Assembly (NCBI GenBank): GCA_944391625.1
Contig: CALXUG010000024.1
Location: 1 to 42,584 of the forward strand
From: an uncultured Clostridia bacterium
Lineage (GTDB): Bacteria > Bacillota > Peptococcia > Peptococcales > Peptococcaceae
Reading direction: 5' to 3'
Length of the DNA: 42,584 nucleotides
The translations under genes were made by a program, and so were the position numbers. The notes under the pieces were generated by a model. It did no database searches, was not told the DNA's origin, and was given only the letters and a program-made list of their open reading frames with translations. Below, one piece after another: positions 1-42,584 of this stretch (the stretch's first letter is position 1; the number at the start of each line of letters is the position of its first letter).

Positions 1-2
1 CC

Positions 3-75
3 GGGCGTTTAGCTCAGCTGGGAGAGCGTCTGCCTTACAAGCAGAATGTCGGCGGTTCGATCCCGTCAACGCCCA
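3..75 (+). tRNA. tRNA-Val (TAC)
   Basis: The cloverleaf is complete: a 7-bp acceptor stem GGGCGTT/AACGCCC, a D-arm, an anticodon loop with TAC between CTGCC and GCAG, and a T-arm with GGTTCGATCC. The CCA is not encoded. It is the first gene of a three-tRNA cluster that ends in a shared terminator. Confidence 0.97.
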
Positions 76-86
76 TTTTTTACTCT

Positions 87-160
87 GGCGCAGTAGTTCA
101 GATGGTTAGAATGCCAGCCTGTCACGCTGGAGGTCGTGGGTTCGATTCCCATCTGCGTCG
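87..160 (+). tRNA. tRNA-Asp (GTC)
   Basis: Acceptor arms GGCGCAG and CTGCGTC pair with one G-T. The anticodon loop carries GTC between CCAGC and GCTGG, and the T-loop reads GGTTCGATTCC. The discriminator is G, as expected for Asp. CCA is not encoded. It lies 11 bp after tRNA-Val. Confidence 0.97.
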
Positions 161-171
161 TTCCCTTATAT

Positions 172-244
172 GCCGGTGTAGCTCAATTGGCAGAGCAGCT
201 GATTTGTAATCAGCAGGTCGCGGGTTCGAGTCCCATCACCGGCT
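172..244 (+). tRNA. tRNA-Thr (TGT)
   Basis: Acceptor arms GCCGGTG/CACCGGC pair perfectly. The anticodon stem GCTGA/TCAGC closes the loop TTTGTAA, which gives anticodon TGT. The discriminator is T and CCA is not encoded. It is the last gene of the cluster. Confidence 0.97.
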
Positions 245-248
245 TGAA

Positions 249-280
249 AAAAGAACGCTTATGTGGCGTTCTTTTTTTGT
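249..280 (+). terminator. Terminator of the tRNA cluster
   Basis: The inverted repeat AAAGAACGC/GCGTTCTTT is followed by a run of T, 5 bp after tRNA-Thr. This is a typical Rho-independent terminator. Confidence 0.9.
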
Positions 281-464
281 TTTATCGCTAACCTGCACGC
301 CATAAATAAATCTATTGGATAACCAAAAAATTCCCTCTTCTCCCCTCTCTTTCAGCTTTTCTCATCGATGATTTTTAATTCTGTACGATATCTTCATTTT
401 AATTCATTGCACAAATTCATATCAGACAAAGTAAAATAAAAAATCGGAAAAGGAGTAACAACTC

Positions 465-980
465 ATGAATATATTACTAGAAACACCCCGGCTTTACTTA
501 CGCCAGCTGCAGCAGGAGGACAAAGATGCTATCGCTGTATTTTTACAGGATGAGCAGGTTATGTATGCCTGGGAACACGGCTTTTCACAAGAAGAAGTGG
601 ACAACTGGCTGCAGCAAAATCTGCTGCGGTATCAAAGAGACGGCTACAGCTACTGGGCAGTAATAGAAAAAGAAAACCAGCTGTTAATTGGAGTCTGCGG
701 CATTTTAGCAGAAACAGCCAATGGAAAACCGTACACCGGTATCGGTTATATTTTTCGTAAAGATTGCTGGCATAAAGGCTATGCCTTAGAAAGCGCCAAA
801 GCATGCATGGAATATGGCTTTCAGCAGCTCCATCTTCCCCTGCTGACTGCACAAATCCGTCCGGAAAATACAGCATCCTGCAAACTGGCGGAAAAACTTG
901 GTATGCAAGTCATCGACCAGTTTACAAAACACTATCGCGGAAAAGAAATGAAACACCTGTTATACGGTCGTACCCCTTAA
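465..980 (+). CDS. GNAT acetyltransferase (RimJ/RimL-like)
   Basis: This 171-residue protein fits the GNAT N-acetyltransferase fold of the RimJ/RimL type. It opens with the family signature ETPRLYLRQL (residues 6-15). The acetyl-CoA region is seen as IGYIFRKDCWHKGYALESAK (about 93-112), followed by RPENTASCKLAEKLGM near the C-terminus, where N and S are the usual conserved positions. The acceptor substrate cannot be read from the sequence: ribosomal protein N-termini, small amines and antibiotics are all known for this family. The ATG has AAAGGAG 8 bp upstream. It stands alone between the tRNA cluster and a convergent trpR-like gene. Confidence 0.85.
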   Translation: MNILLETPRLYLRQLQQEDKDAIAVFLQDEQVMYAWEHGFSQEEVDNWLQQNLLRYQRDGYSYWAVIEKENQLLIGVCGILAETANGKPYTGIGYIFRKDCWHKGYALESAKACMEYGFQQLHLPLLTAQIRPENTASCKLAEKLGMQVIDQFTKHYRGKEMKHLLYGRTP

Positions 981-1025
981 CTGATACGATACGTCATCGT
1001 CAATACTTCATCCCCTTTTTGGGCA

Positions 1026-1063
1026 CAAAAAAACAGATGGGGAAACAATGCTCCCACACCTGT
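1026..1063 (-). terminator. Terminator of the trpR-like gene
   Basis: Read on the minus strand, ACAGGTGTGGG pairs with CCCCATCTGT and is followed by seven T. It sits about 20 bp past the stop of the trpR-like gene. Confidence 0.75.
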
Positions 1064-1082
1064 AACAATTAGCCTCTGTAAG

Positions 1083-1379
1083 TCATTCTTTTGCTTTTAA
1101 ACGCTCCAATACAAGGCGATACCCATCCGCCCCATAATTCAGACAACGCTTTACTCTGCTGATTGTAGCTGTGCTGGCACCGGTCACAGCTGCAATCTCT
1201 GTATAGGTCTGCTCCTGATCCAGCATTTTGGCTACAGCCATACGCTGCGCCAGCGCTTTAATTTCGGAAATCGTTGATATATCTTCAAAAAAACGATAAA
1301 AATCTTCTTTTGTCTGCAACTGCTGCATCGCTTCAAACAGCTGATCAATCTGCGCATCTTCCAATTTACTCTGATACAT
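1083..1379 (-). CDS. TrpR-like transcriptional regulator (YerC/YecD family)
   Basis: A small DNA-binding protein of the TrpR superfamily, YerC/YecD group, widespread in Bacillota. The helix-turn-helix is visible as MLDQEQTYTEIAAVTGAST followed by ATISRVKRCLNYG, the family hallmark. I place the start at ATG 1379 (98 aa) because AAAGGG lies 6 bp upstream. The GTG at 1388 used by the longest reading frame sits directly on that Shine-Dalgarno and is unlikely. The ligand and targets of this family are poorly defined; a tryptophan role is not implied. It is transcribed singly and ends in its own terminator. Confidence 0.85.
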   Translation of the reverse strand: MYQSKLEDAQIDQLFEAMQQLQTKEDFYRFFEDISTISEIKALAQRMAVAKMLDQEQTYTEIAAVTGASTATISRVKRCLNYGADGYRLVLERLKAKE

Positions 1380-1484
1380 ATCCGGCACCCTTTCATTCTG
1401 TAACGCTTTAGTTTGTTAATATACTACTACATCTCCGGAAAGTTGTCAAACAAAATCATCGTTTCATACCTGTCATAAATAGTA

Positions 1485-2036
1485 TTATCCCATAAAAAGC
1501 GCGCCCAAGATTGCCGCTGCGCCAATTAAGATAACCGGATGCAGCTTAAATTTATGAATAGCCACAAATCCCATTGCTGCCAACAGCACACTCAGCCAAT
1601 CGACAGAAATGGCTGCCGCTCCCGGTTTAAGCAAAACGGTACAGCCAATAGAATAGGCCGCATAAAAAATCAGTCCAACCACAACAGGGCGAATACCGAC
1701 TGTCATCCGCTCCCAAGCCCGTCCGCCCCGCTCGGTCTGTAAAATACGAGTTACCAGCAATACCAGAAAAAATGCCGGCAGCATCAGACCAACAGTGGCA
1801 AAGGTGGCACCAATCAATCCGCCCATTTTAAAGCCCACATAGGTAGCTACATTAATACCCAGCGGCCCCGGCGTACTCTCCGATACAGCAATAATATTGA
1901 TGAACTCCTGTATTTCCATCCAGCCACGATTGATAACCTCACCCTGAATAAAGGGCAGGATGCCATATCCGCCGCCAAAACAAAACAGCCCAATCATAGC
2001 AAACACAAGCATCATTTCCAAACAAAGCTGCAGCAT
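1485..2036 (-). CDS. Chromate transporter, second half (ChrA domain)
   Basis: A 183-residue membrane protein with the single-domain CHR (chromate transporter) fold. The diagnostic FCFGGGYGILPFIQGEVINR is at residues 18-37 and SESTPGPLGINVATYVG follows at about 52-68. About six hydrophobic segments are visible. It overlaps the preceding chr gene by TAATG, so the two are translationally coupled. In short-chain CHR pairs, two homologous half-proteins inserted in opposite orientation form the transporter. Real substrates in anaerobes are uncertain; chromate or sulfate-like anions are the family assumption. Confidence 0.88.
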   Translation of the reverse strand: MLQLCLEMMLVFAMIGLFCFGGGYGILPFIQGEVINRGWMEIQEFINIIAVSESTPGPLGINVATYVGFKMGGLIGATFATVGLMLPAFFLVLLVTRILQTERGGRAWERMTVGIRPVVVGLIFYAAYSIGCTVLLKPGAAAISVDWLSVLLAAMGFVAIHKFKLHPVILIGAAAILGALFMG

Positions 2037-2575
2037 TATTCTGTCTCCCCTTTCTGTCGGGTAATCAACCAGCCGGCCAATGCACCGCCCAAAATCAACA
2101 CTACAGGATGCACGTTAAATATGGCCAAAACAAAAGCGATTGCAATCAATAGAATCTGCAGTTTGTTTTTTAAACAAGGACGCCCCAGTTTTACAGCCGC
2201 TGCCGCAATCATACCCACCACAACTGCGCGAATCCAATGGAATGCGCCCATTACATGGGGATTATCATTAAACTTCAAAATTAAGTTCGCCAGGAATATA
2301 ATAATCAAAAAAGACGGCAGCGCTACGCCCAAAGCACAGATTATAGCACCAGTTTTCCCTCTTAGCTTATATCCCACCGATGTTGCTGCATTCACCGCCA
2401 TCACGCCAGGCAATGACTGCGCAATAATTAAAATTTCTGCCAGTTCCTCCTCTGGAATCAAATGATACTTTTCGCTGATTTCATGCTGAATAATGGGAAT
2501 CATCACATAGCCGCCGCCAAAGGTACATGCCCCAATGCGAAAAAAGATCCAGAATAAAGTCCATAATTGCTGCAT
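2036..2575 (-). CDS. Chromate transporter, first half (ChrA domain)
   Basis: A 179-residue CHR-family half-transporter. The motif ACTFGGGYVMIPIIQHEI is at residues 16-33 and the family signature AQSLPGVMAVNAATSVGYKL follows at about 52-71. It is the first gene of the chr pair and starts about 30 bp after the terminator of the probable 6S RNA on the same strand. It may therefore depend on read-through or on a promoter inside the RNA gene. The partner is encoded immediately downstream with overlapping stop and start codons. Confidence 0.88.
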   Translation of the reverse strand: MQQLWTLFWIFFRIGACTFGGGYVMIPIIQHEISEKYHLIPEEELAEILIIAQSLPGVMAVNAATSVGYKLRGKTGAIICALGVALPSFLIIIFLANLILKFNDNPHVMGAFHWIRAVVVGMIAAAAVKLGRPCLKNKLQILLIAIAFVLAIFNVHPVVLILGGALAGWLITRQKGETE

Positions 2576-2603
2576 AGGATTGCCTCCACTTCTAAATAAA
2601 TGC

Positions 2604-2636
2604 AGAAAAAAAACGACTGGTCGCCCAATCGTTTTT
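2604..2636 (-). terminator. Terminator of the probable 6S RNA
   Basis: On the minus strand AAACGATTGG pairs with CCAGTCGTTT around a GCGA tetraloop and runs into eight T. It separates the structured RNA from the chr genes. Confidence 0.8.
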
Positions 2637-2830
2637 CATATGACCCCACATAGCCGTAATGCCCAGCGTTTTGAACCTGCATGTGCAGGTGGGTATCCTC
2701 CTGTTGTCTTCAGCGTTCCATTTAAACATAAACGGCATCAAATTCAACAGCAGAGTCCGGATTCCCCTATGAAAGGTGTTGGTCAAAAACATACCAGACA
2801 TACACGCACCTAGCAGGGAGGTCTTAACCT
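2637..2830 (-). ncRNA. ssrS: Probable 6S RNA (SsrS)
   Basis: This roughly 190-nt stretch has no credible coding frame but has a full transcription unit: a strong promoter, a structured body and a terminator. The 3' part reads CACATGCAGGTTCAAAACG and then CATTACGGCTATGTGGGG. It follows the order of the 6S 3' half (GGTTCAA, then a CGGC-rich strand, then the closing strand). The 5' GACCTCC can pair with 3' GGGGTC to form the closing stem. Length and context agree with 6S RNA, which binds the sigma-70 holoenzyme and releases it through product RNA synthesis. Identification rests on motif order, not on a covariance search. Confidence 0.7.
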
Positions 2831-2836
2831 GTTTTT

Positions 2837-2865
2837 ATAATAGCATATACTGCTCATAAATGCAA
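2837..2865 (-). promoter_or_regulatory. Sigma-70 promoter of the probable 6S RNA
   Basis: On the minus strand, TTGCAT (2865-2860) and TATTAT (2842-2837) are separated by exactly 17 bp, with a TGC extended -10. The predicted start falls near 2830. Confidence 0.8.
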
Positions 2866-2965
2866 TATATCAAAAAAATTTTTCTAAGTCTACTTATTTG
2901 AGCAAACCTGAACAGCTATTCATTCTATACGCTTTCTGCCTCTTCAGACTACACCAGCTATCTTC

Positions 2966-5395
2966 CTACATCCGCATGGTTGCGTTAAATTGCTGCGCCA
3001 GAGCGCCAAAAATCTTGTCATACTCTACATTAACTTCTTCTACGGTCAAGGTTCTGTCTGCCTGGAAGGTCAGCGCAAAGGCAATACTCTTACTGCCGGA
3101 AGCAATCTGTCCGCCCTGATAAACGTCGAAGATTTTTACATCATCCAACAATTCAGAACCCGCAGCCCAGATTGCTTTTTCCAAATCAGCGGCAGCCACT
3201 GCTTCGGACACAACAACAGCCATATCCCGTGTGGATGCAGGGAATTTTGGCAGCGGTTTCAGCTGAATTGCACCTGTGCCTACTGCAATAATGGTATCCA
3301 CATCCAGCTCAGCCACATAAACACGATCCTCCAGACCATAATTGTCCGCAATCGCCGGATGGATCTCACCAAATACACCGGCCTGCTGTCCGTTCAGATA
3401 TAAGTAAGCAGCGCGGCCCGGGTGATAAATACTGTTATCCTTGCAAGGTACAAAACTGATATCGGCAATCTTCAAATCAGCCAGCAGTTCTTCTACAATC
3501 CCTTTCAAATAATAGAAGTCATATGCGATACCGGAATGACTCCATGTCTGTGTCGTTTTTCCTTTTAAAGCAATGCCCAGTGTCCATTTTTCATTGGCCA
3601 AGGTTTGCGGTGTCAGTTCCCCTTCCAGCAGGAAAATTTTGCCCAACTCAAAAATGGCTACATCTTCATTGCGGCGGTTATGATTAAACAATACCGTATT
3701 CAACAATCCCGGTACAATGCTGGTACGCATATGTCCCTGTTCCTCGGATAACGGATTCATAATCGGAATGCTGTTGCGGCGGATATCGCCTTCTGGATAA
3801 TTTAATTTTTCATCATTATTTTTGTTGATAAAGCTGTAATTCATAACTTCATGCAAGCCCATGCCGGCCAAACTCTGAATCAAGTTATCACGAATTTTCT
3901 GCGCCGCTGTCAGACTGCCGCGGCTGGAAGCGCCATAAGGCAAGGTCTGCGGAATGGCATCATAGCCATAAACACGAGCTACTTCTTCGATCAAATCTTC
4001 CGGAATGGAGCAGTCCGGACGGTATCCGGGCACTTCCACTGTAATAGCGGTTCCGTTATCTTGCAGGATATGGAAGTTTAAACTTTCCAGAATTTCTTTG
4101 ATGCGGGCATCGGTAATATCTGTACCCAGCAAATTATTCACTTTTGCCAGCTGCAAGGTGATGGTCACAGGTTCATGTTTGGTTGGATAATTGTCAATGG
4201 CACCACCCACTACCACACCGCCGCCGGTCAGCTGCATCAGCTGAGCAGCCCGTTCTGCCGCAGTCAGCACAGTGTCCAGATTGATACCTTTTTCAAAACG
4301 GATAGAAGCTTCAGAACGCAGCCCCAATTTGGTAGAAGTACGGCGTACCGATGTGGCATTGAAATAAGCAGATTCAATAAATACATCGGTAGTCTGGTTG
4401 GTTACTTCGGTATTTTCGCCGCCCATAACACCAGCCACTGCAACCGCTCTGGCACCGTCGCAAATCAGCAGCATTTCATCGGTCAATGTACGTTTCTGGC
4501 TGTCTAAAGTCACAATTTCTTCGTCAGCAGCAGCTTTGCGCACATTGATTTTATGGTCAGCCAGTTCATGATAATCAAAAGCGTGCAGCGGTTGTCCATA
4601 TTCCATCATCACATAATTGGTCACGTCCACAATATTGTTGATAGGACGCATACCGGCGCATTGCAAACGGTGCTGCAACCAGAAAGGAGATGGCTGAATT
4701 TTTACACCGCGAATCATTTTACCAGCATACCGATGACATAATTCAGGCGCTGCAATTTCCACAGTCATCAGCTGATTCACATCATCGTTGTCTGCTGTAA
4801 ATTCCGGCTGAGGCAGTCTTACTTCTTTGCCCAGCAATACGCCGATTTCCTGGGCAATATTTAATACGCTCAGACAATCAGAACGGTTTGGTGTCAAATC
4901 CAGTTCCAAAATATAATCATCTAAGCCCATAATTTCAGTGATAGGTGTTCCCAGCACAGTGTCCTCCGGCAATACCAGAATACCTTCTTTCTGTTCTGGC
5001 GGAATCTGTTCCGGATCAATGCCCAGTTCTTTGGAGGAACAAATCATCCCGTTGGATTCCACACCGCGCAGCTTGGCTTTTTTGATTTTCAAACCGCCCG
5101 GCAGTTCAGCGCCTACCATAGCGAATGGAATTTTCTGACCAGCATCTACATTGGCAGCGCCGCAGACAACCTGAATGTTGTTTTCGCCGTCAGTAGTTAC
5201 ATGGCAAAGATTCAGATGGGTATCCGGCACCGGTGTTTTGTCCAGTACCAGCGCTGCTACCACACCGCTGACCCCTTTATTGGTAGGAATGACATGCTCT
5301 ACAGCCACACCGGCTCTTGTCATCACTTCTGCCAGTTCATCGGCAGTTAAATCAATATCTACATACTCTTTTAACCAATTATAAGAAACCTGCAT
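2966..5395 (-). CDS. pheT: Phenylalanine-tRNA ligase beta subunit
   Basis: Full-length PheT (809 aa) of the alpha2-beta2 enzyme that charges tRNA-Phe. The N-terminus MQVSYNWLKEYVDIDLTADE is canonical. Next come the EMAP/tRNA-binding domain (about 40-155, with VVCGAANVDAGQKIPFA), the B3/B4 editing domain (about 210-390, with GVMGGENTEV) and the B5 domain. The catalytic-like module follows (about 480-690, including YGYDAIPQTLP), then a C-terminal anticodon-binding FDX-ACB domain (about 710-809, KFPASTRDMAVVV). The ATG is preceded by GGGGAGG. It lies 15 bp after pheS and is controlled by the same T-box leader. Confidence 0.98.
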   Translation of the reverse strand: MQVSYNWLKEYVDIDLTADELAEVMTRAGVAVEHVIPTNKGVSGVVAALVLDKTPVPDTHLNLCHVTTDGENNIQVVCGAANVDAGQKIPFAMVGAELPGGLKIKKAKLRGVESNGMICSSKELGIDPEQIPPEQKEGILVLPEDTVLGTPITEIMGLDDYILELDLTPNRSDCLSVLNIAQEIGVLLGKEVRLPQPEFTADNDDVNQLMTVEIAAPELCHRYAGKMIRGVKIQPSPFWLQHRLQCAGMRPINNIVDVTNYVMMEYGQPLHAFDYHELADHKINVRKAAADEEIVTLDSQKRTLTDEMLLICDGARAVAVAGVMGGENTEVTNQTTDVFIESAYFNATSVRRTSTKLGLRSEASIRFEKGINLDTVLTAAERAAQLMQLTGGGVVVGGAIDNYPTKHEPVTITLQLAKVNNLLGTDITDARIKEILESLNFHILQDNGTAITVEVPGYRPDCSIPEDLIEEVARVYGYDAIPQTLPYGASSRGSLTAAQKIRDNLIQSLAGMGLHEVMNYSFINKNNDEKLNYPEGDIRRNSIPIMNPLSEEQGHMRTSIVPGLLNTVLFNHNRRNEDVAIFELGKIFLLEGELTPQTLANEKWTLGIALKGKTTQTWSHSGIAYDFYYLKGIVEELLADLKIADISFVPCKDNSIYHPGRAAYLYLNGQQAGVFGEIHPAIADNYGLEDRVYVAELDVDTIIAVGTGAIQLKPLPKFPASTRDMAVVVSEAVAAADLEKAIWAAGSELLDDVKIFDVYQGGQIASGSKSIAFALTFQADRTLTVEEVNVEYDKIFGALAQQFNATMRM

Positions 5396-5410
5396 TACTT
5401 CTACCTCCCC

Positions 5411-6433
5411 TTAAAATTGACGCAGAAAACGCAAATCATTTTCATACATCAGACGCAAATCGTTGATTCCGTATTTGAGCATAGCGATACGTTCTACCCC
5501 TAAACCAAAGGCAAAACCGCTGACCTGTTCCGGATCATAGCCGCCGGCCCGCAGCACATTTGGATGCACCATACCGGCGCCCAGAATTTCCAGCCAACCG
5601 GTGTTGGAGCACATCCGACAGCCTTCTCCATGACACATACAGCAGGAGATATCCACTTCTACACTTGGCTCAGTGAACGGGAAATAGCTTGGACGCAGAC
5701 GAATCCGTGTATCCTTGCCGAACATCTCCTGACAGAAGGACAACAGCAAACCGTTCAAATCGCTCATGCGGATATTTTTATCTACCAGCAGACCTTCAAT
5801 CTGATGAAACATCGGAGAATGGGTAGCATCATCATCTTTCCGGTATACTTTACCCGGGCAGATAACTTTGATCGGCAGCGCACCTTCTTTGGCTTCCATG
5901 GTGTGTACCTGTACACCGGATGTCTGCGTACGCAGCACAATTTCCGGATTGATGTAGAAAGTATCCTGCATATCCCGCGCCGGATGATCCTTTGGCAGGT
6001 TCAATGCTTCAAAGTTATAGTAATCGCTCTCAATTTCAGGCCCTTCCGCTACTTCAAAGCCCAACCCCATAAAAATCTGTTTGGCTTCTTCAATGACCAT
6101 GGTAATCGGATGCTTGGTGCCATGATTTAAAGCACGGCCCGGCAGTGTAACATCCAGTGTTTCAGAAGCCAGTTTGGCTTCCTGCACAGCCGCTTTCATT
6201 TCGGCCAGCTTGCGGTCCAGCACCTGATTAATTTCATCCCGCACTTCATTGGCCAACTGGCCGATAACAGGACGTTCTTCGGCACTCAATTTGCCCATCC
6301 CTTTTAAGATGGTGGTCAATTCCCCTTTTTTCCCTAAAAACCGTACTTTCTGCTCGTTGAGGTAATCTATACTCTTGGCTTCTTCCAATGCCTGTATAGC
6401 CGCCTCTTTAATTTTCTTTAATTCATCACGCAC
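5411..6433 (-). CDS. pheS: Phenylalanine-tRNA ligase alpha subunit
   Basis: Catalytic alpha subunit of PheRS. The N-terminal coiled coil (about 1-85, with [12 protein letters not shown]) is followed by the class II catalytic core. Motif 2 ([20 protein letters not shown]) and motif 3 ([17 protein letters not shown]) are clear. I start it at GTG 6433 (340 aa, the usual length) because AAGGAGG lies 8 bp upstream. The longer frame opening at 6493 would begin inside the leader and translate the Shine-Dalgarno itself. pheT follows after 15 bp. Expression should rise when uncharged tRNA-Phe binds the upstream T-box. Confidence 0.97.
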
Positions 6434-6499
6434 AATGACAACCTCCTTCAAAATAATTCCCGCTTCGGCGGCATTTGTGCCTGCCGTCCACATGCGGAC

Positions 6500-6534
6500 A
6501 AAAAGAAAAAACCCTCGTCACAAAGGGACGAAGG
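6500..6534 (-). terminator. Regulated terminator of the pheST T-box
   Basis: CCTTCGTCCC pairs with GACGAGGG on the minus strand, followed by TTTTTTCTTTTT. It is the terminator that competes with the T-box antiterminator. Confidence 0.88.
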
Positions 6535-6765
6535 TCTGATTTCGCGGTACCACCCTAATTACTGTTTTAAAAACAGTCTGCTCAAACCGTTAACGCCGGT
6601 GCTACGTTTTACCTACTTGACATTCTGCTGTGCAGAATGGTTCAATAAAAATGCTCCAAGGCGAACCCGTTTATCTTTTCCGGTTTGAAGCTTTCAGCCA
6701 AGGCTCCAATCTCTGCATCCGATTATCAATAACGGCTCCTCTTCCACGCATATCATATTTCATTG
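6500..6765 (-). promoter_or_regulatory. T-box leader of pheST
   Basis: The minus strand carries the conserved T-box sequence GGGTGGTACCGCG (6555-6543), whose TGGT can pair with the tRNA 3' end. It is followed by a terminator helix and a long upstream stem I region. A candidate Phe specifier TTC lies in AAAGCTTCAAACC within stem I. T-box leaders sense the ratio of charged to uncharged tRNA and permit read-through when charging is low. The identity as a Phe leader follows from the downstream genes; the specifier assignment is tentative. Confidence 0.93.
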
Positions 6766-6771
6766 CCAACA

Positions 6772-6800
6772 ATTATAACAAAGGAACTACAAAAGAGCAA
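6772..6800 (-). promoter_or_regulatory. Promoter of pheST
   Basis: On the minus strand TTGCTC (6800-6795) and TATAAT (6777-6772) are 17 bp apart. The -35 box ends only 7 bp from the duplicated target site of the neighbouring foldback element. Confidence 0.8.
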
Positions 6801-6817
6801 GTAAAATATTCATTTCA

Positions 6818-7081
6818 GATCGTGTAAATTTCCTGCAGGAAAAAGATAGCACTATCCAAAATACAACATGTTTACCCCATTTATCACAACATTTCTCCAA
6901 AATCACCAAGAGGGCAATATCTTTGCAGAAAGTCCACCTCTGGATGGAGATTTCTGCAGGCTGTCCCAATCGTGGCAGACGCAGTCTGACTAAGATGGAC
7001 AGGCTAAGAAATGTCCAGAGCAGCGTGTGGACGCTGCAACAGATATTGCCCGATATAGAGTGCTGTTTTCTTTACACGATC
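6818..7081. mobile_element. 264-bp MITE-like foldback element with 10-bp target duplication
   Basis: The ends are perfect 11-bp inverted repeats, GATCGTGTAAA at 6818-6828 and TTTACACGATC at 7071-7081. The 10-bp sequence ATTCATTTCA flanks both sides exactly (6808-6817 and 7082-7091), the signature of transposition. Internally AGCACT/AGTGCT and GGGCAATATCT/AGATATTGCCC also pair, so the whole element can fold into one long hairpin. There is no transposase frame, so it is non-autonomous. A 10-bp duplication is compatible with IS4-group transposases among others; the mobilising family is not identified. It sits immediately upstream of the pheST promoter. Confidence 0.88.
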
Positions 7082-7114
7082 ATTCATTTCACTGCGTAAA
7101 CTGACCCTATTTTA

Positions 7115-7501
7115 TCATATATGCACAAATATGGTGTGCAGTACAGCCAAAACCAAACAAACGACAGCCAGCCGTTTATGGCAAAACAGCCAGCGGGAAA
7201 TTTTTCTGCGCATCAGACAAGTACCTGTCAAAAGCAAGATGCACACAAACAACACCCAGCCACTGCCAAGCATCAAAATTGTTGCCTCTGTGGTTTCAAC
7301 CAAGGCCAGCACACCATGCAGCAACCCGATCACCAGCAGCAAACCACCCCACACACCATGTTGTTTTCCCGTAACCAAGCTTAACACGGTTGAACGCTTT
7401 CTTCTTTTTTTCATAATCTGCTTTGCTGCATGGTTCAATTCTGCCAATACCAAAATAATCAATGCCACCCAGCCCAAAACACTGCCTATCATCCCAATCA
7501 C
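7115..7501 (-). CDS. Small four-helix membrane protein with paired histidines
   Basis: A 128-residue hydrophobic protein with four predicted membrane helices (about 2-22, 48-66, 73-93 and 108-126). Helix 2 and helix 4 each hold two histidines 14 residues apart (HGVWGGLLLVIGLLH and HKRLAVVCLVLAVLH). That spacing places them on one helix face, as in b-haem proteins such as ferric-reductase-like and cytochrome b561-like domains. I infer a possible two-haem membrane electron carrier; the family is not recognised with certainty. The start is GTG 7501 or ATG 7492, neither with a strong Shine-Dalgarno. It is divergent from a marR gene that may control it. Confidence 0.6.
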   Translation of the reverse strand: MIGMIGSVLGWVALIILVLAELNHAAKQIMKKRRKRSTVLSLVTGKQHGVWGGLLLVIGLLHGVLALVETTEATILMLGSGWVLFVCILLLTGTCLMRRKISRWLFCHKRLAVVCLVLAVLHTIFVHI

Positions 7502-7542
7502 CCACTCTGCATTTCATCTTGTTTCCTCGGAAACATAATTTC

Positions 7543-7621
7543 ATTATAGTTATTTTTGTTTCCATGTCAACATATTTATTTACAGCAGACGATAACTATA
7601 GTACAATACGATTACTATAAT
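7543..7621. promoter_or_regulatory. Candidate MarR operator sites in the divergent intergenic region
   Basis: Three related 11-mers lie between the divergent genes: ATTATAGTTAT (7543-7553), ATAACTATAGT (7592-7602, inverse of the first with one mismatch) and ATTACTATAAT (7611-7621). The last two overlap likely marR promoter elements. This is consistent with autoregulation and control of the membrane protein gene, but not proven. Confidence 0.45.
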
Positions 7622-7638
7622 CAATAGAAGGTGATTCC

Positions 7639-8094
7639 TTGCAACAGAACACAGATTTCACAGCACTGCTTTTTCAGCTTTTCAATAAAGTCAATGCCAA
7701 TGAACACTCACACGGACAAAAACCATTGACCTTTACCGTTGGCAATACCGCTTACACAGTATCGCCGGCCGAATGCCATGTACTGGACTACATTGCCCGG
7801 CACGATAAAACCAACGCCATCTCCATTGCCGCAGCGTCAGGCATTACCCGAGGCGGCATTTCCAAAATCACCGCCCGCTTAGAACAAAAAGGATTGCTGA
7901 CTGTAACCGCCGCACCGGACAATAAAAAAATGCTGTCCTACTCCCTGACACAAACCGGACAAGCCATCTGCATCCAGCATCAACAAGCACACCAACAGAC
8001 CTTTTCTGCCCTGGAAAAAATTTTGCAACAATACACAGCAGAAGAAATCGCCTGTATCAAACGCTTCATCCAGCAAATCAGCGAAATCATCTAA
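7639..8094 (+). CDS. MarR-family transcriptional regulator
   Basis: A 151-residue winged-helix repressor. The recognition region ISIAAASGITRGGISKITAR (about 53-72) is followed by the wing EQKGLLTVTAAPDNKKMLSY and a C-terminal dimerisation helix. It starts at TTG 7639, supported by AGAAGGTG 6 bp upstream; no ATG is available in frame nearby. The gene is divergent from the paired-histidine membrane protein and is followed by a long hairpin. MarR proteins usually repress their neighbour and themselves and respond to small phenolic or oxidising ligands; the ligand here is unknown. Confidence 0.85.
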   Translation: MQQNTDFTALLFQLFNKVNANEHSHGQKPLTFTVGNTAYTVSPAECHVLDYIARHDKTNAISIAAASGITRGGISKITARLEQKGLLTVTAAPDNKKMLSYSLTQTGQAICIQHQQAHQQTFSALEKILQQYTAEEIACIKRFIQQISEII

Positions 8095-8103
8095 GCACAA
8101 AAA

Positions 8104-8158
8104 AGCAGAGCAGTTTTGTAACTGTCCCAATGACAGTACAGAACTGCTCTGCTCCTTT
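8104..8158. terminator. Long hairpin terminator after marR
   Basis: AGCAGAGCAGTT...ACTGTC pairs with GACAGT...AACTGCTCTGCT around a CCAAT loop, followed by CCTTTT on the plus strand. On the minus strand it runs into TTTTTT, so it can serve both directions. Confidence 0.75.
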
Positions 8159-8234
8159 TAGGTGCAATAAATTCAAAAACACTATTGGGTATCACAGGAT
8201 ATGTTAACTTTACAGGACAATTACATTCATTTAA

Positions 8235-8384
8235 GATACACCTGTTGCATTTTACCGATTCCTCAGTGGCTCTGGACAATTGTTTAACAGTCTGTCTCAG
8301 TTTGGACTACGTCCACTTCGACTAGACCGTTTACACAATTGTCCATCCCAATTCGGAATATATGGCAAAAGCAACAGGTGTATC
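8235..8384. repeat. Foldback repeat element between marR and the carbonic anhydrase gene
   Basis: The ends GATACACCTGTTGC (8235-8248) and GCAACAGGTGTATC (8371-8384) are perfect 14-bp inverted repeats. An inner pair, TGGACAATTGT (8273-8283) and ACAATTGTCCA (8335-8345), also matches. The centre holds TTTGGACTACGTCCA, which recurs in the repeat region near 13.18 kb. No target duplication is evident. No coding capacity is seen, and the rest of the gene-free stretch 8159-8398 shows nothing else. Confidence 0.6.
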
Positions 8385-8398
8385 AATTTCCCAAATGT

Positions 8399-8965
8399 TT
8401 ATTTCTCCAATACAACTTCATCTACCGGCTTGATTTCTCCGGTGGTCGGGTCCATTAAAAATCCTTCTACCTTAATATCCTTCGGCATCAGCGGATGTTT
8501 ACGCACTTCATCCACACTCTTTTGCACTGCTTCCTGCACACAGGAAAAGCCGGTCAACCATTTCTTTACACTGAAACCGCAGTAATCCAAAAAGTCAATA
8601 TCTTTTTGTTCAATGCCGCGCTGCCGCATGTGTTCCAGCATCAAATCCCCGTCCATATGCTGCACACCGCAGTCATAATGTCCGATAATCATAATTTCGG
8701 TAACACCCAGCTCATACACCGCAATCAGCAAACTGCGCATGACACTGCCAAAAGGCGCTGTGACAACACCGCCGGCATTTTTAATCAATTTTACATCACC
8801 ATTTTTAATGCCCAATGCTGCCGGCAGCAGCTCGGTCAATCGGGTATCCATGCAAGCCACAACAGCCACATTACGATCGGGATATTTACTGGTTTGATAT
8901 TTTTCATACTGTTTTTCTGCCACAAATGTCTTATTATACTCTAAAAACTGATTCATCATACCCAT
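8399..8965 (-). CDS. Beta-class carbonic anhydrase
   Basis: Interconverts CO2 and bicarbonate in the cytoplasm. The beta-class zinc ligands are visible as Cys38, His96 and Cys99 (CMDTR and HYDC motifs), with the catalytic Asp40-Arg42 dyad in CMDTR. Hydrophobic and substrate positions appear in KNAGGVVTAPFGSVMRSLL. I start it at ATG 8965 (188 aa) because GAGGAGGG lies 9 bp upstream; the upstream TTG would overlap the Shine-Dalgarno. It is monocistronic. Length and motifs match the small beta-CA group of Bacillota rather than the longer plant type. Confidence 0.92.
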   Translation of the reverse strand: MGMMNQFLEYNKTFVAEKQYEKYQTSKYPDRNVAVVACMDTRLTELLPAALGIKNGDVKLIKNAGGVVTAPFGSVMRSLLIAVYELGVTEIMIIGHYDCGVQHMDGDLMLEHMRQRGIEQKDIDFLDYCGFSVKKWLTGFSCVQEAVQKSVDEVRKHPLMPKDIKVEGFLMDPTTGEIKPVDEVVLEK

Positions 8966-9150
8966 GGGCGGCGCCCTCCTCAAATGATTGAAATTACCAG
9001 CTGCCGTTCCATTTTACTATATTAAAACATAGGATTGATTCATAGAACCGGACAGCTGTTAAACGGACAACATAAGACTAAAAGCCAACAAACTACTAAA
9101 AAATAATACCTGCAAACGCCTTCTAACTTCTAAACAAAGAAACACCTGTT

Positions 9151-10083
9151 TTACCGTACTTGCACAACCATCGTTTCCGCAGGTTCAGCCCGCTCAATTG
9201 TTTCTGCATACAAAACAGGGCCTTCCCCTTCATATTCAAACCAATACTCCGCCTGCAGCTGCGCTGTTACCTTAACCCACTGCTGATCCCGCAACTCCTG
9301 TTCCCCATCCCATCGGCAGGGAAAGCCCAAAAAGGCTACATCTTCTTCGCAGCAAACCATGGCAATGCGTCCGGGGATAAACCAGCCAGCAGGAAAATCA
9401 TCCTGATGCATCACCATGGCCAAAAATTCTATCTGCTTGCCCTGATACCGTTCCATATGCTCCATGGCATCCAAATACCAGGTAGCGTAGGTATCATCGT
9501 TCAGTGCAATCTTATCACTGTTGATATCATATGGTAAATCTTCCTCTCCCAAATCCTCAATCTCACCATAAGAATCCTCAAATACAATATCGCCAAATTG
9601 GTTGACTGCCCGGATGCTGCGCCGATAGCTCGGCAGCTCCTCAATGCCGTCGCAGCGATTGAATACGATCACATCGGCATTGCGCACCATCTCCGCCATA
9701 CGGGATTTCATGTTGGCATAATATACTGGGAAGGTGGCGGCATCAATCAGCGTAATCTGCTCCTCCATATGCCAGGTGCGGGGCAGCAAAATATCCTTGG
9801 GATTCCACATGCCGTTATACTCAATAATAATCCGTTCGGGCTGATATTTCTTTTCTAACGCAGTCAGATTTCGTATGGTAAAATCCGTTTCCTGCTCTAA
9901 TAGTTCCAACACTGCATTGCCATTTTTCAAAGCTTCCTGCTCATATTCTATCTCGCCTTGTTCGCAGGCAATGATCAACGTCAGTTCATCAATTTTGAAA
10001 TAATCTTCTTCAATGGTATAATTGATAAATTCTGTTTTTCCACTTTCCAAAAACCCATTGATAAAATACACTGGTATGGTCAT
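9151..10083 (-). CDS. CobW-like GTPase lacking the CxCC motif
   Basis: A 310-residue G3E-family P-loop protein. The N-terminus gives IPVYFINGFLESGKTEF (Walker A GFLESGKT), followed by RIIIEYNGMW as the Walker B region and VIVFNRCDGIEELP in place of the usual NKxD. The CxCC metal-transfer motif of canonical CobW/ZNG proteins is absent; the equivalent place reads ACEQGEIEYEQEAL. It follows the His/Cys-rich CobW gene after 12 bp, so the two probably act together, perhaps as partners in metal delivery. I start it at ATG 10083, with GAGGTG upstream. Its client is unknown. Confidence 0.75.
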   Translation of the reverse strand: MTIPVYFINGFLESGKTEFINYTIEEDYFKIDELTLIIACEQGEIEYEQEALKNGNAVLELLEQETDFTIRNLTALEKKYQPERIIIEYNGMWNPKDILLPRTWHMEEQITLIDAATFPVYYANMKSRMAEMVRNADVIVFNRCDGIEELPSYRRSIRAVNQFGDIVFEDSYGEIEDLGEEDLPYDINSDKIALNDDTYATWYLDAMEHMERYQGKQIEFLAMVMHQDDFPAGWFIPGRIAMVCCEEDVAFLGFPCRWDGEQELRDQQWVKVTAQLQAEYWFEYEGEGPVLYAETIERAEPAETMVVQVR

Positions 10084-10095
10084 CCTACTCACCTC

Positions 10096-11277
10096 TTACA
10101 CCTGAAACAACTGCTGCAAAGCATCCTGCCGCAAACCAGAACCAATTACACAAATCTTACCCGTTACCGACGGTTTCCCTAGCCGCAATTCACATTCACC
10201 CGGCACATAATCAAAATAAATCCAGCTGCCGTCTTTTGCCGGCACCATACCTTTGGCCCGCAGCACCACACCATAGTCCTGCCGCTGTTCTAACGCATCC
10301 AGCATAGCCTGTAGTTGTTCTGCTTCATACTGTGCAGGTGTTTCCATGCCCCAGCTCACAAACACTTCATCGGCATGATGATCATGGCCGCAGCTGCATG
10401 CTTCACCATGTTCGTGATGATGATGTTCATGGCTGCAATTGCAATGTTCATCGTGGTCATGGTGGTGATGCTCATGGCCACAGTTACAGTGTTCATCGTG
10501 GTCATGGTGGTGATGCTCATGACCGCAGTCGCAGTGTTCATCGTGGTCATGATGGTGATGCTCATGGCCGCAGTTGCAGTGTTCATCGTGATCATGGTGA
10601 TGATGCTCATAACCGCAATCGCAGTGTTCATCGTGGTCATGGTGATGGGTATGATGAACTTCTGCCAGTAACTGCGCCGCCAAATCCACCTGCTTTTCCA
10701 TCTCCTGCAATAATTCTTTGCCATCCAGCTGTTCCCATGGTGTGGTCACAATCAGCGCATGGTCATTATGCTGGCGCAGCAATTCCACCGCCTGCTGCAC
10801 TTTTTCTGCGCCGGCAGTGCCGGTACGGCTCAGCAGAATGGTATCTGCCGCTTCCACCTGATTGAGGAAGAACTCTCCAAAATTTTTCAGATACATTTTG
10901 CATTTGTTTACATCCACCACTGTAATCTTACCGGAAATTTCAATTTCCTCACCGGCGTTTTCCACAGCCTGCACCACATCAGACAACTTGCCCACACCGG
11001 ATGGTTCAATGATAATCCGCTCCGGCGCATAGGTGGTCAGCACTTCCTGCAAAGCAGTTTTAAAATCACCCACCAGAGAGCAGCAGATGCAGCCCGAATT
11101 CATTTCCCGAATTTCAATGCCCGCTTCCTGCAAAAAGCCTCCGTCAATGCCAATCTCGCCAAACTCATTTTCAATCAGCACCACTTTACTGTCCTGCAAT
11201 GCCTCCTGCAACAACTTTTTAATCAGCGTCGTCTTACCAGCGCCTAAAAACCCAGAAATAATATCAATCTTTACCAT
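10096..11277 (-). CDS. CobW/ZNG-type metallochaperone GTPase with a His/Cys repeat domain
   Basis: A 393-residue GTPase of the G3E family that binds and hands over metal ions. It has Walker A ISGFLGAGKTTLIKKL, the metal-transfer motif GCICCSL (about 62-68), Walker B RIIIEPSGVGK and a C-terminal CobW_C domain after residue 305. Between them (about 208-301) lies a tandem repeat of 15 residues with consensus HHHHDHDEHCxCGHE, in about six copies. It supplies some twelve Cys and more than forty His. Such His-rich inserts store or capture Zn, Ni or Co; the added CxC in each copy is unusual. The next gene encodes a partner GTPase. Confidence 0.9.
   Translation of the reverse strand: MVKIDIISGFLGAGKTTLIKKLLQEALQDSKVVLIENEFGEIGIDGGFLQEAGIEIREMNSGCICCSLVGDFKTALQEVLTTYAPERIIIEPSGVGKLSDVVQAVENAGEEIEISGKITVVDVNKCKMYLKNFGEFFLNQVEAADTILLSRTGTAGAEKVQQAVELLRQHNDHALIVTTPWEQLDGKELLQEMEKQVDLAAQLLAEVHHTHHHDHDEHCDCGYEHHHHDHDEHCNCGHEHHHHDHDEHCDCGHEHHHHDHDEHCNCGHEHHHHDHDEHCNCSHEHHHHEHGEACSCGHDHHADEVFVSWGMETPAQYEAEQLQAMLDALEQRQDYGVVLRAKGMVPAKDGSWIYFDYVPGECELRLGKPSVTGKICVIGSGLRQDALQQLFQV
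10375..10656. repeat. 45-bp coding minisatellite in the CobW gene
   Basis: About six copies of a 45-bp unit encode the 15-residue metal-binding repeat. The copies differ mainly in third positions and in the D/N of CDC/CNC. The periodicity also keeps other frames open, which produces long spurious frames on both strands. Confidence 0.92.
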
Positions 11278-11376
11278 GGTAGTTCATCCTTCCCTTTTCT
11301 ATACAACAGACTTATGTACATCATCTTTTTCATGGGTATTATTTCAACAAAAAATCCCGTTCTCCCTTTTTTCAAG

Positions 11377-11424
11377 GAAAAAAAGAACTGCCAAACAGAA
11401 AAAATTCCTGGCAGTTCCTTCCTT
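11377..11424 (-). terminator. Terminator after the TIGR04076-like gene
   Basis: GAACTGCCA and TGGCAGTTC pair on the minus strand and are followed by seven T. It separates the small gene from the two cobW genes. Confidence 0.82.
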
Positions 11425-11428
11425 AACG

Positions 11429-11677
11429 CTATTCCTGCACTTCCTGCAGCACAAATTCCACACTTTCCGCACAATCGGTGCATTGCAGCGTTTCCTCCCA
11501 GACAAACCCCTTGCGTCCGGCAAATACAAAAGGATACAGCGCATTCAGCGCCGTCATACACAATGCGCCACTCTTCTCCTTATTGATCACCGATTCGTCA
11601 AAATAAATCTCATCCCCCGGCTGATACAAATGACACTTTGAACTCTTAACCACCAATTTTACCCGTTTTGCATCCAT
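11429..11677 (-). CDS. TIGR04076-like small cysteine protein
   Basis: An 82-residue protein resembling the TIGR04076 family: VKLVVKSSKCHLYQPGDEIY at the N-terminus and SGALCMTALNALYPFVFAGR in the middle are its signature stretches. A C-terminal CTDC pair may bind a metal. Family function is not established, though members often sit beside redox or metal genes. I start it at ATG 11677; AAGGAAAGGA lies about 9 bp upstream, and the TTG at 11686 is too close to it. It is upstream of the cobW pair but separated from it by a terminator. Confidence 0.75.
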   Translation of the reverse strand: MDAKRVKLVVKSSKCHLYQPGDEIYFDESVINKEKSGALCMTALNALYPFVFAGRKGFVWEETLQCTDCAESVEFVLQEVQE

Positions 11678-11715
11678 TAAAATCAATCCTTTCCTTATAG
11701 AATCCCTCTAAAATA

Positions 11716-11746
11716 ACGGCAGCTATTATTTTTTGCTGCCACTTAT
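11716..11746 (-). terminator. Weak terminator after the TauE-like gene
   Basis: GGCAGC and GCTGCC pair on the minus strand with an A-rich loop and are followed by GTTATTTT. The stem is short, so the call is tentative. Confidence 0.5.
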
Positions 11747-12468
11747 CCCAACAACATATACCACCCATCAAAGAACATTACCGCATACACGATCTTCTTC
11801 AGCATGTCACCATCAATCCGCCGAAAGATCCGTCGGCCAATCCACAAACCCAGCAGCGTTGTACCGATGCCCATAAAAGCAAGCTGTAAAATTTCAACCG
11901 TCACCATACCGCTGGCAAATCTTCCGCCAAAATCATACATATTGTTGAACAGAAAGAACATCTGCGTAGTCCCTAAGTATTCCTCTTTGCTATCGGTGGT
12001 AGCCAGATAATACAGCACCAGCGGCGGCCCGCCTACACCAAACAAACCGCCCAAAATCCCGCCTGCGCCGGACAGCAGCAGCGTATTGCCCAATGTGGGC
12101 CGAATGCGAATCTTCTGCTGCCAAAAATATAAATACAGTGATAACAGAATAAATACGATACCCAACAATTTATGCCAGTAGGGAAAGGCCATGGTATCCT
12201 TCAGCAATTGAATGGCAGCAATGGTCACCACAAAATTGATGATCAAAGGAACCGGAATCTGTTTCCATAAAATATGCTTGCGAAAAACAAAGGCATTCAC
12301 AGCCAGCATAACAATACACAGCGATGAGGACAGCGCCAGCAATTGGGTATATGGAATAAAATACTGCATAATGGCTAAAAAAACAATTGCAAAAGCAAAA
12401 CCACTGATGCCCTGCACAATCCCTGCAATCAGTGTGGACGCCAGCAACACTGGCAGCAGTTCCAGCAT
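11743..12468 (-). CDS. TauE/SafE-family sulfite exporter-like permease
   Basis: A 241-residue integral membrane protein with about eight hydrophobic segments. The two internal homologous glycine motifs of the TauE/SafE (DUF81) family are visible: GIVQGISGFAFAIVFLA (about 16-32) and GAGGILGGLFGVGGPPLVLY (about 134-153). Members export sulfite, sulfoacetate or other small organic anions; the substrate here is unknown. The ATG at 12468 has a GGGGGTG just upstream. It has its own promoter, with an inverted repeat over the -35 box. Confidence 0.85.
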   Translation of the reverse strand: MLELLPVLLASTLIAGIVQGISGFAFAIVFLAIMQYFIPYTQLLALSSSLCIVMLAVNAFVFRKHILWKQIPVPLIINFVVTIAAIQLLKDTMAFPYWHKLLGIVFILLSLYLYFWQQKIRIRPTLGNTLLLSGAGGILGGLFGVGGPPLVLYYLATTDSKEEYLGTTQMFFLFNNMYDFGGRFASGMVTVEILQLAFMGIGTTLLGLWIGRRIFRRIDGDMLKKIVYAVMFFDGWYMLLG

Positions 12469-12497
12469 ATCAACACCCCCCTGAGTCCTTCACTGTC

Positions 12498-12526
12498 AGT
12501 TTACGCCTTGACACCAATACTGTCAA
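12498..12526 (-). promoter_or_regulatory. Promoter of the TauE-like gene with overlapping palindrome
   Basis: On the minus strand TTGACA (12526-12521) and TAAACT (12503-12498) are 17 bp apart. The -35 is half of a palindrome, TTGACA-N7-TGTCAA (12508-12526), a plausible repressor site. The rest of the gene-free stretch 12530-12725 is A+T-rich with no other recognisable element. Confidence 0.7.
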
Positions 12527-12727
12527 CTATTGTCTATTTTTTAACAAAATGAAAATGAACATCACTATGTCACAAACATCACACCGTCACGGTCGTACAA
12601 TCATTTCCTGATTAACGATAAAAAAACTTCCATGCATTCTTATTCGTAATAATCTGTTTTCTAACAACAGAGCAATGGCAGCAGCCGATTTTTTTGAAGA
12701 GATTGCCATTTATTTTTCATTTATCAC

Positions 12728-12756
12728 TTGCATTTTTTTATCCGGTAAGCTATAAT
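12728..12756 (+). promoter_or_regulatory. Promoter of tRNA-Lys
   Basis: TTGCAT and TATAAT are separated by exactly 17 bp. The -10 ends 24 bp before the mature tRNA. Confidence 0.85.
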
Positions 12757-12779
12757 TAATAACTGTGATTAAGACATAT

Positions 12780-12855
12780 GGACGATTAGCTCAGTTGGTA
12801 GAGCATCCGACTCTTAATCGGCAGGTCCAGGGTTCGAATCCCTGATCGTCCACCA
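12780..12855 (+). tRNA. tRNA-Lys (CTT)
   Basis: Acceptor arms GGACGAT/ATCGTCC pair perfectly and the CCA is encoded (12853-12855), unlike the three tRNAs at the left end. The anticodon loop CTCTTAA between TCCGA and TCGGC gives CTT, with one mismatch at 27-43. The T-arm reads GGGTTCGAATCCC. Confidence 0.96.
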
Positions 12856-12920
12856 TACATGCCAGTTAAAATCTTCATGAACATCCCGCATGTTTCTTTG
12901 ATTTGACTGACAAACAGTAT

Positions 12921-12950
12921 AGCCGCCTGAAAGGTGGCTATTTTTGTTTC
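12921..12950 (+). terminator. Terminator after tRNA-Lys
   Basis: AGCCGCCT and AGGTGGCT pair around a GAA loop, followed by ATTTTTGTTT. Confidence 0.8.
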
Positions 12951-13058
12951 CTCAAAAAAATGCCCCCACAAACCATATAGACTACCATGCTGTTGATAGG
13001 CTTTGTCCAAGTTTTACAACATCGCACTTCTTTGTCCATTCTATTTGGTTAATTTTTG

Positions 13059-13074
13059 TGTTTCACGTGAAACA
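13059..13074. promoter_or_regulatory. parS centromere site (ParB/Spo0J binding)
   Basis: The perfect 16-bp palindrome TGTTTCACGTGAAACA is identical to the bacterial parS consensus TGTTNCACGTGAAACA. ParB spreads from such sites to organise and segregate the origin region. It lies in a non-coding stretch. No other copy was noticed in the window. A chance perfect match is very unlikely. Confidence 0.9.
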
Positions 13075-13128
13075 TTTTTGTTTTGCGATGCTCCGTCGTC
13101 GGGAGACTGTTTGTTGCCTGCCCTCGTA

Positions 13129-13210
13129 CCCGACCAGAAAAGCGTCGGGCACCGGACATCTGCTTGTATGTCTGCCTCACTTTGGACTACGTCCAGTTCG
13201 GCTAGACAGA
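13129..13210 (+). repeat. Hairpin repeat, plus-strand copy
   Basis: It contains two stem-loops: CCCGAC/GTCGGG with loop CAGAAAAGC, and GGAC-TAC-GTCC followed by AGTTCGGCTAGAC. An inverted relative lies at 13346-13414 and a partial relative of the second hairpin at about 8296-8327. Rough identity to the inverted copy is about 70-75% over 70 bp. No protein is supported. Confidence 0.65.
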
Positions 13211-13281
13211 CTGCGCATCTGTCCGTTTCAAGCTCGACAACGGCAACAAAACATCTCCCTGATTTGCGCGCATAAGGCTGG

Positions 13282-13436
13282 CCTATCCTTTGCCAAAATT
13301 CTGAATTGCGGCGGTCAGCAACGCAGTTTGTTTTCATTGAGCTGGACGCAGTCCATAGCGAAAGAAACAAACAAGTTGGTGTCCTCTGCCCCACGCCTTT
13401 CTGGTGGGGTAAACTGAAGGATAGGCAAAGATAGGC
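13282..13436 (-). repeat. Hairpin repeat, minus-strand copy, within an inverted-repeat frame
   Basis: The minus strand at 13414-13346 matches the plus-strand copy. Its first stem is CCCCAC/GTGGGG instead of CCCGAC/GTCGGG, a compensatory change. The unit is framed by GCCTATCCTTTGCC (13282-13295) and its near complement GGCAAAGATAGGC (13424-13436). The reading frames here mirror one another on both strands and look like by-products. Nothing else is recognisable between 13075 and 13580. Confidence 0.6.
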
Positions 13437-13579
13437 AGCCGACCGCTCAATTTTTCATAAGACGGCGGATTCTGAAAGGGATTTTCACGCAAAAGATCTA
13501 TCAGCCTCTTCGCCCTACTATCCAATTTTGCTGCTTTCAATAAAGGAATCTGTTTGACTGCTGTCTTCGTATAAACAAT

Positions 13580-13750
13580 CTCATAAATATAAAAGTTATT
13601 TCCTCTCCCAGAAGCGATCTGGTATAAAACGAGCAGTTCTGCCTATAAGGTGAAGCCGTTTGAAATCTAGTTTAACCATTGCGCATAGATTTTGAAAACA
13701 GATTATGGTAAGATAAAGATAGCAGCCAATTAAAATTTGAGGAGGTACAT
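13580..13750 (+). pseudogene. Vestigial Uma2 cassette with internal deletion
   Basis: CCTCTCCCAGAAG and GATCTGGTAT (13602-13625) match the interior of the Uma2 gene at 14541-14568 with one base missing. The sequence then jumps to the 3' flank: GTTCTGCCTATAAG matches the terminator region at 14900. The last part (13691-13745, GGTAAGATAAAGAT, GCAGCCAATT) matches the leader of the barstar-like gene at 14946-14997. It is thus a third, decayed copy of the cassette, supplying the leader of the DUF3795 gene. Confidence 0.7.
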
Positions 13751-13754
13751 AACC

Positions 13755-14087
13755 ATGAAACAAATGATTGCATATTGCGGACTGGATTGTGAAACATGTG
13801 ACGCATATCTGGCAACAATTCATGACGACCAGGACTTACGAAAGAAAACTGCCAAACTATGGGCTGAATTAAATAATGCACCTATTCTTCCAGAACATAT
13901 TAACTGCCAAGGCTGCCGCGTTGATGGAATGAAAACCGTATTTTGTGATAGTATTTGCGGCATTCGCCAGTGTGCCTTGAAAAAGGGTGTTGCTACTTGC
14001 GGCGAATGTTCGGATTTAGAAAGATGTCCCACTGTTGGAGCAATCTTGGAGAATAATCCATCTGCTTTGAAGAATTTAAAAGGATAA
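13755..14087 (+). CDS. DUF3795-like cysteine-rich protein
   Basis: A 110-residue protein starting at ATG 13755 with GAGGAGG 9 bp upstream. Eleven cysteines occur in the spacing of DUF3795-type proteins: YCGLDCETCDAY at the N-terminus, CQGCRVDG in the middle, then CDSICGIRQCALKKG and CGECSDLERC. The layout suggests a zinc or iron-sulfur binding fold; no enzymatic role is established. It is the first passenger gene behind a Uma2-cassette leader and has no partner gene in operon with it. A+T content is higher than in the housekeeping genes. Confidence 0.75.
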   Translation: MKQMIAYCGLDCETCDAYLATIHDDQDLRKKTAKLWAELNNAPILPEHINCQGCRVDGMKTVFCDSICGIRQCALKKGVATCGECSDLERCPTVGAILENNPSALKNLKG

Positions 14088-14349
14088 ATTCCATTTTATG
14101 GAACTGAAAGAATTAGAAAAAAAGATACATTATCCTACTTGGCCCAAAGGTTGTTTATTGTTCACACAATAAAGCAGAGCATAAACCATACCTTCCACGT
14201 TATTGACACAGAATTCATTATCTATTATTCTATAACTACAGATGTTATGCAAATAACATGCCATTCTCATCACCAGCGGTCATAAACATTCTACAAAGAT
14301 GAGAAAATAGCCGATTGAATGATCGGCAGCGAAAAGGAGTGTGATCGAT

Positions 14350-14880
14350 ATGAACGTGGCAAAACCTTTAGAAATAAAAACGCTTACAGAATTTGAGGCC
14401 ATGCCAAAAGAAGAAGGCTGGAACTATGAACTGATCGACGGCTTGGTAATGATGTCGCCAAGACCATCAGCGACACATCAGCTGGTTAGTCTTAAACTGG
14501 CTTCTGCATTATATCAGCTCTTAAAAGGTAAAAACTGTACTCCTCTCCCAGAAGTGGATCTGGTATTAAACGGCGAAAACTTGATTCCTGATTTGATGGT
14601 TATCTGCAATGAAGATATTACCGATATGAAACGGTATGAAAAACCGCCTCTCATTGCCATTGAAATTGTAAGTCCTACCAGCGCCAGCCGAGATCATATC
14701 ATAAAACGACGCAAATATGAGCAGCTGGGTATTCAGGAATATTGGATCGTATCGCCGGAAGAAAAATGTATTACTATTTTTGATTTTGTCAACCAAAATG
14801 AGGAAATGTACTGCGAAGGTACTGTCACATCGTTTGTACTGCCGGAAGTGGTAATCAATTTAGAAGATATTTTTGTATAG
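14350..14880 (+). CDS. Uma2-family PD-(D/E)XK nuclease-like protein, copy 1
   Basis: A 176-residue Uma2 (DUF820) protein. The restriction-endonuclease-like core shows NLIPDLMVICNEDI with the conserved Asp, IEIVSPTSASRDHIIKRRKY with the acidic ExxSP and the Lys, and GIQEYWIVSPEEK. Such proteins are expanded in cyanobacteria and scattered in Bacillota; a nuclease role is inferred from fold, and biological function is unclear. I start it at ATG 14350, with AAAAGGAG 10 bp upstream. A near-duplicate lies 1190 bp downstream. Residues about 40-75 are the variable part between copies. Confidence 0.88.
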   Translation: MNVAKPLEIKTLTEFEAMPKEEGWNYELIDGLVMMSPRPSATHQLVSLKLASALYQLLKGKNCTPLPEVDLVLNGENLIPDLMVICNEDITDMKRYEKPPLIAIEIVSPTSASRDHIIKRRKYEQLGIQEYWIVSPEEKCITIFDFVNQNEEMYCEGTVTSFVLPEVVINLEDIFV

Positions 14881-14893
14881 ATATGGTACAAAA

Positions 14894-14930
14894 CCAGCGG
14901 CTCTGCCTACAAGCGGGGTCGCTTTTGTAT
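14894..14930 (+). terminator. Cassette terminator, copy 1
   Basis: AGCGGCTCT pairs with GGGTCGCT (with G-T pairs) and runs into TTTTG. The same structure follows copy 2 and, altered, the vestige. Confidence 0.65.
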
Positions 14931-15006
14931 CATTTATAAATTCCGAAATAGAACATAGTAAGATAAAGATAACAGCCAATTTGAATTTGTGAGGGGAGTG
15001 TCGATT

Positions 15007-15303
15007 ATTAAAATATTTGAAATAGATGGAAATAACTTTAGTGATAAAGAAGGCTTTTATTGTGAGATTGATAGAATTCTTACAATAAACCTAACATGGA
15101 AAACAGGACACAATCTTGATGCATATAATGACTTACTTCGTGGTGGATTTGGAGCACATGAATATGGGGAACCTATTGTACTTAGATGGTTGAATTTTAA
15201 TAAAAGTAAGCAGGAGTTGGGAATGGCATTTGTATTGGATGTTTTAGAAATTACACTGGATTGTAATAATTCAGGCCATGATTGTAAATTAGAATTATAC
15301 TAA
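15007..15303 (+). CDS. Barstar-like ribonuclease inhibitor
   Basis: A 98-residue protein resembling barstar: KIFEIDGNNFSDKEGFYCEI at the start, then the core NLDAYNDLLRGGFG and IVLRWLNFNKSKQELG. Barstar blocks an extracellular-type ribonuclease by inserting this acidic helix and loop. No barnase-like gene is near, so it is an orphan immunity-type protein. The start is odd: GAGGGGAG is followed after a few bases by ATT ATT AAA, with no ATG. The alternative GTG at 14998 overlaps the Shine-Dalgarno. A rare ATT start or a lost start is possible. Notably A+T-rich. It is passenger gene of Uma2 cassette copy 1. Confidence 0.72.
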   Translation: MKIFEIDGNNFSDKEGFYCEIDRILTINLTWKTGHNLDAYNDLLRGGFGAHEYGEPIVLRWLNFNKSKQELGMAFVLDVLEITLDCNNSGHDCKLELY

Positions 15304-15349
15304 CAGCTCCCATTCTGTCAATTGACGGTGTAAATTGAGCAATGCTGTT

Positions 15350-16120
15350 TTTTACACAATAAAACAGATCATAAACCATATCTTCCACGTCGTTGACACA
15401 GAATCCATTATCTATTATTCTATAACTACAGATGTTATGCAAATAACATGCCATTCTCATCACCAGCTGTCATAAACATTCTACAAAGATGAGAAAATAG
15501 CCGATTGAATAATCGGCAGCGAAAAGGAGTGTGATTGATATGAACGTGGCAAAACCTTTAGAAATAAAAACGCTTACAGAATTTGAGGCCATGCCAAAAG
15601 AAGAAGGCTGGAACTATGAACTGATCAACGGCTTGGTGATGATGTCGCCAAGACCAGCCGCAAGACACCAAATTATAAATGGAAACCTTTACTCTGAATT
15701 ACGGCATAAGTTAAAAGGTGGCAACTGTATCCCGATTCCAGAAATAGATCTTATGCTGAAAGGCAACAACTTAGTTCCTGATTTGATGGTTATCTGCAAT
15801 GAAGATATTATCGATATGAAACGGTACGAAAAACCGCCCCTCATTGCCATTGAAATTGTAAGTCCTACCAGCGCCAGCCGGGATTATATCACAAAACGGC
15901 GCAAATATGAACAGCTGGGTATTCAGGAATATTGGATCGTATCACCGGAAGAAAAATGTATTACTGTTTTTGATTTTGTCAACCAAAATGAGGAAATGTA
16001 CTGCGAAGGTACTGTCACATCGTTTGTACTGCCGGAAGTGATAATCAATTTAGAAGATATTTTTGTATAGATATGGTACAAAACCAGCGGCTCTGCCTAT
16101 AAGCGGGGTCGCTTTTGTAT
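15350..16120 (+). repeat. Uma2 cassette, copy 2
   Basis: Direct repeat of copy 1, with near-identical leader (15350-15530), gene ends and terminator (AGCGGCTCTGCC at 16086). Homology stops inside TTTTGTATG just after the terminator, so the shared downstream leader seen behind copy 1 is absent here. Confidence 0.88.
15540..16070 (+). CDS. Uma2-family PD-(D/E)XK nuclease-like protein, copy 2
   Basis: A 176-residue paralogue of the protein at 14350, starting at ATG 15540 behind AAAAGGAG. The core motifs are intact: NLVPDLMVICNEDI, IEIVSPTSASRDYITKRRKY and GIQEYWIVSPEEK. Residues 1-38 and about 76-176 are almost identical between copies, while residues about 40-75 differ (PAARHQIINGNLYSELRHKL here against PSATHQLVSLKLASALYQLL). 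This mosaic pattern suggests gene conversion or segment swapping rather than simple duplication and drift. Confidence 0.88.
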   Translation: MNVAKPLEIKTLTEFEAMPKEEGWNYELINGLVMMSPRPAARHQIINGNLYSELRHKLKGGNCIPIPEIDLMLKGNNLVPDLMVICNEDIIDMKRYEKPPLIAIEIVSPTSASRDYITKRRKYEQLGIQEYWIVSPEEKCITVFDFVNQNEEMYCEGTVTSFVLPEVIINLEDIFV

Positions 16121-16244
16121 GTCTGCCATTTGCACCAACCATTCCAAGCTGTCATTCATATCCATGCTGAAAAATGATTACCAGCGTTTCTTTGGAACGG
16201 CTGATAGAAATCACTTATAGATTCCAGCAAAAAACAGAAAAAGA

Positions 16245-16266
16245 TTGAAATATGACACTATTTCAA
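16245..16266. promoter_or_regulatory. Inverted repeat upstream of the acetyltransferase gene
   Basis: TTGAAATA-N6-TATTTCAA is a perfect 8+8 palindrome about 95 bp before the gene. A second hairpin, TCGCTT-TATC-AAGCGA, follows at about 16315-16330. Either may be a regulator site; no regulator is assigned. Confidence 0.35.
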
Positions 16267-16359
16267 CGAAAATAATAACCGTACTGTATGGTCTTACCAT
16301 ATTGCCATATCGAATCGCTTTATCAAGCGAACTGAATTTTTACTGGAGTGACCGCCATT

Positions 16360-16779
16360 ATGATAACCTTTGAGGAAAATCACATCACTGTGGAACAATA
16401 TCTGCATCTCAGAAAGCAGGTGAATTGGAAGCCACTATCCATCCCACAAGCGCAAAAAGCGCTGGACAACAGCCTTTATGTGCTGGCTGCTTATCATGAC
16501 GGCCAACTGGCAGGCATGGGCCGTTTGGTCGGTGATGGCGCAGTTATCTGTTATATTCAGGATTTGATCGTGGTGCCGGATATTCAATCTCACGGAATCG
16601 GCTCTATGCTCATTGAGCGGTTGATTGCCCATGCGGCCTCTCTGGGACTGCCGGACACCACCATGATGCTAGATTTGATGTGCGCCAAAGGGCGAGAACT
16701 CTTTTATCAGAAGCATGGTTTTATTGCCCGCCCTACCGATGAACTGGGGCCCGGCATGATTCAATATTTGGAACTGTAA
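16360..16779 (+). CDS. GNAT acetyltransferase
   Basis: A 139-residue GNAT-fold enzyme. The acetyl-CoA binding segment is clear: IQDLIVVPDIQSHGIGSMLI (about 65-84), with the Q/R-x-x-G-x-G/A variant QSHGIG, and FYQKHGFIARPTDELGPGM at the end. It resembles the small YjcF/YitI-like acetyltransferases; the substrate is unknown. I start it at ATG 16360 with TGGAGTG upstream; the GTG at 16348 lies in that Shine-Dalgarno. The HAD phosphatase gene follows after 31 bp on the same strand, probably in one operon. Confidence 0.85.
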   Translation: MITFEENHITVEQYLHLRKQVNWKPLSIPQAQKALDNSLYVLAAYHDGQLAGMGRLVGDGAVICYIQDLIVVPDIQSHGIGSMLIERLIAHAASLGLPDTTMMLDLMCAKGRELFYQKHGFIARPTDELGPGMIQYLEL

Positions 16780-16810
16780 CCCCACATTCCGCAACGGAAA
16801 GGAACGCATC

Positions 16811-17449
16811 ATGAAATTAAAAGGCGTGCTGTTTGATGCAGACGGCACTTTAATTGACACCAATGAACTAAATATGCAAAGCTTTGAGTATGCGCTGGAC
16901 ACCGTATTGCATACCAGCATGTCCAGAACAAAACTGACCCAAACCTTTGGCATTCCGCTAAAGCAGATCATGTTCAATCTGGCAGGCGAACAGGCTGATG
17001 CACTGCTGCAGGCTTTTTTGGACTACAGCTGGCACAACGAACATTTAATCACACTGTTTCCCGGTGTAGAGGAAACATTGCAGCGCTTATCTGCCATGCA
17101 GATTCCCATGGCAGTGGTCACTTCCAAACTGCTGCCGGGCATACAGCGTGATTTTGAACTGTTTCACATTGCCCATTATTTTGACTGTATTATGACACCG
17201 GAACGCACTGCGCAGCATAAGCCCCATCCGGAACCGGCTTTGACAGCCCTTGCCCAGCTGCATTTACAGCCCCAGCAGGCCATTATGGTTGGCGACAGTC
17301 CTTATGATATTACCTGCGGTGCCAGCGCCGGCTGCCGGACAGCAGCGGTCACCTATTCTGTCATCCCCCAGGACAGACTTTTGCAATCTGAGCCTGATTA
17401 TCTGATTGCTTCTCTGACAGAATTGATTCCTATTATCCAAAACAGTTAA
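16811..17449 (+). CDS. HAD-family phosphatase (phosphoglycolate phosphatase/PpaX-like)
   Basis: A 212-residue HAD hydrolase of subfamily IA. Motif I is VLFDADGTLIDT (6-17, nucleophile Asp9 and acid Asp11). A helical cap follows, then motif II AVVTSKL (Thr/Ser), motif III Lys in AQHKPHPEP, and motif IV MVGDSPYD. The motif pattern matches phosphoglycolate phosphatase and pyrophosphatase PpaX relatives; the true substrate could be any small phosphate ester. The ATG follows GGAAAGGAAC. It is probably co-transcribed with the acetyltransferase and ends in a strong bidirectional terminator. Confidence 0.85.
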   Translation: MKLKGVLFDADGTLIDTNELNMQSFEYALDTVLHTSMSRTKLTQTFGIPLKQIMFNLAGEQADALLQAFLDYSWHNEHLITLFPGVEETLQRLSAMQIPMAVVTSKLLPGIQRDFELFHIAHYFDCIMTPERTAQHKPHPEPALTALAQLHLQPQQAIMVGDSPYDITCGASAGCRTAAVTYSVIPQDRLLQSEPDYLIASLTELIPIIQNS

Positions 17450-17458
17450 ACAACACAC

Positions 17459-17508
17459 GAAACAATACCCGCAAACAGTCATATGGCCGTCTGCGGGTAT
17501 TGTTTGTT
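17459..17508. terminator. Bidirectional terminator between convergent operons
   Basis: AAACAATACCCGCA and TGCGGGTATTGTTT form a perfect 14-bp stem around an 18-nt loop. It serves the HAD gene on the plus strand and the HlyD-like gene on the minus strand. Confidence 0.88.
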
Positions 17509-17517
17509 ATATCTTAT

Positions 17518-18552
17518 TTATGATTGGGTATCAGTCTCTGCTGTCGGCTCCATTTCAATCTGCACCATTTGCCCCGGTTTCAGCCCATTGGGTTCTTCCA
17601 GCTGGAGTTTTATTTTTATCTGCTCCTGATTTTTCTGACTGGCAGTTCGATATTCCTCCGGTGTATACTGCGCCTTTACGTCTATATAGGCCACTGCTGC
17701 CGGATAAGAAGCGCCGTCTTCTGTCAATACTGACATGGTCTGCCCATACGTAATGGCAGACAGCTTTTCTACCGGCAGATAGGTAACTACATATACCTGG
17801 TCCTGATCACTGATATCCACCACATCACTTCCCGGTGTTACAACAGCACCGTTGGTGTAGTTGGCGCTGATTACAGTACCGTTGCAGCCTGCCACAATGG
17901 TACAATCCTGCAATGCTTCTTTGGCCTGTTTCAGTTGACTTTCGGCCTGGGCAACTGCTGCCTGCGCTGCTTTTACCGCATGTTTATCTCCATTTTTGGA
18001 CACCAGCACCACCTGTTGCTGCGCTGTGTCTACCTGAACGACAGCTGCATTCCACATATTACGCGCACTTTCCACTGCCTGCTCCAAACGCTGATATTCC
18101 TGCTGAGGCATAGCGCCTGCTTCGTATAAGGCTTCTGCCCGTTTTAAATCCTCTGCTGCGCTCTCATAAGCAAGCCTTGCATTGTCGCAAGCTACCTGCG
18201 CCGCCTGCACACCGTTGCGCGCCTGATTGACCACCGCCTGATCCGCTCCTGATAACAGCTGATCCAACGCCGCCTGCTTCTGCACCAAAATTTGCTCCTG
18301 CTGGGCAATGGCATATTCTTGATTGGTCTGATCCAATACGGCCAGCACATCACCGGCCTGCACTGTTTGCCCCATCTGCACTTTCAGCTCCGTAATCTGT
18401 CCGCTGACACTGCTGTAATGGGGCACGATCTCCTGCTCCACGCTGCCTTTCAGCAAAGTTGTTTCACCGGATTGCTGCCATAGATACCAGCCCGATAAAC
18501 AAAGGCATAAAACCACCAGCACCGGCAATCCTTTTTTGATATGTTGTTTCAT
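17518..18552 (-). CDS. HlyD/YbhG-like membrane fusion protein
   Basis: A 344-residue adaptor of an ABC exporter. A single N-terminal membrane anchor (about 7-25, LPVLVVLCLCLSGWYLW) is followed by a lipoyl half-motif with QMGQTVQAGDVLAVLDQTNQ. A long coiled-coil hairpin (about 75-215, rich in A, Q and E) and a beta-barrel domain follow. It is the last gene of a three-gene operon (ATPase, permease, adaptor) laid out like ybhF-ybhS/R-ybhG. Such systems export hydrophobic cations or drugs. AGGAGG lies 9 bp before the ATG. Confidence 0.87.
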   Translation of the reverse strand: MKQHIKKGLPVLVVLCLCLSGWYLWQQSGETTLLKGSVEQEIVPHYSSVSGQITELKVQMGQTVQAGDVLAVLDQTNQEYAIAQQEQILVQKQAALDQLLSGADQAVVNQARNGVQAAQVACDNARLAYESAAEDLKRAEALYEAGAMPQQEYQRLEQAVESARNMWNAAVVQVDTAQQQVVLVSKNGDKHAVKAAQAAVAQAESQLKQAKEALQDCTIVAGCNGTVISANYTNGAVVTPGSDVVDISDQDQVYVVTYLPVEKLSAITYGQTMSVLTEDGASYPAAVAYIDVKAQYTPEEYRTASQKNQEQIKIKLQLEEPNGLKPGQMVQIEMEPTAETDTQS

Positions 18553-18564
18553 AAATCATTCCTC

Positions 18565-19581
18565 CTATACGCGGCGCTGTTTTTTCAGCAACTGCACATT
18601 GATGATAAAAAACAGCGCGCTAAACCCAATCAGGCAAATAATATCCGGCAATACCGCAGATAATCCGGCGCCTTTTAACATCACCAGCCGCAGCCCATTG
18701 GCAATATAATGAATCGGCGTTGCATAACTCAATGTCTGCCAAATACCCTGTAAATCAAATATGCCGGACAAAAAAATCTGCGGTACAATAATCACAGGAA
18801 TAAACTGCATCATCTGAAATTCACTGTTTGCCACAGTGGAAAGCAAGATACCCAGTGTCAGTGCTGTGATGGCAGAAAGCAGGGTAATGAGTAAAATCAG
18901 CCAGATAGAACCGGCCTGCATAATTTGCAGCACATATACCACATACAAGACCAATAAAACTGACTGCAGCAGGGTAATCACACCAAATCCTAAAAGATAG
19001 CCCAACACAATCTCCCAGCGTTTTATCGGTGTAGACAACAGTTTTTCCAAAGTACCGGAGGTGCGCTCCTGCACAAAGGAAATACCGGAAATTAAAAAAA
19101 CAAGAAAAAATACTAAAATGCCAATTAAAATAGAGCCAAACTGGTCAAACATAGATAAGCCTTCATAACCATAATAATAATTTACTTCCGGATAGCGATC
19201 TTTTCCGTACCAACCGCTTTTAGACTGCTGCGCCTGCTGCAGTTTGGCAAGCACCTGCTGGGCGCTGTTGCTGCTGCCGTCCAGTTCCACATGCAGTCTG
19301 TCATTATACAGCTGCACCACAGCGGTTACTGTACCTGCTTCCAGTAAGCGCAAGCCTTCCTCCCGGCTGCAGCGAATTACCTGCACCTCGTTCTCCTCCA
19401 GATTTTTTTGATATTGTAGCGGACCGGTTACCAGCGCAACAGCCTGATTTGTTCCGTAAGCGCCAAACAGCCAGTAAATCAGCGTCAGCAACAACAACGG
19501 CGCCGCCAATAACAGCATCAACGTTCGTCTGTCCCGACGCAGCTGCTGCAAAATACGACGGGCAATGGCAAATGTTTTCAT
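18565..19581 (-). CDS. ABC-2 type permease (YbhS/YbhR-like)
   Basis: A 338-residue ABC-2 transporter permease. One N-terminal helix (about 22-42) is followed by a large extracytoplasmic domain (about 45-150). Five C-terminal helices come next, holding the ABC-2 signature VQERTSGTLEKLLSTPIKRW (about 171-190). Only one permease is present, so it probably works as a homodimer, unlike the YbhS/YbhR pair. It overlaps the ATPase gene by 4 bp and is followed by the HlyD-like gene after 12 bp. Confidence 0.88.
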   Translation of the reverse strand: MKTFAIARRILQQLRRDRRTLMLLLAAPLLLLTLIYWLFGAYGTNQAVALVTGPLQYQKNLEENEVQVIRCSREEGLRLLEAGTVTAVVQLYNDRLHVELDGSSNSAQQVLAKLQQAQQSKSGWYGKDRYPEVNYYYGYEGLSMFDQFGSILIGILVFFLVFLISGISFVQERTSGTLEKLLSTPIKRWEIVLGYLLGFGVITLLQSVLLVLYVVYVLQIMQAGSIWLILLITLLSAITALTLGILLSTVANSEFQMMQFIPVIIVPQIFLSGIFDLQGIWQTLSYATPIHYIANGLRLVMLKGAGLSAVLPDIICLIGFSALFFIINVQLLKKQRRV

Positions 19582-20309
19582 GAACTCTGCACCACCTCTC
19601 CCAGCATAACAAATACTTCTTCGATGGTGCCCACACCATATTTCTTTTTGATGGCTTCCGGCGATCCGGTTTCCAGCACCATGCCGTCCCGCATCATCAT
19701 CAGCTGAAAGCAGCGATCTGCTTCATCCATGACATGAGTTGTAACAATGACAGTGGTGCCATGGGCAACCATATCATAAAGCGCCTGCCAGATTTGCCGC
19801 CGCAGCACCGGGTCTATACCCACAGTGGGCTCATCCAGAATCAAAATCCGCGGCTGATGCAAAATAGCTGCCGCCAAGGACAATCGCCGTTTCATACCGC
19901 CCGAATAGCTGCTCACCAGATTATGCTGCGCCTCTGTCAGCTTTACCAAATCTAACGCGCGGACAATGGCTGCCTGCAAATCCTTCTTTTTTAAACCGTA
20001 CAAAGCACCAAAAAATTCTAAGTTTTCCACACCGCTCAGATTTTGATACAATGCATCTGATTGGGTCATATAGCCAATACGATTCATCACAGCCAGATTG
20101 GGCATGGCTTCTCCCAATACCTGCACGCTGCCGGCAGTGGGCTCTAAAATACCGGCCATGGCTTTTACCAATGTGGTTTTTCCACAGCCTGACGGCCCCA
20201 ATATGCCATAAATGCAGCCCTGCTCAATGGTCAGATTGATATCAGACAGCACCTGTTTTTTTCCGTAAACTTGCTGCACCTGCTGCATCACAATACAAGC
20301 TTCCGCCAT
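19578..20309 (-). CDS. ABC transporter ATP-binding protein (YbhF/DrrA-like)
   Basis: A 243-residue nucleotide-binding domain. Walker A GPSGCGKTT (about 37-45), Q-loop near GYMTQSDALYQNL, signature YSGGMKRR, Walker B RILILDEPTVGIDP and the H-loop in TTHVMDEADRC are all present. It is the first gene of the exporter operon, and its stop overlaps the permease start by ATGA. A TetR-type gene is divergently transcribed 174 bp away and probably controls the operon. Confidence 0.92.
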   Translation of the reverse strand: MAEACIVMQQVQQVYGKKQVLSDINLTIEQGCIYGILGPSGCGKTTLVKAMAGILEPTAGSVQVLGEAMPNLAVMNRIGYMTQSDALYQNLSGVENLEFFGALYGLKKKDLQAAIVRALDLVKLTEAQHNLVSSYSGGMKRRLSLAAAILHQPRILILDEPTVGIDPVLRRQIWQALYDMVAHGTTVIVTTHVMDEADRCFQLMMMRDGMVLETGSPEAIKKKYGVGTIEEVFVMLGEVVQSS

Positions 20310-20483
20310 CTCCTCACCCCTAGTATCATAAGTTTCTTAATAAACATATCTCGCACATTGACAAGATTCCTTATTTTTGCCATAATGAAAACTATCTATT
20401 ATAGCTATATTTATCATAAAGAATAGACACCACGCTGTAAAGCAACACATCATTATCAAACGTCATTTTTAGGAAGTGAACTT

Positions 20484-21056
20484 ATGGAAACAATAGAAAA
20501 TAAAACAGATTCTTCACAAACCAATCCAATCAAACTGCAGATGCAGCAAGCACTTTTGCAGCTGTTGACAAAAAAAACAATTGATCAGATCACCATCCAC
20601 GAAATTACTGACCTGGTCTATCTCAACCGCACATCTTTTTATCGGTACTATGTGGACATCTACGATTTATATTATCAGCTTTTGGATAATTTTCTGCTGC
20701 AGTTTCAGCAAAAAATTTCAGTGATTCTGCAAAAATTGGTGGAACAACACACGCTGCAGGCGGAAGATATTCCCGCAGAGTTCTTTTATCACAATCAAAA
20801 ATTCCTGCAAATCCTTTTGCGGGACGCCACCGCGCTGGAACGATTAAAAACGCAGCAAAAGACATACCTGAAAGAACTTCTGCACATTTCCCAAGAGGAT
20901 ATACTGACCGATTATCGGTTGGAATTTTTTATTTCCGGTCAAATCGGGCTGCTCAGTTATTGGTTCCAGAACCAGATGTCGTTGCCGTTGCCTGAACTAT
21001 TTAATCTGACAAAAACACAGATGTTAGATACGCTATTAACCCTGCGCTTCCAATAG
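20484..21056 (+). CDS. TetR-family transcriptional regulator
   Basis: A 190-residue TetR/AcrR-type repressor. The N-terminal helix-turn-helix reads TIDQITIHEITDLVYLNRTS then FYRYYVDIYDLYYQLLDNF, matching the family core. The C-terminal domain is of the YxaF/DhaS-like regulatory type, with no metal or nucleotide motif visible. It is divergent from the ABC exporter operon, the usual place for its controller. The ATG has AGGAAG upstream. The 174-bp intergenic region holds A+T-rich sequence with no single outstanding palindrome that I could assign. Confidence 0.85.
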   Translation: METIENKTDSSQTNPIKLQMQQALLQLLTKKTIDQITIHEITDLVYLNRTSFYRYYVDIYDLYYQLLDNFLLQFQQKISVILQKLVEQHTLQAEDIPAEFFYHNQKFLQILLRDATALERLKTQQKTYLKELLHISQEDILTDYRLEFFISGQIGLLSYWFQNQMSLPLPELFNLTKTQMLDTLLTLRFQ

Positions 21057-21146
21057 ACAAGTTTCTTGGTTATTGGACCGCTGCAAATGATATGGCAGTA
21101 AGATTCTATTTATTCTGACAAAACGTTATCGAAGGAGAACATCACT

Positions 21147-21710
21147 ATGACCAAAAAATATTGCATTCCCTTACTCTGCGCCTTTCTTCTCGTTTTTTGC
21201 ACTGCCTGCAATCATACAGCAGCAGACTCCGTGCCGCAGCAGCTGTATGCTGCCCAGCTGGAAGAACTGACCGAACAGCAGTGTTATGCTTATCTGCAAT
21301 TTGAGCAGCTGGACACGCCGCTCATGCTGGTTACTGACGATACCTATGATGACGGGCAGGGCCATCTGCTCTCCTTTGATTGCAGCCACGTGTATTACAA
21401 ACAAGCCGATACATTGTCTGATTTGGGGCCATTGTCCAGCGCAGGCACAGCTTACCCTATCAGCTTTGACGGCAATAGTTTATTTGTGGCAGGCGGCCAT
21501 TTTATTGCCCGCTATACCGCCGATGCCCAATCTGGCATGGTTCTGGCAGAGGCTGCCGCTGAAAGCTTTGATGCAGAAGGCAATGCCACCTATACCTATT
21601 ACACAACGGAAGGAGAACAAGTGGTAGACGATAACAGTATCCTGATAACTCTGTTTGAACAATACAGCCAGATACCGCCTGTCACCTTTACTGCCGGCAC
21701 AGCCCAATAA
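21147..21710 (+). CDS. Secreted lipoprotein of unknown function
   Basis: A 187-residue protein with a signal peptide and lipobox (LLVFCTAC, modified Cys21), so it should be anchored on the outside of the membrane. The mature part is acidic and rich in Y, D and A and shows no recognised domain. Stretches such as HLLSFDCSHVYYKQADTL and YTYYTTEGEQVVDDNSI suggest beta structure. The ATG follows GAAGGAG. It lies on the same strand as the tetR gene, 90 bp downstream, and may share its transcript; a functional link to the exporter is possible but unproven. Confidence 0.75.
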   Translation: MTKKYCIPLLCAFLLVFCTACNHTAADSVPQQLYAAQLEELTEQQCYAYLQFEQLDTPLMLVTDDTYDDGQGHLLSFDCSHVYYKQADTLSDLGPLSSAGTAYPISFDGNSLFVAGGHFIARYTADAQSGMVLAEAAAESFDAEGNATYTYYTTEGEQVVDDNSILITLFEQYSQIPPVTFTAGTAQ

Positions 21711-21825
21711 AGCGTTGCGGAAAAATCATGCCGGTTTCAGTGCCCATGCCCCATTGCAATAAGGCCCACTACAATCCTGCAAAAATAATTTGATGCTGTT
21801 GTTAAAAATCAAAATGACGAAAATA

Positions 21826-21884
21826 AAAAAGACCGGAACAATGTACTTGATCTGTACACTGCTCTGGTCTTCTTTGATTTTCGA
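21826..21884 (-). terminator. Terminator of the pyr operon
   Basis: On the minus strand GAAGACC pairs with GGTCTT, with an inner GTAC/GTAC pair, followed by TTTTTTATTTT. It lies just after pyrD. Confidence 0.78.
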
Positions 21885-21894
21885 TGCCGTTGCT

Positions 21895-22800
21895 CTATAC
21901 AATCCCTCTGATTTGGGCAATATTGGAAAGTCCGTTATCCGCACAATACTGCTCCAAGCCGTCAATAATATCCAACGCTTTATCCGGCTTCATAAAGGTG
22001 GCTGTTCCCACCTGAATCACCGATGCGCCAGCCATGATAAATTCCACCGCATCCTGCCAGGTGCTGATGCCGCCCATACCCATAACAGGAATCTGCACTG
22101 CCTTGCTCACCTGATGCACTATACGCAGCGCAATGGGTTTAATCGCAGGGCCGGATAATCCGGCATAGCCGTTCTGGAATACTGGCTGTTTTTTCTTAAT
22201 ATCAATGGCAAAAGCCAAAAAGGTATTTACCAAAGAGATGCCGTCGGCCCCTTCGGCTTCACAGGCTTTGGCCAAATCCACAATATTTTCTGCATTGGGA
22301 GATAATTTTACTACCATCTTATGTTTGCATACCTGCCGAATGGTGCGCACGACTTCTTGGGCCATGTCGGTTTTTACGCCAAAGTTCATGCCGCCCTGTT
22401 TTACATTGGGGCAGGAAATGTTCAGCTCCAAAATATCCAACTGCTCCTTGTTGAGCCGTTCCACCGCTTCGATATAATCCTCTATGCTGTGACCGCCTAC
22501 ATTGACAAGATTGACCAAATCCAGACTGTTGACCCAGTCCAGATCTTTTTGAATAAAACCTTCTACGCCGGGATTTTCCAGACCTACGCTGTTCATAATG
22601 CCTGACGGCGTTTCCCAGATGCGGATGCCTTCATTGCCGCTGCGGGCATGCAAGGTCAATCCTTTGGAGGAAATACCGCCCAGTTTTTCAATGGGAAACA
22701 GCTGATTATATTCCCGTCCAAAGCCAAAAGTGCCGGAAGCCATCACCACCGGATTTTTAAACGTCACACCGGCAAATTCCACTGCCAATTTACTGCTCAT
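21895..22800 (-). CDS. pyrD: Dihydroorotate dehydrogenase, class 1B catalytic subunit
   Basis: Oxidises dihydroorotate to orotate in pyrimidine synthesis, using FMN, and passes electrons to PyrK and NAD. Recognisable parts are [20 protein letters not shown] (N-terminal), [13 protein letters not shown] and [13 protein letters not shown] (catalytic Cys of the class 1B loop, SCPNVK). [12 protein letters not shown] and [20 protein letters not shown] in the phosphate site follow. I start it at ATG 22800 (301 aa), preceded by GGAGGTG. The longer frame to 22929 merely continues through pyrK. Start overlaps the end of pyrK by 11 bp, indicating coupled translation. Confidence 0.97.
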
Positions 22801-23494
22801 CAAAGAACACCTCCTCCGCCTTAAACACAGGGCCATCCTTACAAACCTTTTTGTTGCCGTCACTGGTTTTGCAGCTGCATACCAGACAAGCGCCCACACC
22901 GCAGCCCATGCGGTTTTCCATGGATACATACAGCTCTGTGGAAGTATGCTTTGTTTTTTCTGCTAAAATTTTCATCATAATATGGGGTCCACAGGTCATC
23001 ACCACATCATATTGAGCAGGGTCGATATCGTCGGTTACATAGCCGCCGATATTCACCTGCAAATGATCACAAACTGCTTCATATTGCTCTTGCAGCAACG
23101 CTTCATCGGTGAATCCCAGATAAACATCTACCGGATTGCCCTGCGCTTTTAAGGTTTTTGCCGCCAAATACAGTGGCGCTACGCCAATGCCGCCGCCTAC
23201 CAGCGCAACCTTTCCGGCAACCTGTGGGAACCCGTTGCCATAAGGCCCCTGCACATCAATTTCATCGCCTGCCTTTAGCTGAGCCAGCAATTCGGTGCCC
23301 TGTCCCACTACTTTATATAAAAAACTGATATGATCTTCCTGACAATCAAAAATACTGATCGGGCGGGACAACACCGGATAAGAATCCCATGCCCGCAGCA
23401 TACAAAACTGCCCCATTTTTCCGTCAAAATGACCTGCTACCTGCAGCAGATAAAAGGATTGTCCCACTGCCTGATTTTGAATGACTGTTGCCAT
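22790..23494 (-). CDS. pyrK: Dihydroorotate dehydrogenase electron transfer subunit
   Basis: The FAD and [2Fe-2S] partner of class 1B PyrD, which lets it use NAD as acceptor. A ferredoxin-reductase-like FAD domain (RPISIFDC, about 39-46) and an NAD-binding domain ([18 protein letters not shown]) lead to the cluster motif [11 protein letters not shown] with a further Cys in KKVCKDGP. I start it at ATG 23494 (234 aa), with AGGGAGG 7 bp upstream. It is the middle gene of pyrC-pyrK-pyrD. Confidence 0.95.
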
Positions 23495-23548
23495 ATCCAA
23501 GCCTCCCTTTTTATACGATTCGCCATATTGTTCTCTATAAAATTTGTT

Positions 23549-24826
23549 CTACTGTATGCCGTCCTGATACACGATATTGCCATTACAGATGGTATATTTT
23601 ACCCTTCCGGTCAACCGTTCCCCTACAAAAGGAGAATTGTGCGAGCGGGAATAAAATTCTTTTACAGTCCATTTTTCTTCCGGATCAAAAATAACAATAT
23701 CTGCAGGGCCACCCTCTGCCAAGCGTCCACCTGGCAACTGATACAAATCGGCCGGATTTACGGTCATCTTTTCCAGCAGTTTCATCATGGGCAGATAGCC
23801 TTCATGCACCAGCTTGGTAATGCCCAAAGCCAGCGATGTTTCCAAGCCGATCATACCGCTGGACGCCTGCTGCAATGTTTTTTTCTTTTTGCGGGCATCG
23901 CTGTGCGGCGCATGGTCGGTGGCAATGATGTCAATGGTGCCGTCCTGCAAGCCTTCAATGATTTTTTTCTTATCCTCAAAGGTGCGCAGTGGCGGATTGA
24001 CTTTGGCATAGGAGCCATAGGTCAGCACAGCTGACTCAGTCAGCGTAAAATGATGGGGTGTTGCTTCGGCAGTTACCTGTGCGCCCATTTTTTTCGCAAA
24101 CCGCACCATCTCTACTGCATTGCCGGAAGACAAATGCTGAATATGCAGTTTGGATCCTGTCTGCAATGCTAACATACAATCACGGGCCACCAGTACATCC
24201 TCTGCTGTATGGGACGCGCCGCCCATACCCAGCTGCTGAGATACCTGACCTTCATTGATACCGTTATTTTCAATCAGCGCTTCATCTTCCTCATGGACAC
24301 TGATGGGGCAATCCAGCTCTTTTGCTTTTTGCAGCGCTTTCAGCATAACCGACGTATCGGCAATGGCGTGACCGTCATCACTAAAGCCTACTGCGCCCAA
24401 ATCTTTCAGTTCCTCCATATCTACCAGTTCTCTGCCTTGCAAGCCTTCGGTAACAGAAGCCACCTGCAGCACATGAATCGGCATTTTGGCTGCCTTTTCC
24501 AGTATATATTCCAAGGTTGCCGGATTATCCATTTCCGGTTTGGTATTGGCCATACAGACCACTGTGGTAAAACCGCCGGCCACTGCTGCCGCTGTACCGC
24601 TCTGAATATCCTCCAAATCGCTCAAACCCGGATCGCGAAAATGTACATGCACATCCACCAACCCCGGTGCTACGATCTTGCCTTCTGCATGAATAATTTT
24701 TTCATATTCGGGCCCCGGCATAAAAAATCCAATGCGGGCAATATGCTCGCCGTCAATAATCAAATCAGTGATTTCATCGCGGCCCGTGGCAGGATCCAGC
24801 ACCCTTCCACCTTTGATCAAAATCAT
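23549..24826 (-). CDS. pyrC: Dihydroorotase
   Basis: Cyclises carbamoyl aspartate to dihydroorotate. It is a 426-residue type I dihydroorotase: DVHVHFRDPG gives the first two zinc His, SVHEEDEAL and HIQHLSS further ligands, and ATDHAPH the catalytic Asp. The C-terminal RLTGRVKYTICNGNIVYQDG closes the amidohydrolase fold. I start it at ATG 24826 because GAGAGGGAG lies 5 bp upstream. It leads the pyrCKD operon; other pyr genes (pyrB, carAB, pyrE, pyrF) are not in the window. Confidence 0.96.
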   Translation of the reverse strand: MILIKGGRVLDPATGRDEITDLIIDGEHIARIGFFMPGPEYEKIIHAEGKIVAPGLVDVHVHFRDPGLSDLEDIQSGTAAAVAGGFTTVVCMANTKPEMDNPATLEYILEKAAKMPIHVLQVASVTEGLQGRELVDMEELKDLGAVGFSDDGHAIADTSVMLKALQKAKELDCPISVHEEDEALIENNGINEGQVSQQLGMGGASHTAEDVLVARDCMLALQTGSKLHIQHLSSGNAVEMVRFAKKMGAQVTAEATPHHFTLTESAVLTYGSYAKVNPPLRTFEDKKKIIEGLQDGTIDIIATDHAPHSDARKKKKTLQQASSGMIGLETSLALGITKLVHEGYLPMMKLLEKMTVNPADLYQLPGGRLAEGGPADIVIFDPEEKWTVKEFYSRSHNSPFVGERLTGRVKYTICNGNIVYQDGIQ

Positions 24827-24926
24827 GATAACTCCCTCTCTTCTATCTTCAACTACTTCTTTCAGAATAATCAAATTTTAGCATATCAGCGACAGATTCG
24901 TAAACTACCTGGCAAAAATTTTTACA

Positions 24927-24975
24927 ACAAAAAACACCGCCTTGTCCCATCTCAGGTACAAAGCGGTGTTTTTCT
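24927..24975. terminator. Bidirectional hairpin between the MacB-like gene and pyrC
   Basis: AAAACACCGC and GCGGTGTTTT form a 10-bp stem extended by TTGT/ACAA, with T-runs on both strands. It most simply terminates the MacAB-like operon. A role as a pyr attenuator was considered because it precedes pyrC, but it lies upstream of the likely pyrC promoter. Confidence 0.75.
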
Positions 24976-25128
24976 GCTGCTTTCCGGCAGGTGACGGAGA
25001 ATTGAGGGATTCACTGCCAACAATGATTATGCTGACGGAAAGCGGCAATAAGTGGTTATTAAAAAATTATGAAAAGAGCAGAATAAATTCTGTTCTTAAA
25101 CAACGATAGAACATCCTTGTCACGCCCA

Positions 25129-26340
25129 TTACTCATAGCGCAATGCATCAATGGGGTCTGCAGCGGCAGCTCTGCGCGCAGGATAAATACCAAAGAAGAT
25201 ACCCACCACAGCGGAAAAGCCCACTGCAATGACAACGATCAGCGGATTGACCACTACATCAATACCAATCAGCATTCCGCCCAAGGCCACAATGCCAATC
25301 CCCAGCAGCGTGCCGATAAAACCGCCCGCCGCCGAAATAATGGCCGACTCGATTAAAAACTGTGTCAAGATATGGCTGGTGCGGGCGCCCAGCGCCTTTC
25401 GGATGCCGATCTCTCTGGTTCGCTCTGTAACCGAAACCAGCATAATATTCATAATGCCGATACCGCCTACTAAAAGGGAAATGGCGGCAATGGCGCCAAC
25501 CGCTACGGATAAACCGGACATCATGCTGTCCATCATACCCATCTCGTCACGGGCGGAAGTGGAGAAAATTTCGTCGGTTGTCCGGTTTTTCATGCGGGCG
25601 ATATAATTGGTCATCTGGGTACGCAGCAATTCAGCATCTGTATCCTCTGCCACATAGCAATTGATTTCAAAACCCAAACTGTCCGGGGTAAAGTACAGGC
25701 TGGACGGCACATAAACCAAGGCATTCCCGCCTGACATAGCCATCAAAAAGCTGTCCTGCTTTTTATACACGCCAACCACTGTAAACTCTTCTCTGTCACC
25801 GGTAGTGGACAGCAATTGCAGCTTACGCCCCACCGCATTATCGGTGCCAAAATATTTCTGCGCAGTTTCCTGCTCGATGACGATGCTGTTTCGCTTTGAT
25901 TCCACATCACCTTCATCAATCATGCGCCCATACAAAAAATCCATGGGTTGCACCTGATCATAGCCGCTTTCTACCGCATAAATATCGACTTTTTCCTGAT
26001 TTCGCACACCGTCCGATAAGGTCATGCTGTCATAATAATACGTGTCAATATAAGGAATTCTGTCGCCAAAAGCATCTTTGATCTGGTCAATATCATCCTG
26101 GCTGAAATAATCGCTTTCATACCAGACATTATCTTCCGGCAGCACATAGTAAATGACCCGGTTAATCCCCACATTTTCATATTCGGAAGCTATTACCGAA
26201 CGCATGGTGTCGCCGATGGATACAATAGCAATGACAGAGCCGATACCGATAATGATACCCAGCATGGTCAAAAAGGAGCGCATCTTATTGCTGCGGATCG
26301 CCGACAAGGCCAGCTTGATATTCTCAAACAAAAGCATCAT
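25129..26340 (-). CDS. MacB-like ABC transporter permease
   Basis: A 403-residue permease of the MacB/FtsX type. The N-terminal helix MRSFLTMLGIIIGIGSVIAI (about 21-40) is followed by a large extracytoplasmic MacB_PCD domain (about 45-270). Three C-terminal helices contain GIGIMNIMLVSVTERTREIG and the signature RKALGARTSHI. The ATPase is a separate gene, as usual in Bacillota. Its ATG overlaps the ATPase stop by ATGA. It forms a tripartite exporter with the MacA-like adaptor encoded at the head of the operon. Candidate cargos are peptides or macrolide-like compounds. Confidence 0.9.
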   Translation of the reverse strand: MMLLFENIKLALSAIRSNKMRSFLTMLGIIIGIGSVIAIVSIGDTMRSVIASEYENVGINRVIYYVLPEDNVWYESDYFSQDDIDQIKDAFGDRIPYIDTYYYDSMTLSDGVRNQEKVDIYAVESGYDQVQPMDFLYGRMIDEGDVESKRNSIVIEQETAQKYFGTDNAVGRKLQLLSTTGDREEFTVVGVYKKQDSFLMAMSGGNALVYVPSSLYFTPDSLGFEINCYVAEDTDAELLRTQMTNYIARMKNRTTDEIFSTSARDEMGMMDSMMSGLSVAVGAIAAISLLVGGIGIMNIMLVSVTERTREIGIRKALGARTSHILTQFLIESAIISAAGGFIGTLLGIGIVALGGMLIGIDVVVNPLIVVIAVGFSAVVGIFFGIYPARRAAAADPIDALRYE

Positions 26341-27032
26341 GACTGCTTCTCCACCTTTCTGTCACTGATTAAGCGGCCATCCTCAAACCACAATACACGA
26401 TGGGTAAATGCTGCCACATCGTCCTCATGGGTTACGATGATAATGGTGACACCTTCTCGATTCAACTGGGTAAACAGTTCCATAATTTCTATGGTGGAGC
26501 TGGAATCCAGATTGCCGGTAGGTTCATCAGCCAGCAAGATGGGCGGCTGGTTGGATAAGGCTCTGGCAATGGCTACCCGCTGCTTTTGTCCGCCGGACAA
26601 CTCATTGGGCATATGCTCCAAACGTTCCCCCAGCCCCACTTTTTCCAGCAGCGCTGTAGCCCGGGCCACCCGCTGCTTTCCCGGCACCTGCGCATAAATC
26701 ATGGGCAATTCCACGTTTTTTAAGGCAGAGGTGCGGGGAATCAAATTAAAAGCCTGAAATACAAAGCCTATTTTTTTATTGCGGATGTCCGACAACTCAT
26801 CGTTGGTTCTGTTGGCAATATCAATGCCGTCCAACTGATACACGCCATTGGTGGGCCGATCCAGGCAGCCCAGTATATTCATCAGGGTAGATTTTCCCGA
26901 ACCGGAATGACCCATAATGGCAATAAATTCTCCCTGTTCAATGGTCAGATTAATGTCCTTCAGGGCATGCACCTGCACTGCGCCCGAATCATAAATCTTA
27001 TTCAAATTTGCAATGCGGATTAATTCACTCAT
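26337..27032 (-). CDS. MacB/LolD-type ABC transporter ATPase
   Basis: A 231-residue ATPase with Walker A GHSGSGKSTLMNILG, Q-loop in FVFQAFNLIPRTSALKNVEL, signature LSGGQKQRVAIARAL, Walker B ILLADEPTGNLDS and H-loop IVTHEDDVA. This is the MacB/LolD/FtsE group used with FtsX-type permeases (mechanotransmission). I start it at ATG 27032 with AGGAGA 6 bp upstream; the earlier ATG 27038 touches that Shine-Dalgarno. It is the second gene of the operon. Confidence 0.93.
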   Translation of the reverse strand: MSELIRIANLNKIYDSGAVQVHALKDINLTIEQGEFIAIMGHSGSGKSTLMNILGCLDRPTNGVYQLDGIDIANRTNDELSDIRNKKIGFVFQAFNLIPRTSALKNVELPMIYAQVPGKQRVARATALLEKVGLGERLEHMPNELSGGQKQRVAIARALSNQPPILLADEPTGNLDSSSTIEIMELFTQLNREGVTIIIVTHEDDVAAFTHRVLWFEDGRLISDRKVEKQS

Positions 27033-27050
27033 AACCATTCTCCTATCCGC

Positions 27051-28280
27051 TTACACAGCATTGATTGTTACCGTCATACCGTCTGTGATACCATCCCGAT
27101 TTAACAGCAGCTGATCGCCAACCTGCAGCGCATCGCTGATAACCTCTATCTCCAGGTCGGTTTCCAGTCCCAATTTTACCGATAAGGTTTCCACAGTGCT
27201 GTCTTCTTTGACACGCATTACCGTTCCGGTGCCATCGCCATTATCGGTAACAGCCTCTATAGGAACTGCCAGAACATTCTGCACTTCTTCTATGATAATT
27301 TCCGCCTTGGCATTGATGCCTGCAATCAATGCTTCGTTGGACTCGGTCAAGCGAATGACCGTAGGGATTACCCGTTCAGCCGAGCTGCCTTCTTTTAATT
27401 CACCGGTCGGCGATACCCGATCCACAACACCGCTTACAGTTTGGCCTTTTAACACATCAGCTGTAATTTCTGCTTTTTGCCCTGCCTGAATATCGGCAAT
27501 ATCATACTCGCTGACATTCACCTTCATCTGCAGCTGCTGTAAATTTTCTACCACAAACATGGGTTTGTTATCATCGGTTTCATCGGCAAAACGTCCCACG
27601 TTAATGTTGACTCTGGTAACAGTGCCATCAATGGGGCTGATAATTTTCCCGTCGGAAAGCGCCTCCTGTTTGCGGGCCAAAGCATTCCTGGCGGTTTCAA
27701 TACTTTTCAGTTCACTGGCGCTGCCCTGCACCTTTCCATCTTTCACCGAAAAACCCTTGATTGCAGCCTGGGCTTCTGCCAATGCAGACTGGGCCTTTTC
27801 CTGTTCTTCGGCAGAAACGCCGCCTACCTCAAACAACGCAGCAGTGCGCTCAGCGGCATTCTGGGCATTTTGCAGCGCCTGTACTGCCTGCTCGTACTGC
27901 TGCTGCTGGCTGCGCACACTATCCTCATATTGGGCCTGCGCCATAGCCAGCGCATCTTGGGCAGAGCCAATTTCGTCAGCCATGGCCTCTGAATCCAGCA
28001 CTGCCAGTACCTGGCCCTTCTGCACCCTGTCCCCTTCTTTTACATGAATCGCAGTGATTTCATAGTGCAAATTACTGACGATTTCCACTGTTTCTGTTCC
28101 TTCCAGCGGCGCCTTCAATGAAACCGATTCCCGCAGATCCTTTTGTTCAACAGCAGCCACTGTTACAGGAATGCCTCCATCTTCTCCACCGCTAAAAAAT
28201 AAAAAGCCTCCTGCTGCAACGGCAAGTACTACAACGCCAGCAACCATTTTTTTCTTTGTAAAAAATTTTTTCTTTTCCAT
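27051..28280 (-). CDS. MacA-like RND/HlyD adaptor protein
   Basis: A 409-residue membrane fusion protein. The N-terminal anchor (about 10-29, KMVAGVVVLAVAAGGFLFF) is followed by a lipoyl domain with GDRVQKGQVLAVLDSEAM and a Q/A-rich coiled coil (about 105-200). The second lipoyl half is DGKIISPIDGTVTRVNINVG, and beta-barrel domains follow, ending in LLLNRDGITDGMTVTINAV. It links the MacB-like permease to the cell envelope. First gene of the three-gene operon; a pair of TGTAAG repeats precedes its promoter. Confidence 0.9.
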   Translation of the reverse strand: MEKKKFFTKKKMVAGVVVLAVAAGGFLFFSGGEDGGIPVTVAAVEQKDLRESVSLKAPLEGTETVEIVSNLHYEITAIHVKEGDRVQKGQVLAVLDSEAMADEIGSAQDALAMAQAQYEDSVRSQQQQYEQAVQALQNAQNAAERTAALFEVGGVSAEEQEKAQSALAEAQAAIKGFSVKDGKVQGSASELKSIETARNALARKQEALSDGKIISPIDGTVTRVNINVGRFADETDDNKPMFVVENLQQLQMKVNVSEYDIADIQAGQKAEITADVLKGQTVSGVVDRVSPTGELKEGSSAERVIPTVIRLTESNEALIAGINAKAEIIIEEVQNVLAVPIEAVTDNGDGTGTVMRVKEDSTVETLSVKLGLETDLEIEVISDALQVGDQLLLNRDGITDGMTVTINAV

Positions 28281-28333
28281 GTCTTAACCCGTCCTTTTTA
28301 TCTCGTTCAAAACAAAAGACCTTTTCTTGTTTC

Positions 28334-28366
28334 AGTGTAACAAATCAAGCTTACATTTATCTTACA
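28334..28366 (-). promoter_or_regulatory. Candidate response-regulator site and promoter of the MacAB-like operon
   Basis: On the minus strand two TGTAAG hexamers (28366-28361 and 28355-28350) are 11 bp apart, one helical turn, as in sites for OmpR/PhoB-type regulators. They sit at the position of the -35 before TACACT (28339-28334). No two-component genes are in the window. Confidence 0.45.
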
Positions 28367-28693
28367 ATCATGACAGAAAACAAAAAGTTCTTTCCAGTTA
28401 TTACGCATTATTGTATCACTGATATAATACAATAATACTTGTTTTCATTTTTGTCAAGTTTTTTGCCCAGATAATTATAAATTTCCGGAATGTATTTTCA
28501 AGTATAATTATTATTAATTCAAACCACTATTTGCATAATTTTTCATACAATATATAAAAATTACTCTTTACTAACGCATTCCTAAAAGTTATACATTCAT
28601 AATCATGCACTTTTATTGAAACACTATACAAAAAGCTGCGTACCTCTATTTCTTTTCAAAAAACAGTACTTATGTTAAACTATACGATAATAT

Positions 28694-28750
28694 GCCGCAG
28701 AGAAACAGCCGCGTCGCCTGATCACCGGTGATGTTTGGTTTTGCTGCGGC
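28694..28750 (+). promoter_or_regulatory. Structured leader before the unknown membrane protein gene
   Basis: GCCGCAG (28694-28700) pairs with CTGCGGC (28744-28750), enclosing the perfect 12-bp palindrome ATCACCGGTGAT (28721-28732). It ends 30 bp before the start codon. It may be a riboswitch-like leader or a regulator site; no known class was recognised. The A+T-rich stretch 28380-28660 upstream shows nothing else. Confidence 0.45.
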
Positions 28751-28780
28751 TGCCGATATCAAACAAAGGAGTGGTTTTTT

Positions 28781-29485
28781 ATGACAGGTTCCTATCCTGT
28801 CCCCCATACAAAAGCCGTTGCACTTTTCCAGCAGCAATTGCAATGGAAAACAGCATTCGCCTTGATTTTGTGGGGATTTAGCTTGATGATGCTGCAGTTT
28901 CAATACTTTTTTGAGTATGCCTTTTTACTCCCTGCGCTGGGAATGGTATTTACTTTTTTAGGTTTTTACCGCCTCAGAAATGAAAACAAGGCTATGCACA
29001 GCTGCTGTACCCTTTCGCTGATTGCATTGTTCGTTTATCCAGTTTATTTGCTGGCAACCACACTGCCATTGTTCATTTTTTCCTGGTTTCATTGGTGCAT
29101 GACTGCCTTTCAAATCCTTTATCTGGTATATCTGCTCGTGTTGTTGTTTCTGTTCCGCAGAGGCTTTCAGCAAATGTCTCAGCAGACAGACTATCCGGTG
29201 CAGGCAAATGCAATCGCCGTTCTTTTGCTCTGGACTCTTTTACAACAACTATTGGCCTATACCTATCTGGCTCAGAGTATGCTGACATGGCTGCTTATCT
29301 CTGTTGTTTTCCTGTTATCTATCTGGGTTATCTGGATAAATGCCATACATCTGCTGGAAGCCGGCTATCGCCTGCAAACCCCGTCCAGCAACCTGCAAGA
29401 TGGCTGGTGCATCGGCGCATACAGCCTGATTATCGCTTTGTTGATTACCAGCGGTGTTGTATTCACCATGAGTCTTTACTTTTAA
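28781..29485 (+). CDS. Unknown multi-helix membrane protein
   Basis: A 234-residue protein that I do not recognise. Six or seven hydrophobic segments are visible (about 24-40, 45-63, 76-95, 105-132, 146-165, 168-188 and 212-232), giving an all-membrane protein with short loops. It is rich in L, F, W and Y, with no charged residues in the membrane that would suggest transport chemistry. The ATG has AAAGGAG 8 bp upstream and is preceded by a structured leader. It is transcribed alone and ends in a strong bidirectional terminator shared with the convergent YoaK-like gene. Confidence 0.7.
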   Translation: MTGSYPVPHTKAVALFQQQLQWKTAFALILWGFSLMMLQFQYFFEYAFLLPALGMVFTFLGFYRLRNENKAMHSCCTLSLIALFVYPVYLLATTLPLFIFSWFHWCMTAFQILYLVYLLVLLFLFRRGFQQMSQQTDYPVQANAIAVLLLWTLLQQLLAYTYLAQSMLTWLLISVVFLLSIWVIWINAIHLLEAGYRLQTPSSNLQDGWCIGAYSLIIALLITSGVVFTMSLYF

Positions 29486-29554
29486 TCCTGTAAAGCTGCT
29501 GTAATGATGAACAATGCTGCGCCAGGTTATCTATCGTCTATTTGCTCCACTGAA

Positions 29555-29610
29555 ATAAGGTGTCAGACAAAATCAGTTCGTCGATTTTATCTGACACCTT
29601 ATTTTTTACA
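29555..29610. terminator. Bidirectional terminator between convergent membrane protein genes
   Basis: AATAAGGTGTCAGA pairs perfectly with TCTGACACCTTATT, with an inner AAATC/GATTT pair, followed by TTTTT on the plus strand. One of the strongest hairpins in the window. Confidence 0.88.
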
Positions 29611-29644
29611 ACAGCATAGATAATTATTTCTTTTGTTTACCAAG

Positions 29645-30322
29645 TTACTTGCCGGCCTGTTCTTCTTCCCGAAACATAATCAGAAAACATAAAAACAATG
29701 GTATTAATGCCAGCAACGACGCTTTGTACTGTAATTGATTGGTCACAAGCCCACCAAAAAATGCCCCAACAATAAAAAGCAGAATCAATACATAATAAAT
29801 TCCGCTTTTTTTCAGCAACACACCATCCCCCGTCTGACGGTAGCGATACATCAATTCGGCGGCGCTGCGCAAATTGCCGGTACACATGGTGGTCGCGCAG
29901 GCGTTGCCTCTTATTTTACGAAAACTTTCTACCTGCAGTGCACATACAAAAGAGATCATACTATTTGCCAACCAATTAAACGCCGGACCCAAAAAGGCTG
30001 TGCCAAAAACAACCAGCATTTCAATAACCAAAACAATCTGCCGCCAGTGAAAACCATCTTTCTGCTTTAAGAGCCATCTCAACTGTTCGGCCATATAAAT
30101 ACCAACAGCAAATATGACAACAGGCAAAAGATATTGCAGCGCCATGCTCCAATCTCCCTCCGCAATTTGAATCCCCAACAAAACAATATTTCCTGTCTGC
30201 GCATTGGCAAACACCTCACCTCTGCATAAATAACTGTATGCGTCCAAAAATCCGCCGGTTAGGACCAATAAACTGCCAACCAAAACCGATTCGGACATTT
30301 GCCTTTTTTCTATGGAATCCAT
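29645..30322 (-). CDS. YoaK/DUF1275 family membrane protein
   Basis: A 225-residue membrane protein with about six helices. The family signature is plain: LTGGFLDAYSYLCRGEVFAN followed by QTGNIVLLG (about 22-50), and later SFRKIRGNACATTMCTGNLR. The family is common in bacteria but its function is undetermined; transport has been suggested. It is transcribed alone, convergent with the unknown membrane protein gene. Confidence 0.85.
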   Translation of the reverse strand: MDSIEKRQMSESVLVGSLLVLTGGFLDAYSYLCRGEVFANAQTGNIVLLGIQIAEGDWSMALQYLLPVVIFAVGIYMAEQLRWLLKQKDGFHWRQIVLVIEMLVVFGTAFLGPAFNWLANSMISFVCALQVESFRKIRGNACATTMCTGNLRSAAELMYRYRQTGDGVLLKKSGIYYVLILLFIVGAFFGGLVTNQLQYKASLLALIPLFLCFLIMFREEEQAGK

Positions 30323-30494
30323 GCGTTATCCCCCCAGTCTTTATTTCCTCTCTATTCTAACGCTTTTCAGATAAAAAACAAGCCAATCTGCATCCATAAA
30401 CAAAATAAATTATCTATCGGATATGGGTTCACAATATCGCTTTGTTTAAATTGCTTTGTTTGAATTATTTTTTTAATTGTCTTTTGAACAAAAA

Positions 30495-30535
30495 AAATAT
30501 CTCCAACTGCATCGCTACAGTTGGAGATATTGATT
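30495..30535 (-). terminator. Terminator of the hydrogenase operon
   Basis: AATATCTCCAACTG and CAGTTGGAGATATT form a perfect 14-bp stem; on the minus strand it is followed by TTTTTTT. It lies about 50 bp after the last operon gene. Confidence 0.9.
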
Positions 30536-30582
30536 GCGCTATTCGTTAAGAACAATCTTTGCAATACACAATACTTTGGTTC

Positions 30583-31785
30583 TTACATAATAGCCTGATT
30601 GAATTCGTTTTCGGTTTCTACATCAACTTTTTTGTCAGAATCCCCAGGTACACCATAGAAGAATGGGAAATTTTCTGTGATGTACAGATATGCCAGGAAT
30701 GCCAGGCAGAACAGACCGATGGTGGACACAATTTCCATAAAGGATGGGAAATAGCCGCCGCCCAGAGAACCAATGTGTGCAGACATACCGGTGAACACTA
30801 CATTCAGACGGGTCAGCACCAGACCACACATACCGGACAGACCGAATACCAGCAGACCACCCTGTGTTTTACCAAATGGAATCAAATGAATGATAATTGG
30901 CACTACACACAACAGAACCATTTCTAAAATGAACATGTTGCCTTCTAAGTTGAATGCAAATACATTGCCTAACTGACCGCGCATTACCAAATCTGCGCCT
31001 TTTAATACAAAGTAAACTGCCATCAATACTGCGGAAATACGGCTCAAGCCATACAGCATTTCAGTATCAATTTTCATTTTGTAACGGCTGTTGGTCCAAA
31101 TGTATTCTACGATAGCAACACATGGTCCAACAAAGAATGCAGACAGTAAGAACAACCAAGGCATCATCTGGCTGGCCCAGATTGGATCCAATTTAGCTGG
31201 CATAGCCAGATACAGAGAACCCAGGGAAGCCTGATGGCCCAGAGGTACGGTACATGCAGCGATGAAAACAACCTGCATAATCGGATGCATTTTCTTTTTG
31301 AATTTAGGAGAAACTTTTTCAGCCCCTACTTCAACCAATTCGATTACCTGCAGTACCATATAAGCTACGATACACATGTAAACTTCAAACATTGGAGAAT
31401 GGATACCAGGAGATACGAATGGTCTCCAGAAGTTATCCCAACGACCAATTTCAATAATTAAGATTAACAGTACCAGAACATAACCGATGAAAGATAACAA
31501 CAGACATCTTCTGGATACAGGTTCATACTTTTCAACATGGAAAATGTGTGTGATGATGGCCGTACTAAAACCAGCACCAGCCAGTGCGATCACGTTCATA
31601 TCCGCACCAATCCACAAGCCCCAAGGCATTTCGTCATTCAAGCCAGTCCATTCGCCCAGGCCTGCATAATATCTGGCAAAAATCAGTACCAGGGAAAAAA
31701 CAAATACTGCCAGCATCCCCAGTCTGACTGGAGTAACTCTAAAGTTCCATCTTTCTTTTGGAGTTTTAAAAGTCCAATTTTTCAT
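30583..31785 (-). CDS. NrfD/HybB-like membrane subunit of the hydrogenase
   Basis: A 400-residue polytopic protein with about ten membrane helices, of the NrfD/PsrC/HybB family. These subunits carry the quinone site and pass electrons between a four-cluster ferredoxin and the membrane quinone pool; they hold no haem. Recognisable stretches are GWTGLNDEMPWGLWIGADMN (about 52-71), AGAGFSTAIITHIFHVEKYE and MPWLFLLSAFFVGPC. The ATG has GGAGAAAATAGAG upstream. It is the third gene of the operon, 19 bp after the ferredoxin gene. It probably anchors the complex and could translocate protons if a conformational mechanism exists. Confidence 0.88.
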   Translation of the reverse strand: MKNWTFKTPKERWNFRVTPVRLGMLAVFVFSLVLIFARYYAGLGEWTGLNDEMPWGLWIGADMNVIALAGAGFSTAIITHIFHVEKYEPVSRRCLLLSFIGYVLVLLILIIEIGRWDNFWRPFVSPGIHSPMFEVYMCIVAYMVLQVIELVEVGAEKVSPKFKKKMHPIMQVVFIAACTVPLGHQASLGSLYLAMPAKLDPIWASQMMPWLFLLSAFFVGPCVAIVEYIWTNSRYKMKIDTEMLYGLSRISAVLMAVYFVLKGADLVMRGQLGNVFAFNLEGNMFILEMVLLCVVPIIIHLIPFGKTQGGLLVFGLSGMCGLVLTRLNVVFTGMSAHIGSLGGGYFPSFMEIVSTIGLFCLAFLAYLYITENFPFFYGVPGDSDKKVDVETENEFNQAIM

Positions 31786-31803
31786 CTCTATTTTCTCCCC
31801 TTC

Positions 31804-32616
31804 CTACTTCTCATTTTTGTGCTCTTCATGAGCAACAGCATGACGACGTTTCGCATAAATGCTTGCACCAGTCCATGCCAAAGCGCCTACTGCAAAAATA
31901 GGCAGTGTAAACTGGGTAAAACCATGCACATTTTTTGGAATAGATTTTTCTGGAAGGTTGGTTGGGAAGCCTAGTTCACCAAAGTCCACATCGGAAATGT
32001 AGAGCCAGCTGGTGCCGCCCACTTCTTTTTCACCATATACATGGTTGATATATTTGTTATCGCTTTCGATTGTTTTATGCGCCAATGCCAGCATTTCTTC
32101 TCTGCTGCCAAACATCAAAGCGTTGGTTGGACATACGCTTGCGCAGGCTGGAGATTCCCCATCTGCAAGTTTGGAGCTGCAGAACTGACATTTCATAACG
32201 GAAGGCATAACCTTTTCCCATTCATATTTTGGTACATCAAATGGGCAGGCAATCATGCAGTAACGACAACCTACGCACAATTCTGGATCATACTGTACAG
32301 CGCCCTGTTCTGTCTGATGGAATGCATGGGCAAAACATACGGAAGAACAAGCTGGTTCCAAACAGTGCATACACTGCCGTTTTACAAAACGCCATACTTC
32401 CTGGCCATCTTTCTGCACTTTCAGGTGTTCCACAGTGGTCCATGTATTACTATCCAATTTTACATCTGTACCATGGGCATTTTCCATAACGCCAGTCTGT
32501 GGATTTTCAAAACTCTGACTATTCCAAAGCTTACAGGCAACGGTACAGCTGCCGCAGCCAACGCATTTTGTTAAATCTACTAAAACACTTTTTTGATCTG
32601 TTACTTTATTCGCCAT
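31804..32616 (-). CDS. HybA/FdnH-like four-cluster ferredoxin subunit
   Basis: A 270-residue electron-transfer protein. Four [4Fe-4S] cysteine groups are visible: CVGCGSCTVACK (about 18-29), CMHCLEPACSSVCF, CVGCRYCMIACPF, and CQFCSSKL with CASVCP. One C-terminal helix (about 233-252, FTLPIFAVGALAWTGASIYA) anchors it. There is no signal peptide, so it is probably exported folded together with the Tat-targeted hydrogenase subunit, as FdnH is with FdnG. The ATG follows GGGGAGGT. It links the catalytic subunit to the NrfD-like protein. Confidence 0.9.
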   Translation of the reverse strand: MANKVTDQKSVLVDLTKCVGCGSCTVACKLWNSQSFENPQTGVMENAHGTDVKLDSNTWTTVEHLKVQKDGQEVWRFVKRQCMHCLEPACSSVCFAHAFHQTEQGAVQYDPELCVGCRYCMIACPFDVPKYEWEKVMPSVMKCQFCSSKLADGESPACASVCPTNALMFGSREEMLALAHKTIESDNKYINHVYGEKEVGGTSWLYISDVDFGELGFPTNLPEKSIPKNVHGFTQFTLPIFAVGALAWTGASIYAKRRHAVAHEEHKNEK

Positions 32617-32634
32617 TTTTCATACCTCCCCTTG

Positions 32635-34248
32635 TTAAACTTCTTTTCTGGTCAAAGAGCCAGATCTGTCTTCATAAGTGGTATGACACAATTCATGCGC
32701 CAGATGGCTCAATGGTGCTTCCAGGAATTCGTTATAAATTTCTGTAATCTGAGGATTTGCATGGCTCAACCGTAAATCCATTGTTTTTACATCGTCCTGA
32801 CCAGCGCCTTCGCCAGCAGCAGTTCCTTTGATCGTACCTACAGCATCACGATTGTACATGGTATCAGTTCTTGCCTGACGTACCCAATCCTGCGGAGGCA
32901 CTGCAGTTCTTGGCTGACCGCCGCCAGCAATACAACCGCCCGGGCAAGCCATAACTTCTAAGAAGTGGAAGTCTGCTTTGCCGGATTTGATTTCTTCACA
33001 TAACTGACGCGCATTGGCCAAACCGGAAGCAACAACAACTTTTACAGGACCTACGCCCGGTACATCTACAGATGCACGTTTAATACCATCCAAACCACGT
33101 ACTGGTTCTAAATGATACAGGGAGGTTGGAGGATTGTTTCCTGTAATCAGATAATAAGCGGAACGAACAGCCGCTTCCATAACACCACCGGTATTACCAA
33201 AGATTAAACCTGCGGTAGAACCGATCTGGTCATACTGACCTTCTTCAAAGGATGCAAAATCTACATCGCCCAGTTTCTGACGGATCATATTCGCCAGTTC
33301 ACGAACGCTCAGTACATAGTCCATATCGTTGATGGTATCATCTTCATAATATTTACCGGCGCCGCCTTCCAAACCATGGAACTGATGTCTGCTGATTTCA
33401 AACTTTTTAGCCAGACAAGGCATAATAGCCACATTCACAATTTTCTTCGGATCGGTAATGCCCAATTTTTTAGCATTATAGGTTTTCAGTGTAGAACCAT
33501 GCATCATCATTGGAGAACGAGCGGAAGATAAGTTTGGAATCAATTCTGGATAATAATATTCTACAAATTTTACCCAGCCTGGACAGCAGGAAGTCAACTG
33601 TGGCAATACGCCGCCTTTGGTAACACGTTCTACCAGTTCGGAGCCTTCTTCCATGATGGTTAAGTCCGCACTGAAGTTGGTATCTACAACCACATCAAAG
33701 CCTAATTGACGCAGCGCTGTAACCATCTGGCCTTCTGCCCATGCGCCAGCGCCCATGCCAAATTCTTCCCCGATACCAACACGGGTTGCAGGAGATGTCT
33801 GCACAATAACAGTTGTTTCCGGATCCTGAATTGCATTCCAAACATCTTCAATGGCACTGCGTTCTGCGATAGCGCCTGTTGGACACCACAAAGAACACTG
33901 ACCGCAATGTACACAAATGAAATCATCATGTACCGGCAGTTCATAATAACCAAATACGCTCTGTACTTTTTCACAGGCTTCAATACACTGACCGCATAAA
34001 ATACATTTTTCATCGTTCCGTACCAGAGAAACGTTTTCCGGGTCCAGTGGAACACGACCTTTTACCTGTGCAGGCATTGCACTTGCATTCCGATACTGAT
34101 TTGGCAGCCAGCCGGTACCGCTTGGATCACTGACAGGCGCACAACCGGTCATGGTTGCAGCAGCGCCTACAACACCGGCACCTGCCATAACACTTAGAAA
34201 ACGCCGTCTGCTCATACCCTTGTTTTCTAAATTTTTGTGTTTTTCCAT
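32635..34248 (-). CDS. Tat-exported [FeFe] hydrogenase catalytic subunit
   Basis: A 537-residue [FeFe] hydrogenase that interconverts H2 with protons and electrons. The N-terminus has a twin-arginine signal SRRRFLSVMAGAG (about 13-25) ending in TGC (Cys36, a possible lipid attachment). Two [4Fe-4S] motifs follow (CILCGQCIEAC, about 82-92, and CVHCGQCSLWCP). The H-cluster motifs are TSCCPGWVKF, MPCLAKKFE and EVMACPGGCIAGGGQP, all with the required cysteines. I start it at ATG 34248 with GAGGTG 6 bp upstream. It leads the operon with the ferredoxin and NrfD-like genes. Maturases HydEFG are not in the window. Confidence 0.94.
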   Translation of the reverse strand: MEKHKNLENKGMSRRRFLSVMAGAGVVGAAATMTGCAPVSDPSGTGWLPNQYRNASAMPAQVKGRVPLDPENVSLVRNDEKCILCGQCIEACEKVQSVFGYYELPVHDDFICVHCGQCSLWCPTGAIAERSAIEDVWNAIQDPETTVIVQTSPATRVGIGEEFGMGAGAWAEGQMVTALRQLGFDVVVDTNFSADLTIMEEGSELVERVTKGGVLPQLTSCCPGWVKFVEYYYPELIPNLSSARSPMMMHGSTLKTYNAKKLGITDPKKIVNVAIMPCLAKKFEISRHQFHGLEGGAGKYYEDDTINDMDYVLSVRELANMIRQKLGDVDFASFEEGQYDQIGSTAGLIFGNTGGVMEAAVRSAYYLITGNNPPTSLYHLEPVRGLDGIKRASVDVPGVGPVKVVVASGLANARQLCEEIKSGKADFHFLEVMACPGGCIAGGGQPRTAVPPQDWVRQARTDTMYNRDAVGTIKGTAAGEGAGQDDVKTMDLRLSHANPQITEIYNEFLEAPLSHLAHELCHTTYEDRSGSLTRKEV

Positions 34249-34374
34249 TTTATTCACCTCAACGAAATTAAAATTAATGAAACCATTACATAAAATTTAA
34301 ATGAGTATTCTGTACCGATTCATCTTCTGCAACAGAATCACCACACTTCTGCTGCAATCCTATAAAAAACCGAC

Positions 34375-34465
34375 CTTTGCATAAAATCTAATTCTGCAGT
34401 TATTTTTACGCAAAACAGAATTCTCATATTTAATGAATACAGTTTAGATACCTTTTGGTATCTAT
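34375..34465. promoter_or_regulatory. Palindromes in the hydrogenase upstream region
   Basis: TAGATACC-TTTT-GGTATCTA (34446-34465) is a perfect 8+8 palindrome without a T-run, so it is more likely an operator than a terminator. TTTGCATAAAA (about 34375-34385) has an inverted near-match TTTTTACGCAAAA around 34404-34416. The binding proteins are unknown. Confidence 0.45.
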
Positions 34466-34555
34466 CATCATTTTATACTGTTTTACAGCGTTTTCGCAAT
34501 CTTTTTTTATTGTGAAAAGCGATACAAAAGCAAGCATTTATACAATCTGCAAATT

Positions 34556-34900
34556 TTATAATACCAGCGCTTCCCGCAATAACTGCTTTACATGCTCGTT
34601 GCAAATGCTGTAAAAAACCTGTTTTCCATCCTTTCTACCCTGCACAATCCGTAAATTACGCAGAACACGCAATTGATGAGAAACAGCAGACTGACTACTC
34701 CCTACCAAGACGGTCAAATCACAAACGCAGAGCTCAGCCTGTAACAGATAATACAGGATTTTTACCCGCGTATTATCCCCCAATACCTTGAACAAATCGG
34801 CTGTTTGCTGGCTTTTTTCCTCTGTAATCTTTTGCTCCTGCATTTGCTCCACAATATTACTGTGTACACAAAATTCATCACATTGCCATTGTTCATTCAT
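34556..34900 (-). CDS. CadC-like ArsR/SmtB-family metal sensor
   Basis: A 114-residue winged-helix repressor. It carries Cys7 and Cys11 near the N-terminus (QCDEFC) and Cys58-Val-Cys60 in the ELCVCDL motif. This is the four-cysteine alpha-3N site of CadC, at the same residue numbers as in the staphylococcal protein as I recall it, which senses Cd, Pb and Zn. The DNA-reading helix is SSQSAVSHQLRVLRNLRIV. GGAGGT lies 9 bp before the ATG. No CadA-type pump is adjacent. The hydrogenase operon lies 300 bp downstream on the same strand and the nitroreductase upstream, so its target is open. Confidence 0.88.
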   Translation of the reverse strand: MNEQWQCDEFCVHSNIVEQMQEQKITEEKSQQTADLFKVLGDNTRVKILYYLLQAELCVCDLTVLVGSSQSAVSHQLRVLRNLRIVQGRKDGKQVFYSICNEHVKQLLREALVL

Positions 34901-35006
34901 TGAAATCAGACCTCCATCTACTGCTATCAGGATTTTTTACATTGTGAACAATTTTTCAAACCAATCTTAACATTTTCTTAAAAATCGGAAAAATAAAAAA
35001 TGTTTA

Positions 35007-35552
35007 TTAGCGACGACGTAACATAACTGAATTGACAGACTTTCTCGGCATCTGTTTTTCTTTTTGGGTAACTTCTGTTGCAGCCGGACGACCCAACGCT
35101 ACAATCCCATAAAGCTCCAAGTTTTCAGACTTCTGAAACTCATTGCGCAAATCAACCCGGTCAAAAGAACCAATGCAATGGGTTACATACCCTCTTCTCT
35201 GCGCTTCCAGACTTAAATACCCCCAGGCACATCCACTGTCAAAGGCTGTCCAGTAATTAAACAAACCATTGTGGGTGTCGCCCATATTACCGGCTACCAA
35301 AATCAGCACTGGCGCCGCAGCGATCCATTCCCGTTCTCCGGGCAGCATATATTCCATTAACATCTCTTTGTCCTGTGGAGTCCGCGCCACAAAAAAACGC
35401 CATGGCTGTTCATTGTAAGCAGACGGCGCCTGTGTTGCAGCCAGCAAAATTCCCTGTAAATCTTCCTCTGCCACTTCCTCCGGCCCAAAATACATGGTGG
35501 AGTAACGCTGGGCAATTTGCTCCATGACTTCCTGTTCCAATTCTCGTTTCAT
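35007..35552 (-). CDS. Nitroreductase family protein
   Basis: A 181-residue FMN-dependent oxidoreductase of the nitroreductase superfamily. FMN-binding features are AQRYSTMYFGPEEV at the N-terminus, AATQAPSAYNEQPWRFFVAR in the core, and YGIVALGRPAAT at the C-terminus. Such enzymes reduce nitro compounds or flavins, or act in dehalogenation; the substrate is unknown. I start it at ATG 35552 with AGAGGGAG just upstream; the longer frame from 35633 has no initiation signal. It is transcribed alone toward the arsR-like gene. Confidence 0.88.
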   Translation of the reverse strand: MKRELEQEVMEQIAQRYSTMYFGPEEVAEEDLQGILLAATQAPSAYNEQPWRFFVARTPQDKEMLMEYMLPGEREWIAAAPVLILVAGNMGDTHNGLFNYWTAFDSGCAWGYLSLEAQRRGYVTHCIGSFDRVDLRNEFQKSENLELYGIVALGRPAATEVTQKEKQMPRKSVNSVMLRRR

Positions 35553-35791
35553 AACAGCTCCCTCTTTCTCCCTGTTCATAAAAGTATAGTCAGCACAATT
35601 ATTTATTTTAACAGTATTTTTCTGACAGGACAAGTGTCCGTCGGCATGATAACCGTTCTAATTTTTTATCTTTTCTATATAATAACTATAGCATGATTCA
35701 TAATTTTTTAAACAATTGATTTTTTCCAATTTCACTTGATCATTTATATCTTTTTGTATTTTTAAATAATGTTTTTTTATGCTATCTATGC

Positions 35792-35797
35792 TATAAT
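35792..35797 (+). promoter_or_regulatory. Extended -10 promoter of the small coiled-coil gene
   Basis: TATGC-TATAAT gives an extended -10 about 65 bp before the start codon. The -35 region is not consensus. Confidence 0.5.
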
Positions 35798-35863
35798 AAA
35801 AATGTAGTTTTTCGTGTTCGTTCCCATTACTGCATTCACATTTTGAGATAGGAGGATATTCTC

Positions 35864-36220
35864 ATGAATCTGCAAGAAATTCAGGCACTTCCATTGATCC
35901 CTTCCACGCAGCAAATCGCGGCGCCGGATGACAGATTTTCAGAACCTGTTTCACTTTCCCAGCAAGAACTTGCCGAAGCCCTGCAAAAAGCCGATACAAA
36001 ATCGGCCAACTTGCTCCAGACAATTGCTTTGCCCGAAAGTGAACCTCTAAAACAACTCATTTTAGAATTGATTGCCGTAAACCGTGAAATTGAATTGACA
36101 GAAGCCAAATATCGAAAAGCAGCAACAGAAGAAGTTCACGCTTTGGCAGCTCGCATCACAACATTACAAAACCATAAAACACGATTAAGCACAACTTTTA
36201 TCACAACGCTGAATACCTGA
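35864..36220 (+). CDS. Small coiled-coil protein of unknown function
   Basis: A 118-residue protein without recognised domain. The N-terminal third is polar and probably disordered. Residues about 30-112 are helical and rich in A, L, E and Q, with heptad-like spacing (ELIAVNREIELTEAKYRKAA, HALAARITTLQNHKTRLS), which suggests a coiled coil. It has no signal peptide or membrane segment. A good AGGAGG lies 9 bp before the ATG, and a promoter and terminator make it a complete single-gene unit. It could be a structural or adaptor protein. Confidence 0.7.
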   Translation: MNLQEIQALPLIPSTQQIAAPDDRFSEPVSLSQQELAEALQKADTKSANLLQTIALPESEPLKQLILELIAVNREIELTEAKYRKAATEEVHALAARITTLQNHKTRLSTTFITTLNT

Positions 36221-36226
36221 TTCTTC

Positions 36227-36260
36227 AACCCCTTCCACCTCCGTGGTTGGGGTTTTATAT
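36227..36260 (+). terminator. Terminator of the small coiled-coil gene
   Basis: AACCCC...CCAC pairs with GTGG...GGGGTT, followed by TTAT. It lies close after the stop codon. Confidence 0.7.
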
Positions 36261-36276
36261 TGTCATACAAAATACT

Positions 36277-36306
36277 TTGACAGTTTGCCGTAAAACATAG
36301 TATGAT
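36277..36306 (+). promoter_or_regulatory. Promoter of the MATE transporter gene
   Basis: TTGACA (36277-36282) and TATGAT (36301-36306) are 18 bp apart, about 55 bp before the start codon. Confidence 0.75.
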
Positions 36307-36359
36307 ATATCGTCACGGTCATTACAAATCACAAAATTTTCAGGAAAGGATTGATTGTT

Positions 36360-37721
36360 TTGCGGCAATTTTTATCAGACTTTTATCACGATAAAACATT
36401 TTCGGCTACCTTGTTGAAAATTGCCATCCCTATCATATTGCAGAATTTTATTTCTTCTTCTTTGAATATGATAGATACCATTATGATTGGCCGCGTAGGC
36501 ACTGTTGAACTGGCTGCTGTCGGCGTGGCAACCCAATTTTTCTTCTTTAATATTGTTATTTTAGTAGGAATTTGCAGCGGTTACTGCATTTTTATTGCCC
36601 AGTATTGGGGAAAGAAAGAAGTAGCCTCGATCAAACGATATCTAGGCCTGATTTTGGTTTACACTTTTCTCATCGGTATCTTGTTCACCGTTGTGGGTAT
36701 TTTGTTTGCAGAAAATATCATCCGGCTGTTCAATGATGATCCTGTAGTAGTGCGACTGGGCGCTGTTTACATTCGCACATTGGCAGCGGGAACACTGTTT
36801 TCCGGTCTGACTTACGCCTTTGGCTACGCATCCCGCAGCATTGAAAATTCCTTTCTGCCCATGATTTCCAGCACCATTGCCTTAATCTGTAATACATTTT
36901 TGAATTATGTATTGATTTTCGGCAACTTTGGCGCTCCTGCCATGGGCGTAGAAGGTGCTGCGCTGGCCACACTGATTGCCCGCATTTTAGAAGCCGGTAT
37001 TATCATCGCTTACATTTACTACAAAAAAACACCGCTTGCCATCCGTTTGCGGGAATTCGATCTGCGTCCTGCTTTTCTGGTGCAGGATTTTAAAACAGTT
37101 CTGCCAGTGATGTGCAACGAACTCTGCTGGGGTCTTGCCGTTGTCATCTATACAGCTGCCTACGGACGCATCAGCACCGATGCGCTGGCCAGCATCCAGA
37201 TTGCCACAACGGTACAAAACTTATTTACCATTTTTGGCTTCGGTGTATCCGGTGCCACTGCCACCATGGTGGGCAACAACATCGGCCGCGGTCTGAACAA
37301 TCGGGCGCAGACATACGCTTACCGCGCCATGTTCCTTTGTCTGATTGTCGGCCTGCTGCTGACTGCTGTCATTTTGTTGCTGGCGCCTGTATTCCTGTGG
37401 TTCTATGACCTGCCTTCCGCAACAGTAAGCCATGACGCACTGCTCATGATTCGCATTCTGGCGCTGACCATGCCTATCAAACTGATCAATATGACAGTTA
37501 TCATGGGGATTCTTCGCGCCGGCGGCGATGTGGTATTTTCACTGCTCTTTGAATGCTGCACCATGTGGTTTATTGGAGTTCCGTTGGCCTTTATCGGCGC
37601 TCTGGTACTGCAATGGCCTGTTTATCTGGTCTTTACCCTGGTCATTGTGGAAGAAATCGTAAAATTTGTACTGTGTCTCTGGCGCGCCTTCAGTGGCAAA
37701 TGGATTCACAGCATGGTATAA
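36360..37721 (+). CDS. MATE-family multidrug/Na+ antiporter
   Basis: A 453-residue exporter with twelve membrane helices. The first repeat has KIAIPIILQNFISSSLNMID and TIMIGRVGTVELAAVGVATQ, typical of the NorM/DinF type. The second repeat shows MCNELCWGLAVVIYTAAYGR and GVSGATATMVGNNIGRGLN. It probably expels cationic drugs or metabolites using the Na+ or H+ gradient. I start it at TTG 36360, 9 bp after AGGAAAGGA; the TTG at 36351 abuts that Shine-Dalgarno. It is transcribed alone. Confidence 0.92.
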   Translation: MRQFLSDFYHDKTFSATLLKIAIPIILQNFISSSLNMIDTIMIGRVGTVELAAVGVATQFFFFNIVILVGICSGYCIFIAQYWGKKEVASIKRYLGLILVYTFLIGILFTVVGILFAENIIRLFNDDPVVVRLGAVYIRTLAAGTLFSGLTYAFGYASRSIENSFLPMISSTIALICNTFLNYVLIFGNFGAPAMGVEGAALATLIARILEAGIIIAYIYYKKTPLAIRLREFDLRPAFLVQDFKTVLPVMCNELCWGLAVVIYTAAYGRISTDALASIQIATTVQNLFTIFGFGVSGATATMVGNNIGRGLNNRAQTYAYRAMFLCLIVGLLLTAVILLLAPVFLWFYDLPSATVSHDALLMIRILALTMPIKLINMTVIMGILRAGGDVVFSLLFECCTMWFIGVPLAFIGALVLQWPVYLVFTLVIVEEIVKFVLCLWRAFSGKWIHSMV

Positions 37722-37766
37722 AAACGTATCGAAACTGCTGTATTTTAACATAACATTACTTTGCAC

Positions 37767-37803
37767 TTAGAGCCAGATGTTTTTGCGGTCTGGCTCTTTT
37801 CTT
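37767..37803 (+). terminator. Terminator of the MATE gene
   Basis: AGAGCCAGA and TCTGGCTCT form a 9-bp stem followed by TTTCTT. Confidence 0.85.
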
Positions 37804-37865
37804 ACATAAACAATAATCGCTCCTTTTATGGCACTATACGCCAATTATAATCACAGAATATATAA

Positions 37866-37914
37866 AAAACCTTCAAACTGAGTAACGTTCTTTTACATCA
37901 GTTTGAAGGTTTGT
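37866..37914. terminator. Hairpin terminator between convergent genes
   Basis: AAACCTTCAAACTGA pairs perfectly with TCAGTTTGAAGGTTT. On the minus strand it runs into TTTTTTAT and terminates the zinc-finger-like gene. Confidence 0.8.
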
Positions 37915-37996
37915 ATCATTGTCCTACTTATATTTTTTCATTTCAGTTTATAAAAGACCAATCATTCTCTGACTTTGCCCACCTATCTTCCCCAAG

Positions 37997-38569
37997 TTAC
38001 TCTGCGCTTTCATCCACTATTTCAATCGGTTTCATCTCTTTTATCACTTCATTGACTTGACGGTAGATATAATTCCATCCCTGAATAGCGCCGCAATGAT
38101 CACATAAATTCATGGGATAACTCCGCTCCTGGGTTTTGCTGTATCGTCGCTGAATCTTTTCCGGAAATTTTTTCATCAAAAGCTGATCCAGCCGTTCATC
38201 GTCCCCTATCACTTTCAGGCCGTAATACTCAATGCTGGGATCCTGCATATGGGACCAGATATGCTGCGCCTGCAAAAGCCGCTCCTTATTCCAAGGAAAG
38301 GTAACATCCTCATTGGTTCCGTCATCAAACACAATATAAGTCAATACTGTAGTCATTCTTTGGCACTTATAACACAGTTTGTCCAGCTTGTATACCATGA
38401 ACGGCAGTTCTTCAGCATCTTTACGCCCATCATCCAGAATTTCAATATTCGCTTGATAATAGCTGTATTCCTTTCCATGCTCAGAGAATCTGATATAGGC
38501 TTTATCTTCTCTAATTTCAATAGAAAACGCATCTTTTACTTCATTTTTTCGCTTGTCTCGAAACTTCAT
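37997..38569 (-). CDS. Hypothetical protein with two CxxC pairs
   Basis: A 190-residue soluble protein that I do not recognise. Two cysteine pairs, CYKC (about 66-69) and CDHC (about 155-158), probably form a zinc site that links the two halves. The centre (VLTYIVFDDGTNEDVTFPW) looks beta-rich, and the segment DERLDQLLMKKFPEKIQRRY is basic and helical. I start it at ATG 38569 with AGGTGAG upstream. A broken gene on the same strand ends 29 bp upstream, so it may be the last intact member of a decayed operon. The composition is more A+T-rich than the window's left part. Confidence 0.65.
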   Translation of the reverse strand: MKFRDKRKNEVKDAFSIEIREDKAYIRFSEHGKEYSYYQANIEILDDGRKDAEELPFMVYKLDKLCYKCQRMTTVLTYIVFDDGTNEDVTFPWNKERLLQAQHIWSHMQDPSIEYYGLKVIGDDERLDQLLMKKFPEKIQRRYSKTQERSYPMNLCDHCGAIQGWNYIYRQVNEVIKEMKPIEIVDESAE

Positions 38570-38597
38570 GATTCTCACCTATCTTTTGTCAGAAACA

Positions 38598-39105
38598 TCA
38601 TGTAGAAATATGGTATGTCCTGTTGGCTTGCTTAACAGATTTGTTATTGGCACAAAGACGTTTCAGGAAATCTGTAGCCGCTTCGGTATCATCCAGCTTA
38701 TAATACAGCGCCAGCATGGGTAACAACATAGAAGTCCCTTCCTCCGAATACTTTTGATAAAGCGCCTCTGCATGTTTTAAATTGTCTATGCAATTATGGC
38801 TATGTTTTCATCTTTCTAATTCATTATAACATAGCGTTTTCCAAACGTCTTCATAATTTTGTTGGGTAAGTGCAATAAAAGTTAAATCTGATGGAAAATA
38901 ATCCAGTTTTATACCTCAGGTGTTAATTCCGGTGGAATCAAATTTTCTTTAATTGCGTCCGTATGTATCCTGTAACTCAACTTAGATATTTCTCTATTCA
39001 AATTCCAATTTTAAAGATAACCAACTATTTTCGTCTGTCTTTAAACGCCTGTAGTCTTTCATATGCTTTTCCTTAGGAAATCCAATATAGAACTTCAAAT
39101 TTCCC
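38598..39105 (-). pseudogene. Multiply broken gene (TPR-like C-terminus)
   Basis: Four open pieces run in order on the minus strand, in shifting frames. First is an ATG piece at 39105 (MGNLKFYIGFPKEKHMKDYR...), then one with IHTDAIKENLIPPELTPEV, then DYFPSDLTFIALTQQNYEDV, and last HAEALYQKYSEEGTSMLLPM ending in ...NRTYHIST at 38598. Each is cut by stops or shifts. The last piece has the helical pattern of a TPR-like repeat. The pieces together resemble one gene of about 165 codons that has decayed, though two neighbouring genes cannot be excluded. It fills a stretch with no intact gene. Confidence 0.6.
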
Positions 39106-39110
39106 ATTGC

Positions 39111-40154
39111 CTACTTCTTCGCTTTTTCTTCCAATTCAAGCAGATACCTGTCATAGTCCGACATAAACAATCTGTCTTGAATGATACGGTATTTTTCAAA
39201 CTCTGTTTCAGCGTGGAGCTTGGTTATTTCAGCAGAAACCTTTCCGGCATCTTGCAAAATGCCATAATCAAACATCTCAATAAAACTGTTGAGTCGCTTT
39301 TCCCAATCCTCCATAGTAAGAGGAATATGCCTTAAAGTCATATTTTCAGCAAAATCTAAATACGCTGTTACCATGCGGTTCAATTGATGCAATTCATTTT
39401 CACTTAGATAATTTTTTGCAATCGTTACATCACTTTTTTTAATCTTGCCATCTGGAGCATCTGCCCAGGTAGTAAGCCCCATATGCTCCTTTTGGTAGTC
39501 AGCTCGCTCTACAATCAATTCAGCAGCCGTATGACCATGAACTGCAAAATGCATTTTGTTCTGGACTGTTGCATAAAACCTTTTTGTTGTTGCAGAAGTT
39601 TTGTCATAGTCTATCGCCGTGGCATAAATATCTGTGATTTTCTGATAAAACTTCCTTTCGCTTGCACGGATTTCTCTGATGCGCTCTAACTGTTCATCAA
39701 AATACTTATCCGTCAGATAAGTACCTCGTTTCAGACGCTCATCATCCATAACCCAGCCTTTGATGGTGTAATCCTTTACGATACTGTTTGCCCACTTGCG
39801 GAATTGCACCGCACGTTCATTATTTACTTTGAAACCGACAGCAATAATCATCTGCAAGTTATAATGATTCGTTTCTCTTTGTACTTGACGAGAACCCTCG
39901 GTTTGAACTATTAAGTATTTCTTAATAGTTGTCTCCGGTTCCAACTCCAAGTCATCATAAACTTTCTTTATATGCTGATTAACAGCTGCAGTGCTTACAT
40001 CATATAATGTCGCCATCATTTTTTGTGTCAGCCATATATTTTCATCTTCGTAGCGCATTTCAATGCTATCTTCCTGTTCTCCGACAGAAGCAATGTAGGT
40101 AAGATATTCTGCTGCACTTGAACGAATGCTTATTTCATTTTTCTTTTTTGCCAA
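39111..40154 (-). CDS. RhuM-family protein
   Basis: A 347-residue member of the virulence RhuM family (first described in a Salmonella pathogenicity island, now known on many mobile elements). The N-terminal wing-helix-like part has IWLTQKMMATLYDVSTAAVN and HIKKVYDDLELEPETTIKKY; the core has MIIAVGFKVNNERAVQFRKW. The middle KMHFAVHGHTAAELIVERAD resembles the Fic/Doc-like subdomain region often seen with RhuM. The biochemical role is unknown, and a toxin-like role has been proposed. I start it at TTG 40154 with GGAGG 7 bp upstream; ATG 40169 has no Shine-Dalgarno. Confidence 0.85.
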   Translation of the reverse strand: MAKKKNEISIRSSAAEYLTYIASVGEQEDSIEMRYEDENIWLTQKMMATLYDVSTAAVNQHIKKVYDDLELEPETTIKKYLIVQTEGSRQVQRETNHYNLQMIIAVGFKVNNERAVQFRKWANSIVKDYTIKGWVMDDERLKRGTYLTDKYFDEQLERIREIRASERKFYQKITDIYATAIDYDKTSATTKRFYATVQNKMHFAVHGHTAAELIVERADYQKEHMGLTTWADAPDGKIKKSDVTIAKNYLSENELHQLNRMVTAYLDFAENMTLRHIPLTMEDWEKRLNSFIEMFDYGILQDAGKVSAEITKLHAETEFEKYRIIQDRLFMSDYDRYLLELEEKAKK

Positions 40155-40168
40155 ATTAAGCGCCTCCA

Positions 40169-40354
40169 TTAAAAAATGTCACCAGCGGTGCCACTTTTTC
40201 TTTTCACATACATAAGTTCAATATCATATCTCAGAACCTCAAGCATCTGCACAAAGGTCTTATTCACAACACCATCCTGCTTTTTGATGATGCGACATAC
40301 TGCCCTGTAGTTCCTGTCGTTTCGCCCAATTACGCTGAGTTTTTCCTGCTTCAA
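40169..40354 (-). pseudogene. Remnant of an XRE-type antitoxin gene
   Basis: A 61-residue frame opening with TTG. Its end (TFVQMLEVLRYDIELMYVKR) has the C-terminal pattern of small helix-turn-helix antitoxins, which usually read TxxxxLxxLGYDIELxYVKR. The DNA-binding half is missing, since a stop lies just upstream. Its stop overlaps the ATG 40169 of the RhuM gene. It is probably a truncated relic, with a short regulatory peptide as the alternative. Confidence 0.45.
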
Positions 40355-40456
40355 TGCACTTTATGTTTACATCAACTTCAATATTATTCTTTATCATCTG
40401 TATGATATGTCCCTTTTAATGATAGATGCTTTGCTTCACTTGATTTTCTTTGCAAT

Positions 40457-41839
40457 TTACTCTAATACTTTCCAATAACCAGTCTTTTTAGAGCCAACTC
40501 TTTCTACATATCCATTTTCCTTCAGGAATGTAAGATTGTTTTCCACTGCTGTTTTACTAATTGCCAATATTTGATGCAATTCGCTTGTGGTAATATTAGG
40601 ATTATCTCTCATTTCTGTTATGATTCGTTGTCTTCTTGCATTTAATCCTTTTTTATTCCCAACCTTGTCCCTAACTTTTTTCCCAACCTTTTTTATTTTC
40701 TGAAGCGGGATTGTCACAACGATTGAATTTTCTCTAAAAGTAAATGCTTCCTTTCCATAAGTTTCAATAATCTTAGGCACACCACGACCTGATTTTTCAC
40801 TGATATGCAACTGCAAAAAGATTTCCGATAACTTTTCGTTTACTGGAATCGATTCTCCCAAGAAAAAACCTTCCATAGTCTGTGCCGGTGCCAATGTTCC
40901 TCTTGATAAAATTTCTATTCTATTCGAAAATACAGAAATCATTGGCTCATTTCCACTTATCCAGAGATTATGCAAAATAGCATTTACAATTGCTTCTCGA
41001 AAAGCTTTGTTATCAAACAAAGGTATTTCTGGACGCTCCACTACACGCTCGCTCTCATCTGTCTGAATCAAATTTAATACATCTGCGTACCTTAAAACCT
41101 CATCCAAAGTATAGAGCAAACAATTATTACCAAATTCTCGTACAGAGAATAAATTAGAGCCTTTGGTTTCTCCTTCAAAAATCGATACTCGTAACGGGAA
41201 ATGTGAATTATCTGAAAGTAGCTGTGCCAGTAGGTTATATTCTCCATTTTTATTTCTTAACCCAAGATTTTTCTCAAAGGTCTTTTCATTTAATACAATT
41301 CCCTTTGAACCATAATATCCAAACAATTTAGAAAATGTCAGTTCCTGATATTTTGCTGATAATGTCTCAATAGTTTCCATTCTTCCATCCAAGATTTTAA
41401 ATAGCTGGATTTCCCTTTTAGGATAATCCTTCAAATTTGCTTTAGAAGAACCAATACGGATATATCGCTTTTCTTTAAAAGCTGTCGGGATTTCTTCTGC
41501 AGCAGGAATAATCAGAACCACAACTCTCTTGTCATTTATGGTTGCTTCCTCAAACGAAAAATTGATACTTGGAGACAGATTTCTCGCCAAATAATTTTGA
41601 TACGGTTCTTTATTATGATCGCAATACTGATTAAATGTCGTACCTACAATCTCATGAGTTTCATCATTTACACCCCACACAAAATACGCCTGAGCCTTGT
41701 AATGAAATGCAGCTGCATTTGACAATGCGGATATATATTCTCCTAACACTTCTGGTTGAAACCAGTTTTCTTTAAATTCAAACCACTCCTGCTCATCGTC
41801 ATATACACATAAGTCTAAAACTGATTTTTCTATATTCAT
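40457..41839 (-). CDS. AlbA_2/Schlafen-like ATP-binding transcriptional regulator
   Basis: A 460-residue protein with an N-terminal AlbA_2 (divergent AAA-4/Schlafen-like) domain (about 15-140; FEFKENWFQPEVLGEYISAL, AYFVWGVNDETHEIVG, KRYIRIGSSKANLK). The middle GHKL-like ATPase region follows (about 280-385; FREAIVNAILHNLWI, RIEILSRGTLAPAQTMEGF, EKSGRGVPKIIETY), and a C-terminal winged helix is at about 400-460. Between them is a basic VGKKVRDKVGNKK linker. Such proteins are frequent on mobile elements and are thought to regulate genes or take part in defence; function is unproven. AAAGGATG precedes the ATG, and a large palindrome covers its promoter. Confidence 0.87.
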   Translation of the reverse strand: MNIEKSVLDLCVYDDEQEWFEFKENWFQPEVLGEYISALSNAAAFHYKAQAYFVWGVNDETHEIVGTTFNQYCDHNKEPYQNYLARNLSPSINFSFEEATINDKRVVVLIIPAAEEIPTAFKEKRYIRIGSSKANLKDYPKREIQLFKILDGRMETIETLSAKYQELTFSKLFGYYGSKGIVLNEKTFEKNLGLRNKNGEYNLLAQLLSDNSHFPLRVSIFEGETKGSNLFSVREFGNNCLLYTLDEVLRYADVLNLIQTDESERVVERPEIPLFDNKAFREAIVNAILHNLWISGNEPMISVFSNRIEILSRGTLAPAQTMEGFFLGESIPVNEKLSEIFLQLHISEKSGRGVPKIIETYGKEAFTFRENSIVVTIPLQKIKKVGKKVRDKVGNKKGLNARRQRIITEMRDNPNITTSELHQILAISKTAVENNLTFLKENGYVERVGSKKTGYWKVLE

Positions 41840-41853
41840 AAATCATCATCCTT

Positions 41854-41910
41854 TTCCCAACTTTTATTCCCAATGTAAACACTATAACACATTGGGAATA
41901 AAGTTGGGAA
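41854..41910. promoter_or_regulatory. Large palindrome over the promoter of the AlbA_2 gene
   Basis: The left arm (41854-41876, starts TTCCCAACTTTT and ends CCCAATGT) is the inverse of the right arm (41889-41910), apart from one extra T. Arms of 22-23 bp flank a 12-bp spacer. On the minus strand the spacer region gives TTATAGT, a likely -10. It ends 15 bp before the ATG of the AlbA_2 gene, so autorepression is a natural guess. Confidence 0.65.
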
Positions 41911-41922
41911 TATTTTATGTAT

Positions 41923-42102
41923 TTATAAAAAAAATATTCTTAGACCTATCAAAATCCTCCGTGCCGTCTTCTGTGCGTAATTGTAATCATCATTTCTGCT
42001 CTTAGCATACATATCATTGATAAGACCTATCGATTGCAGTTCCAAGTCTGCCATCGACAAGCCCAACTGCACGCACCTTAACAGGAACAATGGTATTGTC
42101 AT
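41923..42102 (-). pseudogene. Frameshifted phage tail-assembly T-type gene
   Basis: The frame starts at ATG 42102 with MTIPLFLLRCVQLGLSMADL and continues LELQSIGLINDMYAKSRNDD and YNYAQK, a pattern typical of the small protein encoded after phage tail-assembly chaperones. The usual ending (EDFDRF-like) is present in another frame as EDFDR near 41945, so a shift has broken the end. Its start overlaps the stop of the preceding broken gene by ATGA. The identity rests on pattern memory and needs a search. Confidence 0.5.
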
Positions 42103-42362
42103 TCATGCTCTGTCGGACGAAGTTTTTTAGCCTCAACATCCATCTGAACATTTAATCCCCAAAGTTCAATAAGCTGTGGAAGCACCGGATAAATGGAAAA
42201 TGTATTGAATCCATCCATTCCTCCGGTGTATTCGGAATACTTGCATCTGCACATTTGTCCATAACAAATGCGATATTTTCGAATATCTCCAAAGAAAACA
42301 TATCCAGATTGGAACCTTCCTCGCTGTTATCTCCAATGGATTTTTCCAGTGCCTTCCGTACA
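42099..42362 (-). pseudogene. Frameshifted and truncated phage tail-assembly chaperone
   Basis: The frame reads RKALEKSIGDNSEEGSNLDM, FSLEIFENIAFVMDKCADAS and NTPEEWMDSI, then shifts at about 42205. One base appears missing in GATTCAATACATTTTCC; restoring it continues to TFSIYPVLPQLIELWGLNV and MDVEAKKLRPTEHE. The whole resembles a tail-assembly chaperone (G-type) placed before a T-type gene, as in siphophages. The 5' part beyond about 42362 is replaced by an IS3-type fragment on the opposite strand, so the gene is truncated. Confidence 0.5.
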
Positions 42363-42363
42363 A

Positions 42364-42584
42364 CGCATTTATCTGTCACTAAAGAACAACCACGGCTATA
42401 CAGGAAGCATCCGAACAGTCTATCGTATTTGTAAAGAGCATCACTTATTGATTCGTAGAAAACGAAATCCAAAAAGCATTACAAAAGCAGACAAAACAGC
42501 AGAAAAATCAGAAAACCTGATTGCACAAAACTTTCAGGCAGACAAACCAAATGAAAAATGGCTTACCGATATTACCGAAATTCC
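42364..42584 (+). pseudogene. IS3-family transposase OrfB fragment (partial at window end)
   Basis: The plus strand is open in one frame from 42364 to the window end without a start codon. It reads YTGSIRTVYRICKEHHLLIR, RKRNPKSITKADKTAEKSEN and NFQADKPNEKWLTDITEI. The last part is the entry to the rve integrase domain, where the first catalytic Asp lies in WLTDITE. It matches OrfB of IS3-group elements (IS150/IS3-like). The 5' end is missing where it meets the phage gene; the 3' end continues beyond the window. Confidence 0.8.

Follow-up and report, generated by a model that had tools for sequence, protein, structure and literature searches.

The segment at positions 6818-7081 of the window, by which we mean the whole 42,584-nt stretch of DNA analysed (contig CALXUG010000024.1, assembly GCA_944391625.1) from an uncultured Clostridia bacterium of the Peptococcaceae, is a copy of a gene-less transposon, bounded by terminal inverted repeats (TIRs) of 11 bp and flanked by an exact target site duplication (TSD) of 10 bp. 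The reading that accounts for the whole, and that we consider very probable, is a promoter-targeted miniature transposon with the ends of an ISLre2-family insertion sequence (IS), carrying a hairpin cargo that is likely kept as a DNA structure. A known mechanism explains the transposon part; the novelty lies in the hairpin family and in its being joined to parS. Below, C13, C27, C39, C44 and C46 denote contigs of the source genome (G000) and L-numbers individual fetched loci or copies; positions of parS sites and hairpins come from sequence searches and from fetched stretches of the genome.

A gene-less transposon copy beside pheST

The element and its surroundings comprise the following features of the window:

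5411-6493, minus strand: pheS, phenylalanyl-tRNA synthetase alpha chain
6521-6755, minus strand: T-box leader of pheST (RF00230), untouched by the insertion
6772-6800, minus strand: pheST promoter, TTGCTC (-35, 6795-6800), 17 nt, TATAAT (-10, 6772-6777)
6808-6817: target site duplication, left copy, ATTCATTTCA
6818-6842, plus strand: left, promoter-facing end; 25 bp share 88% identity with the C39 IS end on the downstream side of the transposase gene
6912-7051, plus strand: hairpin core, the cargo; match to covariance model R1 at 6924-7037, 104.5 bits
7071-7081, minus strand: right TIR, TTTACACGATC
7082-7091: target site duplication, right copy, ATTCATTTCA
7115-7501, minus strand: small membrane-type open reading frame (ORF), on the far side of the element from pheST

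The inverted repeats are perfect over 11 bp (GATCGTGTAAA at 6818-6828, TTTACACGATC at 7071-7081), no ORF of at least 100 aa overlaps 6818-7081, and the interior has a much stronger fold than its shuffled versions (z of -9.0 on the plus strand and -4.6 on the minus strand). A first-pass annotation had described perfect TIRs, a foldback interior and an exact 10-bp duplication, all of which are borne out by the sequence and by the fold test against shuffles. Its view of a complete, non-autonomous insertion likewise stands, with no gene inside and with TIRs and TSD perfect. The further claim that the insertion is recent holds in a relative sense: this copy has a perfect TSD and perfect TIRs, whereas the single transposase found is broken. 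On its right side the window copy lacks part of the shell; copies with longer right ends measure 275-330 bp.

A search for other genomic copies, as the first-pass annotation had advised, found ~44 further related stretches, bringing the total to ~45. Recognisable 10-bp target duplications are present in five or six copies overall; among the further copies they match at 10/10 positions in L003, 9/10 in L034 and L002, and 8/10 in L055, and in L036 the boundary is shifted by one. The number of related stretches, together with the TSDs in several of them, argues that the element is not a chance pattern. When the copies are aligned with their flanks, the core (window 6912-7051) is well conserved and the shells are less so. 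One stretch, C13:20494-20672, is an internal-deletion derivative. At C46:629-1180, the inner module of the element occurs three times head-to-tail, the last two with ~194 bp spacing.

The left TSD lies close to the pheST promoter, and the distance of 17 bp between the element and the -35 box, proposed earlier, is confirmed. The -35/-10 pair scores 9/12, and the same promoter form (TTGCnn-17-TATAAT) is found in four relatives, indicating that the insertion left the promoter whole. All four relatives have pheST and lack the element there, and, with the other copies in the source genome, they speak against a sequence fixed at this locus in all lineages and found nowhere else. As a comparison of empty sites this succeeds in part: the element is missing at pheST in these four, but their upstream genes differ, so that the loci are not strict empty sites. 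In one of them (L127), a carbonic anhydrase gene like that at window 8399-8983 adjoins pheS. On the other side of the element, the small ORF is preceded by a perfect sigma-A promoter (7543-7570). The element may influence pheST or read-through; any change in pheST expression is probably small.

ISLre2-family ends and the choice of target

An IS with the same ends as the element, the full-length partner for which the first-pass annotation had suggested searching, exists at C39:9388-10853 (1466 bp, flanked by a 9-bp TSD, GTTGCCTTT) and belongs to the ISLre2 family. At the left end it shares 91% identity with copy L018 (~76 bp), 85% with L055 (80 bp) and 88% with the window copy (25 bp); at the right end, 25 bp share 96% identity with L002 and L003. 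Two fragments of its transposase match PF06782 and NF033529, 'ISLre2 family transposase', each scoring below the NCBIfam cut-off; the gene is split by a frameshift and an internal part is missing. This IS is the only copy found, and the draft assembly contains no intact ISLre2 transposase. IS256 was rejected as a partner, its sole trace being a truncated PF00872 fragment at a terminus of contig C44, with no matching ends.

ISLre2-family and TnGBS elements generate TSDs of 8-9 bp and transpose through a circular intermediate (PMC3942029, PMC8024623). ISLre2 and TnGBS transposases insert in a fixed orientation upstream of sigma-A promoters, at 16 bp from IR-right (PMC3942029). The end of the C39 IS that faces the promoter lies on the downstream side of the transposase gene, and the promoter at the expected distance scores 12/12. 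Counting the C39 IS, 12 left ends face a -35/-10 pair of at least 10/12 at 16-18 bp, a score reached by 0.075% of random positions, and 14 or 15 do so at a threshold of at least 9/12, reached by 0.7%. No right end has a promoter scoring at least 9/12 at 16-18 bp, and a good promoter at the expected distance is lacking at L002, L032 and L033. Since left ends at most sites sit 16-18 bp from a -35 box, as published for the family, the 17-bp gap to pheST is best read as a signature of transposase targeting and not as incidental.

The element is built from both ends of an ISLre2-family IS and lacks a gene of its own; on the mechanism we propose, an ISLre2 transposase acting in trans would have moved it. 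The transposase would fix the orientation, placing one particular end ~16-17 bp upstream of a sigma-A -35 box and duplicating 9-10 bp of target; the pheST promoter would have been chosen as such a target and left intact. The cargo between the ends is one hairpin of a genus-wide family that also occurs outside the transposon; compensatory changes maintain its long pairing, in all likelihood as folded DNA (a cruciform or a single-strand foldback) and not as an RNA.

The element thus resembles ISLre2 and TnGBS, with their p-MULT 3 Mutator-like transposases, in its IS ends, its short TSD and its oriented insertion ~16 bp upstream of sigma-A promoters, but differs in having no transposase gene, in a TSD of 10 bp instead of 8-9 (the miniature copies duplicate 10 bp, the C39 IS 9 bp) and in its hairpin cargo. 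In being non-coding, multi-copy and intergenic, with TIRs, a TSD and a foldback, it also resembles bacterial MITEs and small repeats such as Correia, ERIC/RU and MITEAba12; what sets it apart is the interior, a distinct covarying hairpin of genus-wide occurrence that is found outside the transposon as well. No ISLre2-derived MITE is described in the passages covered from a full-text search of the literature. The rule of insertion upstream of sigma-A promoters is here extended to a gene-less element and accounts for the position beside pheST. The larger value of the element lies in the hairpin family that it exposed, which is abundant, genus-specific, covarying and outside Rfam, and is joined to parS in this genome.

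The hairpin family and what maintains it

Covariance model R1 spans 114 positions with long outer stems, and the hairpins measure ~115-190 nt. It finds at least 119 copies in the source genome, while seven other members of the genus have 7-52 each; the same search of five other genera of the Peptococcaceae returned no member of the family. A search with the conserved 3' motif led to three Peptococcaceae MAGs, UBA7185, RGIG8713 and RGIG7294, and the exact 33-base core pattern had no match in named genomes. Neither the window element nor its relatives match Rfam at the gathering score, and nothing credible appears at relaxed E-values (≤5 for the window element, ≤1 for the relatives). Phage, plasmid and viral collections likewise gave no match.

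Divergent relatives of the core in other genus members share its fold: an initial alignment of eight sequences gives one common structure with compensatory change in 16 of 28 pairs, and 58 distinct sequences show changes on both sides in 22 of 28. Double-changed cells number 342 in this larger set against 111 in shuffles, and 89.9% of cells are paired, compared with ~33% when the pairing is slid. The hairpin family, which has no Rfam match, is undescribed, genus-wide and strongly covarying. In L062, L064 and L067, the apex of the hairpin is swapped as a block for another pairing sequence, like the apex of the parS-bearing class. The window contains a second member:

8253-8366, minus strand: divergent hairpin of the same family, 75.7 bits, 3' of the carbonic anhydrase gene

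This hairpin lies ~30 bp past the carbonic anhydrase stop codon and has a perfect 14-bp outer stem.

By type, the cells at paired positions comprise 1403 Watson-Crick, 42 G-U and 29 A-C. Structured RNAs are normally richer in G-U pairs. The almost purely Watson-Crick pairing, with rare wobbles and no clear strand bias, favours a structure that matters in DNA over one that matters in RNA, and on an even balance of belief we place the action of the hairpin at the DNA level. For the same reason, the first-pass suggestion that the internal hairpins act as an RNA is the less likely of the two.

On a rival reading, the hairpin could itself be mobile DNA whose folded single strand is recognised by an enzyme, as in REP or attC, with the ISLre2 ends as one of its vehicles. 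Such mobility, which we regard as unlikely but well worth weighing, fits the more than 100 dispersed copies in the genome and the genus-wide presence of the family. It also fits the two architectures within one genome, the inversion of the core relative to the left end and shell in two copies (L062 and L065) and the exchange of apex modules between classes. CGNAG triloops dominate, and loops of this type are extra stable in DNA. Against it, the Y1 (REP-type) transposase domain PF01797 is missing here and from six of seven further genus members that were searched, hairpins without an ISLre2 shell gave neither target duplications nor empty sites, and the copies are dispersed and form no integron-like array. 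Like REP and BIME sequences with their RAYT transposases, the hairpins are dispersed palindromes occurring as opposite-orientation pairs and mosaic composites, but they are ~115-190 nt long compared with 20-40 bp. Membership of the REP/RAYT class was rejected on the lack of a Y1 (HUH) transposase in the source genome and on the excessive length of the palindrome, and an integron attC identity was dropped since copies are dispersed rather than arrayed.

The pairing might instead be kept by neutral DNA processes, such as template switching or gene conversion in long palindromes, leaving the hairpins without function. We doubt this, although the restriction to Watson-Crick pairs without strand bias, the swapping of apex modules as blocks and the finding that conservation of unpaired columns does not, on average, exceed that of paired columns all agree with it. 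It sits poorly with unpaired columns 52, 54, 64 and 111, whose pairwise identity is at least 0.83 across species against 58% overall.

Less plausible still is that the core is a structured RNA (a 3'-end stabiliser, a terminator-like element or a small RNA) that was captured by the transposon and is kept as a transcript. Strong covariation is what such an RNA would display, and the genomic setting points the same way: among 26 hairpins outside the source genome, 11 lie between convergent genes, which make up ~19% of intergenic length, and none between divergent genes (~26% of that length), counts that rest on crude gene calls. This preference for convergent gaps and avoidance of divergent ones places hairpins at gene ends. 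The few wobbles (G-U hardly exceeding A-C) without clear strand bias, the lack of an Rfam match, the orientation of the modelled strand in the window hairpin, opposite to both neighbouring genes, and the absence of a T-run after the hairpin at pheST all weigh against a transcript.

That the element is nothing but an ordinary old palindromic intergenic repeat with coincidental TIR, TSD and promoter distance, as the better conservation of core than ends in many copies might hint, can be dismissed as extremely improbable given TSDs in several independent copies, a matching IS and a promoter distance recurring at many sites.

parS-bearing composite repeats

Many copies of the hairpin form a composite, in the order parS, hairpin, linker, inverted hairpin and degenerate parS. 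The window holds one such repeat:

13059-13450, plus strand: parS-bearing composite repeat, right end near 13450
13059-13074: exact parS of the composite
13133-13246, minus strand: first hairpin, followed by the linker
13291-13404, plus strand: second hairpin

The parS of the composites is the same 16-bp palindrome as at the genome's own parAB locus on C27, which has confirmed parA and parB genes; a protein encoded there carries ParB_N, HTH_ParB and ParB_C domains, as in a ParB of the chromosomal type. Exact copies of this site (TGTTTCACGTGAAACA) number 69 in the genome, with only three more at one mismatch. Context was inspected for 50 of the 69, of which 41 lie in or at hairpin repeats; eight of the other nine belong to the C27 parAB cluster. 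In the 15 bp that flank repeat-borne parS on the left, a mean of 1.9 positions depart from the consensus of these flanks. Moreover, the listed sites are spread over more than 20 contigs, making it unlikely that all lie near the origin. Counts in other genus members range from 3 to 34 parS sites, the inspected ones outside such repeats, and in other genera of the family from 0 to 2.

Chromosomal parS sites normally number from one to ~23 and cluster near the origin (PMC7333895). In insertion experiments with Pseudomonas and Caulobacter, extra parS was tolerated only if placed within ~600 kb of the native site or of the origin (PMC7333895). The composites resemble chromosomal parS in carrying the exact 16-bp site of their own parAB locus and differ from the usual arrangement in comprising 69 sites, mostly inside dispersed repeats. 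ParB may bind repeat-borne parS. We tentatively suggest, as a possibility short of our favoured expectation, that the genus-wide hairpin is a mobile structural module, one arrangement of which dispersed functional, ParB-loading parS across much of the chromosome, and that another arrangement was captured by the ISLre2 miniature transposon, which places this hairpin upstream of sigma-A promoters. Were this so, a compact centromere would have been turned into a dispersed one in the source species. If ParB does load at the dispersed sites, the ~600-kb tolerance rule would be violated, offering a natural system for the limits of bacterial centromeres.

Hairpins of the family also occur at parAB loci. 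The parAB locus of the source genome (C27:26241-34026, L165) has 11 exact parS in 8 kb, with two hairpin composites among the sites and exact parS at the composite ends. Two other species (G003:C138:2950-3620, L167, and G004:C31:62850-63600, L166) also have a hairpin of the family immediately upstream of parA, with parS sites on either side of it, and its position appears to be the same in both.
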